The translations under genes were made by a program, and so were the position numbers. Shown one piece after another: positions 1 through 64,000 of a DNA stretch of 64,000 nt. A model generated the notes under the pieces. The model saw only the letters and a program-made list of their open reading frames with translations, was not told where the DNA came from and ran no database searches. Numbering within the stretch: the first letter of the stretch is position 1; each line of letters opens with the position of its first letter. The DNA lies in assembly GCF_000691505.1 (NCBI RefSeq), contig NZ_JMIP02000020.1, positions 186,001 through 250,000 of the forward strand, read 5' to 3'. The DNA comes from Halostagnicola sp. A56 (lineage in GTDB: Archaea; Halobacteriota; Halobacteria; Halobacteriales; Natrialbaceae).

Positions 1-2
1 CG

Positions 3-146
3 AATACGATCATCGACTACTCGTTGAACACCGGCACGACGAACACGGATGTCGTCGGATTCAACGCCCATCCCCAGACACAGATGCTGCTGAGTTACGC
101 GCTGTACAACCCCGCAGATGAACAGCTCATCTATCTCGATCGATAA
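3..146 (+). CDS. ABC transporter solute-binding protein, C-terminal end (partial)
   Basis: The reading frame enters from the left edge and stops at a TAA at 144-146, giving 47 residues. Ends such as YALYNPADEQLIYLDR are typical of family-5 extracellular peptide-binding proteins. The assignment rests mainly on context: it lies 30 bases upstream of a complete dppB-C-D-F set on the same strand, where the binding protein normally sits. It would be lipid-anchored outside the membrane and deliver peptide or a similar substrate to the permease. The substrate cannot be read from this fragment. Confidence 0.7.
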   Translation, partial: NTIIDYSLNTGTTNTDVVGFNAHPQTQMLLSYALYNPADEQLIYLDR

Positions 147-176
147 GATGGCGGCGACCGATCTGAGGGCAGACGT

Positions 177-1133
177 ATGAGTATGCAACGGTACATCGCA
201 CGGCGAATCGTAACCTCCGTCCCGGTCCTGATCGGCGTTTCGATGGTCACGTTCGGGCTCATGCACGCCGCACCGGGCGACGTCGTGAGCCAACTCGTCG
301 CCTCCAATCCCAACGTATCGGCCGCGGAAGCCGTCCGGCTTCGCGAGGAGTTCGGCCTGAACGACCCGATCTGGGTGCAGTACATAGATTGGATGCGGGG
401 CGTCCTGACCGGCGACTTCGGCGAGGTCTACTCCTCGGGTCGGGACGCCGGAGCGGTCATCTGGGCACGATTACCCGAAACGCTCGTTCTCGGGGCGTTC
501 GGCTGGATCTTCGCGATCGCGATCGCGATTCCCAGTGGGATCTACGCGGCGGTCAACAAGGACCAACTCGGCGACGATGTCAGCCGATTCGTCGCGCTCT
601 CGGGGATCTCCGTTCCGAACTTCTGGCTGGGACTCATGTTGATGGCAGTGTTCGCCGTCCAGTTCGACCTGTTTCCCACGCTGGACCCACAGACCGGGTT
701 GTTCTCCCGACAGATGCTCTGGTGGTTGATCCTGCCGGGCGTGACGATCGGAACAGCCGCAGCGGCGAACGTAATGCGGATCATGCGCACGTCGATGGCC
801 GAGGAACTGAACAAAGAGTACGTGACTGCCGCGCGTGCGAAGGGACTCCCCGAACGGACCATCATTCTCAAGCACGTGCTTCGAAACTCGATGATCTCGG
901 TCACGACCGTCGCAGCGTTTCTGACTGCGGGACTCGTCTCCGGGTCGGTCGTGGTCGAAAACGTCTTCTCCTGGCCGGGACTCGGGCAGGAACTCGTCGC
1001 GGCGATCCAGCTCAGGGAGATGAATCTGATCATGGGGATCACCCTCTTGACCGGGGTCGTCATCGTACTCGCTAACTTGCTCGCAGACATCGTATACGCG
1101 GTACTCGACCCACGAATTAGAGACGAATATTAA
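177..1133 (+). CDS. dppB: Dipeptide/oligopeptide-type ABC permease (DppB family)
   Basis: This 318-residue membrane permease has the usual DppB layout: an N-terminal helix (about residues 9-30), a periplasmic-side segment with PIWVQYIDWMRGVLTGDFG, then five more helices. The cytoplasmic EAA coupling loop, EYVTAARAKGLPERTIILKH, is near residues 214-233 and docks onto the ATPases. Length is normal for the family. The gene lies 30 bases after the binding-protein gene and 6 bases before dppC. Codons from residue 108 to the stop are duplicated exactly about 5.4 kb downstream. Dipeptide, oligopeptide or nickel remain possible substrates. Confidence 0.93.
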   Translation: MSMQRYIARRIVTSVPVLIGVSMVTFGLMHAAPGDVVSQLVASNPNVSAAEAVRLREEFGLNDPIWVQYIDWMRGVLTGDFGEVYSSGRDAGAVIWARLPETLVLGAFGWIFAIAIAIPSGIYAAVNKDQLGDDVSRFVALSGISVPNFWLGLMLMAVFAVQFDLFPTLDPQTGLFSRQMLWWLILPGVTIGTAAAANVMRIMRTSMAEELNKEYVTAARAKGLPERTIILKHVLRNSMISVTTVAAFLTAGLVSGSVVVENVFSWPGLGQELVAAIQLREMNLIMGITLLTGVVIVLANLLADIVYAVLDPRIRDEY

Positions 1134-1231
1134 CAATCTATGTCAACAAAACGAGGACGAATACGGATCTCGGGATTCGAGACCGAACGTATCGAAGAAC
1201 ACGAATCGACGGACGTTCACGGGGACGAGTA
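497..1231 (+). repeat. 735-bp direct repeat, copy 1 (inside dppB and dppC)
   Basis: The stretch from dppB codon 108 through codon 30 of dppC occurs again at a constant offset of 5395 bases. No difference was seen over the translated part. The matching region ends abruptly on both sides (496 against 5891, and 1232 against 6627). This is the resident copy in an intact operon. Confidence 0.95.
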
Positions 1232-2156
1232 CACCGAACCGGAAGGGATACTCCACCGGATCGTGAGCCGACTCCTGCGGGATCGACTCGCGCTCGCGAG
1301 CATCGTGATCGTCGTGCTGATGGCGGTCGCCGCGCTGGTCGCTCGCCCGTGGACCGTCTTCGGAGTTACCGTCCAACCGCTCTCGCTCGCGCCGTTCGAC
1401 CCGACGGAATCGGCGGTCGCCGGTCCCCACGAGATGCCGTCCGCGGCCCACCTGATGGGAACTGACCGGCTGGGCCGAGACATCTTCTCTCGAGTGATGA
1501 TCGGCGGCCGGTACAGCATCTCGATCGGACTCGTCGTGACCGTGATCGCCTCGGTCGTCGGCGTGCTCTACGGCAGCGCCGCCGGGTACTTCGGCGGCCG
1601 CGTCGACACCGTATTGATGCGGGTGCTCGATCTGGTGTTCGCGTTTCCCGGCCTCGTGCTTGCGTTGGTTCTCGTCGCCCTGTTCGGCGGCGGGTTCTGG
1701 CCGCTCGTCGGCGCGTTCGTGGTGGTCGGCTGGGCGTCGTACGCACGTATTATCAGGGGAGAGATCCTCAAGGTCAAACAGAACGAGTACGTGATGGCTG
1801 CGAAAGCACTCGGCGCGCGGGATCGGTCGGTGGTGTTGCGCCACATCATTCCGAACGCGATCGCACCGGTGGTCGTGCAAGCGACGCTCAGCGTCGGCAC
1901 CGTCGTCATCGGCGTGGCCGCGCTCGGGTTTCTCGGCCTCGGGTTCGACCCCGGAACGCCCGAGTGGGGGACGATGCTCGACGGCGAGCGCGACACCCTC
2001 GCGACGGGCGCGGGCGGGACCTGGTACTGGTGGGCAACGGTCTTTCCCGGCCTCATGATCTTCCTGTTCGTCATGGCCATGAACGTCATCGGCGACGCGA
2101 TCAACGACGCGCTCGACACGCAAGTCGACGATGTCGGCCGTGGAGGTGGCGGCTGA
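1140..2156 (+). CDS. dppC: Dipeptide/oligopeptide-type ABC permease (DppC family)
   Basis: This 338-residue partner permease starts with about 45 hydrophilic residues. The family sequence HLMGTDRLGRDIFSRVMIGG follows the first membrane helix, and the EAA loop (EYVMAAKALGARDRSVVLRH) lies near residue 215. Several further helices end in a family-typical WGTMLDGERD / WWATVFPGLMIFL region. Its TGA overlaps the ATG of dppD by one base, implying translational coupling. It would form the transmembrane heterodimer with DppB. The first 92 bases of the gene are repeated at 6535-6626. Confidence 0.93.
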   Translation: MSTKRGRIRISGFETERIEEHESTDVHGDEYTEPEGILHRIVSRLLRDRLALASIVIVVLMAVAALVARPWTVFGVTVQPLSLAPFDPTESAVAGPHEMPSAAHLMGTDRLGRDIFSRVMIGGRYSISIGLVVTVIASVVGVLYGSAAGYFGGRVDTVLMRVLDLVFAFPGLVLALVLVALFGGGFWPLVGAFVVVGWASYARIIRGEILKVKQNEYVMAAKALGARDRSVVLRHIIPNAIAPVVVQATLSVGTVVIGVAALGFLGLGFDPGTPEWGTMLDGERDTLATGAGGTWYWWATVFPGLMIFLFVMAMNVIGDAINDALDTQVDDVGRGGGG

Positions 2157-3499
2157 TGGCGCTGCTCGAGGTCGAGAGCCTGACGGTGTCGTTTTACACC
2201 TCGGAAGGCGTCGTGACGGCCGTCGACGACCTCTCCTACGAGATCGAAGCCGGCGAGAAGTTCGGCGTCGTCGGCGAGAGCGGCGCGGGAAAGAGCGTGA
2301 CCGCACTGTCGCTGTTGCGTCTCATCGAGAGCCCCGGCGAGATCGAGAGCGGCTCGATCAGGTTCTGCGATGCGGACACCGTCGAATCGCTCGCGGAGTC
2401 CTACCCGGACAGCGTCGTCGACGTCGAACGGCTTCGACGCGAGTCGTCGTTCGACGACGTCATCGACCGGCTCGAGCAGCGCGGGGTTTCGGGAGCGGAC
2501 GTGACGGGCAATCTCGAACACGAGGGAGCTGACTTGCACCAGCTCTACGCCGACGGCGAACTCAACATGCGAAACGTCGTCGACCGGGGGTACGCGGTCG
2601 ACCTCGGGCTGATCGGCGAAGAGGACTTCATCGTACGCGACGGGGAAACCTGCTACGTCGAACTGCTCCGCGCGCCGGAAGCGGCGGTTCGGCGACTCCG
2701 CGGGAACAACGTCGCGATGATATTTCAGGACGCCCAGACAGCGCTCAACCCCGTCTACACCGTCGGCGAGCAGATCGCCGAGGCGATCAGACACCACCTC
2801 GACTACGACGACGAGGCGGCGAAGACGCGGGGGATCGAGCTGCTCGATACGGTCGGCATTCCGGACGCCGAAAACCGCTACAGCGACTATCCACACGAGT
2901 TCTCCGGCGGCATGCAACAGCGGGCGGTCATCGCCATGGCGCTCTCCTGTGATCCCGACGTGATCATCGCCGACGAACCGACGACGGCGCTCGACGTGAC
3001 GACCGAGGCGAAGATCCTCGACCTGCTCGAGGAGTTGACCGACGAGTTCGATACCGCGGTCCAACTCATCACGCACGACCTCGGCGTCGTCGCCGAGCTC
3101 TGTGATCGGGTGATGGTGATGTACGCGGGCCAACCGGTCGAGAAGTCGCCGGTCGAGGAGCTGTACTACGACCCGAAACACCCCTACACCGTCGGCCTGA
3201 TGAGTTCGATTCCGCGCATCGGCGACGACCGCGATCGGCTCCAGACGATCCCCGGGACGATGCCCGACCTGATCGAGACGCCGTCGGGCTGTCGCTTCCA
3301 CCCGCGGTGTCCGTACGCGGAGCGGAGTTGCCAGCAGACCGAGCCCCGACTGGTCGAGTTCGACGACGCCGACGGACGGGGGCGGTCGGCGAAGTGTCTC
3401 GAGTACACGGGCGATCTCGAGGGGGGTCTCGACTACAGCGTCACCGTCGAGAGCGAACACGTCCCAAGTGAACGGATTCCGGGTGAACGCAATGACTAA
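2156..3499 (+). CDS. dppD: Oligopeptide ABC transporter ATP-binding protein (DppD family) with an insertion
   Basis: This ATPase has 447 residues counted from the ATG that overlaps the dppC stop; an upstream in-frame start exists but lies inside dppC. Walker A is GESGAGKS (40-47), the Q-loop is Q191, the signature is FSGGMQQR (249-256), Walker B is VIIADEPTT and the H-loop is H307. Between Walker A and the Q-loop there are about 90 more residues (roughly 72-180) than usual for DppD, acidic and not recognised. The C-terminal oligopeptide/dipeptide domain keeps the four-cysteine pattern C379, C385, C392, C414, which in relatives is associated with an iron-sulfur cluster. It powers the DppBC channel together with DppF. 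Confidence 0.92.
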
Positions 3500-4865
3500 C
3501 GAGCAGCGGCCGATCCTGCGGTCGACCGGACTGACGAAACACTACGAGAACACCAACGGCTTCGTCGACACGCTACTCGGCCGGTCGGAACTCGTCAAGG
3601 CGGTCGACGGGGTCGACCTCGAGTTGTACCCCGGCGAAACGCTCGGGGTCGTCGGCGAGAGCGGCTGTGGGAAGACGACGCTCGGCCGATCGCTCCTTCG
3701 ACTCATCGAACCGACGGAGGGATCGATCACGTACACCAGACGGACGGAAACCGGCGAACTGCGTGAGATCGAACTCACGGATCTCTCGAGTTCCGAACTG
3801 CGGGACCTTCGGACGGACCTCCAGTACATCTTCCAGGACCCGTTCTCGAGTCTGAATCCGCGTCTCACGGTCGGCGACATCATCGGCGAACCGCTCGACA
3901 TCCACGACATCGCCGATGGCGAGCGACGCCACGAGCGCATTCAGGAACTGCTCGAGACCGTCGGCCTCAATCCGAGCCACGTCCACCGGTACCCTCACGA
4001 GTTCTCCGGCGGACAGCGCCAGCGGATCGGCATCGCTCGAGCGTTGGCGGTCGATCCCGAGATCATCGTCTGCGACGAACCGGTGAGCGCCCTCGACGTG
4101 AGCGTCCAGGCCCAGATCCTGAACCTGCTCGAGGACTTGCAGGCGGAGTTCGACCTCTCGTATATCTTCATCGCACACGACCTGAGCGTCGTCGAACACA
4201 TCGCAGACAGAATCGCGGTCATGTACCTCGGCGAGTTCGCCGAGATCGGAACCACCGAGGAGGTGTTCTCGGAGCCGTACCACCCCTACACCGAGGCGCT
4301 GCTCTCCGCGATCCCCGAACCGGACCCGCTCTGGGACGGCGAGAAAATCCTCCTCGAGGGGCAGGTCCCGTCCCCGATCGATCCGCCGTCGGGCTGTCGA
4401 TTCCACACGCGGTGCCCCCGCGTTATCCCGCCCGAGGAGTTCGACCTCGAGCAGTCGGCGTGGCGGTCGGTGCTTACCTTCAAGCTCCGCGCCGAGGACG
4501 CAGACGCCGTCGACGAACTCGTGACGATAACCGACGAGTCGGCCCGCGAGGACGTGACGGCGCTCTCGAGGGCGGACATCGACGAACTCGTTCGCTCGGA
4601 GTTCGACATCCCGGACCCGCTATCGGACCCCGCCGCCGAGGAACTCCTCGCGAGTTCGATCGACGAGTTGCATTCGGTCGATAGCACCGCCGCCGCGGCG
4701 ACGCTCGAGGAGCGGTTCGTCTCGCCGTGTGAGACGACCGAGCCGTCGTCCGTCGACCTCTCGCGGACCCACGCGATCGACTGTCTTCGCTACGAGGGCG
4801 GGAACGCGAACCGACAGGCGGGAACCGCCGGAGCCAGGCAAGACGAAACACTCGCCGACGACTGA
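3492..4865 (+). CDS. dppF: Oligopeptide ABC transporter ATP-binding protein (DppF family) with split Cys motif
   Basis: This second ATPase has 457 residues from the ATG that overlaps the end of dppD by 8 bases; an in-frame GTG at 3468 is possible but lies deeper inside dppD. Walker A is GESGCGKT (55-62), the signature is EFSGGQRQR, Walker B is [13 protein letters not shown], and AHDLSVV contains the H-loop histidine. The C-terminal motif starts normally (GCRFHTRCP), but the third and fourth cysteines (SPCE, IDCL) come only after about 110 acidic residues. A spacer is therefore inserted in the cysteine motif. The protein ends in a hydrophilic tail. Confidence 0.92.
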
Positions 4866-5012
4866 GACGGGATCGAGACGGCCTGGTTGCCAGTCTCGTC
4901 CGTCCAACTGTTATCGCCCTCCGATCACGCTCCAATCACGCCGGTATCTCCCCGTCGCAGCCCGTTCGAATCCTCGGAAGGATTTTGCCCCCGGAGCCCC
5001 CTCTCACTGGTA

Positions 5013-5549
5013 ATGCGTCGGATTTACGAGTCGAACGCGATCTCTCGGGACGACGATCAGTTCACGCCGTCCGAACGCTCGTCCGCGGCGGAGCCCCAGG
5101 CCGCGCGAACGATCAACGGATCGGCCTGGAGCAAGCGCCTCGTCCCCCACCGACTCCGCCGCCGTGCCGTTTCGGTGCGCGTTTCGACGCCGGTGACGAC
5201 GGTCGCTCCCGAGACAGAGATTCCGTTCACGGTGACGATGAAAAACGCGTTGCCGATCCCGATCACGATCAGAACCCGCTCTCCGATCCGCTGGACGTGG
5301 TCGGTCGACGACGCGCCGGAGGCCTCGAGAACGACGCGACGGGAGCCGCCGGACAGGCCGGGCGAACTCCACTTCGACCGCGGCGAACGGCGACAGTTTC
5401 GCAGACGGTGGTCCCAGCGGTTCAAAGTATCCGACCGGGAGTGGGAGCCTGCCGACCCGGGCGAGTACACGATCAGCGCGGCCATCAACGTCGACGATCC
5501 GGACCGATGGGGCTTGTCCGACGAGACGACGATTCGAATCGAGTCGTGA
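5013..5549 (+). CDS. Conserved haloarchaeal hypothetical protein, beta-rich
   Basis: This 178-residue soluble protein is read from the ATG at 5013; a longer frame from 4887 has proline- and serine-rich sequence unlike a protein start. It begins MRRIYESNAISRDDDQFTP and continues with alternating strands (VSVRVSTPVTTVAPETEI, PFTVTMKNALPIPITIRT) resembling an immunoglobulin-like fold. It ends with a GEYTISAAINVDDPDRWGL segment. No signal peptide or membrane helix is seen. Proteins with this start are familiar from haloarchaeal genomes, but I know no function. It follows the dpp operon after 147 bases and is not clearly part of it. Confidence 0.75.
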   Translation: MRRIYESNAISRDDDQFTPSERSSAAEPQAARTINGSAWSKRLVPHRLRRRAVSVRVSTPVTTVAPETEIPFTVTMKNALPIPITIRTRSPIRWTWSVDDAPEASRTTRREPPDRPGELHFDRGERRQFRRRWSQRFKVSDREWEPADPGEYTISAAINVDDPDRWGLSDETTIRIES

Positions 5550-5703
5550 GAGCTGCCGTCCTCGACCGGCGGCGTCGTGTGTCGTTTTTGACTCGTTTTG
5601 GTTTCAACTCGAGTGATCTAGTAAGTGCGTATTCACACGTTCTAGCTAGCAATTTGAATATTAAAATCGGCAGACATTTTTCGGAGGGAGTTGATTACCC
5701 CGT

Positions 5704-5889
5704 ATGGTATCCCGCGAAAATTTGTTAACAGCAATTTTCGTCGTTATTGCCCTTCCAACCGCCTACCTCGCTCAAGTCCTACTTGAGTCTGCTAACGTTG
5801 GGGAAGATCCCACCTTTGTGATTTCTTTTTCCGTCATAATTTTTGTTGGTGTGTTCTTACCACAGGTTCTCAACTCTCGCCTTCACTAA
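5704..5889 (+). CDS. Small two-helix membrane protein
   Basis: This encodes 61 residues with two hydrophobic segments (LTAIFVVIALPTAYLAQVLL and FVISFSVIIFVGVFLPQVL) separated by a short acidic loop. The gene is much more AT-rich than its neighbours, and a purine-rich GGAGGGAG stretch lies about 15 bases upstream of the ATG. The stop codon is followed after only two bases by the start of the duplicated dppB segment, in the same reading frame, so the gene borders a rearrangement point. No family is recognised. Confidence 0.5.
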   Translation: MVSRENLLTAIFVVIALPTAYLAQVLLESANVGEDPTFVISFSVIIFVGVFLPQVLNSRLH

Positions 5890-5891
5890 CA

Positions 5892-6626
5892 GTTCGGCTG
5901 GATCTTCGCGATCGCGATCGCGATTCCCAGTGGGATCTACGCGGCGGTCAACAAGGACCAACTCGGCGACGATGTCAGCCGATTCGTCGCGCTCTCGGGG
6001 ATCTCCGTTCCGAACTTCTGGCTGGGACTCATGTTGATGGCAGTGTTCGCCGTCCAGTTCGACCTGTTTCCCACGCTGGACCCACAGACCGGGTTGTTCT
6101 CCCGACAGATGCTCTGGTGGTTGATCCTGCCGGGCGTGACGATCGGAACAGCCGCAGCGGCGAACGTAATGCGGATCATGCGCACGTCGATGGCCGAGGA
6201 ACTGAACAAAGAGTACGTGACTGCCGCGCGTGCGAAGGGACTCCCCGAACGGACCATCATTCTCAAGCACGTGCTTCGAAACTCGATGATCTCGGTCACG
6301 ACCGTCGCAGCGTTTCTGACTGCGGGACTCGTCTCCGGGTCGGTCGTGGTCGAAAACGTCTTCTCCTGGCCGGGACTCGGGCAGGAACTCGTCGCGGCGA
6401 TCCAGCTCAGGGAGATGAATCTGATCATGGGGATCACCCTCTTGACCGGGGTCGTCATCGTACTCGCTAACTTGCTCGCAGACATCGTATACGCGGTACT
6501 CGACCCACGAATTAGAGACGAATATTAACAATCTATGTCAACAAAACGAGGACGAATACGGATCTCGGGATTCGAGACCGAACGTATCGAAGAACACGAA
6601 TCGACGGACGTTCACGGGGACGAGTA
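5892..6626 (+). repeat. 735-bp direct repeat, copy 2 (truncated dppB/dppC)
   Basis: This is the second copy of bases 497-1231 in the same orientation. The left border lies two bases after the stop codon of a small AT-rich gene. The right border runs into unrelated sequence before tRNA-Glu. No terminal inverted repeats or transposase flank it. Its lack of decay suggests a recent event, or an assembly error at a repeat. Confidence 0.93.
5893..6528 (+). pseudogene. Truncated second copy of dppB (residues 108-318)
   Basis: The frame encodes the last two thirds of the DppB permease, including the EAA loop, and ends at the normal stop. The first 107 codons are missing; upstream in the same frame is the stop of the small membrane gene at 5887-5889. 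An internal ATG at 6031 could start a 165-residue product, but without the N-terminal helices it would not be a permease. It is best read as a non-functional duplicate. Confidence 0.9.
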
Positions 6627-6666
6627 TCATACGAGGACGTTTGCCGTAGAGATAGAAAAACGTTGA
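6535..6666 (+). pseudogene. Truncated second copy of the dppC start
   Basis: The duplicated start codon and first 30 codons of dppC run out of the repeat at 6626 into foreign sequence. They add about a dozen residues (HTRTFAVEIEKR) before a TGA at 6664-6666, giving a 43-residue product if translated. All membrane helices of DppC are absent. Confidence 0.85.
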
Positions 6667-6974
6667 GAACCGCTTCGAATTCGTCCGCAATTTCCTGCGT
6701 TCGCTGTGATTTTCCGCGCTCGAATCGATGTCGTGAGATCGGGTACGGCGAAGTGATCCGGTGTACGTCCACTTCCCGATCGACTGCAGACGGTCGCGAT
6801 TCTCGAGTCATCTCGACGCTCGAGGAGTCTCGATGCGTACGACACGCGTTTCGGTGCGTCATTCACTGCCACTGGAGGGATGGAACGGAACCCTTTTTAC
6901 TAGCCCCCGGCAACGGATGGGTGTAGCTTCACACGGCCGCACCGAACCGCGGTACGGTGTCGAAGCGAACGATC
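6667..6974. other. Region between the dppB/dppC duplicate and tRNA-Glu, no gene recognised
   Basis: About 300 bases between the duplicated segment and the tRNA. Short open frames exist on both strands but have arginine- and serine-rich composition unlike haloarchaeal proteins. A CTTTTTAC stretch near 6891-6899 could belong to a promoter, but it is farther from the tRNA than a TATA box should be. Confidence 0.5.
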
Positions 6975-7049
6975 GCTCCGTTGGTGTAGTCCGGCCAATC
7001 ATTTCGGCCTTTCGAGCCGATGACCAGGGTTCAAATCCCTGACGGAGCA
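6975..7049 (+). tRNA. tRNA-Glu (anticodon TTC)
   Basis: This is a 75-base cloverleaf: acceptor GCTCCGT pairs with ACGGAGC and the discriminator is A at 7049. The anticodon stem is TCGGC/GCCGA with loop CTTTCGA, giving anticodon TTC. The TPsiC arm is CAGGGTTCAAATCCCTG. No intron and no encoded CCA are present. It sits at the edge of an accessory region, a common integration target, but no second copy of its 3' end was found downstream. Confidence 0.95.
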
Positions 7050-7170
7050 CTACTGCGACCGAGTTTTTCGAGATAGTAAGCGTACACAGCAGGCTTGAAT
7101 GAGAGAACCGTGAGTGACAGCGATCGTTTCACGTGGTTCAAATCTGACAACGCGTGCGTTGTTCGCTCCG

Positions 7171-7473
7171 TCACTTCGCGGTCACGTAGGTGAGAAAGAC
7201 CAGAGCGACGGTCTGAAGCGCGCGGAGGGTGACCACGGACTGCTGGACGACTGGGGAATTAGCGTAGAGCATCCCGCTACTGAAAAAGAAGTAAATCGCG
7301 ACGATATTCTCGAGGAGCATCACACCACCGAACGCCGCCAGCCCCGCGGTCATCTCGGATCCGAACGTTCGATAGTTGTCTACCCAGATGATTATCAACA
7401 CCGCAAGGAGGAGGGCGTTCGCTCCCGAGAGGGCGGTCGCTACTAGTATCCAGGGTCCTATCGTGTCCGCCAT
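7171..7473 (-). CDS. Small three-helix membrane protein paired with a winged-helix regulator
   Basis: This encodes 100 residues with three hydrophobic helices (about 8-30, 42-62 and 78-98) and very short loops. The start codon directly follows the stop of the winged-helix gene upstream with no intervening base, so the two are co-translated. Pairs of a short ArsR-like DNA-binding protein and a three-helix membrane protein are a recurring haloarchaeal arrangement. A membrane sensor acting on the regulator is plausible but is inference. Confidence 0.75.
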   Translation of the reverse strand: MADTIGPWILVATALSGANALLLAVLIIIWVDNYRTFGSEMTAGLAAFGGVMLLENIVAIYFFFSSGMLYANSPVVQQSVVTLRALQTVALVFLTYVTAK

Positions 7474-7746
7474 TCACATCGCCTCCAGAACGGTTTCGAA
7501 CTCCTTGCGGTGACGTTCAAATCGGTCAGTCAAAAAGTACAACCTTCCGTATTCATCCCCGCCAGATTCGATAACGTCGTGTTTCTGTAGCATATCGAGA
7601 TGATGCCTCACCGTATTATAATCGACGTCGAGACACTCTGCAAGTTGATTAGCATTCCGGGGACGGTCATCGAGGGCGGTGATGATCCGCGCGCGATTCT
7701 CGCCACCGCGAGTGCCAACGAGGAGATACCAGAGTGCCTTCTCCAT
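7474..7746 (-). CDS. Winged helix-turn-helix transcriptional regulator
   Basis: This is a 90-residue protein consisting almost only of a winged helix. The recognition region reads RNANQLAECLDVDYNTVRHHLDMLQKHDVIES, split here between helix 2, helix 3 and the start of the wing. It matches the ArsR/MarR-like style of archaeal regulators. No metal-binding cysteines are seen. It lies 40 bases after the sulfite-oxidase-type gene and abuts the membrane protein gene, so the three form a likely operon. Confidence 0.85.
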   Translation of the reverse strand: MEKALWYLLVGTRGGENRARIITALDDRPRNANQLAECLDVDYNTVRHHLDMLQKHDVIESGGDEYGRLYFLTDRFERHRKEFETVLEAM

Positions 7747-7786
7747 CCGTGCGTGCTCTCGTTTCGGGGGACTATCAATTCGGGGG

Positions 7787-9340
7787 TCACCCCCCTATCG
7801 TCTTCGAGACCCACCCGGTCGCTCCGCTCGGGAACGCGTCCGATGGTTCTTCGGGCTGAGTGGTTCCCTCGCCGTCGATTGCTCGCACGATGACATCGTG
7901 AGCGCCATCGGCTTCGAACTCGTAACGCCACTGTCGCCAGACGTCGTTCCCAGGGATTGGTTCCGAGAGTTCCGCGTCCTGCCAGGTTTTGCCCCCATTT
8001 GTCGAGACTTCCACGCTCTCGATGCCACGCGTTCCGGCGTACGCGTGGCCCACAACCTCGATATTTCCGTTGTCGAGCGTGGAGTCACTCCAGAGTTTGG
8101 CGACGGTATTTACTGGGCCGGTGCCGTGCCAGCCGCGTTGTTCCCAGTAGCCGTCCATCTCCTCGTTCAGGAGTTCGATCTCGGTAAGCCACTTGACGTT
8201 CGTTTCGCCCCAGTGGCCCGGGATTAGAATGCGCACCGGATGGCCGTGGGATTGAGGGAGCGGTCGACCGTTCATCTCCCACGCGAGGAATCCGTCCTCG
8301 AGAGCCTCGATCGGGAACTGGACGAAGTAATCGTCCGCCGCGTGGAGCATCGCACACCCACACTTCCCTCCGGGGTCAGCTTCCGCTAAGAGGGGCTTGA
8401 TCGGTGTTCCGGTCCATACAGCGTTGTCAAGCTTTTTGCCGTTCAGGCTCTCGCCGACACACCGTAGCGTAATGAACCGCCGCTCGATCGGCATATCCGC
8501 CAGTTCGTCGAAGGTAATTGTTACATCGTCGCCGACTTCTCCCGTGATCGTCAGCGACCAATCTTCGGGCGAGATGGCAGGATCGAACGTCGCTATGTCG
8601 ACGTTGTAGAACTCGTCCAACGAACTCACGAGCCCCGGGATGTCGCCGCGAACGTCGAGGGACTTCTCTTCGGCCTCCTGTATTAGCGTGGACACCTCCT
8701 CATCGATCTCCTGCGTCCCGATGTCGGTGGTCGTCACCAACCGGCCAAGGCCGAGAGAGATGCCGATGAAGGCGAGGGCACCCGCGCTCGAGACAAGAAC
8801 ACGCCGTCGCGACGGGTCCGTGCCAGATGCGGAGAGCGGCGCGGCGCCCACGGCGGTAAGTACCGTCACGGGTCCGGCGGCTCCGACCGCGAGTACCGGG
8901 TCGGCAGTAATCGAGGCAACCATGCTCCACGTCAGGATGCCGGCCAGGCCACTCCCGATCGCAGGGCGGCCGACTCGTCGAGCAACGTAGAGTCCAACCG
9001 TTGCAGCGCTTGCGAACAGTCCGGTTGCTATGAGGACGGACAGACCGATGTGCAGGAGATGTCCCTGTTCGCCGACGTTCTGAATCACGAACGCAACGAT
9101 CTCGCCCGGCGTCAATCGGACGACCGCATCATCAATCGGTGCGACGACGAACCGTCTCGTGTATCCAGCGACTGCGTACGATCCGGCCACACCCGTGATT
9201 CCGGCGAGGAGGACGAACAGAAAGTCGATACCTGAGGGAAATTCGTCGTTTCGAATGCGCTCGGTCATTATCTGGGTTTCCGGTATTGGCAGGTCCCCGT
9301 CATCGTCTCTCGTCTCGTCATCCGTAGAGCCATCGTCCAT
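7787..9340 (-). CDS. Membrane-anchored molybdopterin oxidoreductase (sulfite oxidase family)
   Basis: From the ATG at 9340 the product has 517 residues. The N-terminal ~200 residues carry four or five membrane helices. A twin-arginine-like RRRVLVSSAGALAFIG helix precedes the catalytic domain. The molybdopterin domain contains the ligand cysteine in ITLRCVGESLNGK (Cys294) and the SHGHPVRILIPGHWG region, and a Mo-cofactor dimerisation domain follows with GHAYAGTRGIESVEVSTNGG. It probably oxidises or reduces a small oxyanion or sulfoxide at the outer face; the substrate is unknown. The start is uncertain: 9268 is a shorter option, and the frame extends to 9451. Confidence 0.85.
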   Translation of the reverse strand: MDDGSTDDETRDDDGDLPIPETQIMTERIRNDEFPSGIDFLFVLLAGITGVAGSYAVAGYTRRFVVAPIDDAVVRLTPGEIVAFVIQNVGEQGHLLHIGLSVLIATGLFASAATVGLYVARRVGRPAIGSGLAGILTWSMVASITADPVLAVGAAGPVTVLTAVGAAPLSASGTDPSRRRVLVSSAGALAFIGISLGLGRLVTTTDIGTQEIDEEVSTLIQEAEEKSLDVRGDIPGLVSSLDEFYNVDIATFDPAISPEDWSLTITGEVGDDVTITFDELADMPIERRFITLRCVGESLNGKKLDNAVWTGTPIKPLLAEADPGGKCGCAMLHAADDYFVQFPIEALEDGFLAWEMNGRPLPQSHGHPVRILIPGHWGETNVKWLTEIELLNEEMDGYWEQRGWHGTGPVNTVAKLWSDSTLDNGNIEVVGHAYAGTRGIESVEVSTNGGKTWQDAELSEPIPGNDVWRQWRYEFEADGAHDVIVRAIDGEGTTQPEEPSDAFPSGATGWVSKTIGG

Positions 9341-9470
9341 CGAACCGGCGTCGCGCCTGTTGTCGGCACAGGTGACCAGTTTGAGAGACGTGATTCGATC
9401 TGCGCCGCTTGAACGCACCTTGCTTGTCTTCCATTGCTCACCACCGACCAAGCTAAAGTCAGCCGTAGGG

Positions 9471-9480
9471 AAGTATATTT
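9471..9480 (-). promoter_or_regulatory. TATA box of the molybdopterin oxidoreductase operon
   Basis: On the minus strand this reads AAATATACTT in an AT-rich pocket. Transcription would start about 26 bases downstream, near 9450, leaving a leader of roughly 110 bases before the ATG at 9340. Confidence 0.5.
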
Positions 9481-9580
9481 TTCAAGAAGGATACAAGATC
9501 GGTGAGAGTTCCGTTGAAGATTACTGCAAAATCTATACAAAATCGAGGCGGGACGAGCGCTTTACAGGAGCGGACGGAAT

Positions 9581-9742
9581 GTGGACCTACGAAATCGAGG
9601 GATTTTGCCAGAACTCGAGGGAAGAATCCGCTTAGAGCAACAATTGCGGCGAAAGCGAAAAGAAGCGAAAGAAGAACTCGAGGAGATTGAAGCAGATCTC
9701 GAAGAGGAACTCGAGAACCGCGAGACAGAAGGCCCCACATGA
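9581..9742 (+). CDS. Small charged coiled-coil protein
   Basis: This is a 53-residue protein starting at GTG, with CAGGAG about ten bases upstream. It is nearly pure charged helix (RLEQQLRRKRKEAKEELEEI, ADLEEELENRETEG). Its TGA overlaps the ATG of the next gene in an ATGA junction, supporting real translation. Such short helical proteins are common in haloarchaeal proviruses and integrated plasmids; no function is known. Confidence 0.6.
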   Translation: MDLRNRGILPELEGRIRLEQQLRRKRKEAKEELEEIEADLEEELENRETEGPT

Positions 9743-9996
9743 GTAAAGTACAATCAACCGACTGCGGCACGGAACAGACCGAGACTATCAGCGTCGGCAC
9801 GACCGCCGAGCGGCTGGGCGTCTCGACGACGTCGGACGTCTCGAAAGCCGCCTCGGAATTCGAGCGCCGGAAGATTGTCACGAAAGAGCGCGGCGAGGAT
9901 GGGATGCTGGTCGATCTCAACACCGACGGCATCGAGGCGGTCCCGAAGGCCGCGGCCGAACGTGAAAAGACCGAGCAACTCATGGAGGAAATATGA
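9739..9996 (+). CDS. Small protein of a proviral-type gene cluster
   Basis: This encodes 85 residues, soluble and charged. The central part (TTAERLGVSTTSDVSKAASE, then FERRKIVTKERGEDGMLVDL) could be a degenerate winged helix, with helix, turn and beta hairpin. It overlaps the preceding gene by four bases and the following zinc-finger gene by four bases. No family is recognised. Confidence 0.65.
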   Translation: MSKVQSTDCGTEQTETISVGTTAERLGVSTTSDVSKAASEFERRKIVTKERGEDGMLVDLNTDGIEAVPKAAAEREKTEQLMEEI

Positions 9997-10199
9997 GCGA
10001 TACAACAGCCCGAACCTACCCGTGCCCGTCTCCAGACTGCGAATTCACTGCCGGCGGCACGGTCGAGCTTGCAGAACATGTGAATACCGAGCATCCAGGC
10101 GAGTTCGCGCGAGAGGACTGGCCGGATACCCCGGCCGCCTCGAACACCGATCGCGAAAGCAAGGATGACGAGGAGGATAACGATCCCGATGATGGCTGA
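9993..10199 (+). CDS. C2H2 zinc-finger protein
   Basis: This is a 68-residue protein with one finger near the N-terminus: CPSPDC, twelve residues, then HVNTEH. The tail is acidic and disordered (DDEEDNDPDDG). Single-finger proteins of this kind are frequent in haloarchaeal viruses and plasmids and probably bind nucleic acid or protein. The start overlaps the preceding gene (ATGA) and the stop overlaps the next start. Confidence 0.75.
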   Translation: MSDTTARTYPCPSPDCEFTAGGTVELAEHVNTEHPGEFAREDWPDTPAASNTDRESKDDEEDNDPDDG

Positions 10200-10497
10200 C
10201 GACCTCGAGCAGTTGAAAGAACTCGCCAGCGAGCGGTGGGGTGACCAGTGGACGATTACGCAAAAGCACTTCGCGGACGGCACGACGAAACAGACCGCGT
10301 GGCGGACGTTCGGGCCGGTCGAAACCGATGACGACGGGCAGGTGTTCGACGTCGAACGCATCCAACTCGACGGTGACGAGGCCCTTCACGACCGCGTCCA
10401 CCAGCGCAACGACGATGTCGTTGAGGTCCTCGACTACGAGATCTGCGACCCCGACGATATCTCGGGGCTCGACACTCCCGAACACACCAAAAAATAA
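10189..10497 (+). CDS. Hypothetical protein of the small-gene cluster
   Basis: This encodes 102 residues from the first of two adjacent ATG codons at 10189 and 10192, with GAGGAGG a dozen bases upstream. It is acidic with predicted mixed secondary structure (WTITQKHFADGTTKQTAWRT, then VFDVERIQLDGDEALHDRVH). It ends ten bases before a convergent zinc-ribbon gene and has no recognised domain. It forms a four-gene overlapping chain with the three genes before it. Confidence 0.65.
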   Translation: MMADDLEQLKELASERWGDQWTITQKHFADGTTKQTAWRTFGPVETDDDGQVFDVERIQLDGDEALHDRVHQRNDDVVEVLDYEICDPDDISGLDTPEHTKK

Positions 10498-10510
10498 GGT
10501 GTTTCGAGAG

Positions 10511-10675
10511 CTATTCTCGGATGAATTCCCGGTGACAATCGTCACAAAGCGTGTTGACCGTCTTTGTGCCGGTGTCGTCGGGAATTTGGAACGCTCCAGA
10601 CCAGTCCCGTATGTTGTCAAACATCCTGTGGAAGGTTCGTTGACAACCGGGGCAGGTCCATTCGTAGTCTGACAT
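10511..10675 (-). CDS. 54-residue zinc-ribbon protein
   Basis: The minus strand encodes a compact protein with CPGC near residue 8 and CDDCH near residue 45, a typical two-knuckle zinc ribbon spaced by about 35 residues. Between the knuckles lies RDWSGAFQIPDDTG. It is convergent with the small-gene chain and has an AT-rich stretch upstream that could hold a promoter. It resembles small zinc-ribbon proteins of haloarchaeal mobile elements; no function is known. Confidence 0.6.
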   Translation of the reverse strand: MSDYEWTCPGCQRTFHRMFDNIRDWSGAFQIPDDTGTKTVNTLCDDCHREFIRE

Positions 10676-10770
10676 CGTTTTATTCTCCGTAGGATTTCAC
10701 GCTTCTACGCTTCCTCCTACATTCAGTAGTACACACTATGGGTACTTAATGTATTCGCAATAGTGCAACG

Positions 10771-10802
10771 TTACAATAGCAAAATCACAACAGTTATTGT
10801 AA
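10771..10802. promoter_or_regulatory. Inverted repeat upstream of the winged-helix gene (putative operator)
   Basis: The perfect 8-base arms TTACAATA (10771-10778) and TATTGTAA (10795-10802) are separated by 16 AT-rich bases; the ninth position is mismatched and the tenth pairs again. The right arm ends 19 bases before the ATG at 10822. The placement suits a dimeric regulator controlling its own promoter. Confidence 0.5.
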
Positions 10803-10821
10803 TGGCCGTGAATGAGTAGAT

Positions 10822-11112
10822 ATGGGAGACTCAGAGATCGACGCCGATGCGGTCGTGGACTTGCTCGCACCAGAAGGGAAGCTTCGGATCGTGGTCGCGG
10901 TCCTCGAGGAGTCGGGTGACGAGTTCAACCCGGCCCGGATCTACGAGCACGACGGCGTCTCAAAGGACGCATGGTACCGCTACCGGGATGACTTAGAGGC
11001 CGCCGGCTTGCTCGAGGAGGCGGGCTCGATCGGGAACAGCCCGCTGTATCGCGTTCCAGACGGCCTGATCGCGAACAACCTTCGAGCAGCGTTCGAGGGC
11101 GCGAGTAATTGA
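10822..11112 (+). CDS. Winged-helix DNA-binding protein
   Basis: This 96-residue protein looks like a winged helix throughout: an initial helix GKLRIVVAVLEESG, a recognition region IYEHDGVSKDAWYRYRDDL and a wing with GSIGNSPLYRV. It resembles small haloarchaeal regulators found in integrated elements. The inverted repeat just upstream could be its own operator. Nothing in the sequence suggests a ligand. Confidence 0.75.
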   Translation: MGDSEIDADAVVDLLAPEGKLRIVVAVLEESGDEFNPARIYEHDGVSKDAWYRYRDDLEAAGLLEEAGSIGNSPLYRVPDGLIANNLRAAFEGASN

Positions 11113-11218
11113 ACGGCAGATAATAACGTACCACGAGACTGTTTCGGCTCTTCGATGGAGATCGGTATCAACAACTCCTACGGAAGAGCGATCCCTATTA
11201 TGTGATTATTCGCGATGG

Positions 11219-11983
11219 TCATCTTGAAAGTTGCACAGTCACTCGCCGCTTATATTCTTGTATTCGATCGGAATCTGCGTGTTTACTGGCTGTAACCTCC
11301 CATTCACCAGAATCGCCTGCTTGAAGGCGGCTTAGTCCATCACGTCGCCAGTCGACAAGCTCGTTACTGTCGTAGAAGTTGATGTGTACGTAGATACGGG
11401 TTAATTCTTTGCCAGCAGTATTCTCAACACGCCCAGAGACAGTCGGTTGGGATGTCTTGAGATTAGCAGACTCGTTGGTTACAGTGACTTCATCGTCATT
11501 TAATGGTGTTAGGGGATCAACTCGGACTGTCGAAGTCACACCAAAGCGGTTGATCCGATCCGGGTCGTTGACGTGAGTTGGTGCAACCGCGATTTCAGCA
11601 TACTCACCGTTGCTGAGGAAACGCGGCATCGTCCAGCTACTCCCAATCTGGGTATCCCCGTCATAGAAATCGACTGAGAAATCAATATCTGCAATTTCAT
11701 CGTTTCGGGTGTTTTCAACTGTTCCGATAACCCCAGCACGGGAGATAGCCGGATGCTCCTCCCAATGGATATCGCTGACCTGAACACCGCGATCGATGTA
11801 CCCCTCAAATGTCTCACCGACCTTGATATAGTGAACCTCATCATTTTCCTCATACCCAACTGAACTGGTGGATTCGTTTTCAGGGCTGTTGTTCGAGTTG
11901 TCTGATTCGTCGCTGGTCTCGTTACTTAAGCAACCAGAGATCGCAATGACTGCCCCGGAAGTCAGCAATGATCTTCGTCTCAT
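11219..11983 (-). CDS. Tat-type lipoprotein with two FxLYD-like domains
   Basis: This 254-residue protein has a twin-arginine start ([11 protein letters not shown]), a short hydrophobic stretch and a lipobox ISGC, so it is probably exported folded and lipid-anchored. After a serine/asparagine/glutamate linker come two beta-sandwich repeats of about 100 residues each, seen from [20 protein letters not shown] and [20 protein letters not shown]; both recall the FxLYD family. The gene is AT-richer than average and belongs to the accessory region. No partner is evident. Confidence 0.75.
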
Positions 11984-12021
11984 ATCTATGTATTTTCACA
12001 CATTTTGATAATATTTGGCTA

Positions 12022-12321
12022 CTCGGTCTCGAGATGCGACCCGTCGACCCGAAAAAGTACGTCCCCCGGTTCTGTTCTGAACTCGAACTCTCCGAAGAGG
12101 TCCAGACGAAAGCCAACGAAATAATCGAGAAGACGGCCGAAGAAGGCCTCCTCTCGGGCAAATCACCGACCGGGTACGCCGCGGCCGCGATCTACGCTGC
12201 CTCGCTGCTCTGTAACGAGAAAAAGACCCAGCGCGAAGTCGCAGACGTCGCGCAGGTCACGGAAGTCACTATCCGGAACCGCTATCAGGAACAGATCGAA
12301 GCGATGGGGATCCACGGGTAA
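12022..12321 (+). pseudogene. tfb: C-terminal fragment of transcription factor B (TFB)
   Basis: From about [20 protein letters not shown] onwards the frame matches the second cyclin repeat of archaeal TFB to its normal end, including the promoter-contact helix [20 protein letters not shown] and the terminal IEAMGIHG. A full TFB has about 320 residues with a zinc ribbon and two cyclin repeats; only about 98 remain. Sequence before 12020 is AT-rich and unrelated, so the gene was cut there. The ATG at 12034 could give a 95-residue product. Whether it is expressed is unknown. Confidence 0.85.
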
Positions 12322-12406
12322 ACCGCTCACTCCGTATTTTTCCGCGAGTCGCCGACCGTCACCCAGCACCAGCCACGATTCGGTCGCCGGCTCGCTACTC
12401 GCCCGA

Positions 12407-13057
12407 TCAGTCGTCTTTGCCGACGCTGATGACCTGCAACAGTGAGTAGACCGGGACGCCGTCGATCTCCTCGACGCCCTGCTTGTCGGCGAGGACGACA
12501 CACGCAAGCGGGTCGCCGCCGTCGGCACGGATCGCCTCGATGGTCTCGCGCATCGTCGTCCCGCTCGTGATGGTGTCGTCGACGATGTAACACTCCCGAT
12601 CGCGAATCGTCGCGAAGTTCCGGGAGAACATTCCGCCGAGTTCGTCCAGGTCGCCTTCCTCCCACTGGTGTTTCGCGGGCGTGTATGTCGCGAGGTCGGT
12701 CTCGAGCTCTCGAGCGACCAGCGTCGCGATCGGGCCGCCGGCCTTCTCGATTCCGATCGTGAGGTCGACGTCTTCGCCGTGTTTCGCGAGGAGGTCGGCC
12801 ATCGCGGACGCGATCGATTCCATGCGCCCGCTGTCGCGGCCGATCGCGGACCAGTCGACGTGGATGTCCTGCGGTCCGTTTCCTGTCGGTCCATTTGACT
12901 GTCCCGTACCCGTCGGCTGGGGCGTCGTATCGCTTCGCTCGACGAGCCAGCTTGCAGTTTCCCGGGAGACGTTCAGTTCGTCCGCGATTTCGCCTTTCGA
13001 CAGCCCGCGCGTCGCGAGCTCCGATGCGCTCTCAATGAGGTCGTCGACGTTTTTCAT
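12407..13057 (-). CDS. gfcR: GfcR-type transcriptional regulator (PRTase-like)
   Basis: This 216-residue protein is read from ATG 13057, which gives the family start MKNVDDLIESASELATRGLS; a longer frame to 13159 lacks similarity. An N-terminal helix-turn-helix (KGEIADELNVSRETASWLVE, about 21-40) is followed by a linker and an orotate-phosphoribosyltransferase-like domain with the PRPP loop YIVDDTITSGTT (157-168). In Haloferax the homologue activates genes of semiphosphorylative Entner-Doudoroff glycolysis, presumably sensing a phosphorylated sugar. It is convergent with the TFB fragment. Confidence 0.88.
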   Translation of the reverse strand: MKNVDDLIESASELATRGLSKGEIADELNVSRETASWLVERSDTTPQPTGTGQSNGPTGNGPQDIHVDWSAIGRDSGRMESIASAMADLLAKHGEDVDLTIGIEKAGGPIATLVARELETDLATYTPAKHQWEEGDLDELGGMFSRNFATIRDRECYIVDDTITSGTTMRETIEAIRADGGDPLACVVLADKQGVEEIDGVPVYSLLQVISVGKDD

Positions 13058-13160
13058 ATGTGTGGTGATTTGGGCCCCGTTTTTATAGGCGTATCGTCGT
13101 TCCCGAATGCGGCCGTTACCCGATTCGGTCGCGGGCGGTCGAAGGGTGACTGGGCGCAAG

Positions 13161-13166
13161 TTATAT
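13161..13166 (+). promoter_or_regulatory. TATA box of phoU
   Basis: TTATAT is centred about 27 bases before the ATG at 13191, so transcription should start at or within a base or two of the start codon, giving a leaderless mRNA. Confidence 0.65.
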
Positions 13167-13190
13167 CCCTGCCCGGAATGGTGCCAGCAT

Positions 13191-13862
13191 ATGGCCAGAA
13201 ACTCCTATCAGGATAAGCTCTCGGAGCTTCGAGAGGACGTGTGCTACATGGGCGAGGTCGTGATGGAACGACTCCGAATGGGACTCGACGCCCTCGAGCA
13301 GAAAGACGACGAGCTCGCACAGGAACTGATCGAAGGCGACGGGGAGATAAACCGGATGTACCTCGACTTAGAGCAGGACTGTATCGACCTGCTCGCGTTA
13401 CAACAGCCAGTCGCGAGCGACCTCCGATTCATCGCGGCGTCGTTCAAGATCATCACAGACCTAGAGCGCGTCGCGGACCTCGCCGTGAACCTCGGCGAGT
13501 ACAGCCTCGAGGCCGAACAGGACCTCTTTCCGGACGTCGACGTACAGGCGATGGGCGAACTGACCCTCGAGATGGTCGACGACGCGGTCACGGCCTACGA
13601 CGACGAGGACGTCGAGGCGTGTTACGCCCTCGCCGCTCGAGACGACGAACTCGACGAGTTCGCAGAACGGGCGAGCGAAATCGTCGTTCGCGACCTGATC
13701 GAACGCGAACTCGACTCGCCCGACGAAGTCGAGACGATCCTGCAGGACGTGTCCCGGCTTCTCCTGACGATTCGGGACCTAGAGCGCGTCGGCGATCACG
13801 CGGTCAACATCGCCGCGCGAACGGTCTACATGGTCGAAAACGACGACGAACTCATCTACTGA
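13191..13862 (+). CDS. phoU: PhoU-type phosphate regulatory protein
   Basis: This encodes 223 residues in two similar three-helix halves. Each half carries the PhoU signature: DLRFIAASFKIITDLERVADLAVNL... (about 78-100) and LLTIRDLERVGDHAVNIAAR (about 195-214), with the metal-binding E/DxxxD pattern. Length and layout are normal. PhoU links phosphate uptake by the Pst ABC transporter to signalling; no pst genes lie in this window. The start at 13191 is favoured by the TATA box 27 bases upstream. Confidence 0.93.
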   Translation: MARNSYQDKLSELREDVCYMGEVVMERLRMGLDALEQKDDELAQELIEGDGEINRMYLDLEQDCIDLLALQQPVASDLRFIAASFKIITDLERVADLAVNLGEYSLEAEQDLFPDVDVQAMGELTLEMVDDAVTAYDDEDVEACYALAARDDELDEFAERASEIVVRDLIERELDSPDEVETILQDVSRLLLTIRDLERVGDHAVNIAARTVYMVENDDELIY

Positions 13863-13999
13863 GGGACACAGCCGACCGGACGGGTAACAGTCAGCTCGGC
13901 GAATTCGGACAGCGCCACGCCGTCGCTCGGGGTCGAGTATCAGTTTCATTGAGAGACACACCCGCACAGCTATCAGTTCGGTCCTCGAGGAGGATTCGT

Positions 14000-14230
14000 A
14001 TGAGCGATCGAAACGCCATCGAAGAACTCGAGGCGCGACTCGGTTTCGTCCCTCGCAGACGTTTGATACTCGGTATCGTTCTCCTGATCCCACCGTTTAC
14101 GATTTTGGGTGTCGCCTTGCTCGGGTACGAGCTCATACGAGCGGGAAAGCCCCTCCGTGAGGCCGAAAACGAGCGGCTCATCGGTCCAGACCCTGGGAAC
14201 GAAGATATTTCGGCGGAATACGAAAACTAA
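14000..14230 (+). CDS. Small membrane protein
   Basis: This is a 76-residue protein with a clear Shine-Dalgarno (GAGGAGG) eight bases before the ATG. A hydrophilic start (MSDRNAIEELEARLGFVP) leads to a long hydrophobic stretch (LILGIVLLIPPFTILGVALL) and a charged tail. It could be one long or two short helices. No family is recognised. It lies downstream of phoU but 137 bases away. Confidence 0.6.
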   Translation: MSDRNAIEELEARLGFVPRRRLILGIVLLIPPFTILGVALLGYELIRAGKPLREAENERLIGPDPGNEDISAEYEN

Positions 14231-14502
14231 CGCTGTAGTGCCTTGCTCTCCTCGAGTTCACCGATTCACGTTTGACTGGTTCGACGAGTCCGTTCGACTC
14301 GTTGATATACAGATGCTTTACAGCCGCATATAGAAAAACCCTCTCACGGTCCTCGGCGAGTTGTTACAATTTTCCGGTGGTCTCTCTCGCAATCTCCCAG
14401 AAGAATTTTCGTCTGTCCGTCCCGTATACTTGTAGCCTCGGTACTGCGAACAATTGATCAGCACCTCTCCCCGTCTACATTATTCCCAGCCTGAAACAGT
14501 AG

Positions 14503-14508
14503 TTATAT
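14503..14508 (+). promoter_or_regulatory. TATA box of a putative small RNA gene
   Basis: TTATAT is preceded by a purine-rich CTGAAACAG that could act as BRE. Twenty-six bases downstream lies 14532, two bases before the first base-paired position of the structured region at 14534. Confidence 0.5.
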
Positions 14509-14533
14509 GACACTACGGCACGGTAGACCAAAT

Positions 14534-14640
14534 GGAAGCCAAAACTCCACGGAAGGGGGCGTTCGCATTGAAATGCCCCGGGTGGTAAGAGCACCCGAGA
14601 CGTGGCTTCCGAACCCGTCAAGGGTCAGTTGCCATGATTG
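14534..14640 (+). ncRNA. Candidate free-standing structured RNA
   Basis: An 8-bp closing stem GGAAGCCA/TGGCTTCC (14534-14541 with 14603-14610) encloses two hairpins: GGGGC/GCCCC at 14556-14560/14575-14579, with a nested alternative GCAT-TGAA-ATGC, and GGGTG/CACCC at 14580-14584/14592-14596 with loop GTAAGAG. A further ACCC/GGGT hairpin follows at about 14612-14625. The closed part is 77 bases, tRNA-sized, but has no TPsiC arm or anticodon. A TATA box is correctly placed upstream. It could be a regulatory or guide RNA, or a relic of an insertion-sequence end. No known family is recognised. Confidence 0.45.
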
Positions 14641-14737
14641 GATATCTTCTCCGCGGGCTTAAACATCCCGTCCGACAGACGAATCGAAGTCGAGTACCGC
14701 TCGTTATCGCCTCTGCGCTCGGAGGTGAACACAAGCC

Positions 14738-15073
14738 ATGACGGGGACGGACAGGCTAGTCCTCGAGATCGTCCGAACGCTCGAGAGCCACGGCCTGCCG
14801 CGAGACGCCTACCAGCTCGGCAAGGAGTTCGATCCCGAGGCACTGGCCCGGCTGGTCGAATCGGGTGGCGACGCGGTCGAAGTTCGTCTCGAGATTCACG
14901 GAATCCCCCTCGTCGTAACCGAGTCGGCGGTCCGAATCCGAGAGGAGGAATCGTCGTCTCCGCCGACCTGTCCGCACTGTCGGGCTCCCATAACTGCGAT
15001 CGTTCAACTCGTTCCGACTCATCACAACGCCTACCCCTGTGGGTGTCGGCTCGCGCGGGACACGCTCGAGTAA
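14738..15073 (+). CDS. HalOD1-like domain protein with C-terminal zinc-binding cysteines
   Basis: This encodes 111 residues. Residues 1-70 resemble the haloarchaeal HalOD1 output domain (LGKEFDPEALARLVESGGDA, then VEVRLEIHGIPLVVTESAVR). The C-terminus adds CPHC at about 80 and a CGCR pair near 103, likely a zinc site. HalOD1 is usually found as an output module of two-component-type proteins; here it stands alone. The gene follows the candidate RNA by about 100 bases, so the RNA might also be its leader. Confidence 0.65.
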   Translation: MTGTDRLVLEIVRTLESHGLPRDAYQLGKEFDPEALARLVESGGDAVEVRLEIHGIPLVVTESAVRIREEESSSPPTCPHCRAPITAIVQLVPTHHNAYPCGCRLARDTLE

Positions 15074-15172
15074 TCTCGGTGCTATGCGAGGTCGGGCGAC
15101 AGGATCACCGGAGCGACCGACGGCCGAGAAAAACCGTCGGTACTTAGGTTATGTCTCACGAACCCAACCTGT

Positions 15173-16150
15173 ATGGCCATTGCTGAGGAAGCCGAGGGAA
15201 CGGACGACGGGGGGCAGGACCCCTCCGGAGCAGGCGACGAGCGCGGAACTGACACCGCGAGTGACGAACCGACCGCCTCGAGCGAGGACCGAGAGCGCAC
15301 GACGACCGACAGCGCCGACGACCGCTACACGCGGAAGAAGTGCGTCCTCATCACCGGCTGTTCGTCGGGCATCGGGCGAGCGACCGCGAAGGCGTTCCTC
15401 GAGGAGGACTGGCAGGTCGTGGCCACGGCGCGAAACACCGACGACATCGCGGATCTCGCCGAGGCGGGCTGTACGACGCTCGAGCTCGACGTGACCGAGC
15501 CCGACCAGGTCGCTCGAGTCGTCGAGGAGACCGTCGAAATCGGCGGCGCGATCGACTGTCTCGTGAACAACGCGGGCTACGCCCAGATGGGGCCGATCGA
15601 GGACGTCTCCACGCTCGACCTCCACCGGCAGTTCGACGTCAACGTCTACGGCCCGCATCGGCTCGCCCGCGCTGCGCTGCCTCACATGCGAGCCCAGGGC
15701 GAGGGCCGAATCATCAACGTCTCGAGCATCCTCGGCCGCCTCTCGTTTGCCGGTACCGGGCCGTACTCGGGCTCGAAACACGCACTCGAAGCGATGAGCG
15801 ATTCCCTCCGGGCTGAAGTCGAGGAGTTCGGCATCGAGGTCGTCCTGATCGAACCCGGCACCGTCGAGACGGAGTTCGTCGAACGGACCGACGACGAACT
15901 GCCCGAGAACCGGACGCCGGCCTACGAGACGCTCTACGAGATCTACGACGACGCACAGCTCATCGGCGGCGGCGGACCGCTCGCGCTGAAGCCGACGGAC
16001 GTTTCCGAGGCGATCGTCGAGGCGGGAACCGCTCGAGAGCCGCCCGCCCGATACCCCGTGGGGCCGATGGCCCAGTACGGCTCCTACGCACGATTCCTGC
16101 CGGATCGGATTCGCGATGCGGCCTACGGGCTCCTCCAGAAGTTCGTCTGA
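15173..16150 (+). CDS. Short-chain dehydrogenase/reductase
   Basis: This 325-residue protein begins with an acidic, disordered extension (about 1-54) before a classical SDR domain. The cofactor motif is TGCSSGIG (61-68), NNAG is at 132-135, and the catalytic Ser-Tyr-Lys set is near S185, Y198 and K202 (YSGSK). The PGTVETEF segment after the sixth strand is typical of retinol-dehydrogenase-like SDRs. NADP preference and substrate cannot be told. It is a single gene, convergent with the ArsA-like ATPase. Confidence 0.88.
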   Translation: MAIAEEAEGTDDGGQDPSGAGDERGTDTASDEPTASSEDRERTTTDSADDRYTRKKCVLITGCSSGIGRATAKAFLEEDWQVVATARNTDDIADLAEAGCTTLELDVTEPDQVARVVEETVEIGGAIDCLVNNAGYAQMGPIEDVSTLDLHRQFDVNVYGPHRLARAALPHMRAQGEGRIINVSSILGRLSFAGTGPYSGSKHALEAMSDSLRAEVEEFGIEVVLIEPGTVETEFVERTDDELPENRTPAYETLYEIYDDAQLIGGGGPLALKPTDVSEAIVEAGTAREPPARYPVGPMAQYGSYARFLPDRIRDAAYGLLQKFV

Positions 16151-16225
16151 GAAGTGCGACGATACCGGTCGCGGTTCGTTCGAGAATCGGCGCTCGTCGG
16201 TCCGCCCGCAGCGTTCTCTTCGAAA

Positions 16226-17425
16226 TCAGCGTAGACAGGCGGCGACGACCTCGAGCATGTTCTCGCCGCGGACTTCGTCTGCAAACAGCGGGACCCGACG
16301 AACGTCGGTGCCGCGAAAGAGTTCCTGGGCCTCCGTCAGCGCCTTCTGCTGGACATCCCAGCGGCGCTGACAGAACTCGCAGTCGTCGAGGTTCGGCTCG
16401 AGGAAGTCGCCATCGACGTCGTCGGTAACGTTCGAGAGCGGTTCCATCACGCGGTTGACGACGAGCGTGCCGACCGGAATATCGAACTCCCGCAGTTGCG
16501 CGCGGAGCCGTTTGGACTCGAGGACGCTCATTTCCTCGGGGACCATCACGATTCGGAAGTCGGTTCGCTGGGGATCACTGAGCGCGTCTCGGAGGCGTTC
16601 GATCCGTTCGCGGAGCTCCTCGAGGTCCTCCATGCCGGGCTCCTCGGAACCGTCCGCGCCGCCGAACATCCCCTTGACGCCCTCGAGCATCCCGCCGATC
16701 CGCTGGCGGAGCTTCATCACTTTGCCCATCATCGAGTCCATCAGCTCCGGCAATCGCAGGAGCTTGAGGGTGTGGCCTGTCGGTGCCGTGTCCACGACGA
16801 CCCGATCAAATCGGTCGTCGTCCATGTACTCAAGCAGGAGTTGGACGGCCGCCGCCTCGTCGGAGCCGGGCATGTCGCCGCCGAGCATGGCGTCCATCGG
16901 GGAGTCGCCGCCGAGCAGTTCGCCCATACCGCCCATGGGACCGTCGGGACCGCCGAATGGGTCGTCGGATCCACTCGAGTCGGCGGTCGTACCGGTGGGG
17001 TCTGCTGCGGATTCACCACCGCCGTCTCCCTGCGAGAAGATCGTATCGGCGTCCTCGAGCGCCGCTTCGGGATCGATCTCGGCGGCGTACAGCGGCACGT
17101 CGTCGCGGATCCGGGCCGGTTCCGCGGGAATATCCGTCTCGTAGGTGTCCGAGAGCGAGTGGGCGGGATCGGTCGACACGACGAGCGTGCGAACGCCGCG
17201 CCGCGCGCTGTCTAGGGCCGTCGACGCCGCCATCGTGGTCTTTCCGACGCCGCCTTTCCCCCCGTAGAGGACGTACTCCGGTCCGTCGATGGGTTCGTCG
17301 CTCGGTTCGACGTCGACCGTCCGGCGCTGGTCGCCCTCCGCGACGGAATCGGTCGGCGTCACCTCGATCGTGTGGTCGTCGTCCTCGTTCGTCTCCTCGA
17401 CCGGGTCGACGTCGAGTCCGCTCAT
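16226..17425 (-). CDS. ArsA/Get3-family ATPase
   Basis: This 399-residue P-loop ATPase has an acidic leader of about 48 residues, then the deviant Walker A GGKGGVGKTT (55-64) and DPAHSLSD (switch I). The switch II-like VVVDTAPTGHTLKLLRLPEL lies near 208. A glycine-, aspartate- and methionine-rich insertion (about 135-185) precedes the switch II region, and a CEFC pair near residue 352 matches the zinc-binding CxxC of Get3. In archaea this family is linked to tail-anchored protein handling or to arsenite efflux. No ars genes are nearby, so the Get3-like role is favoured by inference. Confidence 0.88.
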   Translation of the reverse strand: MSGLDVDPVEETNEDDDHTIEVTPTDSVAEGDQRRTVDVEPSDEPIDGPEYVLYGGKGGVGKTTMAASTALDSARRGVRTLVVSTDPAHSLSDTYETDIPAEPARIRDDVPLYAAEIDPEAALEDADTIFSQGDGGGESAADPTGTTADSSGSDDPFGGPDGPMGGMGELLGGDSPMDAMLGGDMPGSDEAAAVQLLLEYMDDDRFDRVVVDTAPTGHTLKLLRLPELMDSMMGKVMKLRQRIGGMLEGVKGMFGGADGSEEPGMEDLEELRERIERLRDALSDPQRTDFRIVMVPEEMSVLESKRLRAQLREFDIPVGTLVVNRVMEPLSNVTDDVDGDFLEPNLDDCEFCQRRWDVQQKALTEAQELFRGTDVRRVPLFADEVRGENMLEVVAACLR

Positions 17426-17630
17426 ACCTGCGGGTATCCCGTCCAGACACGAGTACCCGTCGGTCCGTTTTCATCGAACCGTTCACCGCGGCTGCGAGAG
17501 ACGGCGGGGACGAATCGAATTGTCTCCAAACCGCCGTTTCGCGCGAGCATACCCTCGTTGACATCCCATCGCGGAGCTGTATTAGGTGTATTAACACCAG
17601 TAAACAGACTTGTTCGACTAGGGAACACGG

Positions 17631-17637
17631 TTATATA
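17631..17637 (+). promoter_or_regulatory. TATA box of the zinc-ribbon gene
   Basis: TTATATA predicts transcription starting near 17660. This excludes the ATG at 17653 and favours the in-frame ATG at 17674 as translation start. Confidence 0.5.
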
Positions 17638-17673
17638 CGAGATCGTGGTCCGATGACGCGAACCGATCGTCCA

Positions 17674-17982
17674 ATGACGACTCCACCCATCCCCACAACG
17701 ACCGACCCCAAACGCTCCGCCGAATCCGAACGCGCCTCCGGACCCGACCGCGCCGCTCGAGACACGGGCCCGTTTCCGTACGCTGGCTCAGAGTCCGAAC
17801 GCGCTCTCGAGACCGCACTCCCGACTCGGTTTGCCGCGCGGTCTCTCCGCACCCTGCACTCGAGCGCCGGACGAGCGGGTCCGGCCGGATCGACTGCCTG
17901 CCCCGAGTGCGGCACCGAGACGGTCAACGGCGCCGGCCTGTTCGCGTGTTCGCAGTGTGACTGGTCGGGGTCGCTTCGGTAG
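17674..17982 (+). CDS. Zinc-ribbon protein
   Basis: This encodes 102 residues from the ATG that fits the upstream TATA box; 17653 would add seven. The first 70 residues are polar, rich in Ser, Pro and Arg, and probably disordered. The end is a clean zinc ribbon: CPECGTETVNGAGLFACSQC followed by DWSGSLR. Small haloarchaeal proteins with a terminal ribbon of this type are common; no function is known. It is divergent from the ATPase gene. Confidence 0.75.
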   Translation: MTTPPIPTTTDPKRSAESERASGPDRAARDTGPFPYAGSESERALETALPTRFAARSLRTLHSSAGRAGPAGSTACPECGTETVNGAGLFACSQCDWSGSLR

Positions 17983-18018
17983 TACACGTCGGCGGCGACG
18001 AGGCGAAAATACGCTCGT

Positions 18019-19119
18019 TTATTCGAAGTACTCGACCAATCGCTGGGCCGCGTCCTCGACGCGCGGCGTCACGAGCGCGAAGCGAAGCCACTCCTCGCGT
18101 GCGCTGCCGAAGGCGTTCCCCGGCATGCCGGCGACGCCCGCCTCGTCGATCAGCCGTTCGACGTTCTCGAGCGTGCCGGGGAAATCGTCGAAGCGAACCA
18201 GCACGTAGAACGAACCGCTGGGTTTCGTGTACGCCGCACCCGCTCGCTCGAGGGCGTCGGTAAACGTCTCGACGCGTTCGCGTAACCGGTCTCGATTGGC
18301 CTGGTAGTAGTCGGGGCTCGTTTCTCGCAGGGCGTACAAGATGGCGTACTGGGCGGGCCGACTGCCGGCGACGTTGACCAGCATGTGGCGACTTCTCGCG
18401 CTCTCGACCAGATTTTTGGGGAAGACGGCGTAGCCGACACGAAACCCCGTGATCGCCATCGATTTCGAAAACGAGTTCGTCACAATCCGACGGTCGGAGT
18501 CGACCGAGAGCGCGCTGGCGAAGGTCCCCGAGAGGTCGAAGTGATCGTAGACTTCGTCGCTCACGAGTACCGCGTCGTTGTCCTCGGCGATCGAGACCAG
18601 TTCGCGAACCGTCTCCTCGGGATAGACCGCGCCGGTCGGGTTGTTCGGCGAGTTGACCACGATGGCGGCGGTCTCGGCGCTCGCCGCTGATCGAACGTCG
18701 GCTGGATCGAGCCGTCCCGTATCGTCGGTTTCGACGTACGTCTGGGTCCCCTCAAGCATGGTCGTCTTTCCCGGATAGTACGGGTAGACCGGATCGGTCA
18801 GGATGATTTCGGAGCCGCTATCGCGCTCTAAGGCGCGGGCCATCGCGAGGTAATTCGCCTCGCCGGCTCCGTTGGTGACGACGACCTGCGAGATGTCCAC
18901 GTTCCGGCGCGCGGCGATTTCCTCGCGTAACTCGCGGAGCCCGTCGCTGGGCGGATATTGAAACTGCTCAGGGTCAGCGTCGGCGTAGTCGGAGAGCCCC
19001 TCCCGGAGCGCCTCGGGTGGCTCCCAGTCCGGGTTACCGCTGACCATGTCGATGACGTCGCCGTCGGCCTCGGCCGCGTACTGCATTACGCGAAAGAAAA
19101 GCGGCGTCTCGTAGTCCAT
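18019..19119 (-). CDS. Pyridoxal-phosphate aminotransferase, class I/II
   Basis: This 366-residue fold-type I aminotransferase is read from ATG 19119 (MDYETPLFFRVMQYA); the frame extends to 19179 but without family similarity. Visible landmarks are SGNPDWEPP near the N-terminus, the NSPNNPTG loop (156-163), the aspartate of VSDEVYDHF (D188), the cofactor lysine K219 in NSFSKSMA and the carboxylate-binding R227. It most resembles aspartate/aromatic-type archaeal aminotransferases. The donor and acceptor pair cannot be deduced. Confidence 0.9.
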   Translation of the reverse strand: MDYETPLFFRVMQYAAEADGDVIDMVSGNPDWEPPEALREGLSDYADADPEQFQYPPSDGLRELREEIAARRNVDISQVVVTNGAGEANYLAMARALERDSGSEIILTDPVYPYYPGKTTMLEGTQTYVETDDTGRLDPADVRSAASAETAAIVVNSPNNPTGAVYPEETVRELVSIAEDNDAVLVSDEVYDHFDLSGTFASALSVDSDRRIVTNSFSKSMAITGFRVGYAVFPKNLVESARSRHMLVNVAGSRPAQYAILYALRETSPDYYQANRDRLRERVETFTDALERAGAAYTKPSGSFYVLVRFDDFPGTLENVERLIDEAGVAGMPGNAFGSAREEWLRFALVTPRVEDAAQRLVEYFE

Positions 19120-19245
19120 GCGTTCGTGTGAACGCCGACGGGTCGTGGATCTTTCGACACGCGCGAGGGAAGGGTACACCGCCGAACTCGACGGCGAACT
19201 CGTCCCACCGGTTCATTCAAACTGCCGGCTCTCGACCACTCGAGT

Positions 19246-19760
19246 ATGAACGACGACATCGACCGTGACCTGCCGATGCGCGTCGGCGACGCGCTCAGAG
19301 ACGCCGAGGAGACCCTCGCCGTGGCCGAATCCTGCACCGGCGGGCTGATCGGCGCGACGATAACGGCGATTCCGGGCGCGAGCGATTACTTCGAAGCCGG
19401 GCTGACGACCTACGCGTACGACGCCAAGCGTCGCCACCTCGGAGTGAGCCGCGAGGCGCTCGACGAACACGGCGCGGTCTCCGACCCCGTCGCACTCGAG
19501 ATGGCCCGTGGCGTTCGAGACGTGACCGACGTGACGTGGGGGCTCTCGGTGACGGGGGTCGCCGGCCCCACCGGCGGAACCGACGCCGACCCCGTCGGGA
19601 CCGTCTACGTCGCGTCTCCTACGCCGGCCCGTGGGGATCTAACACCTCGAGGGCGACCGTCTCTCGCTACGAGTTCGACGGCGATCGGGCGGTCATTCGA
19701 GCGAAAACGGTCGAACAGGCGCTCGAGGACCTGATCGGCGCAATCGACCGAATCCACTGA
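19246..19760 (+). pseudogene. cinA: CinA-like nicotinamide-nucleotide amidase, frameshifted
   Basis: The first frame gives the CinA C-terminal domain from VGDALRDAEETLAVAESCTG to VTGVAGPTGGTDADPVGTVY, covering the active-site serine (AESCTGG) and the GPTGG motif. Near 19615 similarity jumps to another frame, which continues as SYAGPWGSNTSRATVSRYEF and ends normally at 19760. The frame change equals one missing base. The full-length product would have about 170 residues, normal for stand-alone CinA-C. This is either a recent inactivation or a sequencing error. Confidence 0.8.
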
Positions 19761-19838
19761 GAGTTGCTCGTACGGGGCTGGTCGGTGGCGCGTCTCGACA
19801 GAAAGCTATTCCGTCCGTCGGTTCCCAGCCTCCGGTAG

Positions 19839-20333
19839 ATGAACAAGAAGGGACACGTTCTCAACGCCGCCCTGTTGAGCATCGGGCTGGGCTACCTGCT
19901 CGAGCCGTCGGGGACCGAAGAGACGTTCGCGACGATTCTGATGATCGGCGTTCCCGTCACCCTCGGGGCGCTCTTTCCCGATGTCGACACCGCCTTCGGA
20001 AAGCACCGAAAGACGCTGCACAACCTGCCGATTCTGGTCGCGTTCGTGGCCTTCCCGTATTTCTTCGAGAACCTCCAGTACGTCTGGATCGGGATTCTCA
20101 CCCACTACGTGCTCGACGTCGCCGGGAGCAAGCGCGGTATCGCGCTGTTCTATCCCCTCTGGTCCGAGGAGTTCGGACTCCCGGTCGGCGTCGCCGTCAA
20201 GAGCAGGATGGCCGATCTGGTGACCGTCATCGTCACCGCCGCGGAACTGGTCGTCGCCGCGATCATCATCTACCGGATTCCACAGCTCAGTCTCGAGTTG
20301 GGCGGACAGGCGATCGGTACCGTTCTCGGATAG
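19839..20333 (+). CDS. Membrane-bound metal-dependent hydrolase (YdjM/DUF457-like)
   Basis: This encodes 164 residues with four or five membrane helices. Conserved polar positions typical of the family are visible: KGHVLNA at the start, FPDVDTAFGKHRKTLHN in the first loop and LTHYVLDVAGSKRG later. These residues probably bind metal. The cellular role of haloarchaeal members is not established. The gene stands alone on the plus strand after the broken cinA gene. Confidence 0.8.
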   Translation: MNKKGHVLNAALLSIGLGYLLEPSGTEETFATILMIGVPVTLGALFPDVDTAFGKHRKTLHNLPILVAFVAFPYFFENLQYVWIGILTHYVLDVAGSKRGIALFYPLWSEEFGLPVGVAVKSRMADLVTVIVTAAELVVAAIIIYRIPQLSLELGGQAIGTVLG

Positions 20334-20457
20334 CGCGCGGAACGCCGCTATCTCGCCATTCCAGTCGTCGAATCACTGATTGAGCGGCGTGGTTGTTCGC
20401 CTCGACCGAAGACCCATATCGAAACAGCTTGATGACACGAACGAAGGGATTGACTCG

Positions 20458-21723
20458 ATGCAGCTTTCGCGGGGCACGATGTTCGGGAGGCAGGCGTTGC
20501 TCTGGTGGGCCGTCCTCTCGAACGCGCTTTCGTTCCTCGGCGTTTTGCTCTGGAACTGGGACGTCACGACGCTGGTATCCGTCTACTGGCTCGAGATCGG
20601 AATCGGGCTGTTCTGGGCGACTCTCAAAGCCGGGTTCGCCGAGCGACCCGCCGACTATTCGCCGGAAATGTTCCTGTTCGGTGCGTTCCGATACCGACGC
20701 GGCGGCGTTTCGATCCCGCGAACGGATCTCGTGTGGTACCTTCACAACCTTCCGATAGTCGCTTTTGCAGGGGTTGGCTTTGGCGGCGCGTGGATTGCGA
20801 TCGGTCTGCTGGCTATCGGACAGATGCCTGGGTTTCAGGAAGTAGTCCAACCCGGATCCGGGACTTTCTATTCCGTGCTTGCCGTCGGAATCAGTCTCTT
20901 CGTCGGTAACAGCTGGAAGGCGGTGTCGACCTACATCGGCGGTCGGCGGTATCGTGAGCTAAACGCACAGCAAGTCCTTCAGGAGGCGCTCTGGCCGCTG
21001 TGGATTTTCGGCGTGATCATCATGCTCGTCGCACCCACCGTCACTGGGGAAGTAACGACACTCCTTTTTCTCATCCCGCTACTGGTCATGAAGTTTGCAT
21101 TCGACCTCGTCTGGACGTTCTACGAGACGATGCTGTCGTTCGACGAGAAAATTGGCGGCTGGCTCGGGGTCGCCGAGACCGGAACCGGTCTCGAGTGGGA
21201 CCCGCGTCCGCTTGAGCGATCGCGTCCCACAGACTCGATTCGACCGCACAGATTCGGCGTTCTTCTCGGCGGGGTAACGAACGGCGTCCGGTCGCTGGCG
21301 GGCACGCTCGTGGGGCTGTTCGGCGGTTGGGTTTGCTTCGTTCTCCTGCTGGGCGCTGACCTCGTCGTTCTCGAGTGGCTCGCGGTCGCCCTCGCATTGT
21401 TGGGCGGGCTCGGCGTCTTCGATCATGTCCTCAGGCACTGGTGGACGAGGTACCAATTCGACGAAACCGACGATCTCGTCTGCTACGGCGCACGGTCTGC
21501 CGGGCCGCACTGGCGACTCGATCTCGATCGGATCGAATCTCTCGAGCGGAACGGTTCCAGAGTAGATCGACTGCTGGGAACGACGACGCTTCGCATCGAC
21601 CTCGAGAACGACGAGCAGACGATTCGACTGCCGTACCTCAAGCGAGAAAGCGCTCGAACGATCGAGGAGACGATCGACGCGTCAGCGGCGGATGCGAAAC
21701 GTGCCGCGACTGGTCGGTTCTGA
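20458..21723 (+). CDS. Multi-spanning membrane protein with C-terminal PH-like domain
   Basis: From the ATG at 20458 (MQLSRGTMFGRQALLWW) this encodes 421 residues; a longer frame starts at 20380. The first ~330 residues hold about eight helices and resemble the DUF6498 family (SNALSFLGVLLWNWDVTTLV, SVYWLEIGIGLFWATLKAGF). The C-terminus (about 345-410) looks like a bacterial PH domain: YQFDETDDLVCYG, WRLDLDRIESLERNGSR, TTTLRIDLENDEQTIRL. A PH module fused to this membrane core suggests a role at the inner membrane surface; nothing more specific can be said. Confidence 0.7.
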   Translation: MQLSRGTMFGRQALLWWAVLSNALSFLGVLLWNWDVTTLVSVYWLEIGIGLFWATLKAGFAERPADYSPEMFLFGAFRYRRGGVSIPRTDLVWYLHNLPIVAFAGVGFGGAWIAIGLLAIGQMPGFQEVVQPGSGTFYSVLAVGISLFVGNSWKAVSTYIGGRRYRELNAQQVLQEALWPLWIFGVIIMLVAPTVTGEVTTLLFLIPLLVMKFAFDLVWTFYETMLSFDEKIGGWLGVAETGTGLEWDPRPLERSRPTDSIRPHRFGVLLGGVTNGVRSLAGTLVGLFGGWVCFVLLLGADLVVLEWLAVALALLGGLGVFDHVLRHWWTRYQFDETDDLVCYGARSAGPHWRLDLDRIESLERNGSRVDRLLGTTTLRIDLENDEQTIRLPYLKRESARTIEETIDASAADAKRAATGRF

Positions 21724-21726
21724 GAA

Positions 21727-22662
21727 TTACTGGCTATCTGAGTCGTGGCGGTTCGGCGTCCACTCCTCGCAGGGGTCCATATCCTTCATGCCGCCGTCGT
21801 GGTAGCCGCAGTAGGGGACCATTCCCGAGTCGGTCCGAACGTATTCGAAGTGATGACAGTTTCCGCAGTACCGGTCCGCCGGTTCGACGGGGCTCTCGGG
21901 TTGGACGGGAGCATCGACGAGTTCCGCGTCCCGGCCGTCGCCGGTCTCGAGCGGCGACTCGAGCGATTCGGGCTGCGAACCGCCGTCGCTGGTGGGGACC
22001 GCACCCGATCCGGCTGGCGCGCCGTTCGTTCCACTCCCGCCGGTCGAGCGCATCTTCGAGTCGCCGTCGACGTTCGTCTGCGTCTCGACATCGCCGTCTG
22101 GATCGGCCCCGAAGAGGCCGACGCCGCCGAGCGCGCCGCCGCTCGAGTTGTCCACCTCGACGACCTTCGTTTCGCCCCGTCGGGTGACGTTCATCTCGAG
22201 CATCCCGCCCGGATCGTTCCGCGTCTTGAAGTTGACGACGGCGATGAACAGACAACACACGGTGATGAACAGACCGAGCAGGTACACCACTGAAACGTGG
22301 AGTGTGAGTTCCTTGCCGTGGAACCGCCAGTGTTCGGGGTAGGCGTACGAAAACATCGCAACCCCGAGCATGCAGAGACTCGTTCCGATCGCGGCCGCAG
22401 CCTTCACCCGACGCGATGCGGGCAAAACGATGAAAACGCCGACGAACGCGGTCGGGACGCCGATTCCGGCCATAACCCCGGCTCCGCGAATCGGTCCTAA
22501 CGGGTGGGGAAAATACGACGAGAAGAGTTCGGTCGTCGCGACGAAGACGGCGACGACCGCCAGAATCGCCCCGATAGCGACGAGCACCGCGCCCGTGTAC
22601 AGCCGTCGGAGGCTCGACACCTCCCGTTCGTTTCCTCGGTAGACCTCCGTCAGGCTGGTCAT
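21727..22662 (-). CDS. Haloarchaeal membrane protein with C-terminal cysteine module
   Basis: This is a 311-residue protein. Residues 20-145 contain four helices. A cytoplasmic linker of about 100 residues, rich in Gly, Ser and Asp, follows. The C-terminus has CGNCHHFEYV, then CGYHDGGMKDMDPCEEW, a likely zinc site. It resembles a conserved haloarchaeal family of unknown function. It is convergent with the preceding membrane protein, only 3 bases apart, so the two terminate against each other. Confidence 0.7.
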   Translation of the reverse strand: MTSLTEVYRGNEREVSSLRRLYTGAVLVAIGAILAVVAVFVATTELFSSYFPHPLGPIRGAGVMAGIGVPTAFVGVFIVLPASRRVKAAAAIGTSLCMLGVAMFSYAYPEHWRFHGKELTLHVSVVYLLGLFITVCCLFIAVVNFKTRNDPGGMLEMNVTRRGETKVVEVDNSSGGALGGVGLFGADPDGDVETQTNVDGDSKMRSTGGSGTNGAPAGSGAVPTSDGGSQPESLESPLETGDGRDAELVDAPVQPESPVEPADRYCGNCHHFEYVRTDSGMVPYCGYHDGGMKDMDPCEEWTPNRHDSDSQ

Positions 22663-23256
22663 GATACAGCGGTTGGTACTCGGGCCACAAAAAATGATAC
22701 GTCAGACAATTCTCGAAATTCTGGGTGAACTGATCGTCCCGATCGATCACTCGTGTTGGGCGCTCGTCGGACTCGAGTCGGACTCGCTTCTCACCCGAGA
22801 CGGATTCACGTCCTGTTCGAAGACGAGACTCATTGCTCACCAGACGACTACGGATCAGAATTTCTCACAGTCTGAGACTTTGACGCGAAACGAAGGGAGC
22901 GACTCGCAGCGAACTCCGAAGCGCAAATCTCCGCGAAACACGGCGGCGAGAACGCGAAAAGCGCTGTTATCCAAATCGTTTCAAACTCGAGTACCTCGAC
23001 GACCTCGAGGATATCCACGCTGACTCTCGGGAGGTGATCAGAAGACTTCGAAGCGCCGTCCGATCAGTCTCGCGGATGGCCAGCCCTACAAAGAGCGAGC
23101 GCAGGAGACGAAGGCCAAAAGCGCCCGTCGACGCTCCCCATCGAAAGACGACGGCGAGCGACGCAAATCGTGGATATAGCGATGTATACGGAAGAGTACA
23201 TCCGAAGTCACCAGCAACCCGTAGAATTTACTTCCCACGTCGAGTAGGAAGTTCCA
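22663..23256. other. Decayed sequence between a membrane protein and a transposase relic
   Basis: No intact gene is seen. Short protein-like stretches appear on the plus strand in different frames, for example FKLEYLDDLEDIHADSREVI (about 22978-23037) and RPISLADGQPYKERAQETKA (about 23057-23116), consistent with one older gene broken by frameshifts. Codon use in those stretches is haloarchaeal. It lies directly before an IS630 relic, and insertion-sequence activity may explain the decay. Confidence 0.5.
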
Positions 23257-23918
23257 ATGGATCATCTGGACGAACTCTCGCTCGAGGACCTCCAGCGGGC
23301 GCTCGAGGAAGTCGAGGGAAAGAAACCGACGATGCGGTTGCTCGCGGCGATCGCGTACAAAAACGGCGTGACACAGACGGAGTTAGCCGAGTGGTACGAC
23401 GTCGAGCGGCGGACGATCTACAGCTGGCTCAAGCGCCTCGAGTCGGAGTCGCTCGCGCAGGCTGTCACCGACGGCCGGCGGTCCGGTCGACCGCGGAAGC
23501 TGACCGAGGAGCAACGCGAGCGGTTCGAACGCACACTGCAGGACCCGCCAACTGCGGCCGATTACGACGCGGCGACCTGGCATCCCGATCTGGTACAGCG
23601 ATATCTCGAGGAGCGGTACGATGTCGCGTATTCGATTCCGAGTTGCCGACGGCTGATGAAGGAGGCGGGGCTTCGATACGAACCGGCGCGGGAGACGAAA
23701 GTGCTAACAAGCGGCGAGCGATCGGCAGACGACGAGCCAGAACACAGTGGCAGGTGGACTCCGTCCTGACGACCGATGGGGAAGCAAGGTTCCTCGAAGA
23801 GTCCCAACTGCTGGACAGCCCGTCAGCAGTCACCAGGCCAGAGCGAACGATCGGGAACGAATTCGATCCTCGAGCAACTAATTCTGAACCGCGTAGGTCT
23901 GAATTCGATGGTGGATGA
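23257..23918 (+). pseudogene. IS630-family transposase relic
   Basis: The first frame (23257 to about 23735) encodes the N-terminal DNA-binding part of a haloarchaeal IS630-type transposase, with a helix-turn-helix (VTQTELAEWYDVERRTIYSW) followed by GRPRKLTEEQRERFERTLQD and the second helical region. Near 23735 similarity passes to another frame (WQVDSVLTTDGEARFLEESQ), which contains the start of the DDE domain with its first aspartate. About 45 residues later it degenerates. The catalytic domain is mostly missing, so the element is dead. No clear terminal repeats were found. Confidence 0.75.
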
Positions 23919-24028
23919 AAATGTCTCGAGGCTGTCGTGTACGTCAGCAAACGAACGCCGCGGAACGGTAGCAGAGCTATTCAATGGGACTTCGTGACAG
24001 GGAAAGAAGTACCGACGATAGTTCGTAT

Positions 24029-24376
24029 TCAGGCGGCATCAGCTTCGACGGTGTAGACGTCGGCGTCTTCGGGGACGTCGACGGAGACTGTCACGCGGCG
24101 GGATTCGTTCGAGTCCATCGTTATCTCGCGGGTTTCGCGACCGACGACAGTCCCCTCGTCGTCCTCGAACGTGATCGTGATCTGGATGTCCCCGCTGCGA
24201 CCGCCGTTTTCGACGAGGACTTCGATATCCATCGTCCCGGAGAACGCCCCCGATATCGACTGGTCCCCATCGACGTTCTCGATCGATGGGTCTGGACCCA
24301 GTAGTTCCGTACAACCCGCGAGGCTGACGATTCCCCCGGTGACAGCGACTCCGCGCAGGTACGATCTTCGGTACAT
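24029..24376 (-). CDS. Tat-type lipoprotein
   Basis: This encodes 115 residues from ATG 24376 (MYRRSYLRGVAVTGG), with a twin-arginine signal and a lipobox SLAGC. The mature part is a single beta-sandwich of about 85 residues (TMDIEVLVENGGRSGDIQIT, VVGRETREITMDSNESRRVT), similar to the CARDB/FxLYD style of extracellular haloarchaeal domains. It stands alone, divergent from the transposase relic and next to the TPP-enzyme gene. Confidence 0.75.
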   Translation of the reverse strand: MYRRSYLRGVAVTGGIVSLAGCTELLGPDPSIENVDGDQSISGAFSGTMDIEVLVENGGRSGDIQITITFEDDEGTVVGRETREITMDSNESRRVTVSVDVPEDADVYTVEADAA

Positions 24377-24535
24377 AGGTTCGACGTGCAACTGAAACAC
24401 TTTCGGTGTTTCGTTGTGAGTCGGCCGTGGTAGACGCGTGAAGAACGCCTCCCGCAGACGCGTGTGGTAGCTGCTGTCGACGCATGGAAACGGCTACCGC
24501 GCACGTTAGAGATCGTCGTCGAATTTCGATCAGCT

Positions 24536-26253
24536 CTATTCTGAATCGGTGTCGGCCGCTGCCATCCACTCGCCCGCTTGCGGTTCCCTCGGGTCCGTCG
24601 GCACCTCGAGGAGCGTCGGTTCGTCCGCGGCGATCGCTTCTGTGAGCGCCCGCCGGATCTCGTCGGGCGTTCGCGCGCGCCACCCGGTCATGCCGAAACT
24701 GTCCGCGAGCGAGACGAAGTCGATCGGGGCGTCAGGCCAGGCGTACGCGCCGTCCTCGAGGTCGTAGGCTCGACCGGCTTCCTCGCTGATGAGCGCGTAA
24801 TCTTCGTTTCGGGCCACGACGACGGTAATTGGGATGTCTTCGGCGACAGCAGTGTGAAGCTCGTGGACACACATCATGAGTCCGCCGTCGCCGACGAGAA
24901 CGACGACGGCTTCGGTCGGGTTCGAGAGTTGGGCACCGATCCCGGCGGGGAGGGCCGTTCCCATCGAGGCCCACGAGCCAGGGTTAACGTACGACCGCGG
25001 TCCGTAGGCGTCGAACGCCGTGAGTCCCCAGACGCGAAACCCGCCCGCGTCGGCGGTCACGATGGCGTCTCGGGGAGTGGCGGCTCTGACGGCCTCGAGG
25101 ACGCCCACAGAGGTTAGCGGCGGCGACGATCCGCGAAGGTCCTCGAGTCGGTCGTCGGCCGCCGCACGGATCGCCGCCGCGCGTTCGGGTCCGCGGCCGC
25201 TCGCGGTCGCCATCCCGTCGCCGGCATCGACGCCGTCGCTCGCCGTCTCCCCGCCGACGTCGCTCCGCCGCTTTCCTCGAGCAGGTCACCCAGTTTCGAA
25301 AGCGTCTCCGCCGCGTCGGCGACGATTCCCACCGTCGGCTCGTAGCCGTTCCCGAGGTCGGCGGGATCGATCGTGACGTGGACGATCGTCTCCGGGAACT
25401 CGACGTGCCACGCTCGCGTCGCGACCGCGTCGAGGTCCGTCCCGACCGCGAGCGCCGCCTCCGCCGTCGCGAGACACTCGAGGAGTTCCGGCGGCGCGCT
25501 CGCGGAGAGCGTTCCCGCCGAGAGCGCCGAATCGTCGGGGACGACGCCTTTCCCCTTGTAGCTGGTGACGATCGGCGCGTCGAGGAGGCGGGCGACGCGC
25601 TCGAGTTCGTCGCTCGCGTCGGCGGTTCGAACGCCGCCGCCGGCGTAGACGACCGTCGATTCGCTCGCTGCGAGCGCGGTCGCTGCGGCCTCGAGATCCG
25701 ATCGGGAACCGTTCTCGAGGTGCGTACGAGTGTACTCGCCGGGCGTCGCGACCGGGACGTCTTTCGGCAGAAACGGTTTCGGGATGCCGACCCGGACGGG
25801 ACCGGAGGGCGGGGTCGTCGCGGTCGCGATGGCTTCCTCGACGACGACTGCGGTGCTCTCCGGCCGTTCGACCAGCACGTTCGCTTTGACGACGTTGTCG
25901 TAGGTGTCCGGCGGCGTCTCGTGAATCGGATCGCCGCCCCTGAGTTCGGGGCTCGTCTCGACCGCGAAATGAAGCAGGGGCGTACAGTCGTTGAGCGCGT
26001 TTTTCAGGCCGTTCATCGCGTTCATGTCCCCGGGGCCGGGGACGACGACGGTCGCGGCGGGGTCGCCGCTCGCCTCGGCGTACCCCCACGCCTGCTGGGT
26101 GACCGCGGTCTCGTGTCTGGCCATCACGAACCGGATATCGTCCCGTTCGTCGATCGCTTCGTTCAGCGGGAGCGTCTGCTTGCCCGGGATGCCGAAGACG
26201 GTGTCGATCCCGTTTTCGACCAGCCGATCGACGACGGCGCGACTGACGTGCAT
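24536..26253 (-). pseudogene. Thiamine-pyrophosphate enzyme (acetolactate synthase-like), frameshifted
   Basis: The first frame (26253 to about 25258) gives the pyrimidine-binding domain with catalytic glutamate E48 (MARHETAV) and most of the central domain. Then similarity moves to the next frame (DVGGETASDGVDAGDG...), which carries the pyrophosphate-binding domain with VLVGDGGLMMCVHEL and the partner asparagine region ARNEDYAL, ending at 24536. The shift equals one missing base near 25258. Whole length would be about 570 residues, normal for the family. It may be inactivated, or the sequence may have an error. Substrate is unknown. Confidence 0.8.
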
Positions 26254-26384
26254 AGGTACAGTCTCGAGAACGGATCACTTAGAAACTCTGCCGGGGTCGA
26301 TCCGCTCGAGACGGGCTACACCGACGAGAGGATCCACGGCATTCACGCGCTCGTGCTCGGTGGGGAGGTGACCGGCTTCGCCGC

Positions 26385-27413
26385 CTACGAGTAGTCCACG
26401 CGATCCGTCGGCTGCGAGTCCCGCTCGGCGTCGCGCGTCGACTCGAGTTCGTCGACGAGCGGAAATGTCGCCTGCTGGGCGGCAGACAGCAGGACGCGGT
26501 CCTTTTCGTAGCCGTGAGCGATCGATTCGACCATCCCGTCGCCGTCGGTCAGTGGAACGGAGCGAACGACCGTCCCCCGTTGGTCGATCTCGAGGACCAG
26601 CATGGAATGGGGGAACGACGAGACCGCGGGCACCGTGAGTTCGCGCACGCCGTCGGTCCGCTCGATGGCCGGGAAGTGCAGGTGGCCGGTGACCACGAGC
26701 GGGGCGTCGTAGGACGCGAGCAGTTCGACCAGCGGTTCCGGGTTCGAAAAGCCGGGAACCGTGCCGCCGACCGGCAACTCGGCGCGGTAGCGCTCGTACA
26801 GGTCGCCCGTCGCCGGGAGGTTGTGGTGGACGGTGACGATCGTCGCGTCGACGTCGCTGTCGGCCAGCGTCTCGTCGAGCCACATCAGCTGCTCGGCGCT
26901 AACCTGCCCGTCCCAGGTCTTCGCAGGGGCGTCCGGGGCGGCGGCGTGACTGTTGAGTCCGATCACCTCGAGTCTGCCGAACCGGGTTCGAAACGGCAGT
27001 CCACCGGGCGTGTATCGCTCCTCGAAGGAGGCGATCGACGCCGATCGGTGATCGTCGAACGCCGTCGGCAGGTCGTGGTTGCCGGGCACCGCGACCATCG
27101 GCGGGTCGAACTCGGCGAGTTCGTCGAACCGGTCGAACTGTTCGGGCGTGCCATCGCGCGAGAGATCACCCGCGACGACCACGCCGTCGATTTGCCGGTC
27201 GTTCACCCCCGAAACCGCGGCTTGGAGGTGACGCTCCGTTCGGTGGAACACCTTCCACGTGCCGGCGGCGTCCGTCGCGAGGTGAACGTCGGAGAGAACG
27301 GCGAGCGTCGTCGCGTCGGCGTCGTCGGTCGCTCGAGGCGTGCAAGCAGTTGGCCGGAGTGGGGTCGATCCATCGGCGAACTGCAAAACGGGCTCGAAGC
27401 GGGTAAAGCTCAC
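26385..27413 (-). CDS. Metallophosphoesterase
   Basis: This 342-residue calcineurin-like phosphoesterase has the five metal-binding blocks in order: SDVHLA, VVAGDLSRDG, VPGNHDLP, the TVHHN block and VVTGHLHFP. These ligate two metal ions. It resembles 3',5'-cyclic-nucleotide phosphodiesterase-like members of haloarchaea, but the substrate is open. The end of the gene lies 131 bases upstream of the TPP-enzyme start, on the same strand. Confidence 0.88.
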   Translation of the reverse strand: MSFTRFEPVLQFADGSTPLRPTACTPRATDDADATTLAVLSDVHLATDAAGTWKVFHRTERHLQAAVSGVNDRQIDGVVVAGDLSRDGTPEQFDRFDELAEFDPPMVAVPGNHDLPTAFDDHRSASIASFEERYTPGGLPFRTRFGRLEVIGLNSHAAAPDAPAKTWDGQVSAEQLMWLDETLADSDVDATIVTVHHNLPATGDLYERYRAELPVGGTVPGFSNPEPLVELLASYDAPLVVTGHLHFPAIERTDGVRELTVPAVSSFPHSMLVLEIDQRGTVVRSVPLTDGDGMVESIAHGYEKDRVLLSAAQQATFPLVDELESTRDAERDSQPTDRVDYS

Positions 27414-27534
27414 ACGCGCGTCGCGGTGAAAACTCGACTCGAGACGCGAGCGACCGGATTACGGAGTCATCAAGTGTAGAACCGGTCAATTCCGCCGGAC
27501 GGCGTTTTAACCCGTTCGTAGTGGACGAGCGACT

Positions 27535-28638
27535 ATGCGGAACCAACGAGCGACGCGGCGGACGGTGTTGGGACTGGTCAGCAGCGCGGTCGCCACCGGA
27601 AGCGTCGCCAGCCTGAGCGGCACTGCACAGGACGACGGATCTTCGAGCGGCGAGGACGAGGAAGGAGCCGATCGCGACGGCGCGACCGAAGAAAGCCCGT
27701 ACACGGCGCTCTACGAGCAGACGAGAGACGGGTTGGTGCTGGTCCGGGTTTCGGGAGACGAGCAGGCGGGCGGTATCGGGTCCGGGTTCGTCTACGAGGA
27801 CGAGTACGTCGTGACGAACGAACACGTCGTCGCCACAGCCGACGAACTCGACGTGCAGTTCGTCGAGGAGGACTGGCGCTCGGCGAGCGTGGTCGGAACC
27901 GACCCCTACAGCGACCTCGCGGTGCTCGAACCCGAGGGGTTACCTGAGTACGCCGAGAGCCTGCCGGTGGCCGACACGATCCCCGAGATCGGACGACAAG
28001 TAGTCGCCCTCGGTAATCCGCTCGGTCTCGACGCCTCGGTTTCACACGGGATCGTCAGCGGAACCAATCGCTCGCTCCCGAGTCCGACGGGCGTTACCAT
28101 CCCCGCGGCGATCCAGACGGATGCGCCTGTCAATCCGGGAAACAGCGGCGGCCCGCTCGTCACCCTCGAGGGAGCGGACGTCGTCGGCGTCGTCTCTGCC
28201 GGGGCCGGACCCGGACTGAACATCGGCTTCGCGATTTCGGCGGCGCTCCTCGAGCGAGTCGGCCCCGCGCTGATCGAGGACGGCACCTACGAACACCCGT
28301 ACCTCGGGGTCAGCGTCGTTGCGCTGTCGCCGCGAATCGCCCGGGCAAACGACATCGACGAACCGGGCGGCGTCCTCGTCGTCGAAACGGTGCCGGACTC
28401 TCCCGCCGACGGCATCCTCGAGGCCGCGGACGGAACGACGGTCGTCGACGGCGAAACCGTTCCCGTCGGCGGCGACATCATCGTCGAGCTGGCGGGCGAG
28501 GCGGTCCCGAACCAGGACGCCCTCTCCGCACGGCTCGCACTCGAGACGTCGCCCGACGAAACGATCGACGTCACGGTCGTTCGCGACGGCGAGCGGACCG
28601 AACTCGAGGTGACGCTCGCGGCTCGCGAGGACTCGTGA
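27535..28638 (+). CDS. HtrA/DegP-like serine protease
   Basis: This 367-residue trypsin-like protease with one PDZ domain starts with a Tat-like signal (RRTVLGLVSSAVATGSVASL) and an acidic linker. The triad is H97 (TNEHVV), D127 (YSDLAVL) and S204 (GNSGGPL). The PDZ domain begins around residue 255 (YLGVSVVALSPRIARANDID) and includes the carboxylate-binding region. It is exported and probably deals with damaged secreted proteins. It is divergent from the metallophosphoesterase. Confidence 0.92.
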   Translation: MRNQRATRRTVLGLVSSAVATGSVASLSGTAQDDGSSSGEDEEGADRDGATEESPYTALYEQTRDGLVLVRVSGDEQAGGIGSGFVYEDEYVVTNEHVVATADELDVQFVEEDWRSASVVGTDPYSDLAVLEPEGLPEYAESLPVADTIPEIGRQVVALGNPLGLDASVSHGIVSGTNRSLPSPTGVTIPAAIQTDAPVNPGNSGGPLVTLEGADVVGVVSAGAGPGLNIGFAISAALLERVGPALIEDGTYEHPYLGVSVVALSPRIARANDIDEPGGVLVVETVPDSPADGILEAADGTTVVDGETVPVGGDIIVELAGEAVPNQDALSARLALETSPDETIDVTVVRDGERTELEVTLAAREDS

Positions 28639-28758
28639 GAGAGATACGGAGTTGGTGGGGAAAGACGGACAGTGTGGGAAGTGACGGAGAGTGTGAAAAC
28701 CGATGGAATGGGGAGAAAACGAGACGAGCAGCGGGTACGAGTGTCCTCTCGAGCGCGG

Positions 28759-29664
28759 TTACGACGGCGTCAGAAGTCCCCTGAGTTGTCGGAGGATCGG
28801 CCCCGCGACCGCGTCGCCGGCCCGACAGAGGATGATCGTCCGATCTGTTCGTCGGACGACCGCCCGCGGAATCGATCCCACGAGACGACGATGGAGCGCG
28901 CCCTGCCGAGTCGCACCGAACACGAGGACGTCGTGACCTGCCGCGCGTTCGACGATCACGTCCGCGGGATCCGTTCCTGGCGCCCCCCGTTCGATCTGTG
29001 AGTCGATTCGAACAGTCGCCCCGCCGGCGTTCTCGAGCGCGAGTTCCGCCTCGGTGACGTACTCTCGAGCGGACCCCGATCCGTGGTCCGTCGGCGCGAC
29101 CGAGAGAACGGAGACGGTGGCATCGTTCGACGCTGCGATGGCGGCCGCCACTCGACAGGCCGGTTCGACGTGCGGGCCGCCAGCAACCGGCAGGAGAATC
29201 GAGTCGACGCCGTCTGCCTCGTGGCCGATCCGTTCGGCGTACAGATCACACGATACGCGCTCTAAGAGCTGATCGACCGTCGTCCCGAGCACGGCGTCCG
29301 TGCGACCGCGGCGGTCTCGCCACCCGACCACGAGCGCGCTCGCCTCCGACTCCGCGACTGCGGTAGTGATCCCGTCGACGACCGACCGGGCCACGACCAC
29401 CTCGCTTTCGACCGCCACGTCGTCGGGCGCGACCTCGAGCGCCCGCTCGAGGATCTCCCGGCTGTTCCCGGGATACTCCTCGATGATCGTCTCGTCGGTG
29501 TACAGCGAAAACGGCGAACTGGGCGGTTTGACGGTGACCGAAACGATCCTGACGACACGCCCCGCGACTCTGGCCAGATCGCCAGCCGTCCGAACCAATT
29601 GCTCGACGTGCGAGGGATCACCAACCGCGACGAGGACCGGACTGGTCGCTGGTGGCTGGGACAT
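28759..29664 (-). CDS. Universal stress protein with two UspA domains
   Basis: This encodes 301 residues from ATG 29664 (MSQPPATSPVLVAVGDPSHV). It has two tandem Usp folds, about 8-145 and 155-290. The second carries the ATP-binding-like stretch VLVFGATRQGALHRRLVGSI followed by a terminal strand; the first is more divergent (ALVVGWRDRRGRTDAVLGTT). Tandem Usp proteins occur in archaea; the stimulus is unknown. Confidence 0.85.
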   Translation of the reverse strand: MSQPPATSPVLVAVGDPSHVEQLVRTAGDLARVAGRVVRIVSVTVKPPSSPFSLYTDETIIEEYPGNSREILERALEVAPDDVAVESEVVVARSVVDGITTAVAESEASALVVGWRDRRGRTDAVLGTTVDQLLERVSCDLYAERIGHEADGVDSILLPVAGGPHVEPACRVAAAIAASNDATVSVLSVAPTDHGSGSAREYVTEAELALENAGGATVRIDSQIERGAPGTDPADVIVERAAGHDVLVFGATRQGALHRRLVGSIPRAVVRRTDRTIILCRAGDAVAGPILRQLRGLLTPS

Positions 29665-29885
29665 ACTCGAGAGCACGCGGCGAACGACCGAATAGCTTCC
29701 CGTCAAATATAACTAACAAATTCTAACGCTGTGGGGTGACGTAACTCTCGCACGTGAGACAGCGCTGGGATACGCAACGAAACGACCAGCGCCGCATCAA
29801 CGACCCCCTCCGTTAGCGGTCGCTGGGTGGTGTGAGAATGGTGAGCGCAAAGCGGCAAAACCAGCCGCTTCGGTTGTATATCGTA

Positions 29886-30009
29886 TGGGATCGGCCGGAT
29901 TGTGAACCACGCCCGAGAACCTGCGCTTCGCGCAGAACCTCGGTCTACTCCAAATCCGGCCGATCGGTACGCATTCGTCGCTCGCGGATTTGCTCGCGAC
30001 AGAAGTGAG
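29886..30009 (-). repeat. tRNA-tail repeat unit downstream of tRNA-Pro (124 nt)
   Basis: Read on the minus strand from the end of tRNA-Pro: CTCACTTCT, a stem GTCGC/GCGAC around the 14-base loop GAGCAAATCCGCGA (29982-29995), and a stretch GATCGGCCGGATTTG (29951-29965) antisense to the tRNA TPsiC/acceptor side. A second hairpin region CCGAGGTTCTGCGC / GCGCAGGTTCTCGG follows, then a repeat of the tRNA 3' end with two changes (29886-29908). The same design follows tRNA-Ile at 50.3 kb. Confidence 0.8.
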
Positions 30010-30082
30010 TGGGATCGCCCGGATTTGAACCGGGGTCACGGGCACCCAAGGCCCGAAGTATACCAAGCTAACCCACGATCCC
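30010..30082 (-). tRNA. tRNA-Pro (anticodon TGG)
   Basis: This is a 73-base cloverleaf on the minus strand: acceptor GGGATCG pairs with CGATCCC, discriminator A, anticodon stem CGGGC/GCCCG with loop CTTGGGT, anticodon TGG. TPsiC loop GTTCAAATC is present. There is no intron. The final ~22 bases are repeated 124 bases downstream as part of the adjoining repeat unit. Confidence 0.95.
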
Positions 30083-30165
30083 GTACTCACTGTTTCGGGC
30101 AAACGGGTTAAAGGGTTTCGTTCCGCGAGCGAACGATTTACCCTCCTCGTCGCGAAATACCACGC

Positions 30166-30420
30166 ATGGTAACTGGACTCGAGATTCTCCTTCTCGCGCT
30201 GGTACTCGCGGCCATCGTCGGCGCGTCGCGTGTCATTCAGGCCGTGCGGCCGTTTATCGTCAACGCGATCGTCGGCCTAATCGTCCTCTTTCTCGCCCAA
30301 GCCGTGTTCGACATCTCGGTGGCGATCACGCCCGTCGCGCTGTTGATCGTAGCCCTCGGCGGGCTTCCCGGTTCGATACTGGTCATCCTCCTGTCGGTCC
30401 TCGAGATCGCATTCGTCTAA
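30166..30420 (+). CDS. BofA-family small membrane protein
   Basis: This encodes 84 residues, almost entirely hydrophobic. It has the archaeal BofA/SigK-inhibitor-like pattern: an N-terminal helix, the conserved VRPFIVNAIVGLIVLFLAQA and a glycine-rich C-terminal helix (VALGGLPGSILVILLSVL). Archaeal members have no known sigma-related role. The gene is divergent from tRNA-Pro and convergent with the helicase gene. Confidence 0.82.
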   Translation: MVTGLEILLLALVLAAIVGASRVIQAVRPFIVNAIVGLIVLFLAQAVFDISVAITPVALLIVALGGLPGSILVILLSVLEIAFV

Positions 30421-30460
30421 AGTGAGACAATCGGCTCCGCAGGGGAGAACGGAACCCTCC

Positions 30461-32515
30461 TTACAGCTCCGTATCGCGGAGTTCGAGTTCCGCGATCAAA
30501 TCGTAGGGATGGGCGTCTTTCCGGATTCCATCGAGGATCGAGAACGCCTGGCTCGGATCGAGGAAGTGCTCGGTGATGACGCGCCCGAGCGGCGTCGGCT
30601 CGAAGCCGTCGATGAAGTCGTACTCGAGGAGTTTCCCGAGGGCGTGTTTGGTCGGCACTTCGCCGAGCATTCGGTCGTTGAGCCGCTTTGCCGCCCGACC
30701 GCCGACGGTGACGTTGGCCAGGGTTTCCTCGATGGCCGCCGCCTCGTCGTAGTGGGTCATCACGGACTCCATCTCGCCTTTCAGAAGTTTGAACGCGACT
30801 TCGTCTTCGGTCATCTCCATCGAGTTGTGGTACGCACAGTCCGGTTCGACGAGGACGTAGACCGTCCCCGTATCGTGGTAGTCCGGTCGGCCCGCTCGTC
30901 CGAGCATCTGGTGGAACTCCTGGACCGAGAGCCACTCGATTCCCATCGCCAGCGAGTCGAAGACGACCTGCGAGGCGGGAAAGTCGACCCCGGCCGCGAG
31001 CGCCGCAGTCGTAACGACCGCGGCGAGGTCCTGATCGGCGAACTGGCGTTCGACGCGCTTTCGCCGGCCGTAATCCAGCCCCGCGTGGTAGGGCGCCGAG
31101 GAGTACTCGAGCTTTCGCGAGATTTCGTGACAGCGCCGTCGGGAGTTTGTGAAGATAATCGTCTGGCCGCGATAGCCCTTCGAGGACTCGGTATCGAACT
31201 CGCGTCTGACGAGTTTGTTCTCGACGCCGACTTTCTCCTGCCCGTCGGCGAAAGTGACGTGGCGTTCGATGGGGATCGGCCGCTCTTCGAACTCGATGCA
31301 CTTCGCCTCGAGCGTCTCTGCGAGCTGTTCGGGGTTGCCAACCGTCGCGGAGAGGTACACCCACTGGGCACCGCCGTAGGACTCGCGGTCCGCCGCACGC
31401 TGCTCACAAGTGTGCTTCAATCGCGAAATGAGCCCGTCGAGTCGGTGGCCGCGTCCCTCCTCTTTGAGCGTGTGGACCTCGTCGATGACGACGGTACCGA
31501 TGTCGCCCATGTCCTTGCCCGTTCGCAAGGCGTGGTCGATCCCCTCGTAGGTGCCGACGATGACGTCCGCGTTCGGATCGAACTGGTTGCCCGAGTCGGC
31601 CACCCGACTCGCGCCGACGCGGATGCTCACGTCGACGAGGTCGCCGTACTCGTCTTTGAAGTCCTCGTACTTCTGGTTTGCAAGTGCGACGAGCGGCACC
31701 AGAAACAGCATTTTGCCCTTCCCCTCGAGCACGCGGTCGATCCCCGTCATCTCGCCGACGAGCGTCTTGCCGGTCGCCGTCGCCGAAACGACGAGCTGGT
31801 CGTCGCCAGAGAGGAGGCCGTGGTCGACCGACAGGCTCTGGACCGGCAACAGCGTCTCAAATCGGCTCTCGAGAAGGCCCTGAAGATCCGGGTGGAGGGA
31901 AAGCGAATCGACGCGGGCGAGATCGACCTCGTCGGTGGTCGAGGAGATCGTATCGAACTTCGTCAGATCGGGGTCGAGGCGCCCTTTGAGCAGATTGACG
32001 ATGCGCTCTAGGTCCTGGACCTCGTGCATGAGCTCCTCGAGACGGTCTTTGGCCGCGCCCGTGAGACCCCCGACGTGCGAGAGCTGGCGTTCGAGTTCCT
32101 GACTGGCACAATCCGTACAGATCCAGTCGCGATCGTCCTTGATCGCCGTCTCCGTCGTGATCGGGGAGTACCGGCCGGCCGACGCGCAGTACCGGCAGGT
32201 CCGGACGACTTTCGCCTCGAGTTGATAACCGTCGAGCATCTCCTGCAGTTCTCGTCGGCCCGAGGGGGAGGTCTGCTCGGAGATTCGAATCCGCTCGGCT
32301 CGACGAGCGAGTTCGACGAACTCGTCGGGTTGGCGGGGCTCTTCGCTCGAGCCGCGCTTGAGCCTGAATTTGGCGGGTCGCGGTCCAGCGGACGTTTCCG
32401 AGAGACCAAGCTTCGCGCGAAACAGTCGCTTGTCGTCCCGGCTGACCACGACGAGGTAGTCCGACCCCACTTCGTGGCAAAATATCGTTTCGACGTCCTG
32501 GACCTGCTTCGACAC
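30461..32515 (-). CDS. Ski2-like DEAD/DEAH-box helicase with N-terminal zinc ribbon
   Basis: This is a 684-residue helicase. A novel N-terminal region carries a zinc ribbon with C107, C110, C133 and C136 (CRYC, CTDC), then a helical segment. The motor domain has Walker A SATATGKT (244-251), DEVH (345-348), SATVGN as motif III and the motif VI QMLGRAGRPD near 530. The order matches archaeal Ski2-type proteins related to Hel308 but with a different N-terminus and a short C-terminus. RNA or DNA unwinding is expected; the exact role is unknown. Confidence 0.9.
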   Translation of the reverse strand: MSKQVQDVETIFCHEVGSDYLVVVSRDDKRLFRAKLGLSETSAGPRPAKFRLKRGSSEEPRQPDEFVELARRAERIRISEQTSPSGRRELQEMLDGYQLEAKVVRTCRYCASAGRYSPITTETAIKDDRDWICTDCASQELERQLSHVGGLTGAAKDRLEELMHEVQDLERIVNLLKGRLDPDLTKFDTISSTTDEVDLARVDSLSLHPDLQGLLESRFETLLPVQSLSVDHGLLSGDDQLVVSATATGKTLVGEMTGIDRVLEGKGKMLFLVPLVALANQKYEDFKDEYGDLVDVSIRVGASRVADSGNQFDPNADVIVGTYEGIDHALRTGKDMGDIGTVVIDEVHTLKEEGRGHRLDGLISRLKHTCEQRAADRESYGGAQWVYLSATVGNPEQLAETLEAKCIEFEERPIPIERHVTFADGQEKVGVENKLVRREFDTESSKGYRGQTIIFTNSRRRCHEISRKLEYSSAPYHAGLDYGRRKRVERQFADQDLAAVVTTAALAAGVDFPASQVVFDSLAMGIEWLSVQEFHQMLGRAGRPDYHDTGTVYVLVEPDCAYHNSMEMTEDEVAFKLLKGEMESVMTHYDEAAAIEETLANVTVGGRAAKRLNDRMLGEVPTKHALGKLLEYDFIDGFEPTPLGRVITEHFLDPSQAFSILDGIRKDAHPYDLIAELELRDTEL

Positions 32516-32773
32516 GACCGCTGATATGACGGTGACGTACTTGAGCGATTCGGACTCGAGTCCCTGCGTGATTTGGACCCGCGGTCGACAGGTATCGGTT
32601 CGACGCTACGGTACCGAGTTTGAACGCTGGCTAGAGGACGGAGAAGAGCCTGCCCGACGGACTAGACGTGAATCGGTGCGTCGATCGGGACCACCAGCGA
32701 CCGCATCGTAGCGGCTTCGCTGGGCAGTCTGTAAAATACTACTTTGAAATGCCGATACCTCAGCGAATTCGCC

Positions 32774-32968
32774 TTACAGGCGCTCGACGTTCGTCGCGCG
32801 CGGGCCCTTGGGGGCCTGCTCGATGTCGAACTCGAGGTCCTGTCCTTCTTCGAGATCCGGGCCGCCGATGTCTTCCATGTGGAAGAACACGTCGTCGTCC
32901 GCGTCCTCAGTTTCGATGAATCCGTAACCGCCTGTGTCGTTGAAGAAATCAACCGTTCCTTTCGCCAT
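32774..32968 (-). CDS. Cold-shock domain protein (CspA-like)
   Basis: This is a 64-residue single cold-shock domain with RNP1 GGYGFIE and RNP2 DVFFHM, acidic as in haloarchaea. It binds single-stranded nucleic acid and acts as an RNA chaperone. A single gene about 260 bases from the helicase start. Confidence 0.95.
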   Translation of the reverse strand: MAKGTVDFFNDTGGYGFIETEDADDDVFFHMEDIGGPDLEEGQDLEFDIEQAPKGPRATNVERL

Positions 32969-33074
32969 TGCCTTCGTACAGAAGAGACATACACTGATAA
33001 CCCTTCCGGAACACCCGCTGCAGCGAGAGACGGCGGTTCGGGGCCCAGCCAGGGGGAATTCGTGCGTGTAGCAC

Positions 33075-33293
33075 TCAGACGTCCTCGAGATCCTCGAGTT
33101 TGTGGATCGCGGCCGAGACGAAAAAGACGAGCATGAAGAACCCGAACCCGACGAGAAAGCCGAGAAAGCCCTGACTGCCGAACCCGATCGAATTGACCGT
33201 CGTCACGACGAGGACCGCGATCACGAAAAAGAGGATGACGAGTGCGCCGACCGCGTAGTAAAACCGCGTATCGGACTCGAGACATTCGCGCAT
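33075..33293 (-). CDS. Small two-helix membrane protein
   Basis: This encodes 72 residues with two strongly hydrophobic helices (about 13-32 and 42-62) and an acidic C-terminus (KLEDLEDV). It is a separate gene between cspA and the Lrp-family regulator, divergent from the latter. No family is recognised. Confidence 0.65.
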   Translation of the reverse strand: MRECLESDTRFYYAVGALVILFFVIAVLVVTTVNSIGFGSQGFLGFLVGFGFFMLVFFVSAAIHKLEDLEDV

Positions 33294-33376
33294 ACCCGTC
33301 CCTTCCGGCTCCCCATATAAGTATTCGAGCCCTCGGGAGCCGAAGTACCTTATAGCCGCCGTGGCAACGAACGCGT

Positions 33377-33841
33377 ATGGCGGAGTACGAGCTGGACGCG
33401 GTCGACCGAGAGATCCTCTACGCGTTACAGGAGGAGGCGCGGAACCTCTCCTCGAGCGAGATTGCCGATCGGACCGACGCCTCCTCGAGTACGGTCCGCA
33501 AGCGCATTCAGCGACTGGAGTCGGATGGCGTTATCAAGGGCTATAGCGCCAACATCGATTACACGAAGGCGGGCTATCCGATCCGGATGCTGCTGTTCTG
33601 TACGGCACCGATCCCCGACCGGGGGGCATATATCGACGACCTGCTCGCGATTTCGGGCATCGTCTCCGTGCAGGAACTGATCACGGGCGAGCAGAACCTC
33701 CTCGTGACCGTGGTCGTCGAGAACGACAGGGACGTCACGCCGATCGCACAGCAGATCGCGGACATGGGACTCACGATCACCGACGAAGTACTCGTTCGCA
33801 GCCACCAGTCGACCTCGTTCGACGAATTCTCCTCCCGCTGA
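33377..33841 (+). CDS. Lrp/AsnC-family transcriptional regulator
   Basis: This 154-residue protein has an N-terminal helix-turn-helix (LSSSEIADRTDASSSTVRKR) and the linker strand DGVIKGYSANIDYTKAGY. A C-terminal effector domain (about 70-140) retains the RAM-like alternation, with ISGIVSVQELITGEQNLLVT. The TATA-like TTATAG lies just before the start. It sits upstream of the dabBA genes on the same strand and could regulate them, but a 260-base gap and the lack of a visible operator leave this open. Confidence 0.9.
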   Translation: MAEYELDAVDREILYALQEEARNLSSSEIADRTDASSSTVRKRIQRLESDGVIKGYSANIDYTKAGYPIRMLLFCTAPIPDRGAYIDDLLAISGIVSVQELITGEQNLLVTVVVENDRDVTPIAQQIADMGLTITDEVLVRSHQSTSFDEFSSR

Positions 33842-34104
33842 TATCGCGGTCGACAGCCCCCGAAACCGCGTCACTGACGTGAGGCGCCGTTCGTTTTCCT
33901 GTTCGTCGGGTATAGCGTTCTCTAGACTCTCGAGAGTGTGTAATTATCTTCTATGTTACTCTGACTGCCGAATTGCGAACGGATTGTTCGAACCGAAGGC
34001 TATAACAACCGCTCTGTTCACATATGGAATAGAGACGACCAGTTGAGCAAGTATTGTCGCGAACGATACGTCACGTGAAAGCTGATCGCGGGCTGGTCGC
34101 CGCT

Positions 34105-35604
34105 ATGAACATGACCGAGGACACAGCAACGATCGACGACGTCGCACAGCGCCCCGAACCGACGCCGCCGAGTTCGGCCGTACCCCGAGCGTCGACCTGG
34201 GCGGTCTGGACGCTCTTTCTGGCCAGTCTCGGTGTTCTCGCACTGACAATTCGAGGGGGGTCCGGCTGGGAACTCTCGACGCTCCTGCGGATCGACGGGC
34301 TGACCGCGGTCATGTGGGTCGTGGTCACGTTCTTCAGCGGGATCGTCCACAGCTACTCGCGGCGCTACATGGCCGGCGACCGCGACATCGAGCGGTTCTT
34401 CGGCCGCGTGTTCGGCTTTACCCTCGCCGTCATGATGATGACCGCGGCGAACCACGTTGTGCTGTTCGTGGTCGCGTGGCTGGCGATGGGGCTGCTACTG
34501 GCCGGACTCATCGGTCACGTTCGCGGCTGGCGACAGGCCCGGGACGCCGGTCGCCTCGCCCGTCAATACTTCCTCGTCAGCAGCGCGCTGTTGGCCGGTG
34601 CCGTGATGTTGCTAGCCTGGGCGACCGGCTCGACGACACTTACCGGCATCTTCGCGGGGCTCGAGGACGTCTCGCGGACGGTCGCGCTCGTCGCGGCCGC
34701 GGGCGTCGTCCTCGCGGCGATGGTCCAATCGGCGCTCGTGCCGTTCCACGGCTGGCTGCTGTCGTCGATGACCGCGCCGACGCCGGCGTCGGCCCTGATG
34801 CACGCCGGGTTCGTCAACGCGGGCGGGGTCCTGTTGACCAGGTTCGCGCCGCTGGTCGGTGATCGACTCGTGATCATGTCGGCGATCGTCCTCGTCGGCG
34901 CGGTCAGCGCCCTGCTCGGGCAGGCGATGATCCTCGTCCAGACGGATGTCAAGCGCAAACTCGGCAGCTCGACGATCGCCCAGATGGGCTTTATGCTACT
35001 GCAGTGCGGACTGGGCTTTTTCGCCGCCGCGATCGCCCACCTCATCCTGCACGGATTCTACAAGGCGTATCTCTTCCTCTCCTCGGGGGCGGGCGTCGAG
35101 CGCGCGGCTCCCAAAGACGCGGGCCACACCCAACTGGGCTTCCCCGGGATTGCCGTGAGCCTCGTGACGGCCGTCGGCGGCGGGGTCCTGTTCGGCGCCC
35201 TCACGGGGAAGGCGACGAGCCTAACGCTGAACAGCGGGACAATCCTGACGCTGGTCGTGGTCCTGACGACGCTGACCGCGGCTCGAGACATCCTCCGGCG
35301 CTCGACCCTGCCGACGGCGGTCAGGTTCGTCAGCGTCCCGCTGGTCGTCCTGACCGCCATCGGCGGCTACGCCGTCGCGTTCAACGCCGTCTCGTCGATG
35401 CTGTCCGGCGTCCCGATGACTCACGTCTCGACCGAGATGACTCCCGTCCACTACCTCGTCGTGGCCCTGTTCGTCGGGGCGTATCTCGTTGCGGAACTCG
35501 GCTGGTACCGTTCGAGCGAACGCCTCTACGTCGCCTTGCTGAACGTCTCCCAACCCGATCCGTCGACCGTCCTCACCAACACGGAAGAATACAATGACGC
35601 GTAA
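34105..35604 (+). CDS. dabB: DabB: NuoL/MrpA-like subunit of an inorganic-carbon transporter
   Basis: This encodes 499 residues with about 13 membrane helices, a member of the proton-conducting transporter family (NADH dehydrogenase subunit 5-like). Conserved features include VPFHGWLLSSMTAPTPASAL, with MHAGFVNAGG next, and the lysine-bearing TDVKRKLGSSTIAQMG. Its last codons overlap the start of dabA by 11 bases. In bacteria DabB and DabA form an energy-coupled CO2-to-bicarbonate converter driven by cation flow. The start at 34105 follows family-like length; a longer frame from 34054 and an ATG at 34111 are alternatives. Confidence 0.9.
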   Translation: MNMTEDTATIDDVAQRPEPTPPSSAVPRASTWAVWTLFLASLGVLALTIRGGSGWELSTLLRIDGLTAVMWVVVTFFSGIVHSYSRRYMAGDRDIERFFGRVFGFTLAVMMMTAANHVVLFVVAWLAMGLLLAGLIGHVRGWRQARDAGRLARQYFLVSSALLAGAVMLLAWATGSTTLTGIFAGLEDVSRTVALVAAAGVVLAAMVQSALVPFHGWLLSSMTAPTPASALMHAGFVNAGGVLLTRFAPLVGDRLVIMSAIVLVGAVSALLGQAMILVQTDVKRKLGSSTIAQMGFMLLQCGLGFFAAAIAHLILHGFYKAYLFLSSGAGVERAAPKDAGHTQLGFPGIAVSLVTAVGGGVLFGALTGKATSLTLNSGTILTLVVVLTTLTAARDILRRSTLPTAVRFVSVPLVVLTAIGGYAVAFNAVSSMLSGVPMTHVSTEMTPVHYLVVALFVGAYLVAELGWYRSSERLYVALLNVSQPDPSTVLTNTEEYNDA

Positions 35605-38071
35605 GGAATCCGACCATACCCGTCGCATCGCGGAGAGCATCGACCGCGCGGCCGAGCGCATCGGCTCTGTCTGGCCGCTGCACTCGTTCGTCACGGCCAA
35701 CCCCCTCTCGGGGTTCGAGGACGAGCCGTTCCACCGGGCCGTCGCGGCTGCCGAGGACCTGTTCGGCGGCCGGGGCTACCCCCATCCGTCAGTCTTCCGT
35801 CGCGCCTGGGAATCGGGGCGGATCGACGCCGATACGCTCCGAGCGGAACTCGCGGCCCACGGGATCGACCGCGATCCCGAGACGCTGCTCGAGGAGCTGG
35901 CCGACGCCGAAGCGGACCGTGACACCACCGATCCCGACGAGGCGACCGAAGCCGTCGATCGGGTCCTCTCGAAGTGGCTCGCGGCCTTCCTCGACGAGGG
36001 CCGGGCCACGTGGCAGATGCCCAACCGCGAGGCCGGGTTCTACCGGGCCTGGCTCGTGGTGGCTCCCCACGACGGCGACGTGCCCGGGCCCGCCGACACC
36101 GACGACCTCCCCGAGACGGCGATCGATGCGCTCGAGTCGGCGCTCGGCGAGTACCCCCAAGAGCGCTGGGCCGACATCCTCGAGGCCCACCTCGCGGCGC
36201 TGCCGGGCTGGAGTGGGTTCATCAAGCAACGGACCGGCGACGACACCGACCCGTGGCAGGAGCAGTACCCGATCACGCTGGCGCAGTACCTCGCGGTGCG
36301 ACTGACCCTGTCCGACCTGCTGGACGCGCCGATCGACATCGACGCCGACGGAACTAACGACGACGGAACTAACGGCGACGCCGACGACGCCGACGAAGTT
36401 CCGCTGCCCGAGATCTGGTTAACCGCCTGGGAGAAGAGCTACCGCGAGCGGCTCCTCGCGGGGATCGACGATTCCGTGATCGATCCCGCCGACACCGGGA
36501 ACGGCGACCGGCCGTCCGCCCAGTTCGTGTTCTGTATCGACACCCGCTCAGAGGTGATCCGCCGCCACATCGAGGCGCACGGTCCCTACGAGACCCACGG
36601 CTACGCGGGCTTTTTCGGCGTGCCCATGCGCCACCGCGGCTACGAGGCCGCGGCCGACACCGACGCCTGCCCGCCGATCGTCGAGCCCGAACACCGGATC
36701 GTCGACCGGCCCGCCGACACCGAGTCGGCCGCCGCCCGCGACCGTTGGACCGGACTCGCCACGGCCGCGCGCAAGCACTTCAAGACCCTCAAGTCCAACC
36801 TCGTCGCGGCCTTTACCTTCGTCGAGGGCGCCGGCAGCGCCTACGGCTCGGCGATGGCGGCGCGGACGCTGTCGCCGTCGACCATCGCCGCGCTCGAGTC
36901 CGCTATCGCGGAGCGCGTTCCGAGCCGCCACGAGATCGCCGCATCCGCCATCGACTCCGACGCGTACGACGATCACGACCACGCCGACCACGACCTCCCA
37001 CAGGGGATGACCCACGCGGAGAAAGTCGAGTACGCGCGGACCGCCTTCGAACTCATGGGCTGGACCGAGTTCGCCCGACTGGTCGTCTTCGCGGGCCACG
37101 CCAGCGAGACGACGAACAACCCCTTCGACTCGAGCCTCGACTGCGGGGCCTGCGCCGGCAATCCCGGCGGTCCGAACGCCCGCGTCCTCGCGGCGATCTG
37201 TAACGATCCCGATGTCAGAGCGACCCTCCGCGAGCGCGGGTTCGACCTCCCCGAGGACACCGTCTTCCTCGCGGCCGAACACAACACGACGACCGACGAG
37301 ATCACGCTGTTCGACGACGGGGTGCCGGAGAGCCACCGCGAGGATCTCGCCTCCCTACACGAGGACCTCGCCCGCGCCCGCGCCGGTGCGGCAGCCGAGC
37401 GCACCGGCGAAGACGAAGACGCGGCCGTCGACGAGGTCGAGCGCAAGGCGGCCGACTGGGCCGAGGCCCGTCCCGAGTGGGGGCTGGCCGGCAACGCCTC
37501 GTTCGTCATCGGGCCGCGCGAACTGACCGCCGACCGCGACCTCGACGGCCGCGCGTTCCTCCACTCTTACGACTGGTCGGTCGATCCGGACGGCGACGCC
37601 CTCGAGGCGATCGTCACGGGTCCGCTCGTCGTCACGCAGTGGATCAACAACCAGTATTACTTCGCGACGGTCGACAACGCCGCCTACGGGAGCGGTTCGA
37701 AAGTGACCCAGAACCCGGTTGGCAACGTGGGCGTCGTCCAGGGCAATGGCGGCGACCTGCTGACCGGGCTCCCGCTGCAGTCGCTCAAGCGCGACGACGA
37801 GCGCCCGTTCCACCAGCCGCTGCGCCTGACCGCGGTGATCCACGCGCCCCTCGAGCGCGTGACCGAGATCCTCCGCGAGCACGAGGACGTGCGCGAACTG
37901 CTCGAGAACGGCTGGATCGGAGATCTGACCGTCGTCGACCCCGAACAGGACAACGAGGCGTTCCACTACGCGGGCGAGCTCGAGTGGGTGGCCGACACCG
38001 AACTCGACATCGAGGCGACGACGGAGTCCGAGCCCGCGACGCCGCCCGCACAGCCGGTTGACGACGACTGA
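35594..38071 (+). CDS. dabA: DabA: beta-CA-like catalytic subunit (UPF0753/DUF2309)
   Basis: This 825-residue soluble subunit lacks membrane helices. The zinc site seen in characterised DabA is intact: C314 and D316 in FCIDTRSEVIRRH, H502 in GHASETTNNP and C517 in LDCGACAGN, with the family spacing. Together with DabB it would hydrate CO2 unidirectionally, accumulating bicarbonate. Overlap with dabB shows co-translation. An acidic repeat-like stretch (about 253-270) appears specific to haloarchaea. A beta-carbonic anhydrase gene follows, convergently, 0.5 kb away. Confidence 0.93.
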   Translation: MTRKESDHTRRIAESIDRAAERIGSVWPLHSFVTANPLSGFEDEPFHRAVAAAEDLFGGRGYPHPSVFRRAWESGRIDADTLRAELAAHGIDRDPETLLEELADAEADRDTTDPDEATEAVDRVLSKWLAAFLDEGRATWQMPNREAGFYRAWLVVAPHDGDVPGPADTDDLPETAIDALESALGEYPQERWADILEAHLAALPGWSGFIKQRTGDDTDPWQEQYPITLAQYLAVRLTLSDLLDAPIDIDADGTNDDGTNGDADDADEVPLPEIWLTAWEKSYRERLLAGIDDSVIDPADTGNGDRPSAQFVFCIDTRSEVIRRHIEAHGPYETHGYAGFFGVPMRHRGYEAAADTDACPPIVEPEHRIVDRPADTESAAARDRWTGLATAARKHFKTLKSNLVAAFTFVEGAGSAYGSAMAARTLSPSTIAALESAIAERVPSRHEIAASAIDSDAYDDHDHADHDLPQGMTHAEKVEYARTAFELMGWTEFARLVVFAGHASETTNNPFDSSLDCGACAGNPGGPNARVLAAICNDPDVRATLRERGFDLPEDTVFLAAEHNTTTDEITLFDDGVPESHREDLASLHEDLARARAGAAAERTGEDEDAAVDEVERKAADWAEARPEWGLAGNASFVIGPRELTADRDLDGRAFLHSYDWSVDPDGDALEAIVTGPLVVTQWINNQYYFATVDNAAYGSGSKVTQNPVGNVGVVQGNGGDLLTGLPLQSLKRDDERPFHQPLRLTAVIHAPLERVTEILREHEDVRELLENGWIGDLTVVDPEQDNEAFHYAGELEWVADTELDIEATTESEPATPPAQPVDDD

Positions 38072-38340
38072 CGCCGCTCTCGGGCAGCGATCGGTCTTCT
38101 TGTCTCACGATTCGATCAGCCAGCGTCGCGTGGCTTCTCTCTCACGCTCGAACTTCCTCGCGTCAGACGAGGAATCCACGAGAGATTCGCGACGCGGTCG
38201 GGACGGGAACCACTGCAAAGACAGCGCGCGTATCCCTCAGCCCGTCTGGGGATCAGTGTAAAACCGGATCCCGGTCAGTTTCCCGTTCCGAGATAGGTGT
38301 GAACGGCGTTTGATACGTCGACCACCGAGTCGATGAGGGG

Positions 38341-38448
38341 AGTCCGGTCGCCGTTTACTATTCTCTGACGCCGAAGGATCGAGAACTCCGTTCGGCGTTC
38401 GATGAAATCTACGAGTGGGGCCAGAAGTGGATTACCGACGAAAACTGA
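38341..38448 (+). pseudogene. C-terminal relic of an HxlR-family regulator
   Basis: A short frame reads YYSLTPKDRELRSAFDEIYE followed by WGQKWITDEN and a TGA at 38446-38448. This matches the wing and last helix of HxlR (DUF24) winged-helix proteins. No upstream part of such a gene is recognisable, so only about a third of the domain survives. The remaining sequence between dabA and the carbonic anhydrase gene (38072-38537) shows no other gene. Confidence 0.55.
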
Positions 38449-38537
38449 CGGCCATCGGTCGATACGTACACAGGAGCGGTCGCGGAACGGGATTTTGATC
38501 CGCGCTCGTTCAGGATCCAAGAGCACCGCACGGACCA

Positions 38538-39242
38538 CTAGTCGAGCAGACTCCGAATCGTCGCTTCGTAGCCGTCCGGCACCAGATCGACGAGTGCCTC
38601 GCGCTCGGTCTCTCCGTCGACTGTGACGAGATACGTACGGCCGGGGCGGTCGCCGTAGACGCCCTGAAAGTCGTAGACGAAGCCGTAGACAGTGACCCGG
38701 TCCGGAACGTCGGCGGCGGCACACAGCGAGCGGGCCTGATAGCTGACGTTGTACTCGACGAGCTGGTTGATGACGGTGTTGGTGGCGGCATCGCGGTCGA
38801 TGCGATCGCTCTCGAGGGCCTCCTCGACCACGGGGACGAGCATATCGACCCACTTGTCGACGCCGCGTGGCCCGGGTGGCTCCGCGCCGGTCGCGACGTG
38901 GTAGGCTGCGGTGATGGCCCCACAGCCGGTATGGCCCACGACGGCCACGGCGTCGGTGCCGGTATGATGGATCGGATAGAGGACGCCGCCGTCGATGATC
39001 CGGTCGCCGTCGTCCTCGTCCCAGACCTGATTGCCGATGTTACTGGGGGTAAAGACCGCGCCCGGCCGATCGATTCCCCACATCCCCTCGTGAGAGACCC
39101 GCGAGTCCGAACAGCAGACCGCGACGACGGTCGGGTGCTGACCCGTCTGGACATCCGCGAAGTACCCGTCGGGCAGGGACTCGACGTGGCGGCGGTTCCC
39201 GGCGAGGAGTTCGTCCAGAAGTTTGTCAGTGGAATCGCTCAT
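38538..39242 (-). CDS. Beta-carbonic anhydrase
   Basis: This encodes 234 residues from ATG 39242 (MSDSTDKLLDELLAGNRRHV). Zinc ligands are C44 in CSDSR, H104 and C107 in GHTGCGA, with D46 and R48 forming the catalytic dyad. Length and motif spacing are normal for the family. It converts CO2 and bicarbonate in the cytoplasm. Lying next to dabBA, it may re-equilibrate accumulated bicarbonate for carboxylases; this is inference from context. Confidence 0.92.
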   Translation of the reverse strand: MSDSTDKLLDELLAGNRRHVESLPDGYFADVQTGQHPTVVAVCCSDSRVSHEGMWGIDRPGAVFTPSNIGNQVWDEDDGDRIIDGGVLYPIHHTGTDAVAVVGHTGCGAITAAYHVATGAEPPGPRGVDKWVDMLVPVVEEALESDRIDRDAATNTVINQLVEYNVSYQARSLCAAADVPDRVTVYGFVYDFQGVYGDRPGRTYLVTVDGETEREALVDLVPDGYEATIRSLLD

Positions 39243-39309
39243 GGTACTACGTATCGTGGCCACCCACAAAACGATCTCTTCTTTCCGAGAGCGACCGGTC
39301 ACCGGAACC

Positions 39310-41169
39310 TCACTCGATCAGGAGTTCCCAGTCGCCGGTCGCTTCGACGTTGAACCACGTCGCGTTCCCGACGGCGTAGGATCTCGAGCCCTCGAACTGG
39401 CCGGTCTTGTTGACGACCTGTTCTCTGCTCCCGCTCGAGTCGAAGCCGTCGACGAGGAAGGTCCCGTCCCCCTCGTGGCTCACCACGAGACTGATGTCGT
39501 CTTCGCTCTCGAGCGGTCCGACGAACGACGATCCGGTGCCGGACTGCTCGACCGGCAGCGACGTGAGGTCCGAACTCGTGACTTCGGGCTGGTCGAGTTC
39601 GATCGACCACTCGCCGTCGGCCTGGACATCGAGTTGATAGGTCCCCTCGTCGGCGAACGTGAACGACTTGCCCGAGCCGGAGCCGGTCGTATCCACGACG
39701 AGTTCGTGTGCGAGGTCGCCCTCGATCGCCGTCCCTTCGACGGTGAAATCACCGCTTCCCTCGTGAGAAAATCGACACTCCACGCCGCTTCCTGCGAGTT
39801 CGAACTCGCCGGTCTGGCCGGAGCCGCTCCCGTCGAAGGTGTGTTCGTTTCCGGCCTCGAGAATCGGTCCGCCGTCGTCGGTCCCGGAATCGGACTCCGA
39901 CTCGGAGTCCATCGTTCCATCGACCATATCGGAGGGTGTAACCACATCCACGCCGCGGTGTTCGAGGTGGTTGAGCAGATGTTCGAAGTTCTCGAGGAGC
40001 ATGTTGTTCGCGTTCGAGTCGGCTTCGTCCTCGACAATTCCCGGAATTCTGAGGACGGTGAGCTGATTGTACTGGTCCGAGAGGTTGATCGCGCGTCGCA
40101 CGCCGCCGTGGAGGTCGGGCCCCCAGATGAGCGATGTCATGTGCGGACCGGTCGGCGACGTGGAGTTGGGGCTGGCACCGAACAGAAAACCCGACTCGTG
40201 GTGCTCGCGGACGATTTCGTGAGTCGTCTCGTCCATGCTGTCGCCCGGCGCGAAGAAGTGACGCGCTCCGTCGGCGAACTCGTAGGATTCCAGCGCGGAT
40301 ATCGACTGTTGAATCCGCTCGCGCTGTTTCTCGGCCGACTGATCCGGAAGGGGACCGCCGCTTTCGGGGTACGAACAGACGTCCCAGCCCTGCTCGCTGA
40401 GTTGTTGGAGCTGGCTGACATTCATCCGCCCCGACCCGCCGATCCGATCGGGGTCGACCGGAACCGCACCCGCCCAGCCACGCTCCTCGAGCATGTCCGC
40501 GGCGATATCGAAGTGTGAAGGGAGCCCGTCGTAGAAGGCGAGAATCGCCTTGCCGCTGTCGACCGCGGCCTCCGTTCGTCGGAGGTCGTCGACGACGACG
40601 CGGGTCGGGCCGCTCTCGGGGCCCTTCACGACGATGTTAAGCTGCGTGACGTTCGAGAGGTCGGGTTCGCCACGTTTCATAATGTAGCCGAAGTCGACGC
40701 GGAGCCACCCTTCGTACGCCTCGGGGATCTGTCTGATACTCGTGAGGTGGTTCTCACGACCGCTCGCGAGGACCTCGAGTCGGATGTCATTAGCCGAATC
40801 CACCTTGACGGCCATCGAAGCGTCCCAGTTCTCGAGGTCAACTCCGTCGGGAATCGCGAGCCCCGTGCTGGCAGTCGCCTTGTCGCTTTCGATGACCAGC
40901 GCCTGATCCCCCGTGATCGCCTCGTCGGGCGCGGGTTCGATTTCGCCGTGTCGGGGAACCCAATCGTCGTCTTCGCCGAAATCGGAGATGAGTTCGCCCG
41001 AGTTAGACGCGGGCCAGGCCGCATTGTCGCCGCCCGAACCGTTGCCATCACCGTTTCCGTTCCCGTCACCGTCGCCGCCGTCCGAAAGGAAGTCGAGACA
41101 ACCCGCGAGGGAGGCCGAGCCGACGCCGACCGCAGCTAACAGACGCCGTCGAGATGAGTCGATATCCAT
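39310..41169 (-). CDS. Tat lipoprotein with polysaccharide-deacetylase-like domain and two beta repeats
   Basis: This encodes 619 residues from ATG 41169. A Tat signal with lipobox (RRRLLAAVGVGSASLAGC) leads to a Gly/Asp/Asn linker, a carbohydrate-binding-like beta domain (about 70-200) and a NodB-like barrel starting at KAILAFYDGLPSHFDIAADM. The usual catalytic first aspartate region reads FYDG, and the HxxxH pair is not obvious, so activity may be changed. The C-terminus holds two copies of a ~75-residue beta module (SHEGSGDFTVEG, SHEGDGTFLVDG). It is probably an extracellular glycan-acting or glycan-binding protein. Confidence 0.78.
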   Translation of the reverse strand: MDIDSSRRRLLAAVGVGSASLAGCLDFLSDGGDGDGNGNGDGNGSGGDNAAWPASNSGELISDFGEDDDWVPRHGEIEPAPDEAITGDQALVIESDKATASTGLAIPDGVDLENWDASMAVKVDSANDIRLEVLASGRENHLTSIRQIPEAYEGWLRVDFGYIMKRGEPDLSNVTQLNIVVKGPESGPTRVVVDDLRRTEAAVDSGKAILAFYDGLPSHFDIAADMLEERGWAGAVPVDPDRIGGSGRMNVSQLQQLSEQGWDVCSYPESGGPLPDQSAEKQRERIQQSISALESYEFADGARHFFAPGDSMDETTHEIVREHHESGFLFGASPNSTSPTGPHMTSLIWGPDLHGGVRRAINLSDQYNQLTVLRIPGIVEDEADSNANNMLLENFEHLLNHLEHRGVDVVTPSDMVDGTMDSESESDSGTDDGGPILEAGNEHTFDGSGSGQTGEFELAGSGVECRFSHEGSGDFTVEGTAIEGDLAHELVVDTTGSGSGKSFTFADEGTYQLDVQADGEWSIELDQPEVTSSDLTSLPVEQSGTGSSFVGPLESEDDISLVVSHEGDGTFLVDGFDSSGSREQVVNKTGQFEGSRSYAVGNATWFNVEATGDWELLIE

Positions 41170-41449
41170 ACCCAACCGACCGCATCTGAAGTACTTTCTA
41201 ATGGAGCTATTAACTCGGATTCGATCGGTCAAACCGAACGGAATCGATGGCAGAGGATCGGTCCAGAAACCACAGAATCACCCTCGAGGAGCCATTATAC
41301 GGTTATTAAACGACCCAGGAATCGAATCGTAGCCCTCGAGCCGACATCACCGCGTTCGCAGGTTGGAAGCGCCCAGCCCACACCGTGAAAGTAACGGACC
41401 TCGTTTCCGGGAGGCAAATGTTGACCTTTCGTCGGGAAGACGCTCAAAT

Positions 41450-42457
41450 ATGGCATCCACTAGACAGTGGCACCTCGCGAGCCGCCCAGTCGGCGAACCG
41501 ACCCGCGACGCCTTCGAGTTGGTCACCGTCGAGCGTCCGGAACCCGATCAGGGAGAGGTCCTCGTCGAAACGCGCTACCAGTCGGTCGACCCCTATATGC
41601 GGGGTCGAATGCGCGACGCCGAATCCTACGCCGAGCCGTGGGACGTCGGCGAACCGATGAAAGCTGGCGTCGTCGGCGAGGTCCTCGAGTCGAACTACGA
41701 CGGGCTTGAGGCCGGCGATATCGTCACGGGCGACTTGCTGTGGGCCGAACACGCGGTCGCCCACGGGGACGAACTACGGCAAGTCAACCCGGATCTGGCA
41801 CCCGTCTCGACCGCCCTCGGCATGCTCGGAATGCCCGGCGTGACGGCGTACTTCGGCCTGCTCGACGTTGGCGAACCGAAGCCGGGCGATACAGTGGTCG
41901 TCTCCGCGGCGGCCGGCGCGGTCGGCTCTGTCGTCGGTCAACTCGCACGGATTGCGGGCGCACGCGTCGTCGGGACCGCCGGCAGCGACGAAAAGGTCGA
42001 CTGGCTCACCGACGACCTCGGTTTCGACGCGGCGATCAACTACCGCGAGACGGACGACCTCGGTGCCGCACTCGAGGAGACCTGCCCGGATGGCATCGAC
42101 GTCTACTTCGACAACGTCGGCGGTCCGATCACCGACGCCGTCTGGCCCCGGCTGAACGTCCGCGCTCGAGTCGCCGTCTGTGGACAGATCTCACAGTACA
42201 ACGCGACAGAGGTTCCGACCGGCCCCAGAAAGCTCGCGACGCTCATCGAGAAGCGCGCCCGCGTCGAGGGCCTGCTCGTCGGCGATTACGAGGGGCGCTG
42301 GGGCGAAGCGCTCGAGCGCCTCGCCGGGTTCATCGACTCGGGTGAACTCGAGTATCGCGAAGAAGTGGTCGAGGGATTCGAAAACGCGCCCGACGCATTC
42401 CTCGGGCTGTTCGAGGGCGAAAACATCGGCAAGCAGCTCGTGAAAGTGTCGGATTGA
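41450..42457 (+). CDS. NADP-dependent medium-chain oxidoreductase (PTGR/CurA-like)
   Basis: This encodes 335 residues from ATG 41450 (MASTRQWHLASRPVG). It has the zinc-free MDR layout: SVDPYMRGRM substrate-domain motif, PGVTAYFGLLDVGEPKPGDT before the Rossmann fold, and the glycine motif AAAGAVGSVVGQLA. YFDNVGG and EGLLVGDYEGRW follow, as in prostaglandin/alkenal reductases. It probably reduces activated double bonds of alkenals or alkenones. Length is normal. Confidence 0.9.
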   Translation: MASTRQWHLASRPVGEPTRDAFELVTVERPEPDQGEVLVETRYQSVDPYMRGRMRDAESYAEPWDVGEPMKAGVVGEVLESNYDGLEAGDIVTGDLLWAEHAVAHGDELRQVNPDLAPVSTALGMLGMPGVTAYFGLLDVGEPKPGDTVVVSAAAGAVGSVVGQLARIAGARVVGTAGSDEKVDWLTDDLGFDAAINYRETDDLGAALEETCPDGIDVYFDNVGGPITDAVWPRLNVRARVAVCGQISQYNATEVPTGPRKLATLIEKRARVEGLLVGDYEGRWGEALERLAGFIDSGELEYREEVVEGFENAPDAFLGLFEGENIGKQLVKVSD

Positions 42458-42602
42458 GACGAGGGCGTCGTATAACGGCTCTCACAGCCACCGTGTGAGC
42501 GTTTTGATTCGATAAACGGTGAGTGTACCGTGACTCAGGGGTGGCTTTTCGTCGACAAAACTCGCGCACAAAATTCATGAACACGGGAATAGAGCCCACA
42601 GT

Positions 42603-42785
42603 ATGAGCACGGTTACATCGACGAAACGCCTTCCATCCCGGGTAGCAACGATACTGGGGGTTATTTCAGTCGTACTCGGGGTCTCCACGTCCGAGTATCT
42701 CGAGGCGGGCCCTATTGTGGCTGTTGTTGCAACTGCCGTCCTACTGGTAGCGACAGCGTTCGCCTACAATTTTCTGTCTGCTTAG
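42603..42785 (+). CDS. Small two-helix membrane protein
   Basis: This encodes 60 residues. A short basic start (MSTVTSTKRLPSRV) is followed by helix ATILGVISVVLGVSTSEY and a second helix VAVVATAVLLVATAFAYNFL. It ends just before the convergent ABC permease gene. Similar tiny membrane proteins are scattered in haloarchaea; function unknown. Confidence 0.55.
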   Translation: MSTVTSTKRLPSRVATILGVISVVLGVSTSEYLEAGPIVAVVATAVLLVATAFAYNFLSA

Positions 42786-42822
42786 GAAGGAACGACTCGA
42801 GGGGTTTCACCGAAAAGACGGC

Positions 42823-43590
42823 TCAGTCGGAGATTCCATAGCCGCGCTTGAACAGGAACAGGTCGATCGCGAGAACGACCACAGCCGCCCCTGAGAGCAC
42901 GAGCAACGACGTGTTCGGGTTGATCTCCGTAACGCCGATCATGCCGTATCGGACACCGTTTACCATGTAGACCATCGGGTTGAGCAGCGACGCGGTGTAG
43001 GCCAGCCCCTCGAGTTGGTCCAACGAGTAGAACACCCCGCCGAAAAACACCAGCGGGCGGAGGAGGAACTGGTTCATGACCGTCAGATGATCGAAGTCCT
43101 CGGCCCAGAGCCCGCCGATGATCCCGAGGCCGGCGAAGAGGGTGGTCGTCACGACGCCGAAGCTGAGCAGGTACAGCGGGTGTGCGAACGGTACCGTCGT
43201 GAACAGGAAGCCGACGGCGACAATCAGCCCGCCGATGATGATTCCCCGAAGCGCACTCGAGATGACGTACCCGCCGACCGTCTGGGTGTGTGACAGCGGC
43301 GAGGTGATGACCTCGTGAATGTACTCGTTCCACCGGCCGTGGAAGATGCTGAACGAAGCGTTCTCGAAGGCGTTGGACATGGCTCCGAGCACGACCAGAC
43401 CGGGCAGCACGAACTGGATGTAGGTCACGTCGCCGACCGATCCGATTCGGCTACCGAGGATGACGCCGAAGACGGAGAAGTACAGGACGTTCGTGATCAG
43501 CGGCGGCAGGAAGGTGTTGTACGGGCGTCGCACGAACCGGAGCACTTCGCGCTGGATCAGCGTCCGCAACTGTGTGTTTGCTATACTCAT
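42823..43590 (-). CDS. ABC-2 type transporter permease
   Basis: This is a 255-residue permease with six helices, in the DrrB-like exporter family (RFVRRPYNTFLPPLITNVLY near the start, NAFENASFSIFHGRWNEYIH in the middle). The family loop GVFYSLDQL and the MVYMVNGVRYGMIG region are visible. Its ATPase partner is directly upstream on the same strand, 79 bases away. The pair likely exports a lipid, drug-like or polymer substrate; it cannot be told which. Confidence 0.88.
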   Translation of the reverse strand: MSIANTQLRTLIQREVLRFVRRPYNTFLPPLITNVLYFSVFGVILGSRIGSVGDVTYIQFVLPGLVVLGAMSNAFENASFSIFHGRWNEYIHEVITSPLSHTQTVGGYVISSALRGIIIGGLIVAVGFLFTTVPFAHPLYLLSFGVVTTTLFAGLGIIGGLWAEDFDHLTVMNQFLLRPLVFFGGVFYSLDQLEGLAYTASLLNPMVYMVNGVRYGMIGVTEINPNTSLLVLSGAAVVVLAIDLFLFKRGYGISD

Positions 43591-43669
43591 CGCCGATCAC
43601 CCGTGGAAAGCGCGTGCGTTTCGACGACGGCCGGTGACAGCAGACACGCCTCTGAGGAGACTGGCCGCA

Positions 43670-44698
43670 TCAGACGGCACCCCCCTGCTCAAGGAAGTCC
43701 TCCTCGCGCTCGGTCCCCGACTGTTCGTCGCCGGGCGGCTGGTCCTCGCTGCCATCCCCTTCGTCCGAGCGGGTCACAGACCGATCCTCGTGTCTCGTCA
43801 GGTCGACGAACACCTCCTCGAGCGAGGTCCGGGTGATCTCGAGGTCGACGATGTCGTACCCCTCGGCTTCGAGATCGTTTAGCAACTGCGGGGCGGTCGC
43901 TCCCCCGTCGTCGACCCGAACCTCGAGTGCGTCGCCGGCCAGCCACGCGTCGTGAGCGTAGGCACCCAGCGACGGTGGGGTCGACGGCGGGTTCTCGAGG
44001 GCGACCGAAATCGTGTCCGTTCCGCGTTCTTTGAGTTCGTCCGGCGTCGCGACGGTCACTTTCTGGCCCTCGTTGAGGATGGCGACCCGATCGCAGAGGC
44101 GCTCGGCCTCCTCGATGTAGTGAGTCGTCAGGAGGACCGTCGTCCCCTCCTCGTTGAGTTCGGTGACCAGTTCCCAGAGGTCGTGGCGCAACTGGACATC
44201 GACGCCCGCCGTCGGCTCGTCGAGAATCAACAGATCCGGGTCGGTGACGAGGGCTCGAGCGAGCAGGAGGCGGCGTTTCATGCCGCCGGAGAGCCAGTCG
44301 AAGCGCTCGTCGCGCTTGTCGTAGATCCCGACGCGTTTGAGCACCTCGTCGGCTCGCCGTTCGGCTTCGTCCTTCGGAATCCCGTGGTAGCCGGCCTTGT
44401 GCATCAACACCTCTCGAATGGGGAAAAACCGGTCCACGTTGAACTCCTGTGGCGCGAGCCCGATCGCGTCTCGAGCCTGCTGGTACTCAGTTTCGACGTC
44501 GTGGCCGAAGACGCGGACGTCCCCGCCGCTCTTGCGAACGAGGCCGACGAGCGTGTTGATGAACGTCGTCTTCCCCGCGCCGTTCGGACCGAGCAGTCCG
44601 AAGAACTCCCCCTCCTCGACTGTCAGAGACAGACCCTGTAAGGCCCGTAACTCGCCGTATTCCTTGACGAGATCCTGCGTCTCGATCGCCGGTGGCAT
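43670..44698 (-). CDS. ABC-2 type transporter ATP-binding protein
   Basis: This encodes 342 residues from ATG 44698 (MPPAIETQDLVKEYGELRAL); the frame runs to 45385 without similarity. Walker A is GPNGAGKT (37-44), signature LSGGMKRR, Walker B LLILDEPTAGVD, and TTHYIEEAE contains the H-loop. The C-terminal ~110 residues form the extra DrrA-type domain (LEITRTSLEEVFVDLTRHED) plus an acidic tail. It energises the downstream permease. Confidence 0.9.
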   Translation of the reverse strand: MPPAIETQDLVKEYGELRALQGLSLTVEEGEFFGLLGPNGAGKTTFINTLVGLVRKSGGDVRVFGHDVETEYQQARDAIGLAPQEFNVDRFFPIREVLMHKAGYHGIPKDEAERRADEVLKRVGIYDKRDERFDWLSGGMKRRLLLARALVTDPDLLILDEPTAGVDVQLRHDLWELVTELNEEGTTVLLTTHYIEEAERLCDRVAILNEGQKVTVATPDELKERGTDTISVALENPPSTPPSLGAYAHDAWLAGDALEVRVDDGGATAPQLLNDLEAEGYDIVDLEITRTSLEEVFVDLTRHEDRSVTRSDEGDGSEDQPPGDEQSGTEREEDFLEQGGAV

Positions 44699-44769
44699 CA
44701 CTCGAGCGGAGGCCACGACGGCGGTTAAGGGTGTTGTCCTCGGCAGCCCAGAACCGTTCGTGTGGGGTG

Positions 44770-45108
44770 TTACAGGGGCGCACCGACGAGAACGAGCTTC
44801 GCCGATCCGTCGCCCTCGTTGTGGATCTGTCGTCGCTCCTCGGCGTCGATTCGCAGCGCTTCGTCCGTCTCGAGGGGTACCGACTCCTCGCCGACATCGA
44901 CTGTCACCGAGCCGTCGGCGACGTAGTACACTTCCTCCTGGCCCGTCTCGGTCTCGTCGTGGGCTTTGCCGCTGACGCCCGGCTCGAGCTCGAGGATCGA
45001 GATGCCGAGTTCGTCGGTCTCGAGTTCGTCCGCGAGAAACCACATACCGCCGCTTTCGTCGGGAAGAATCGAGTCGGGATCGGTCTTGTGAGCGGTTTCG
45101 TAGGGCAT
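44770..45108 (-). CDS. Cupin-domain protein
   Basis: This encodes 112 residues forming a single small barrel. Motif 1 resembles SGKAHDETETGQEEVYYVADG and motif 2 is EALRIDAEERRQIHN. Candidate metal ligands (H, E, H) are partly kept. Single-cupin proteins bind small molecules or isomerise sugars; no substrate can be inferred. It is about 70 bases upstream of the ABC exporter genes on the same strand and may be co-transcribed. Confidence 0.8.
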   Translation of the reverse strand: MPYETAHKTDPDSILPDESGGMWFLADELETDELGISILELEPGVSGKAHDETETGQEEVYYVADGSVTVDVGEESVPLETDEALRIDAEERRQIHNEGDGSAKLVLVGAPL

Positions 45109-45459
45109 AGTCGAAAGAGCATCCTACAGCAGTATAGAACCGCCGGAAGCGGAAACGGATCGAGTGGCGTCCGACGACGGCCGTGATCAAGAGCCGGTTG
45201 TGATCGAGCACCAACCGGCGATAGTTGCCGTACCGAGAATGCACTGGAGAAAATGCACTCGAGAATCGCCAGCGGTGGCTACACGAGATCGATACCGAAA
45301 GAAACGCACGGAACGACTCTCCGTGCGGACTGCCGTTCGTATCTACACCTTGTGACGAGAAGCACTTAAAGGGAGCACTGAACAAGTAGCCGTCAGACGG
45401 GCCACCGAGCCAATGTCCCTTCCGAAAGGTTGAATCGCGCGCTGTCCCGAATGCGGGTA
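45109..45459. other. Intergenic region between cupin gene and mptA, no gene seen
   Basis: About 350 bases between two divergent genes. A short direct repeat (GCACTGGA / GCACTCGAG) near 45241-45265 is noted. No open frame with haloarchaeal composition is present. It probably contains both promoters. Confidence 0.5.
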
Positions 45460-46398
45460 ATGAGTCAACAGCTTCCCGACGTGCAGGCGACGGCCCCCGA
45501 CGTCACCGTCGGCCTGAACCAGGTCGGCGTCACCGGCGTCGAGAAACTTGTCAAGATCGCGCGCACCGGCAAACGCCCGCTCGTGCTCACCGCAGAGTTC
45601 GAGGTCTTCGTCGACCTCCCCTCCTGGCGCAAGGGCGCGGACATGAGCCGCAACATGGAGGTCATCGACGAAATCCTCGAGGAGGCGACCCGGGAGGAAG
45701 CCTACCGCGTCGAAGACGTCTGTGGCGACGCCGCCGAACGCCTGCTCGAGCGCCACGACTACACGACCAAAGCCGAGGTCTCGATGGAGGCGGAGTTCAT
45801 GCGCCGCGAGCAGACGCCCGCCTCGGATCGGGAAACCCAGCACACCGTCGACATCATCGCATCGGCGACGGCGACCGAGGAGGGCACCCGCGAGGAGATC
45901 GGTGCCCACGTCGTCGGTATGACCGTCTGTCCGTGCTCGCAGGGGATGTCCACGGCGCGAGCGAAGCAGAAACTCGAGGACCTCGAGGTCCCCGAGGAGA
46001 CGATTACGGAGTTCTTAGACGAGGTCCCACAACCGGGCCACTCCCAACGCGGGCACGCGACGGTCACGGTCGAAGCCGACGGCGATCCGGAGGTCGATCT
46101 GAACGAGATCATCGACATCGCCCGCGATTCGATGAGCGCGAAGATCTACAACCTCGCCAAGCGCCCGGACGAGGACCACATGACCTACGAGGCCCACTCG
46201 GACGCCAAGTTCGTCGAGGACTGCGTTCGAGCCATGGCCGAGGGCGTGGTCTCTGAGCTAGACCACCTCGCCGACGACGCCGTGATCACGATGATCCAGT
46301 CCAACGACGAGTCGATCCACCAGCACAACGCCCACGCCGAACGCGTCGTCGAGATGGAGACGCTTCGCGAGGAAGTCAACGGCGACCTCGAGCGCTAA
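45460..46398 (+). CDS. mptA: GTP cyclohydrolase MptA (FolE2 family)
   Basis: This encodes 312 residues from ATG 45460 ([20 protein letters not shown]). MptA is the Fe(II)-dependent archaeal GTP cyclohydrolase that makes 7,8-dihydroneopterin cyclic phosphate on the way to pterin cofactors such as tetrahydrofolate or methanopterin. Metal-site cysteines appear in VCPCSQ (157, 159), with a conserved [10 protein letters not shown] later. Length agrees with archaeal MptA. No other pterin genes are adjacent. Confidence 0.93.
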
Positions 46399-46599
46399 AA
46401 CGACGACCTGTCGGCGGGTTCGAACGGTGAGCGAGTAGCGCTCGAGCACCCCTGTATTCGGTATTCGAGCGCCGAATCGTGCAGGCGATCGCTATCCACC
46501 CGCTCGAGCGGTTTCGAACGGGCTCGAAGGGCTGTACTCGCCAGTTTTCCACGCGCGTTCACGATCCAGAACACGACTATAAGTAGCGGAGCGAATCAG

Positions 46600-46679
46600 A
46601 AGCTGCGGGACACAACCTGAAGCTGCGGGACACAACCTGAAGCTGCGGGACACAACCTGAAGCTGCGGGACACAACCTG
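46600..46679. repeat. Four perfect tandem copies of a 20-bp repeat
   Basis: The unit AAGCTGCGGGACACAACCTG occurs four times without change between the converging ends of mptA and the trmB-like gene (46399-46853). Nothing else is recognised in that interval. Position behind both genes argues against a promoter role. It could be a minisatellite, a protein-binding array or part of a 3' end signal. Confidence 0.9.
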
Positions 46680-46853
46680 AAGCAGCGCCGCTCGCAACGA
46701 GGACCAGTACAGCCGCGTCCTCCCCAACCGATTCACTCGATCACTGCGTTCTCTCGTTCATCCCTCACGCGGGATCGGATCGCACCGCTCGCGTCGCTCG
46801 CGGTGCGGCCCAGCGCGCGCCAGTGGGAACGACGGGCCGTTCGCGGCTCGAGT

Positions 46854-47657
46854 TCAAAACTCGAGCGGCGTCGCCCGTTCCCAACTCGGGTGAAACTCCT
46901 CGTGGACGTCGGCGGCGAACTCGGGGTCTTTCAGGTCGATCATGCCGAAGACCTCCTGTGACGCGAGCGGGTTCGGCACCTGGATACAGACCTCGACGCC
47001 GTCGATGATGTTGAACGAGCCGGTGACGGCGTCGCTGGTTCGGACGGCGAAATCCTCCCGCTGTTGGAGCGTCTTCTGATACCGCCGGCCGACGTTTTCG
47101 GAGAGTGAGGCGACCAGTTCGCGCGTCATCAACACATCGACCGAGACGCCCCGATCCAGCGCGTCCTCGAGGTGTGCCAACACTTCGTCGCCGACGGTTC
47201 GGATGTCCATTCGCGGAGCGGGATCGGCGGCGACCATCACGATGTCCTGATCCGCCGCGGTGAGCCGTTCCAAGAGGAGGTCGATCGTCTCCTCGGGGCC
47301 GACGGAGGCGGTCCAGAACTGCTCTTCGACGGGTTCGGCTGCGTCGAGTTCCGCGGCGAGGTCGTCGACGATCGACTCGTACTGTTCTGCCTTCTCGTCG
47401 AGTTCGCGCTTTTTGTCGTCGAGTAGTCGATCGAGCGCGGTCGCGGGTTCGACGGCGACGTACTTCTTCGGACGGCTCGCAGTCTGACTTCGAACGAGAT
47501 TGTACTGTTCGATACTGTTGAGAACGTCGTAGATCCGGCCCATCGGGACGTCGCTGGCCCGAGAGAGTTCCTTGGCCGTCGTCGGACCGATATTCAACAG
47601 CGATCGATACGCGCGAGCCTCGTACTCCGAGAGCCCGAGGTCCCTGAGACTGGCCAT
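46854..47657 (-). CDS. TrmB-family transcriptional regulator
   Basis: This encodes 267 residues. An N-terminal winged helix carries PTTAKELSRASDVPMGRIYD (about 26-45) with wing YVAVEP, and is followed by a coiled-coil linker (KKRELDEKAEQYESIVDDLA). The C-terminal effector domain starts near residue 115 (EETIDLLLERLTAADQDIVM) and is phospholipase-D-like. TrmB proteins bind sugars; here the sugar-binding part appears short. No sugar transporter is next to it. Confidence 0.88.
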   Translation of the reverse strand: MASLRDLGLSEYEARAYRSLLNIGPTTAKELSRASDVPMGRIYDVLNSIEQYNLVRSQTASRPKKYVAVEPATALDRLLDDKKRELDEKAEQYESIVDDLAAELDAAEPVEEQFWTASVGPEETIDLLLERLTAADQDIVMVAADPAPRMDIRTVGDEVLAHLEDALDRGVSVDVLMTRELVASLSENVGRRYQKTLQQREDFAVRTSDAVTGSFNIIDGVEVCIQVPNPLASQEVFGMIDLKDPEFAADVHEEFHPSWERATPLEF

Positions 47658-47734
47658 ACGAATAGCAAACCCACTCGAGAAGTATAAACACTACGATAGT
47701 TTGGTTTCTCTCAGGTTCGTATGTTTCGAGTGCT

Positions 47735-49384
47735 CTATCCCTCGAGTATGTCCCTCACTCGATCGCTCAACTGTTCCGGGGTTTCAGCGACAGGGGAAAC
47801 TCGGTCGCCTCGTTCGACGCGTGCGGTTCCTCGCTCCAGGTCCGTCGTCGCGTTCGGAACGACCACCTTCTCGTGGTCTGCGACGCGCAACGCGGCCCGG
47901 TGGAGGTCGGTTCCGGCGGCCGTTCCAAGCCGAACGACGAGCGGATCCTCGAGTAGCCGTGCGGCCACGGAGCCGTACTTCGCCATCTGGACGCCGAACC
48001 GATCGCTCGCCCCGGCGAAATCCTCGAGCGTCTCCCGTGCAACTGTCCGATATCGGTTCTGGTCGGTCAGGATCGCGAGGTCGACAAGCGCGTCTGCGAG
48101 CGCGACGTTCGCATCGAGCGGGCGAAGCGACCGCTCGAGCAGTCCCGCGCCGCGGGCAGGGGCGTCGACGAACGAAGCGCCGTCTCGGAGCGTCTCGAGC
48201 GTGACCTCGGCGATATCACGCGCATCCTCGAGCGTCTCCGCTCCGAGGACACTCGCGCTCGCGAGCATCGCCCGCAGTCCGCGGGCCTGGGTCAACAGAA
48301 GCGGCGTTCGCTCGAGCGAATCGGTGTCCTCGTCGGGCAGTCGGTGGGCGACGACGCCGTCTTCGAGCAGGTCGGTCCGAAGCGTCTCGAGTGCGCGCTC
48401 TGCGTAGCGACGCGCGCGCTCGTCGTCCGTGTACGCGTAGTAGGTGAGCAGCGCATCGATCGCCAACCCGTTCGGTCCGGCGAAGACCCCCGTGTCGACG
48501 GGCGGGTCGTTGACGGCCGCTCGGTCGCTGGCTTCGAGGGTGTAGGATCCGTCTTCGCCGGGAGCCTGACTGTTCGCGAACGCGTCGACATCGCCGTTCC
48601 ACAGCGTCGTGGTGAGGTACTCGATGGTCCGCGACGCGGGGTCCTGATACTCCTCGCGTCCCGTGTAGAGGTAGGCGTTCGAGAACGCACGGACGAGCGC
48701 GGCGTTCGAGTCGAGCAGCTTCTCGTGTTGGATCTCGCCCCAATCTGCCTGCGCGCCGAACCGGTAGAATCCACCCTCGTACTCGTCGAATAAGTTCGCG
48801 CTGACCGCCTCGAGCGAGCGACGCGCCATCTCGCGGTCGCGCTTGAGCGCGAACTCGAGAGCGTCCGGGAGCGGAAACTTCGGCTCGACACCCCAGCCGC
48901 CGGCGGTCTCGTCGTAGTTCTCCTCGAGCTGGGCGAGCATCGACCCCTCGACATCGCTCGAGAGTCGGCCGGCAGGGGGCTCGTCCTCTCGAAGCGGCCG
49001 CGGGATTCGACTCGCATCATCGCCTTTGGACTCCCACATCGTCCCGACGCTCTCTAACACCTGCCGCATCCCGTCTGGACCGAGATAGCCCGCCCCCGTC
49101 AACATCGCGCCGTCGGGCGCGAGAAAGACCGTCGAGGGAAAGCCGCCCATGTTGTACCGGTCGCGCACCCGCGGTCGTCGGTCGGCGTCGACGCGCACCG
49201 GCACGAACCGGTCGTTGACGTTCGCCGCGATCCGCGGCTCGGCGTAGGTCTGCTCGTCCATCTCGTGGCAGTGATCACACCACGTCGCAGTCAGTGAGAG
49301 CAACACGGGAACGTCCGCAGATTCGGCCTCGTCGAAGGCCGCCTGTCCCCACGCTCGCCACTCGACCCGCGTAACGTCGTCCAT
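47735..49384 (-). CDS. DUF255 thioredoxin-domain protein (YyaL/SPATA20-like)
   Basis: This encodes 549 residues from ATG 49384 (MDDVTRVEWRAWGQAAFDEA). An N-terminal thioredoxin-fold domain has the CDHC pair (C36, C39) in TATWCDHCHEMDEQTY. It leads into an (alpha/alpha)6-type helical domain with GGWGVEPKFPLPDALEFALK and GGFYRFGAQADW. The family is usually 650-700 residues, so this is at the short end. It is a predicted cytoplasmic protein of unknown enzymology. Confidence 0.88.
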   Translation of the reverse strand: MDDVTRVEWRAWGQAAFDEAESADVPVLLSLTATWCDHCHEMDEQTYAEPRIAANVNDRFVPVRVDADRRPRVRDRYNMGGFPSTVFLAPDGAMLTGAGYLGPDGMRQVLESVGTMWESKGDDASRIPRPLREDEPPAGRLSSDVEGSMLAQLEENYDETAGGWGVEPKFPLPDALEFALKRDREMARRSLEAVSANLFDEYEGGFYRFGAQADWGEIQHEKLLDSNAALVRAFSNAYLYTGREEYQDPASRTIEYLTTTLWNGDVDAFANSQAPGEDGSYTLEASDRAAVNDPPVDTGVFAGPNGLAIDALLTYYAYTDDERARRYAERALETLRTDLLEDGVVAHRLPDEDTDSLERTPLLLTQARGLRAMLASASVLGAETLEDARDIAEVTLETLRDGASFVDAPARGAGLLERSLRPLDANVALADALVDLAILTDQNRYRTVARETLEDFAGASDRFGVQMAKYGSVAARLLEDPLVVRLGTAAGTDLHRAALRVADHEKVVVPNATTDLERGTARVERGDRVSPVAETPEQLSDRVRDILEG

Positions 49385-49552
49385 GCTAGGCTGAAGGCGG
49401 GTCGCGTGCGTAAGGCCTTCGTTCGAGTACAGTACGGAACGCCCGTTCGGGGACAACGCGGAACGCACGCTGGAGTGCTCTCGAATCCGACGCCGGCTCG
49501 GCTCGAGGGGTGAGACTAAAGGGTTTTGACCCTCCACGGCCTAGTGGCGGGT

Positions 49553-50179
49553 ATGCTCCGGTGGCTCTCTGCGCTGTTGCTCATCCCGTTTCTGGACGCG
49601 GTACTCCTCGCGCTGGTCTTTAGCCGTACCGAGTTCGGGTGGGTCGCGATGGTGCTGCTGGTCGTTCTGACTGGACTGATCGGTCTGTTGCTCGTTCGCG
49701 CGGAAGGGCGACGAACGCTCGGGAAGATGCAACGCACGCTGGCGAAGGGAGAGCCACCGACGAACGAACTGCTCGACGGCGGTCTGTTGATCGCCGCCGG
49801 TGCCTTCCTGCTCACGCCGGGACTGGTCACCGACCTGGTCGGCTTTCTCCTCATCGTCCCGATCACCCGAATCCCGATCCGCGCGGCGCTCAAGCGGTTC
49901 GTGATCGTTCCCTACGCGGACAAAAAGACCAGCGGGTTCATCAGCGGCAACGTCTACACGTTCGGGTTCCCAAACGGTGGCGATGCCGGCGGACGGGGAA
50001 CCGGTTCAACCGCGTCGAACGCCACGACTGACTCGAGTGAATCCAGTGGTCGAACGTACGACCTCGACGACGACTCCTACACGGTCGAATCGGACGGGGG
50101 AGACGACGAATACACCATCGAATTCGGAGACGAGGAGTCTCGAGACGACGACGGGGACGGCGACCCCTACGCTCGGTAG
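49553..50179 (+). CDS. FxsA-family membrane protein
   Basis: This encodes 208 residues from ATG 49553. The FxsA core comprises four helices in the first 120 residues (LRWLSALLLIPFLDAVLLAL; GWVAMVLLVVLTGLIGLLLV), with a GGLLIAAGAFLLTPGLVTD motif. A long acidic cytoplasmic tail, rich in Gly, Ser, Asp and Tyr, follows. FxsA overproduction counters phage exclusion in Escherichia coli; the archaeal role is unknown. It is followed by tRNA-Ile after about 70 bases. Confidence 0.88.
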   Translation: MLRWLSALLLIPFLDAVLLALVFSRTEFGWVAMVLLVVLTGLIGLLLVRAEGRRTLGKMQRTLAKGEPPTNELLDGGLLIAAGAFLLTPGLVTDLVGFLLIVPITRIPIRAALKRFVIVPYADKKTSGFISGNVYTFGFPNGGDAGGRGTGSTASNATTDSSESSGRTYDLDDDSYTVESDGGDDEYTIEFGDEESRDDDGDGDPYAR

Positions 50180-50246
50180 CGGTTCGCACGGGTATGAGAG
50201 AAAGAAACGCTTAAACGTACCTGCCCGCAACTCACTGATGCGAAGC

Positions 50247-50320
50247 GGGCCAATAGCTCAATTAGGTCGAGCGCCACTCTGATAAGGTGGAGGTTCTCGG
50301 TTCAAATCCGAGTTGGCCCA
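50247..50320 (+). tRNA. tRNA-Ile (anticodon GAT)
   Basis: This is a 74-base cloverleaf with acceptor GGGCCAA/TTGGCCC and discriminator A at 50320. The anticodon arm is CCACT/GGTGG with loop CTGATAA, giving anticodon GAT. TPsiC arm TCGGTTCAAATCCGA. There is no intron. Two further copies of its last 22 bases follow at exact 137-base intervals. Confidence 0.95.
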
Positions 50321-50457
50321 CTTCTCGTGACGAACAAACTCGTGAGTCACGAGTATGGCATCCGACTCGGATTTGAATTATGCGAGTCGCAGCCCGGGAA
50401 GCGAACGAAGTGAGTGACCCGGAACGTCTCGAGGTGGTTCAAATTCGAGTTAGCCCA
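50321..50457 (+). repeat. tRNA-tail repeat unit 1 downstream of tRNA-Ile (137 nt)
   Basis: It starts CTTCT, then stem CGTGAC (50326-50331)/GTCACG (50346-50351) around loop GAACAAACTCGTGA. Next come ACTCGGATTTGAA (50365-50377), exactly antisense to 13 bases of the tRNA TPsiC arm, and a hairpin with CCGGG/CCCGG around GCGAACGAAGTGAGTG. It ends with a copy of the tRNA 3' end (50436-50457, two changes). Confidence 0.82.
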
Positions 50458-50594
50458 CTTCTGATGGCGAGCAAATTCGCGAGCCATAAGCTCGTGTTGC
50501 CACGAGGATTTGAGCCTTGGAAGTCGCAGCCCGCACAGCGAGTGTAACGAGCGAGCAGGACCCTCTTCCTTCGGTTCAAATCCGAGTTGGTCCA
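50458..50594 (+). repeat. tRNA-tail repeat unit 2 downstream of tRNA-Ile (137 nt)
   Basis: Same order as unit 1: CTTCTG, stem ATGGC (50464-50468)/GCCAT (50483-50487) around loop GAGCAAATTCGCGA, a weaker antisense stretch (about 50504-50515), a GC-rich hairpin region, and a tRNA 3' end copy with one change (50573-50594). A further partial copy CCGAGTTGGTCCA is at 50601-50613. Confidence 0.8.
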
Positions 50595-50703
50595 TGTTTT
50601 CCGAGTTGGTCCATGTTTTTGCGTCGAACAGGCTCTGAGTCGGGAGTGCGGACCGATGGTTCTCGAGGAGCTCACAAGTCACTGAACGAGAGATGGTTAT
50701 TGC

Positions 50704-51963
50704 TCAGGAGGTTTCGTCCGGGTCGTAACTGCACACGAAGTGGCGGTCGCGGTTGTCGGCGATGTACTCGTAGATTCGTTCGCCGACCATCCTGACCGGT
50801 GGGAACGCCATCAACAGCGTGATCGGCGCGAAGATCCGGAACTGCTTGAACAGGTGACGAAAGGCATCGTAGCCGCCGTGGGCCTCGCCATCGCGGAAGA
50901 GGTACATCTCCTTCTCGAGATCGACCTCGTCACGATCGACCAGTTCGGACGGCGCGTCTGACTGGGTGTAAAACGTGACCGAATCATTGATATCGAGGTG
51001 TTTGAAGAAATAGAGGCTCCGCGCACAGAAGTAACAACGCTCGTCGTAGACCAGTTGGACCGCGTTCGTTTGATCCGCGGCGAGTTTCCGATAGGCGACG
51101 TCCCACGCGCCAAACAGCGAGAGTACGACGACCATGTCGATGAAGTACAGTCCCAGGGTGAGCATCACGGCGACGTGAAAGCCGATCAAGCCGAGAACGA
51201 ACGGCGTTACCGTCACGCCGAGGACGACCGCGACGATAAACAGCGACTGGACGAGCGCAGTCCCGACGAAGCCGAGCCAGGCCAAGAGTTCGTGCTGGAC
51301 GACGAACTCTCCGATGGGTCGGGACATCCCGGTCGCAACCTGATTATACAGGATATCGCGCTGGAGGTCGGCACCGGAGAGGTAAATATCGAACGAGCCG
51401 TTGAGTAACTTCCCCCACGCAGCGCCGAGATACATGAGCCCGACGACGACGAGCATCCACTTGAACGGCCGCATGCGGTAGGATCGGTCGGATCCCTCCT
51501 TGAGGAACCGGTTCAGTTGCTCAAGCGAGCTCTCTTTCGTCCGGATCACCGCGTCTACAGACATCGCATCGTCGTCGTGGAAGAACGCAAAGAACAGGAC
51601 GAAATACGAACAGACGAACAGCGACTCGACGGTACCGGAGAGGTAAATCGTCGACTTGACCGAAAGCATCTCCAACAAGATGAGACTCGCGAGACCGCCC
51701 GACCACTTGATCTTGTACCCAGCGATAAAGCACACGAGCAATCCGGCGACGAGCCACTGCTGGTAGGGCAACAACGCCAGAAGCACGTCTCGGTGAAGGA
51801 AGTCGATACCAGTATTGAGGGCCCGCGGCCACTCCTGATAGAACCCCCAGTCGAGAAAGACAACGCGCCAGAGAAGGTACGCCCCCAACACGACGCGAGC
51901 GACGGCGAGATTGATCGGAGACGAGCGAGAATCGTCGGCGAAGTAGTTGATGAACGCGCTCAT
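50704..51963 (-). CDS. HTTM-type membrane protein fused to a DCC thiol-disulfide domain
   Basis: This is a 419-residue protein. The N-terminal ~300 residues have eight or nine helices resembling the HTTM (vitamin K carboxylase-like) family, with NLAVARVVLGAYLLWRVVFL and MYLGAAWGKLLNGSFDIYLS. The C-terminal ~115 residues match the DCC family: VQLVYDERCYFCARSLYFFK contains the DxxCxxC motif. The fusion suggests redox chemistry coupled to a membrane enzyme. It overlaps the next gene upstream by four bases. No substrate is known. Confidence 0.82.
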   Translation of the reverse strand: MSAFINYFADDSRSSPINLAVARVVLGAYLLWRVVFLDWGFYQEWPRALNTGIDFLHRDVLLALLPYQQWLVAGLLVCFIAGYKIKWSGGLASLILLEMLSVKSTIYLSGTVESLFVCSYFVLFFAFFHDDDAMSVDAVIRTKESSLEQLNRFLKEGSDRSYRMRPFKWMLVVVGLMYLGAAWGKLLNGSFDIYLSGADLQRDILYNQVATGMSRPIGEFVVQHELLAWLGFVGTALVQSLFIVAVVLGVTVTPFVLGLIGFHVAVMLTLGLYFIDMVVVLSLFGAWDVAYRKLAADQTNAVQLVYDERCYFCARSLYFFKHLDINDSVTFYTQSDAPSELVDRDEVDLEKEMYLFRDGEAHGGYDAFRHLFKQFRIFAPITLLMAFPPVRMVGERIYEYIADNRDRHFVCSYDPDETS

Positions 51964-52628
51964 GAGTGATCGTGTTCGGTGATCGATCGGTCGTCGACGT
52001 CGACCGTCAACAGGAGTTTTTCGTCATGCGATTCGAGCGCAGTGTCGTCCTCGTTTACCGTCAGCGTCCGTTCGTAGATGCGGATGGATTCGAACTCCCC
52101 GTACTCCTCGAGGGTCGAAGCGGTCCACTGTTCGTCGTCGACGTACCGCGGCGGGTCGATCAGGTCCGTCGGCGGTGGATACGATCCGGATTCGATGTCA
52201 GATCGATACTCCTTGGCATTTGAGAGATAGAACGCCGCGGTTTCCATCCGCTCCTGATCGGAGTAGTCGTCGACCATGCGCCAGGCGACCGTCGAGGAGC
52301 GGCTGTCGGTCGTCGGTGGCGTCGCACGGTAGTCGTAGAACAGTTCGTTTTCGTCTTCATCGACGACGACGAACTCGTAGGCGGTGTTTTGTTCCTCGCT
52401 GGGGTGTGAGAATTTGTGCATTTCGACGATCGGTATGAGCGTCGATCCGAGCACGGTTACCGCGACGAGGACGAGAATAAATCCTCCAACCCAGGCCTTC
52501 CTCGCAAGTTCTCGATTCGGCAGTATTTCTCGATCCGAAAGCGCGAGCAGGACGAGCGTACCGAGGAGGAACCCGACGAAGAACACGGGGAAGATTATGT
52601 TCCGAAAGTCCGAGAGCAACTCTAACAT
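51960..52628 (-). CDS. Membrane protein partner of the HTTM/DCC protein
   Basis: This encodes 222 residues from ATG 52628 (MLELLSDFRNIIFPVFFVGF); 52652 would add eight. It has two membrane helices (about 12-35 and 50-72) and a C-terminal extracellular domain of about 145 residues with charged strands (ENELFYDYRATPPTTDSRSS). Its stop overlaps the start of the HTTM/DCC gene, so the two are co-translated. No family is recognised. Confidence 0.7.
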   Translation of the reverse strand: MLELLSDFRNIIFPVFFVGFLLGTLVLLALSDREILPNRELARKAWVGGFILVLVAVTVLGSTLIPIVEMHKFSHPSEEQNTAYEFVVVDEDENELFYDYRATPPTTDSRSSTVAWRMVDDYSDQERMETAAFYLSNAKEYRSDIESGSYPPPTDLIDPPRYVDDEQWTASTLEEYGEFESIRIYERTLTVNEDDTALESHDEKLLLTVDVDDRSITEHDHS

Positions 52629-52771
52629 TGGTCTATCTCTATTGTTAATCAATCCGAAATGTCCGTATAGTAGTTCCGTACGTTTATTACGTTCATTGAA
52701 CTGAATAATTCACCTAGCAGGTAATTAAAACGGTTTCAGTCTTCGATAAACTGGTGAAATAGTCCACCGAT

Positions 52772-53591
52772 CGGCGCTCAGCGCCTGCGAGACGCGGCGT
52801 TCAAGGTCGGCTTTCACATGATGCCCGGCCAGCCGGGAATGAGCAGAGAGATGTGTCTCGAGGACTTCCGGCGCATCTTCGAGCAGGAACAGTGGAAGCC
52901 CGACTACCTGAAGATCTATCCGACGTTGATCGTCCGCGGGACGGCGACCTACGACTGGTGGCACAGAGGCGAGTACGATCCCTTAGACAACGAGGAAGCC
53001 GCGGAACTCGTCGCCGAAATCAAGGACATGATCCCGCGCTATACGCGACTCCAGCGGGTCCAGCGTGACATTCCGGCGGACTACATCGACGCCGGCGTCT
53101 GGAAGTCGAACCTCCGACAGCTCGCGCGCAAGCGCATGGACGAACACGGCTGGGAGTGTGACTGTATCCGCTGTCGCGAGGCGGGAATGAACGACGCCGA
53201 ACCCGATCGCGTCGAACTCGACGTGATGAGCTACGAGGCGAGCGGCGGGACCGAACACTTCATCAGCTTCGAGGACTTCGAACAGGACCTTCTGATCGGC
53301 TTCTGCCGGCTTCGATTCCCGAACGACCCGGTCAGGGATGAACTCGAGAACGCGGCGCTAATCAGGGAATTGCACGTCTACGGCTCTGAAGTCACGATGG
53401 GCGAAGACGGCGAGACGGACCAACACCAGCACCGCGGCTACGGCCGCAAATTGATGAACCAAGCAGAATCGCTTGCCGCCGACGCCGGCTTCGACAAAGT
53501 GAGCGTCATCTCCGGGATCGGCGCTCGAGAGTACTACCGGAACAAACTCGGCTACCATCAAGACGGCCCGTACGTGAGCAAACGGCTCTAA
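52772..53591 (+). pseudogene. elp3: C-terminal half of Elp3 (tRNA-modifying radical SAM/acetyltransferase)
   Basis: Similarity begins with QRLRDAAFKVGFHMMPGQPG and runs to the normal end. It contains the back of the radical-SAM barrel, YPTLIVRGTATYDWW, the zinc-like ECDCIRCREAG and the GNAT domain with QHQHRGYGRKLMNQAESLAA. Elp3 normally has about 550 residues; the N-terminal ~280 with the CxxxCxxC iron-sulfur motif are missing. Upstream sequence (52629-52770) is AT-rich and unrelated. An ATG at 52818 could give 257 residues, but not an active enzyme. A complete copy must be looked for elsewhere. Confidence 0.88.
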
Positions 53592-53642
53592 CCCGCGACG
53601 ACGGATCGTCCGTTCGTTTTTGATCACTCGATTCGTCGACGA

Positions 53643-54380
53643 TTGGAGTCCGTCGAACGTCGCCGAGAACTCGGTGCTATTTCCATTTTCGCGCTCTATC
53701 CACTTGATTACGCAGATATTCCAGAACCGAAGGACAGAAATACCACTACTGGTTTCAACCGTGAACAACGAATTGTTGCCGCTGTGATGTCCGGGACAGT
53801 TCTCGCTTGGATCATCGGATCTTTTTTTGGTGTCCCTACAATTCTCCCTGCTGCAGCGGCAGTTCTCGTTCTTGCATTACCCAATATTCGTATCATCCGT
53901 GCAGATGCCGTCGCAAACGTAAGCTGGAACGTGCTCTTTCTGGTCGGAGCAATGTTTTCTTTGCTTGAGGCACTCACAAACACAGGCGTCGTGAATCTCG
54001 TCATCAACCGGGTTCTGGAGACGATCCCGCTTAATGCTCTCCCGGTGTTCGCGAGCGTTGGTATTCTTCTTCTAGTCGCAGTCGGCGTTCGTATTGTGTT
54101 CTCAACTGGGTCTGCGGCGCTGCTCGTTGTTGTTCCTTTTGCGCTTCGGATCGGGGAAGAGCTGGGTGTGAACCAACTCTACCTCTCGTTCTCACTCCTC
54201 ATCGTTATTGGTGGAACAACATTCCTACCGTTCAACACAACGTCTGCCCTACTCGCGTACGAAGAGGGGCCACTAAAACAGAGAGATATTGCACGATTCG
54301 GCGTCGTAACACTCTTTCTCTCGTTGGGTGTTATCGCCGTCGCGTGGTTGTTCTACTGGCCGTTGGTCTCAAGCGTGTAG
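53643..54380 (+). pseudogene. C-terminal half of a DASS-type anion/sodium symporter
   Basis: About 245 residues with six helices, resembling the last half of SLC13/DASS carriers. The motif GGTTFLPFNTTSALLAYEEG is the second SNT-like hairpin region. Full carriers have 450-600 residues, so the first half is missing and the frame begins near 53643 at a weak TTG. Base composition drops here compared with the elp3 fragment. It runs 28 bases into the convergent prpF gene. It may once have carried the dicarboxylate used by the adjoining operon. Confidence 0.7.
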
Positions 54381-55483
54381 AACGCCCGTCCTTCCATTAA
54401 GCGCCGCTGTGTTCGTGAAACCGTTACGCTCTCTACTTCGTCCTTATTGACGTTAGCCTTGACCGACATTTTCCCCTTTGGATGTCCAAGTACAACTCTT
54501 TCACCGTCAGGGACATCGGCCACCCGATTCGGAATCGTTCCCTTGAGCAGTGTAGCAGCTGCAGTACACGATGCGCCCGTTACAGCATACACTGGATGAA
54601 GGTACTGCATACTCATAATTCGGGCTGTGATGTCAATCTCTGATTCACTGACGTAGCCCGTGGTCGCTTCGTAGTCGGCTGGTGGTGCGACGAACGCTAC
54701 CTTCGGGAACCCAGGCGATTCAGCGGTCGCGTCCTCGGCTGAATCAACGATGTCGAGTTCCGCACACACGGTTGCACGGATCTGCTCGATCCAGTGCAGA
54801 AACTCAGGATCGTTATCAATATCCTCGGGCAACTCCGTGCCAGTTACACTGAGGCTGGATGCCTGGACGAAAACGACGGGAGTCGTGACATCCAAGACAG
54901 TCATCTCGACAGGCACTCCATCGACGTCAAGTGTCGTTACCGGTTCATCGAACGGGAATAACCCCTTTTCGGCCGTGCCCGCCGGGTCGTAGAACGTCGT
55001 TTCGACCTTAGCACCAGTTCCGGGGACGCCGTGGATCTGATGGTTACCTACGGTGGTTGCACGATCATCCACGATATCGAATGTTTGCTCAATCCGTGTC
55101 TCTGTGTTCTTATTATAGAGCGTGACCGTAGCTTCGCCGTTATAAGGAACATCAACCATGTTCTCATCCGCGGCGAACGGTCCGACGACAGTCGTCATGT
55201 TACCACAGTTTCCACCATAGTCAATGGTCGAATCACGAACGCTAACCTGACCGAACTCGTAATCAATATCGATACCGGCACGGTCACTTTCTTCGACAAT
55301 CATCAGTTTCGATGTCGTCGATGTCCCGCCGCCGAGTCCATCGATTTGACGCTCATCGGGACTCCCGAACAGCGAGAGGAGAGCTGCGTTCGTATTATCT
55401 TCTGGTAGTTCGTCGCGAGTCACGGCGACGCCCTTACTGGTTCCTCCGCGAACGAGTGCGCACTGGATAGAATTTTGATCCAT
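54353..55483 (-). CDS. prpF: PrpF-family protein (aconitate/oxalomesaconate isomerase-like)
   Basis: This 376-residue protein has the PrpF double-barrel fold related to diaminopimelate epimerase: RGGTSKGVAVTRDELPEDNT at the start with the loop around 10-30, DYGGNCGNMTTVVGPFA with catalytic-type cysteine, and YLHPVYAVTGASCTAAATLL later. Members isomerise methylaconitate, oxalomesaconate or similar tricarboxylates. It begins one base after the tctA stop, so it is translated with the tripartite transporter. The substrate is probably a tricarboxylic acid; this is inference. Confidence 0.9.
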   Translation of the reverse strand: MDQNSIQCALVRGGTSKGVAVTRDELPEDNTNAALLSLFGSPDERQIDGLGGGTSTTSKLMIVEESDRAGIDIDYEFGQVSVRDSTIDYGGNCGNMTTVVGPFAADENMVDVPYNGEATVTLYNKNTETRIEQTFDIVDDRATTVGNHQIHGVPGTGAKVETTFYDPAGTAEKGLFPFDEPVTTLDVDGVPVEMTVLDVTTPVVFVQASSLSVTGTELPEDIDNDPEFLHWIEQIRATVCAELDIVDSAEDATAESPGFPKVAFVAPPADYEATTGYVSESEIDITARIMSMQYLHPVYAVTGASCTAAATLLKGTIPNRVADVPDGERVVLGHPKGKMSVKANVNKDEVESVTVSRTQRRLMEGRAFYTLETNGQ

Positions 55484-56992
55484 CTAAACTTCTGAAGTTG
55501 TACCGAATTGTTGTTTCAGCACCGGACCAAGATATGGACCGACGACGATCACTACAGTTGCAACGACTAGCAACAGTCGAAGAGGCGTTGCGAAGAAGAT
55601 ATCTAAACTCCCGTTGCTGAGGTCAAGCGATCGAGCGAGGTTCTCCTCTGCGATGGGGCCGAGAATGAGACCCAAGAGGAACGCGACGAGGGAATAGTCG
55701 TATGACTGCATGAAATATCCAATAATCCCCAATGCGAGAACGACGAATACGTCGAAGTAATTCGAGTTGAGTGAGAACGCACCCAAAACGGATAGTACGA
55801 TGATGATGGGGATAATTACAGAGGTATTTACCGTCGTGAGATAGCCTGCCCACCGAACTACGAGGAGCCCAAGGGCGAGGATTATGAAGCTGCACGCAAC
55901 GAGTGAGACAAAGATTGAGTACGTGAGATTGATTTGCGAGCTGAAGAGAGCCGGACCAGGACGGATACCGTGGAGCATGAGCGCACCGATAAGGACGGCA
56001 GTCGTAGTGCTCCCAGGGATACCAAACGTAAGTGTCGGAATCAGAGATCCGCTTACTGTAGCATTGTTCGAAGACTCGGTGGCAACAATCCCTTCTTCGG
56101 CGCCGTTTCCAAATTTTTCAGGATTTTCGGAGGCACGTTTTGCCTCTCCGTACGCGACGAACGTCGAGACAGACCCCCCGGAACCAGGAATTGCACCGAT
56201 AAGTAGCCCCACAACTGAAGACTTGATGAGCGTAATAGGTTTCGAGAGGACAGTCCGGATACCAGATAGGACGCTCCCTCCGACGTCGATGTCCCCACCG
56301 CGAGAAATCGTTCCTCCCTGCTTGCTCAGGCGGAGCATCTCCGAGACTGCAAAAATCCCAATGAGGGCTGCAACGAAGTTGATTCCGTTGTACAGACCGA
56401 GCTGGCCGAACGTATAGCGGGATGTTGGGAGCATTGGCGCGACTCCGACAGTTGCGAGCATTACGCCGAATCCACCTGCCATCGCATCTCGTAGGAAATC
56501 TCCTTCAGAGACGACTATGATGAGCGCGAGTCCGAGGACTGCGACCAAGAAGTACTCAGGAGTCCCGAACATGAGAACGATTGTGACGAGTGCGGGAAGA
56601 ATCGCAAGAATGGCCACTCCACCGAGGAAGTCACCGATACTCGAGGAGACAGCAGAAATTGTGAGTGCATCAACGGCACGTCCCTCTCTCGCCATCGGAT
56701 AGCCCTCGAGTGTCGTCGCTGCTGCGGACGCAGAACCGGGGACGTTGAATAGAATTGCGGAGATACTTCCCCCGTACATAACACCGTTGTATGCCCCAAT
56801 GAGGAAGATAATTGCGTTAACACTCTCTAGCTGGATTGTGAACGGTATTGCAATCGCCAAAGTGAGTGCTCCGCCGACACCGGGGAGACTACCACCGATG
56901 ACGCCGATGATGACGCCGAGAGTGATGAGCGCAATGCCCGGCCATGAGAACACCATTTCGATCGCGTTGAGGACTATACTAATATCTGTCAT
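55484..56992 (-). CDS. tctA: TctA: large membrane subunit of a tripartite tricarboxylate transporter
   Basis: This is a 502-residue permease with about 11 helices. TctA landmarks: GVIGGSLPGVGGALTLAIAI, FNVPGSASAAATTLEGYPMA, GAIPGSGGSVSTFVAYGEAK and TLTFGIPGSTTTAVLIGALM. It works with TctB and a soluble TctC binding protein, which is not present in this window. Start and stop abut the neighbouring genes without gaps. Base composition is lower in GC than in core genes, in line with horizontal acquisition. Confidence 0.95.
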   Translation of the reverse strand: MTDISIVLNAIEMVFSWPGIALITLGVIIGVIGGSLPGVGGALTLAIAIPFTIQLESVNAIIFLIGAYNGVMYGGSISAILFNVPGSASAAATTLEGYPMAREGRAVDALTISAVSSSIGDFLGGVAILAILPALVTIVLMFGTPEYFLVAVLGLALIIVVSEGDFLRDAMAGGFGVMLATVGVAPMLPTSRYTFGQLGLYNGINFVAALIGIFAVSEMLRLSKQGGTISRGGDIDVGGSVLSGIRTVLSKPITLIKSSVVGLLIGAIPGSGGSVSTFVAYGEAKRASENPEKFGNGAEEGIVATESSNNATVSGSLIPTLTFGIPGSTTTAVLIGALMLHGIRPGPALFSSQINLTYSIFVSLVACSFIILALGLLVVRWAGYLTTVNTSVIIPIIIVLSVLGAFSLNSNYFDVFVVLALGIIGYFMQSYDYSLVAFLLGLILGPIAEENLARSLDLSNGSLDIFFATPLRLLLVVATVVIVVGPYLGPVLKQQFGTTSEV

Positions 56993-57514
56993 TCAGATCC
57001 CCCCCGTGACGAGGTCGAGTTTCATGAGCACGATGAAGACATAGGCGACCCCCGTTAGTGCGGCGGTGATAATCGCGGTCACCCACCACTTCTGGCCCGT
57101 GTACACGAGATATGCGAGCGCGAAGGGCGGAGTTACCCAGAACAGTCCAACGGCGAAGCCTCCGAGGATATACCCCGTAATGAGCGCACCTAGGACAAGC
57201 ATTCGGGTCCGGTTTTCTGTTTTCCCACTTTCCTCCGCTTCCGACATCGACGACTCGTCGTCACCTGAACCGCTGAGGACGACGGAGTCACCTTTGGTAA
57301 ACTCGTAAGGGATAAAGTGGTTCACGACACGGAGCGTGGCTGCAACTATGACGATCCCAGACGCAGCCTGTGGAAAGAGGCGTGCTGCCGGTGGAAAATC
57401 ATAGGCTGTAATGAACATGTAGACGGCAAGTGTTACCAGCAGCGCGGCAAACACGTGTTCGCCGCGTGCCATGTTGGTAAGGCGGTCCATGGCTGATGAT
57501 TTGGAAGTGCTCAT
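56993..57514 (-). CDS. tctB: TctB: small membrane subunit of a tripartite tricarboxylate transporter
   Basis: This encodes 173 residues with four helices: FAALLVTLAVYMFITAYDFP, a second at SGIVIVAATLRVV, then two after a charged loop (ESGKTENRTRMLVLGALITG). That is the typical TctB size. It starts two bases after the stop of an FAD-dehydrogenase relic and ends exactly where tctA begins. It completes the membrane part of the transporter. Confidence 0.92.
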   Translation of the reverse strand: MSTSKSSAMDRLTNMARGEHVFAALLVTLAVYMFITAYDFPPAARLFPQAASGIVIVAATLRVVNHFIPYEFTKGDSVVLSGSGDDESSMSEAEESGKTENRTRMLVLGALITGYILGGFAVGLFWVTPPFALAYLVYTGQKWWVTAIITAALTGVAYVFIVLMKLDLVTGGI

Positions 57515-57516
57515 TT

Positions 57517-57639
57517 TTAAATGAATTTGTTAGCTGACTCGGCCGCAGTTTTTCCGTACACGGCTGCATTCATCTGACCTGTTCCACCAGGATAGTTGTC
57601 GAAGAACAACCCACCAGTACTGTTCCCAGCCGGATAACA
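57517..57639 (-). pseudogene. C-terminal relic of an FAD-dependent dehydrogenase
   Basis: The last 40 residues read YPAGNSTGGLFFDNYPGGTG followed by QMNAAVYGKTAAESANKFI. This is the FAD-binding end of fumarate-reductase/tricarballylate-dehydrogenase flavoproteins. The remaining ~440 residues are gone, replaced by AT-rich sequence carrying a Rep-like frame. Its stop lies two bases before tctB, so the intact gene was probably the first of the operon and fits tricarballylate-type metabolism. Confidence 0.75.
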
Positions 57640-57651
57640 CGGTTGACTCAT

Positions 57652-57662
57652 TTGTACAATGG
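57652..57662 (+). repeat. Left arm of an 11-bp inverted repeat around the Rep-like frame
   Basis: TTGTACAATGG lies directly before the Rep-like open frame. Its exact reverse complement follows that frame at 58598-58608. Confidence 0.55.
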
Positions 57663-58565
57663 TTGGATAAAAAGAGAAAACAAAACATTGTACCATACAC
57701 GGACGACAACGAAAAGAAGGCACCCCGTTGGTTCAAGCCAGAGCACAATTGGTCCCACCAACAGGCACGTACGAACTTTGCCAGAGCGAAAGACTGTGAT
57801 AGGCATTTCTGGGACTCCTACGACGAGTTTACCACAGTGTTAGTAACACGTACTTCCGATGAGAGTACGGCATCACTCCTCGAGCAAACCCAGAGCCTCA
57901 CACCTCGAGCCTACTACCAATGCCGATACCGCTTACTCAAGCGACTTGCTGACGAGTATGCGGCAGTTGAGGTACGTGCTCCGAAGTATCCTACCCACCC
58001 GGAGAAAACGGTGCGCACTCACATCCATACAGGCATTTGGCTACCCGGACACCACTCTGCCGATGACTTCGACTTACTGAAGCGCAAGCATATGGATACC
58101 GTGGAGGGAGCTACGGATTGCCATATATCCGTCCAACACCACTCAACCGATACCTACCCACCCGTAGAAAACGGTATGGACGAAAGCCGTGGGGCAACGA
58201 CAGCATTACCCTACGAATTGGCCGGAGAGAATCAACCCTTGATGAACGTAGCGACAGATGCAAGCGACTTGTACGACACCCGCGCACTCGAGTGGTGTGC
58301 AACTCTCTCAGGAGGCACAGACACCACTCACGCAACTCCGGGTATGAGCTATTGGGTTGAGCTTGGTAGCTTCGGTGAGTTTGCTGAGACGGTGGCAGAG
58401 AGTCGTGAGGATTGTGACGACTTAATCACCCAACCGGATAACACGGTTGGGACAAAAACCAGTACATCACTTGATGAACCAAAGCCTACCCCTCAACCAA
58501 GCGCAACCACACGCACCAATGCTGCACTCGAGCAAGCGGTGAGTGCCTTGGCACAATTGGAGTGA
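57663..58565 (+). CDS. Rep-like protein, possible HUH endonuclease (AT-rich element)
   Basis: A 300-residue frame beginning at TTG; it is open farther upstream, so the start is uncertain. RTHIHTGIWLPGHH (about residue 117) looks like the HUH metal site of rolling-circle initiators. A helical region LTPRAYYQCRYRLLKRLADE precedes it, and TTVLVTRTS could be motif 1. No convincing YxxK tyrosine motif was found after it. Codon use is unlike the neighbours. Similar proteins occur in small haloarchaeal plasmids and viruses. The protein may be a decayed remnant. Confidence 0.5.
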   Translation: MDKKRKQNIVPYTDDNEKKAPRWFKPEHNWSHQQARTNFARAKDCDRHFWDSYDEFTTVLVTRTSDESTASLLEQTQSLTPRAYYQCRYRLLKRLADEYAAVEVRAPKYPTHPEKTVRTHIHTGIWLPGHHSADDFDLLKRKHMDTVEGATDCHISVQHHSTDTYPPVENGMDESRGATTALPYELAGENQPLMNVATDASDLYDTRALEWCATLSGGTDTTHATPGMSYWVELGSFGEFAETVAESREDCDDLITQPDNTVGTKTSTSLDEPKPTPQPSATTRTNAALEQAVSALAQLE

Positions 58566-58597
58566 CATACCTCGAGTGGCGCAAGGCCCTTGCATCA

Positions 58598-58608
58598 CCA
58601 TTGTACAA
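58598..58608 (-). repeat. Right arm of an 11-bp inverted repeat around the Rep-like frame
   Basis: CCATTGTACAA on the plus strand is the reverse complement of 57652-57662. Each arm contains the palindrome TTGTACAA. The two arms enclose the Rep-like gene with 30-odd bases to spare on the right. Confidence 0.55.
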
Positions 58609-58684
58609 CCTCACACCCTACCCCTCGAGCGAGGGGAACCACCTTCCCTCTGATTAGTTGCGCAGAGAGTAATACAAAATATTA

Positions 58685-58747
58685 CTAAGGTAACGAGAAT
58701 TCGTACTTCTTCCGGTCGGATTGCTCCTGCTCGCCCTCCTGACTCAT
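58685..58747 (-). pseudogene. prf1: N-terminal relic of peptide chain release factor aRF1
   Basis: From ATG 58747 the first 17 residues (MSQEGEQEQSDRKKYEF) match the start of haloarchaeal aRF1. The frame then leaves similarity and stops after SLP. About 400 residues are missing. Since aRF1 is essential, an intact copy must exist elsewhere. The break coincides with the edge of the AT-rich Rep-bearing segment. The upstream gap to the divergent gene at 58921 presumably still holds the prf1 promoter. Confidence 0.65.
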
Positions 58748-58920
58748 TGTCTGTCCACTAACGGATCTGCGGGTAAGTATTTGTTGACCTGCCGAGCGCG
58801 TGCACAATAGGCAGTTCAGCGCGTCTCCCGGCGGACTATCCGCCCCCGGTCCGTCGCTACTCGAGTGATTTCGGTTTCGGTATCGAAGCCGTTTTGGCTC
58901 GCGCACCCCTCGGTCCCTGC

Positions 58921-59331
58921 ATGAACGGCGATAGCGACATGACGCTGGCCTTCGAACTCGAGGCGTTAAAGGAAGTCGCCTCCCCCGAATCCGTCTTCGA
59001 GGACGCCCGGAGTTGGACCACCTACATCGGCGTCGTCTCCGAGAAACCGACCTACGTTGTGACGAACTTTACGCGGAAAAACCGCGTGCGCCAGGACTTC
59101 TTCTCCGGCCCGCGCGGCGTCGACGAGAGCCTCGAGGGCGTCAAAGACCAGTTCGACACCGACCGGTACGTCTTCATCGGAACGACCGACGACGACGAAG
59201 CCCGCGCCAACGAACTCGGCTGGGAGTACCTCGACATCGAAGACGCCGCCGAAGCTGCTGACTGGACGATGGGCTCGGAGACGACGCCCGAGGAAATCGA
59301 GCCGGACACGTCTCGAGACGACTGGCCCTGA
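58921..59331 (+). CDS. Conserved haloarchaeal hypothetical protein
   Basis: This is a 136-residue acidic soluble protein from ATG 58921; 58894 is an alternative. The core reads MTLAFELEALKEVASPESVF, then TYIGVVSEKPTYVVTNFTRK and DRYVFIGTTDDDEARANELG, mixed alpha/beta. It ends in a disordered acidic tail. It is familiar from many haloarchaea but has no known role. It is divergent from the prf1 relic. Confidence 0.75.
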   Translation: MNGDSDMTLAFELEALKEVASPESVFEDARSWTTYIGVVSEKPTYVVTNFTRKNRVRQDFFSGPRGVDESLEGVKDQFDTDRYVFIGTTDDDEARANELGWEYLDIEDAAEAADWTMGSETTPEEIEPDTSRDDWP

Positions 59332-59393
59332 CCGGCTCGAGTAATTCTATTCCCCTCGAGACCTCCGGTGTAAACTGACCGTCTCGTACTACA

Positions 59394-59618
59394 TCACACC
59401 TCGTCTTTCTCGTCTGCCTGCAGTTCGCTGACCTGCTTCTCTAATTCGTGACGCCGGTAAAACTGCTCACCCATCGCAAATCCGATTACTAACCCGAATG
59501 CGGCTCCTATCACATTGTAAATTACCCCGAATTCGGCCCCTAGCGCATTGAAAAGGAAAAATCAGATACCCATGCAAATGATTCCAGGAATGAGAATCGA
59601 ACTGGCTTTCGATGTCAT
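59394..59618 (-). pseudogene. Small membrane protein gene with an in-frame TGA
   Basis: The minus strand reads MTSKASSILIPGIICMGI, then TGA (59562-59564), then continues in frame as FFLFNALGAEFGVIYNVIGA and AFGLVIGFAMGEQFYRRHEL with a coiled end (EKQVSELQADEKDEV) before the real stop. The total is 74 codons plus stop. The TGA sits where a tryptophan (TGG) would fit the membrane helix. A nonsense mutation is the simplest explanation. The gene is AT-rich. Confidence 0.5.
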
Positions 59619-59646
59619 ATCTCAATTTTAATTGTTCACACGTTTA

Positions 59647-60156
59647 TCAATTTATACTAGTTAGGATCACTATAGTAGCGTCGTCGACCTCGATGTCGTC
59701 GTCGCTTTCGATCGTCTCGAGTTCGGCTTCGGTCGGCGATTCGAACCGCGGTTCGTTCCAATGGTCGTTCTCGATCGACATGTTTCGATCGACCGAGTCC
59801 TCGACATCGGCGCTGGATCGTTTGAACGCGTCGATCGGATACGTGTTGTCGCTAATGTACTCGGCTGCGAACTCGTCGAACTGGTCGGCTTCGTCGTCAC
59901 CCGCCAGGACGAACCGATGCTCGACCGTCCACTCGGAATCGCCCGATTCGGTGATATTGAGGCGGAACGTCTGTTTCGGATCCGCCGTGTCGATCGAAAC
60001 GTCCGAATCTTGAGAGATAGTCGAGATATCGTACTGGGGGCCGTCGGAGGTCGTCCCTGTCGGTGAATCGACTGTCGGGGCGGCGGCCACCGTTCCGAGC
60101 GTCGACGCGGTGAGGAGGGCGACGAGGGCAAGCGTGAGGGCGGGCGATAACCGCAT
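59647..60156 (-). CDS. Truncated secreted-domain protein
   Basis: This encodes 169 residues from ATG 60156 with a Sec-type signal (LSPALTLALVALLTASTLGT) and one extracellular beta domain (QTFRLNITESGDSEWTVEHR). Haloarchaeal proteins with this ectodomain usually continue into a membrane helix and a DNA-binding domain. Here the frame ends abruptly (ATIVILTSIN) against AT-rich sequence. It is therefore probably a cut gene whose product would be secreted rather than anchored. Confidence 0.6.
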   Translation of the reverse strand: MRLSPALTLALVALLTASTLGTVAAAPTVDSPTGTTSDGPQYDISTISQDSDVSIDTADPKQTFRLNITESGDSEWTVEHRFVLAGDDEADQFDEFAAEYISDNTYPIDAFKRSSADVEDSVDRNMSIENDHWNEPRFESPTEAELETIESDDDIEVDDATIVILTSIN

Positions 60157-60312
60157 ACGTACAAGCGGTGGTTTCCCAGAGGAAAAAACACTTTCCATAG
60201 GGAAATAGATCATTACTTCCACCGTCGTGTGGGTATTCTGATGGTGGTTTGCCCGTCCGCCCGACGAGGGGTGTCGACCAATTTTTGTATCAGCGGTTTC
60301 TACTGTCGTTCA

Positions 60313-61557
60313 ATGACGAACGCGATTCCAGCCCTCCTCGCGTTGCTTCTCGTCGTCTCTCTTCCGGCGATGACCGTCACCGCGGCGGCACCCGGACCTG
60401 CCCAGGAGCGGATCGAAGAGCAGCACGAACTCCCTCTCCTCCAGTCTGTCGAGCCAGTCCCTATCCAGGATACGACGAACCGTCTCACGCTGGATCCGAC
60501 TCGAAACGACTCGGTGGAGTACGGTCAGAGCCTCGGAACGATACTCGCTCAAAGTGACGACGACATCCGCAACGAGTACGAGTGGGTGGTCCTCTTCGAC
60601 GAGGAGTTCGAAACCGTCGACGACAGCGAACGCGACGAGATGATCAACGCGTCCCTCGAGAACGTTCGCGACCGGACGGACAAACTCGAGCGACGGGAGC
60701 GCGAGGCGGTACGCGCCCACGCTGCGGGTGAGATGTCGACCAATCGGCTGTTACAAACGCTCATCCGAAACTACAACGACGCGAACGCCCTCGAGCAGCG
60801 AATCGAAGAGATAATGCGACGATCGGACGAGGTCATCGGCTACAGTATCGATACGGATGTCCAGAAGGATCTTCGATCCGATCGAGAGCGACTGGCGGTC
60901 CAGCAGGGGACCGTTCGGGCGTTAGCAGCATCGACCGAGCAGGGGACCGGAACCGGAACCGAAGACGGACTCTCGATCGAAGTACAGACCTCGGACGCGG
61001 GATATCGCCTCCAGACGATGGTCGACGATACGTACGTCGTCGAGACGACCCGGTTCGACAACAGAGATGTCGACAGATTAAACAAGTACGAGGATCAGGG
61101 CGAGGCTTTCGATCGGTTCGAAGAGTTGTACCCGTGGGCGACGGAAGACGGGACGGAGAGTTTCAGCAACGACAACGGGGACCCGTGGAACCTGTATCGG
61201 GTGGAGATCCCACACAGTCAGGGGATCCTCACCTCGTTCCTCGATAGCAACCTCGGGCAGGTCTTCCACGAGGTGCAGGAACTGAACGTCGAAACGCTCC
61301 CCGTGTCGGCGTCGACCACTGAGACGGCAGACGGACTGGAACTGACCCACAACGAGACGTCCTCGGACGGTCCAGTCAGGGTCCAGGTCAACGAGACCGA
61401 ATCGGACGCCCCGGTCGAATCGGCCACGATCTCCGTCGACGGGGCCGAAATCGGCGAGACCGACGAAAACGGCGTCTTCTGGTACGTTCCGCCGAGCGAA
61501 TCGTACGAACTCGAGGTCGAATCGGGCTCGAGTACGGTCTCGCTGGATGTCTCCTGA
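60313..61557 (+). CDS. Secreted haloarchaeal protein with coiled coil and C-terminal Ig-like domain
   Basis: This encodes 414 residues from ATG 60313. A signal peptide (PALLALLLVVSLPAMTVTAA) leads to a helical region rich in Glu and Arg (about 85-190). Then comes a mixed domain (DGLSIEVQTSDAGYRLQTMV, then VEIPHSQGILTSFLDSNLGQ) and a short Ig-like domain (APVESATISVDGAEIGETDE). No C-terminal anchor is seen. A conserved haloarchaeal family of unknown function. It is upstream of a pilin gene. Confidence 0.72.
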   Translation: MTNAIPALLALLLVVSLPAMTVTAAAPGPAQERIEEQHELPLLQSVEPVPIQDTTNRLTLDPTRNDSVEYGQSLGTILAQSDDDIRNEYEWVVLFDEEFETVDDSERDEMINASLENVRDRTDKLERREREAVRAHAAGEMSTNRLLQTLIRNYNDANALEQRIEEIMRRSDEVIGYSIDTDVQKDLRSDRERLAVQQGTVRALAASTEQGTGTGTEDGLSIEVQTSDAGYRLQTMVDDTYVVETTRFDNRDVDRLNKYEDQGEAFDRFEELYPWATEDGTESFSNDNGDPWNLYRVEIPHSQGILTSFLDSNLGQVFHEVQELNVETLPVSASTTETADGLELTHNETSSDGPVRVQVNETESDAPVESATISVDGAEIGETDENGVFWYVPPSESYELEVESGSSTVSLDVS

Positions 61558-61568
61558 CGAGACGAGGG

Positions 61569-61574
61569 TTTATC
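61569..61574 (+). promoter_or_regulatory. TATA box of the pilin gene
   Basis: TTTATC is centred 28 bases upstream of the GTG at 61600, predicting a leaderless transcript that starts at the start codon and supporting this choice. Confidence 0.55.
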
Positions 61575-61599
61575 CCGTATCGGGGGGCCAACCGTCGGT

Positions 61600-62124
61600 G
61601 TGGAATCGAACGGACGATCACCCAGCCAGAAAACTGCAAACGGACGAAAACTGACCAATCGTCCCACGCGAGCGCTCAGCCCGTTGATCGGACTTCTCAC
61701 GATGATCGCCGTGACCGTCGTTCTCGCAGCTATTCTCACAGTCGGTGTCAGCGCGCTGGGGACGAGCGGGACCCCGCCGACGGCTGGATTCGACCTCTCG
61801 GCCGACGCGGCGGACTCGACGATCGAACTCGAGCACGCGGGCGGCGACGCGGTCGACGTTCGCGAACTCTCGGTGGCAATCGAGATAGACGGCGGCACGC
61901 TCGAGAACCAGCCGCCGGTTCCGTTCGTCGGTGCCAAGGGGTTCGACGAGACGCCGACCGGGCCGTTCAACGCGAGGAGCGATCCGATATGGCGGGCCGG
62001 CGAATCCGCGCGCGTCGACCTCGCGTCGACAAACGACCCTCGATTACGGGCAGGCGCGACGGTCACCGTGACGCTCGTGGTGGACGATCACCGAATCGCG
62101 ACGCTCGAGGCGACAGCGCGGTGA
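61600..62124 (+). CDS. Archaeal type IV pilin-like protein
   Basis: This encodes 174 residues starting at GTG. After a polar leader (about 22 residues) comes the class III-like signal RALSPLIGLLTMIAVTVVLA, typical of haloarchaeal pilins, with a cleavage site expected before SPLIG. The mature part is beta-rich (IELEHAGGDAVDVRELSVAI). It would be processed by PibD and assembled in a pilus or pseudopilus. No pilus assembly genes are adjacent. Confidence 0.88.
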   Translation: MESNGRSPSQKTANGRKLTNRPTRALSPLIGLLTMIAVTVVLAAILTVGVSALGTSGTPPTAGFDLSADAADSTIELEHAGGDAVDVRELSVAIEIDGGTLENQPPVPFVGAKGFDETPTGPFNARSDPIWRAGESARVDLASTNDPRLRAGATVTVTLVVDDHRIATLEATAR

Positions 62125-62168
62125 CGGATCGCAGCCCAATTTCGAATATGCCGACGAGAGAAGCGTGA

Positions 62169-62795
62169 TTACCGATCGGGAGCCCGACCGATCGTGGTGA
62201 TCGCGACGTCCGGCTCGTAGGACGGACCCATGAACTTGTGTTTGACATCCTCGAATCCCGCCCGCTTGAACATTCGATCCGCCTCGTACTCGTCGTAAAA
62301 GAGCATCATCGCGTCGGCGAATTTTTGCGTTATGAGTCTCTCGGGATAGTTCGGGCCGACGACGAGGACCTGCCCGCCTGGCTTCAACACACGGCGGAAC
62401 TCCCGAAGCGCGAGAACCGGGTTCGGCCAGTACTCGATCGAACCGGAGGACCAGACGATGTCGAAGGTATCGGTCGCGAACGGGAGTCGCTCGGCGTCTC
62501 CACGGTGGAACTGCACTGACGGATTCCGCGTGCCGAACTTTCCGTACGCCTTCTCGAGTTGGTGTTCGCTCTGATCGAGCGCGTAGACGTGGTCGACCCG
62601 CTCGAGCAGGCCCTCGGTCCCGAACCCGGTCCCACAGCCGACGTCGAGCACCGTCATATCCGACTCGAACTCGAGGAGGTCGAGCGCCTCGGTCCGCATC
62701 TCCTCGTTCCAGATGAACGGGTTGATCCAGTCGTAGACCGTCGAGAGGTACTTATAAAAGAGCCGGGCTCTGGCTTTGTTCTCGAGGATTCCCAT
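62169..62795 (-). CDS. SAM-dependent methyltransferase (MenG/UbiE-like)
   Basis: This encodes 208 residues from ATG 62795 (MGILENKARARLFYKYLSTV). A class I Rossmann methyltransferase with SAM motif LDVGCGTGFGTEGL (about 49-62), acidic residue in YALDQSE, and GDAERLPFATDTFDIVWSSG as motif II. A C-terminal part (PNYPERLITQKFADAMMLFY) resembles plant and cyanobacterial quinol methyltransferases. Menaquinone methylation is plausible. No men genes adjoin it. Confidence 0.87.
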   Translation of the reverse strand: MGILENKARARLFYKYLSTVYDWINPFIWNEEMRTEALDLLEFESDMTVLDVGCGTGFGTEGLLERVDHVYALDQSEHQLEKAYGKFGTRNPSVQFHRGDAERLPFATDTFDIVWSSGSIEYWPNPVLALREFRRVLKPGGQVLVVGPNYPERLITQKFADAMMLFYDEYEADRMFKRAGFEDVKHKFMGPSYEPDVAITTIGRAPDR

Positions 62796-62971
62796 TGGGT
62801 GAGTAGTTCCAGTTCGAACACAATATGCTTGCTGTTCTGGGTTTTCGGCCGAATTCCGGCGCGGGTGGGTTGGGCAACCGCACCACGATACGGCTGTATT
62901 GGCGGCCCAGCGGCGGATCACTTTCGCAACTACCATATACGCCCTTGAGCAAAGATTCGCTTGCTTAGATT

Positions 62972-63304
62972 ATGCCGAGGCCAGAGGTTCTCGAACGACT
63001 TCAGTCGGCCGAACAAGAGGCCGACGACATCGTCGCAGAGGCAGAAGATGACCGCGACGAGCGAATAGCCGAGGCCCGGGAACGCGCCGAGGAGATTCGC
63101 ACCGACGCTGAACAGCAAGCGCGCGAGCTCAAAGAACGCCGGCTCGAGCAGGCGCGCGAAGAAATAGACGAGGAGTGCGAGCGCGTTCTCGAGGACGGCG
63201 AGCAAGAGCGGGAGGAACTCGCCGAGCGCGCCCGAGACCGGGTCGACGATGTGACAGCCCACGTCGTCGAACTGTTCCAGGAGGACGTCCATGCTCAGAC
63301 CTGA
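62972..63304 (+). CDS. ahaH: A-type ATP synthase subunit H
   Basis: This 110-residue protein is nearly all long charged helix (LQSAEQEADDIVAEAEDDRD, ERAEEIRTDAEQQARELKER), matching subunit H/G of archaeal ATP synthases. It forms the peripheral stalk with subunit E. Its stop overlaps the start of the next gene, subunit I, as is normal at the head of haloarchaeal ATP-synthase operons. Confidence 0.92.
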   Translation: MPRPEVLERLQSAEQEADDIVAEAEDDRDERIAEARERAEEIRTDAEQQARELKERRLEQAREEIDEECERVLEDGEQEREELAERARDRVDDVTAHVVELFQEDVHAQT

Positions 63305-64000
63305 ACGGATGAGCAAGGTCTCGGTGACCGGCTCGCGGGGCGTCATGTCCCAGGTCATCGAGACGATTCACGGGCTGAACTTGGTTCATCTCTCGGACTA
63401 CGACGGCTCCTGGGAGGGGTTCGACAACGGCGACCCGATCGAGGGCGCCGAGACCGCCTCCGAGAAGCTCGTCACCGTCCGGGCCCTCGAGAGCACGCTG
63501 GATCTCTCGGTCGAGGACGTCGACCCAGATTCGGGTTCGCTCGAGGACGGCTGGGAGGACCGACTCGAGTCCATCCGCACGCGAGTCAACGAACTCGACG
63601 ACCGGCGAAGCGAGATCAACGACGAGCTTCGACAGGTCAACGAGCGGATCGACCGCGTCGCCCCCTTCGCCGCGCTGGGGATCGATCTCGATCTGCTGTC
63701 GGGCTACGACTCGATCGACGTCCTCGTCGGCGAGGGCTCTCTCGAGGAAGTCGAGGCGGCCGTCGAAGCGGCCGACGAGATTCGAGCCTACGAGACGTTC
63801 ACCGGCGACGGCGTCGTCGCCATCGCCGCCGCGCCCGCCGAATCGGCCGGCGACAGTCCGATCGACGACGCGCTCGTCGGCGTCGAGTTCACCCGTCACG
63901 ATGTCCCCGAGACCGATCAGACTCCCGAGGCGTACGTCTCGGATCTCGAGTCTCAACGGGCCGAACTCGAGTCTCAACTCGAGGAGATCGACGCCGAACT
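63291..64000 (+). CDS. atpI: A-type ATP synthase subunit I (partial)
   Basis: ATG 63291 overlaps the end of ahaH by 14 bases and has GGAGGA directly upstream. The frame is open to the window edge, giving 236 residues. It begins MLRPERMSKVSVTGSRGVMS, the typical N-terminus of the archaeal 'a'-like subunit (family V_ATPase_I), followed by long coiled-coil helices (RTRVNELDDRRSEINDELRQ). The membrane half lies outside the window. It couples proton or sodium flow to rotation. Confidence 0.93.
   Translation, partial: MLRPERMSKVSVTGSRGVMSQVIETIHGLNLVHLSDYDGSWEGFDNGDPIEGAETASEKLVTVRALESTLDLSVEDVDPDSGSLEDGWEDRLESIRTRVNELDDRRSEINDELRQVNERIDRVAPFAALGIDLDLLSGYDSIDVLVGEGSLEEVEAAVEAADEIRAYETFTGDGVVAIAAAPAESAGDSPIDDALVGVEFTRHDVPETDQTPEAYVSDLESQRAELESQLEEIDAE

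Follow-up and report, generated by a model that had tools for sequence, protein, structure and literature searches.

Tandem palindromic cassettes behind tRNA genes of haloarchaea carry copies of the tail of their own tRNA

In Escherichia coli, the tyrT tRNA gene is followed by tandem repeats (rtT RNA), each finishing with a duplicate of the 3′ end of that tRNA. These repeats, which are known from one tRNA operon, have been proposed to be small RNAs released together with the tRNA. The attC sites of integrons belong to arrays of small cassettes and form imperfect palindromes, whose stems are variable yet complementary. One documented class of integrase target lies in the T-stem-loop (Williams 2002, as cited in PMC8371274), and such a site has also been described for Ms6 (PMC1762012). 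A Haloquadratum prophage is reported to carry an integrase beside a duplicated 22-nt stretch of tRNA (PMC3119063). For Haloferax gibbonsii LR2-5, the relevant passages of the published account (PMC7921747) mention 'partial tRNAs' or remnants, several of them directly adjacent to a full tRNA. These are probably the same tail copies as those reported here, and the unit, its hairpins and an order-wide family are not described in those passages.

We scrutinized 64,000 nucleotides of Halostagnicola sp. A56 (contig NZ_JMIP02000020.1, positions 186,001 to 250,000), hereafter the window. A tRNA-Ile (GAT) gene at 50247–50320 on the forward strand, detected by ARAGORN and by Rfam (RF00005, 68.6 bits), is followed on the same strand by two units of 137 nt each, at 50321–50457 and 50458–50594. 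Like the rtT repeats, haloarchaeal units stand in tandem behind a tRNA gene, and each closes with the 3′-terminal sequence of its tRNA. Unlike them, they accompany roughly every second tRNA gene in the examined genomes, contain two covarying hairpins and a complementary arm, and encode no CCA; no Rfam model matched them. With T-stem-loop attachment sites they share a block of the own tRNA from the T-loop to the 3′ end, beside which integrase genes and one type of second hairpin lie at some loci, whereas they are themselves gene-less and carry two palindromes. Compared with integron attC by architecture alone, they likewise form cassette arrays with variable complementary stems, but their anchor is a tRNA gene.

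A unit opens with a first hairpin (HP1). After a short spacer come an arm whose sequence is complementary to the T-arm of the tRNA, a second hairpin (HP2) and, last, a repeat of tRNA positions 53–73. Most cassettes are about 100–150 bp long, with extremes of about 85 and 170. The first Ile unit was delineated by sequence, repeats and fold, and scored 111.2 bits with R1, a covariance model built from 13 units of this genome. Its HP1 (50324–50353), supported by sequence, fold and covariation, pairs CTCGTGAC (50324–50331) with GTCACGAG (50346–50353) over 8 bp and encloses the apex GAACAAACTCGTGA. The arm CCGACTCGGATTTGAA (50362–50377), recognized from inverted repeats I4 and I5 and from isotype-specific matching, is the reverse complement of the T-loop, the 3′ strand of the T-stem and part of the acceptor of tRNA-Ile. 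HP2, of type A (CGAGTCGCAG...ACGTCTCG, apex GCGAACGAAGTGAGT), lies at 50383–50431 according to fold and consensus, and the tail copy occupies 50437–50457 (repeat D1 and boundary analysis). The second Ile unit, defined by the same three kinds of evidence (R1, 91.6 bits), comprises an HP1 read from the sequence, ATGGC (50464–50468) and GCCAT (50483–50487) around GAGCAAATTCGCGA, the arm GAGGATTTGAG (50504–50514; sequence and fold), an HP2 predicted by folding (50519–50569), and a tail copy at 50574–50594 (repeats D1/D2). The last part of the tail, TCCGAGTTGGTCCATGTTT, is present as two tandem 19-nt copies at 50581–50618 (repeat D2), which are probably a slippage remnant. The original prediction had recognized the hairpin of the units and overlooked the complementary arm, the second hairpin and the exact tail copy.

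On the minus strand, a tRNA-Pro (TGG) gene found by ARAGORN (30010–30082; C13:216010-216082) anchors another unit at 29886–30009, identified by sequence, by an R1 score of 74 bits and by a match to type-B HP2. It consists of HP1 at 30000–29977 (GTCGC at 30000–29996 and GCGAC at 29981–29977, enclosing GAGCAAATCCGCGA), the arm CGATCGGCCGGATTTGG, a type-B HP2 (CCGAGGTTCTGCGCGAAGCGCAGGTTCTCGG) and a tail copy that ends at 29886. Behind tRNA-Glu (TTC), a degenerate unit (7050–7155, forward strand) shows a weak hairpin and a tail-like end, GGTTCAAATCTGACAACGCGT, and was matched by R1 with an E value of 0.70 only. Inspection of the sequence confirmed that the Pro unit and both Ile units share one hairpin with differing but complementary stems. 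The stem reported as CGTGAC/GTCACG in the first Ile unit exists, with 8 rather than 6 bp, and the Pro hairpin, equally real, lies outside 50321–50594. Tiny ORFs of a common type (MRRWSFRCVSQRCLTCESYVTPQR; MIRWETGRNKQRCLTCES...) were seen shortly downstream of tRNA genes, at about 29787–29716 on the minus strand of the window, in L024 and perhaps in L017.

Covariation was assessed on 55 first hairpins, which were selected by loop and position only. Standard pairs filled 96.0% of the pair cells, compared with 74.4% (sd 1.0) in shuffled and at most 45% in slid controls. The covariation score was 0.671, against 0.246 for shuffles (sd 0.017; 0 of 500 as high) and at most 0.175 for slid alignments, and both-sided changes occurred in 8 of the 10 HP1 pairs. 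The covariation first noticed in three units thus holds in this larger set. The 'nearly constant 14-base loop' of the original prediction is indeed a conserved apex, but it is not open. A tandem GA/GA mismatch lies inside it, with a pyrimidine-GA-purine step on both strands, and column pair 15–24, also within the supposed loop, is an R-Y pair (G-C in 28 hairpins, A-U in 26, unpaired in 1). These two features reduce the single-stranded loop to about 6 nt, and a plain RNA motif with a 14-nt loop was rejected because a covarying pair sits in the apex.

Of 140 distinct loop-motif sites located no more than 600 nt downstream of tRNA genes, 100 were flanked by a stem of four or more pairs, compared with 23 of 466 sites elsewhere in the examined DNA, several of which are units with an undetected tRNA. 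This difference places HP1 beyond chance. Haloarchaeal DNA is G+C-rich, short inverted repeats do occur in it, and the first observation comprised three units; nevertheless, the probability that chance or an alignment artefact explains the hairpins is close to nil, because the family is order-wide, the controls fall far under the observed covariation, and the 55-hairpin test refutes this explanation. As a genome-wide motif, the GCGAAGCGAG-type apex was discarded, since the window contains just three occurrences that differ by up to one base, against 1.6 expected by chance.

The tail copies and arms match their own tRNA. At least one copy of the own tail was found downstream of 17 of 39 tRNAs in this draft genome, 20 of 35 in the congener G002, and 15 of 30 in G090, which belongs to another family, and own-tail scores far exceeded those for the tails of other tRNAs. 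Across 138 units representing more than 20 isotypes, identity to the own tRNA was 0.86–1.00 per position from 53 to 73; it set in sharply at position 53, and upstream of 52 it equalled the background of other isotypes. The arm fits its own isotype beyond the universal T-loop, with 420 matches against 301 (sd 25) after permutation (0 of 2000 as high). This matching is concentrated at positions 62–66, just past the 7-base T-loop, and the arm base opposite G53 is C in 53 cases, T in 29 and A in none. Matching at 62–66 is what a T-arm core would require if the units formed an integron-like system, in which pairing of arm and tail in a folded single strand would rebuild a double-stranded T-arm core for a tyrosine recombinase to insert at the tRNA tail, each tRNA gene having its own matching array; we consider such a system very unlikely.

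The isotype-matched arm and its preferences opposite G53 would also suit a structured tRNA 3′-trailer RNA, in which units are co-transcribed with the tRNA and fold into two hairpins. Such an RNA, which we regard as possible though distinctly less than probable, could act in tRNA 3′-end processing, sequester the extra tail copies, or release small RNAs with the tRNA. It agrees with the fact that every unit is tRNA-anchored in the same orientation, with HP1 beginning no more than a few nt past the tRNA end, and with very stable predicted folds (−59.2 kcal/mol and z −5.8 for the first Ile unit; z −5.8 for tRNA-Ile plus both units). The arm-tail helix argues otherwise: where the unit tail deviates from the tRNA, the arm keeps the base of the tRNA in 21 cases vs 11, so that compensation is not seen, and the idea, hinted by the Pro unit, that the arm tracks a mutated tail was dropped because the trend is opposite. 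In the minimum-energy fold of the tRNA-Ile read-through transcript (50247–50594), moreover, the arm of the first unit pairs with the tRNA T-arm and the cloverleaf is broken; in this model, read-through into the units might inactivate tRNA-Ile. The absence of units from about half of the tRNAs, and their gain or loss between orthologous tRNAs, also speak against a trailer function.

Model R1 matched 38 sites in this genome at E ≤1. Matches were obtained in 29 of 31 relatives and in 231 of 243 Halobacteriales genomes, and two near-complete genomes of this order, G076 (3.3 Mb, 99% complete) and G027 (2.7 Mb, 98% complete), gave none, which makes them natural negative controls. In a phylum-wide sample, 51 of 295 genomes were matched, every one within Halobacteriales, and none outside that order. 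A strict HP1 pattern run over 84,980 species returned 55 stretches, and 52 of 58 hits were preceded by a same-strand tRNA at a distance of no more than 180 nt; no tRNA was detected in the surrounding stretch examined for the other six. The units are therefore a lineage-wide family of tRNA-anchored palindromic cassettes, larger than originally noted. Rfam holds no family for them, as cmscan at E ≤5 over 49900–51000 returned the tRNA and two sub-threshold minus-strand matches only, and no description of these cassettes was found in the open-access literature searched. An element that lies behind about half of the examined tRNA genes, and that was found in nearly every sampled haloarchaeal genome, bears on what follows archaeal tRNA genes and on how tRNA ends become integration hot spots. 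Unit-like sequences were also noticed on megaplasmids of Natronorubrum bangense (NZ_CP031306.1, about 823118–823257) and Natrinema thermotolerans (CP031304.1, about 235380–235462), in unannotated gaps; no tRNA is listed there, though the gene table used lists no RNA genes.

Arrays vary between close relatives. This genome (G000) has two Ile units, and both G002 and G090 have none. Between two close congeners, HP1 of the first Ile unit has been swapped as a block next to a nearly identical HP2 region, Ser_cga has one vs two units with exchanged HP2 modules, the HP2 of Ser_gga has gained a palindromic insert, and Pro_tgg has one vs zero units. Part of the covariation is thus module exchange. Type-B HP2 recurs near-verbatim behind Gly, Phe, Pro, Val, Ser and other tRNAs in many genera. 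Block swaps, palindromic insertions and truncated remnants would also be expected if the palindromes were functionless insertion scars or repeats left by elements that target tRNA genes, their complementarity being maintained by quasi-palindrome template switching and by tail-copy recombination. We think this unlikely, since the HP1 apex GARCAA..CGYGAG is kept across genera and families although the tRNA imposes no such sequence need, and since presence in nearly all Halobacteriales genomes suggests retention or constant renewal. Pieces of a tRNA-Gly array together with Phe-like units were observed far from, or well past, a tRNA at G000:C7:26644-26889, C19:63686-63934 and C15:33865-34065 (L068, L070, L207); the C7 piece breaks off in HP1, and those on C19 and C15 start in the apex of HP1, as though breaks had occurred at the hairpins.

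Selection on RNA should spare G·U more often than A·C exceptions on the transcribed strand; DNA processes make no distinction between the two. We predicted structures from Watson-Crick pairs only and compared nearest-neighbour units. Single-sided changes over all helices gave 108 G·U vs 120 A·C, and changes at unpaired positions were similarly balanced (C/T 191, G/A 187). Selection at the RNA level is therefore unsupported, which weighs against the trailer RNA introduced above. A 16:1 preference for G·U in inner HP1 pairs came from a comparison whose filter scored G·U as paired; without the filter the counts were 8 vs 4. Two other signals were discarded as RNA evidence: an arm-tail ratio of 52:16 fell to 23:16 after dropping the single column opposite G53, and an excess of T·G in outer HP1 pairs is confounded by the T-rich 5′ strand. 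In the inner HP1 stems, nearest neighbours differed by 13 double and 16 single changes, and C-G to G-C swaps predominated. Concerted or block replacement fits such changes better than stepwise compensation via G·U, and the near-equal numbers, the C-G to G-C swaps and the lack of wobble preference are also in keeping with functionless palindromes.

The claim that structure rather than coding has been selected stands in so far as a palindrome with both-sided changes is firmly supported, the ORFs overlying the array are merely mechanical, and no evidence suggests coding. It does not stand as a 'classical' case of RNA selection, since G·U is about as frequent as A·C and blocks are replaced. An RNA role is compatible with the wobble and block-swap results. 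The cassettes bear on whether DNA processes, instead of RNA selection, can yield covariation, a question that, like the two on tRNA genes above, is testable because haloarchaea are genetically tractable, and they advise caution in covariation-based RNA discovery, where covariation could stem from such processes.

A displaced array fragment of this genome (C15:31754–31871) adjoins a gene with an integrase N-terminal domain. We examined a sample of 30 loci carrying relatives of this integrase-like gene, all of one family. A unit lay close upstream of the integrase in 9 of them, on the opposite strand in all 9 (P about 1.6e-7 for an assumed background of 3%); most arrays, however, stand directly behind an intact tRNA. 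Both ends were located in six elements (G493 Arg, G132 Val, G113 Arg, G504 Phe, G503 Met and G502 Met), which share the layout of intact tRNA, element, displaced tail copy, and units. This layout indicates that integration at the tRNA tail parts the tRNA from its array. At the displaced (right) end of L302, L303 and L325, a type-B HP2 precedes the tail, and the arm and HP1 are absent. The tRNA-side ends of the mapped elements show no resemblance to HP1, so simple deletion within an element does not account for the units. A miniature derivative would have both ends in common with the autonomous element; the units have the right end, HP2-B plus tail, in common with three elements, whereas HP1 is lacking from the tRNA-side end of the elements. 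No units were found inside integrated elements in the stretches examined between both ends.

From the established anatomy, tRNA specificity, distribution, turnover and integrase-gene association, we infer, with about an even chance of being right, that the cassettes are small tRNA-anchored elements of attachment-site type shaped by DNA recombination. The duplicated block, T-loop through tRNA 3′ terminus, corresponds to one of the known targets of tyrosine integrases in tRNA genes, the T-stem-loop class. Cassettes would be moved by a recombinase, and at the DNA level they would come and go, stack in tandem and exchange modules. The palindromes would act as DNA, and would persist because folded or cruciform DNA is recognized or because template switching corrects them during replication. 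The array would provide spare landing sites beside the tRNA. Tail copies of the own positions 53–73, units at the integrase loci, the six mapped elements, HP2-B both behind several isotypes and at right ends of elements, variation of arrays between congeners and the lack of G·U preference all favour such attachment-site cassettes. Against them stand the tRNA-side ends devoid of HP1, and the need of a new tRNA for its own tail and arm, neither of which plain site-specific recombination supplies. A host function could likewise explain why nearly all haloarchaea keep the cassettes, why strand and spacing are fixed and why the apex is conserved. One strict pattern matched no unit in IMG/VR, and the matches listed from a phage collection covered the tRNA part of the query alone, which led us to reject a virus origin and also counts against attachment-site cassettes.

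The first bases after the tRNA are alike in three integrase elements (Arg, Val and Arg; L331 19283–19508, L333 16102–16326 and L338 13358–13632), where TACCGCAG or TTACTCCGCA occurs together with a CTGAATT..A motif. This similarity is likely a conserved arm of the attachment site.
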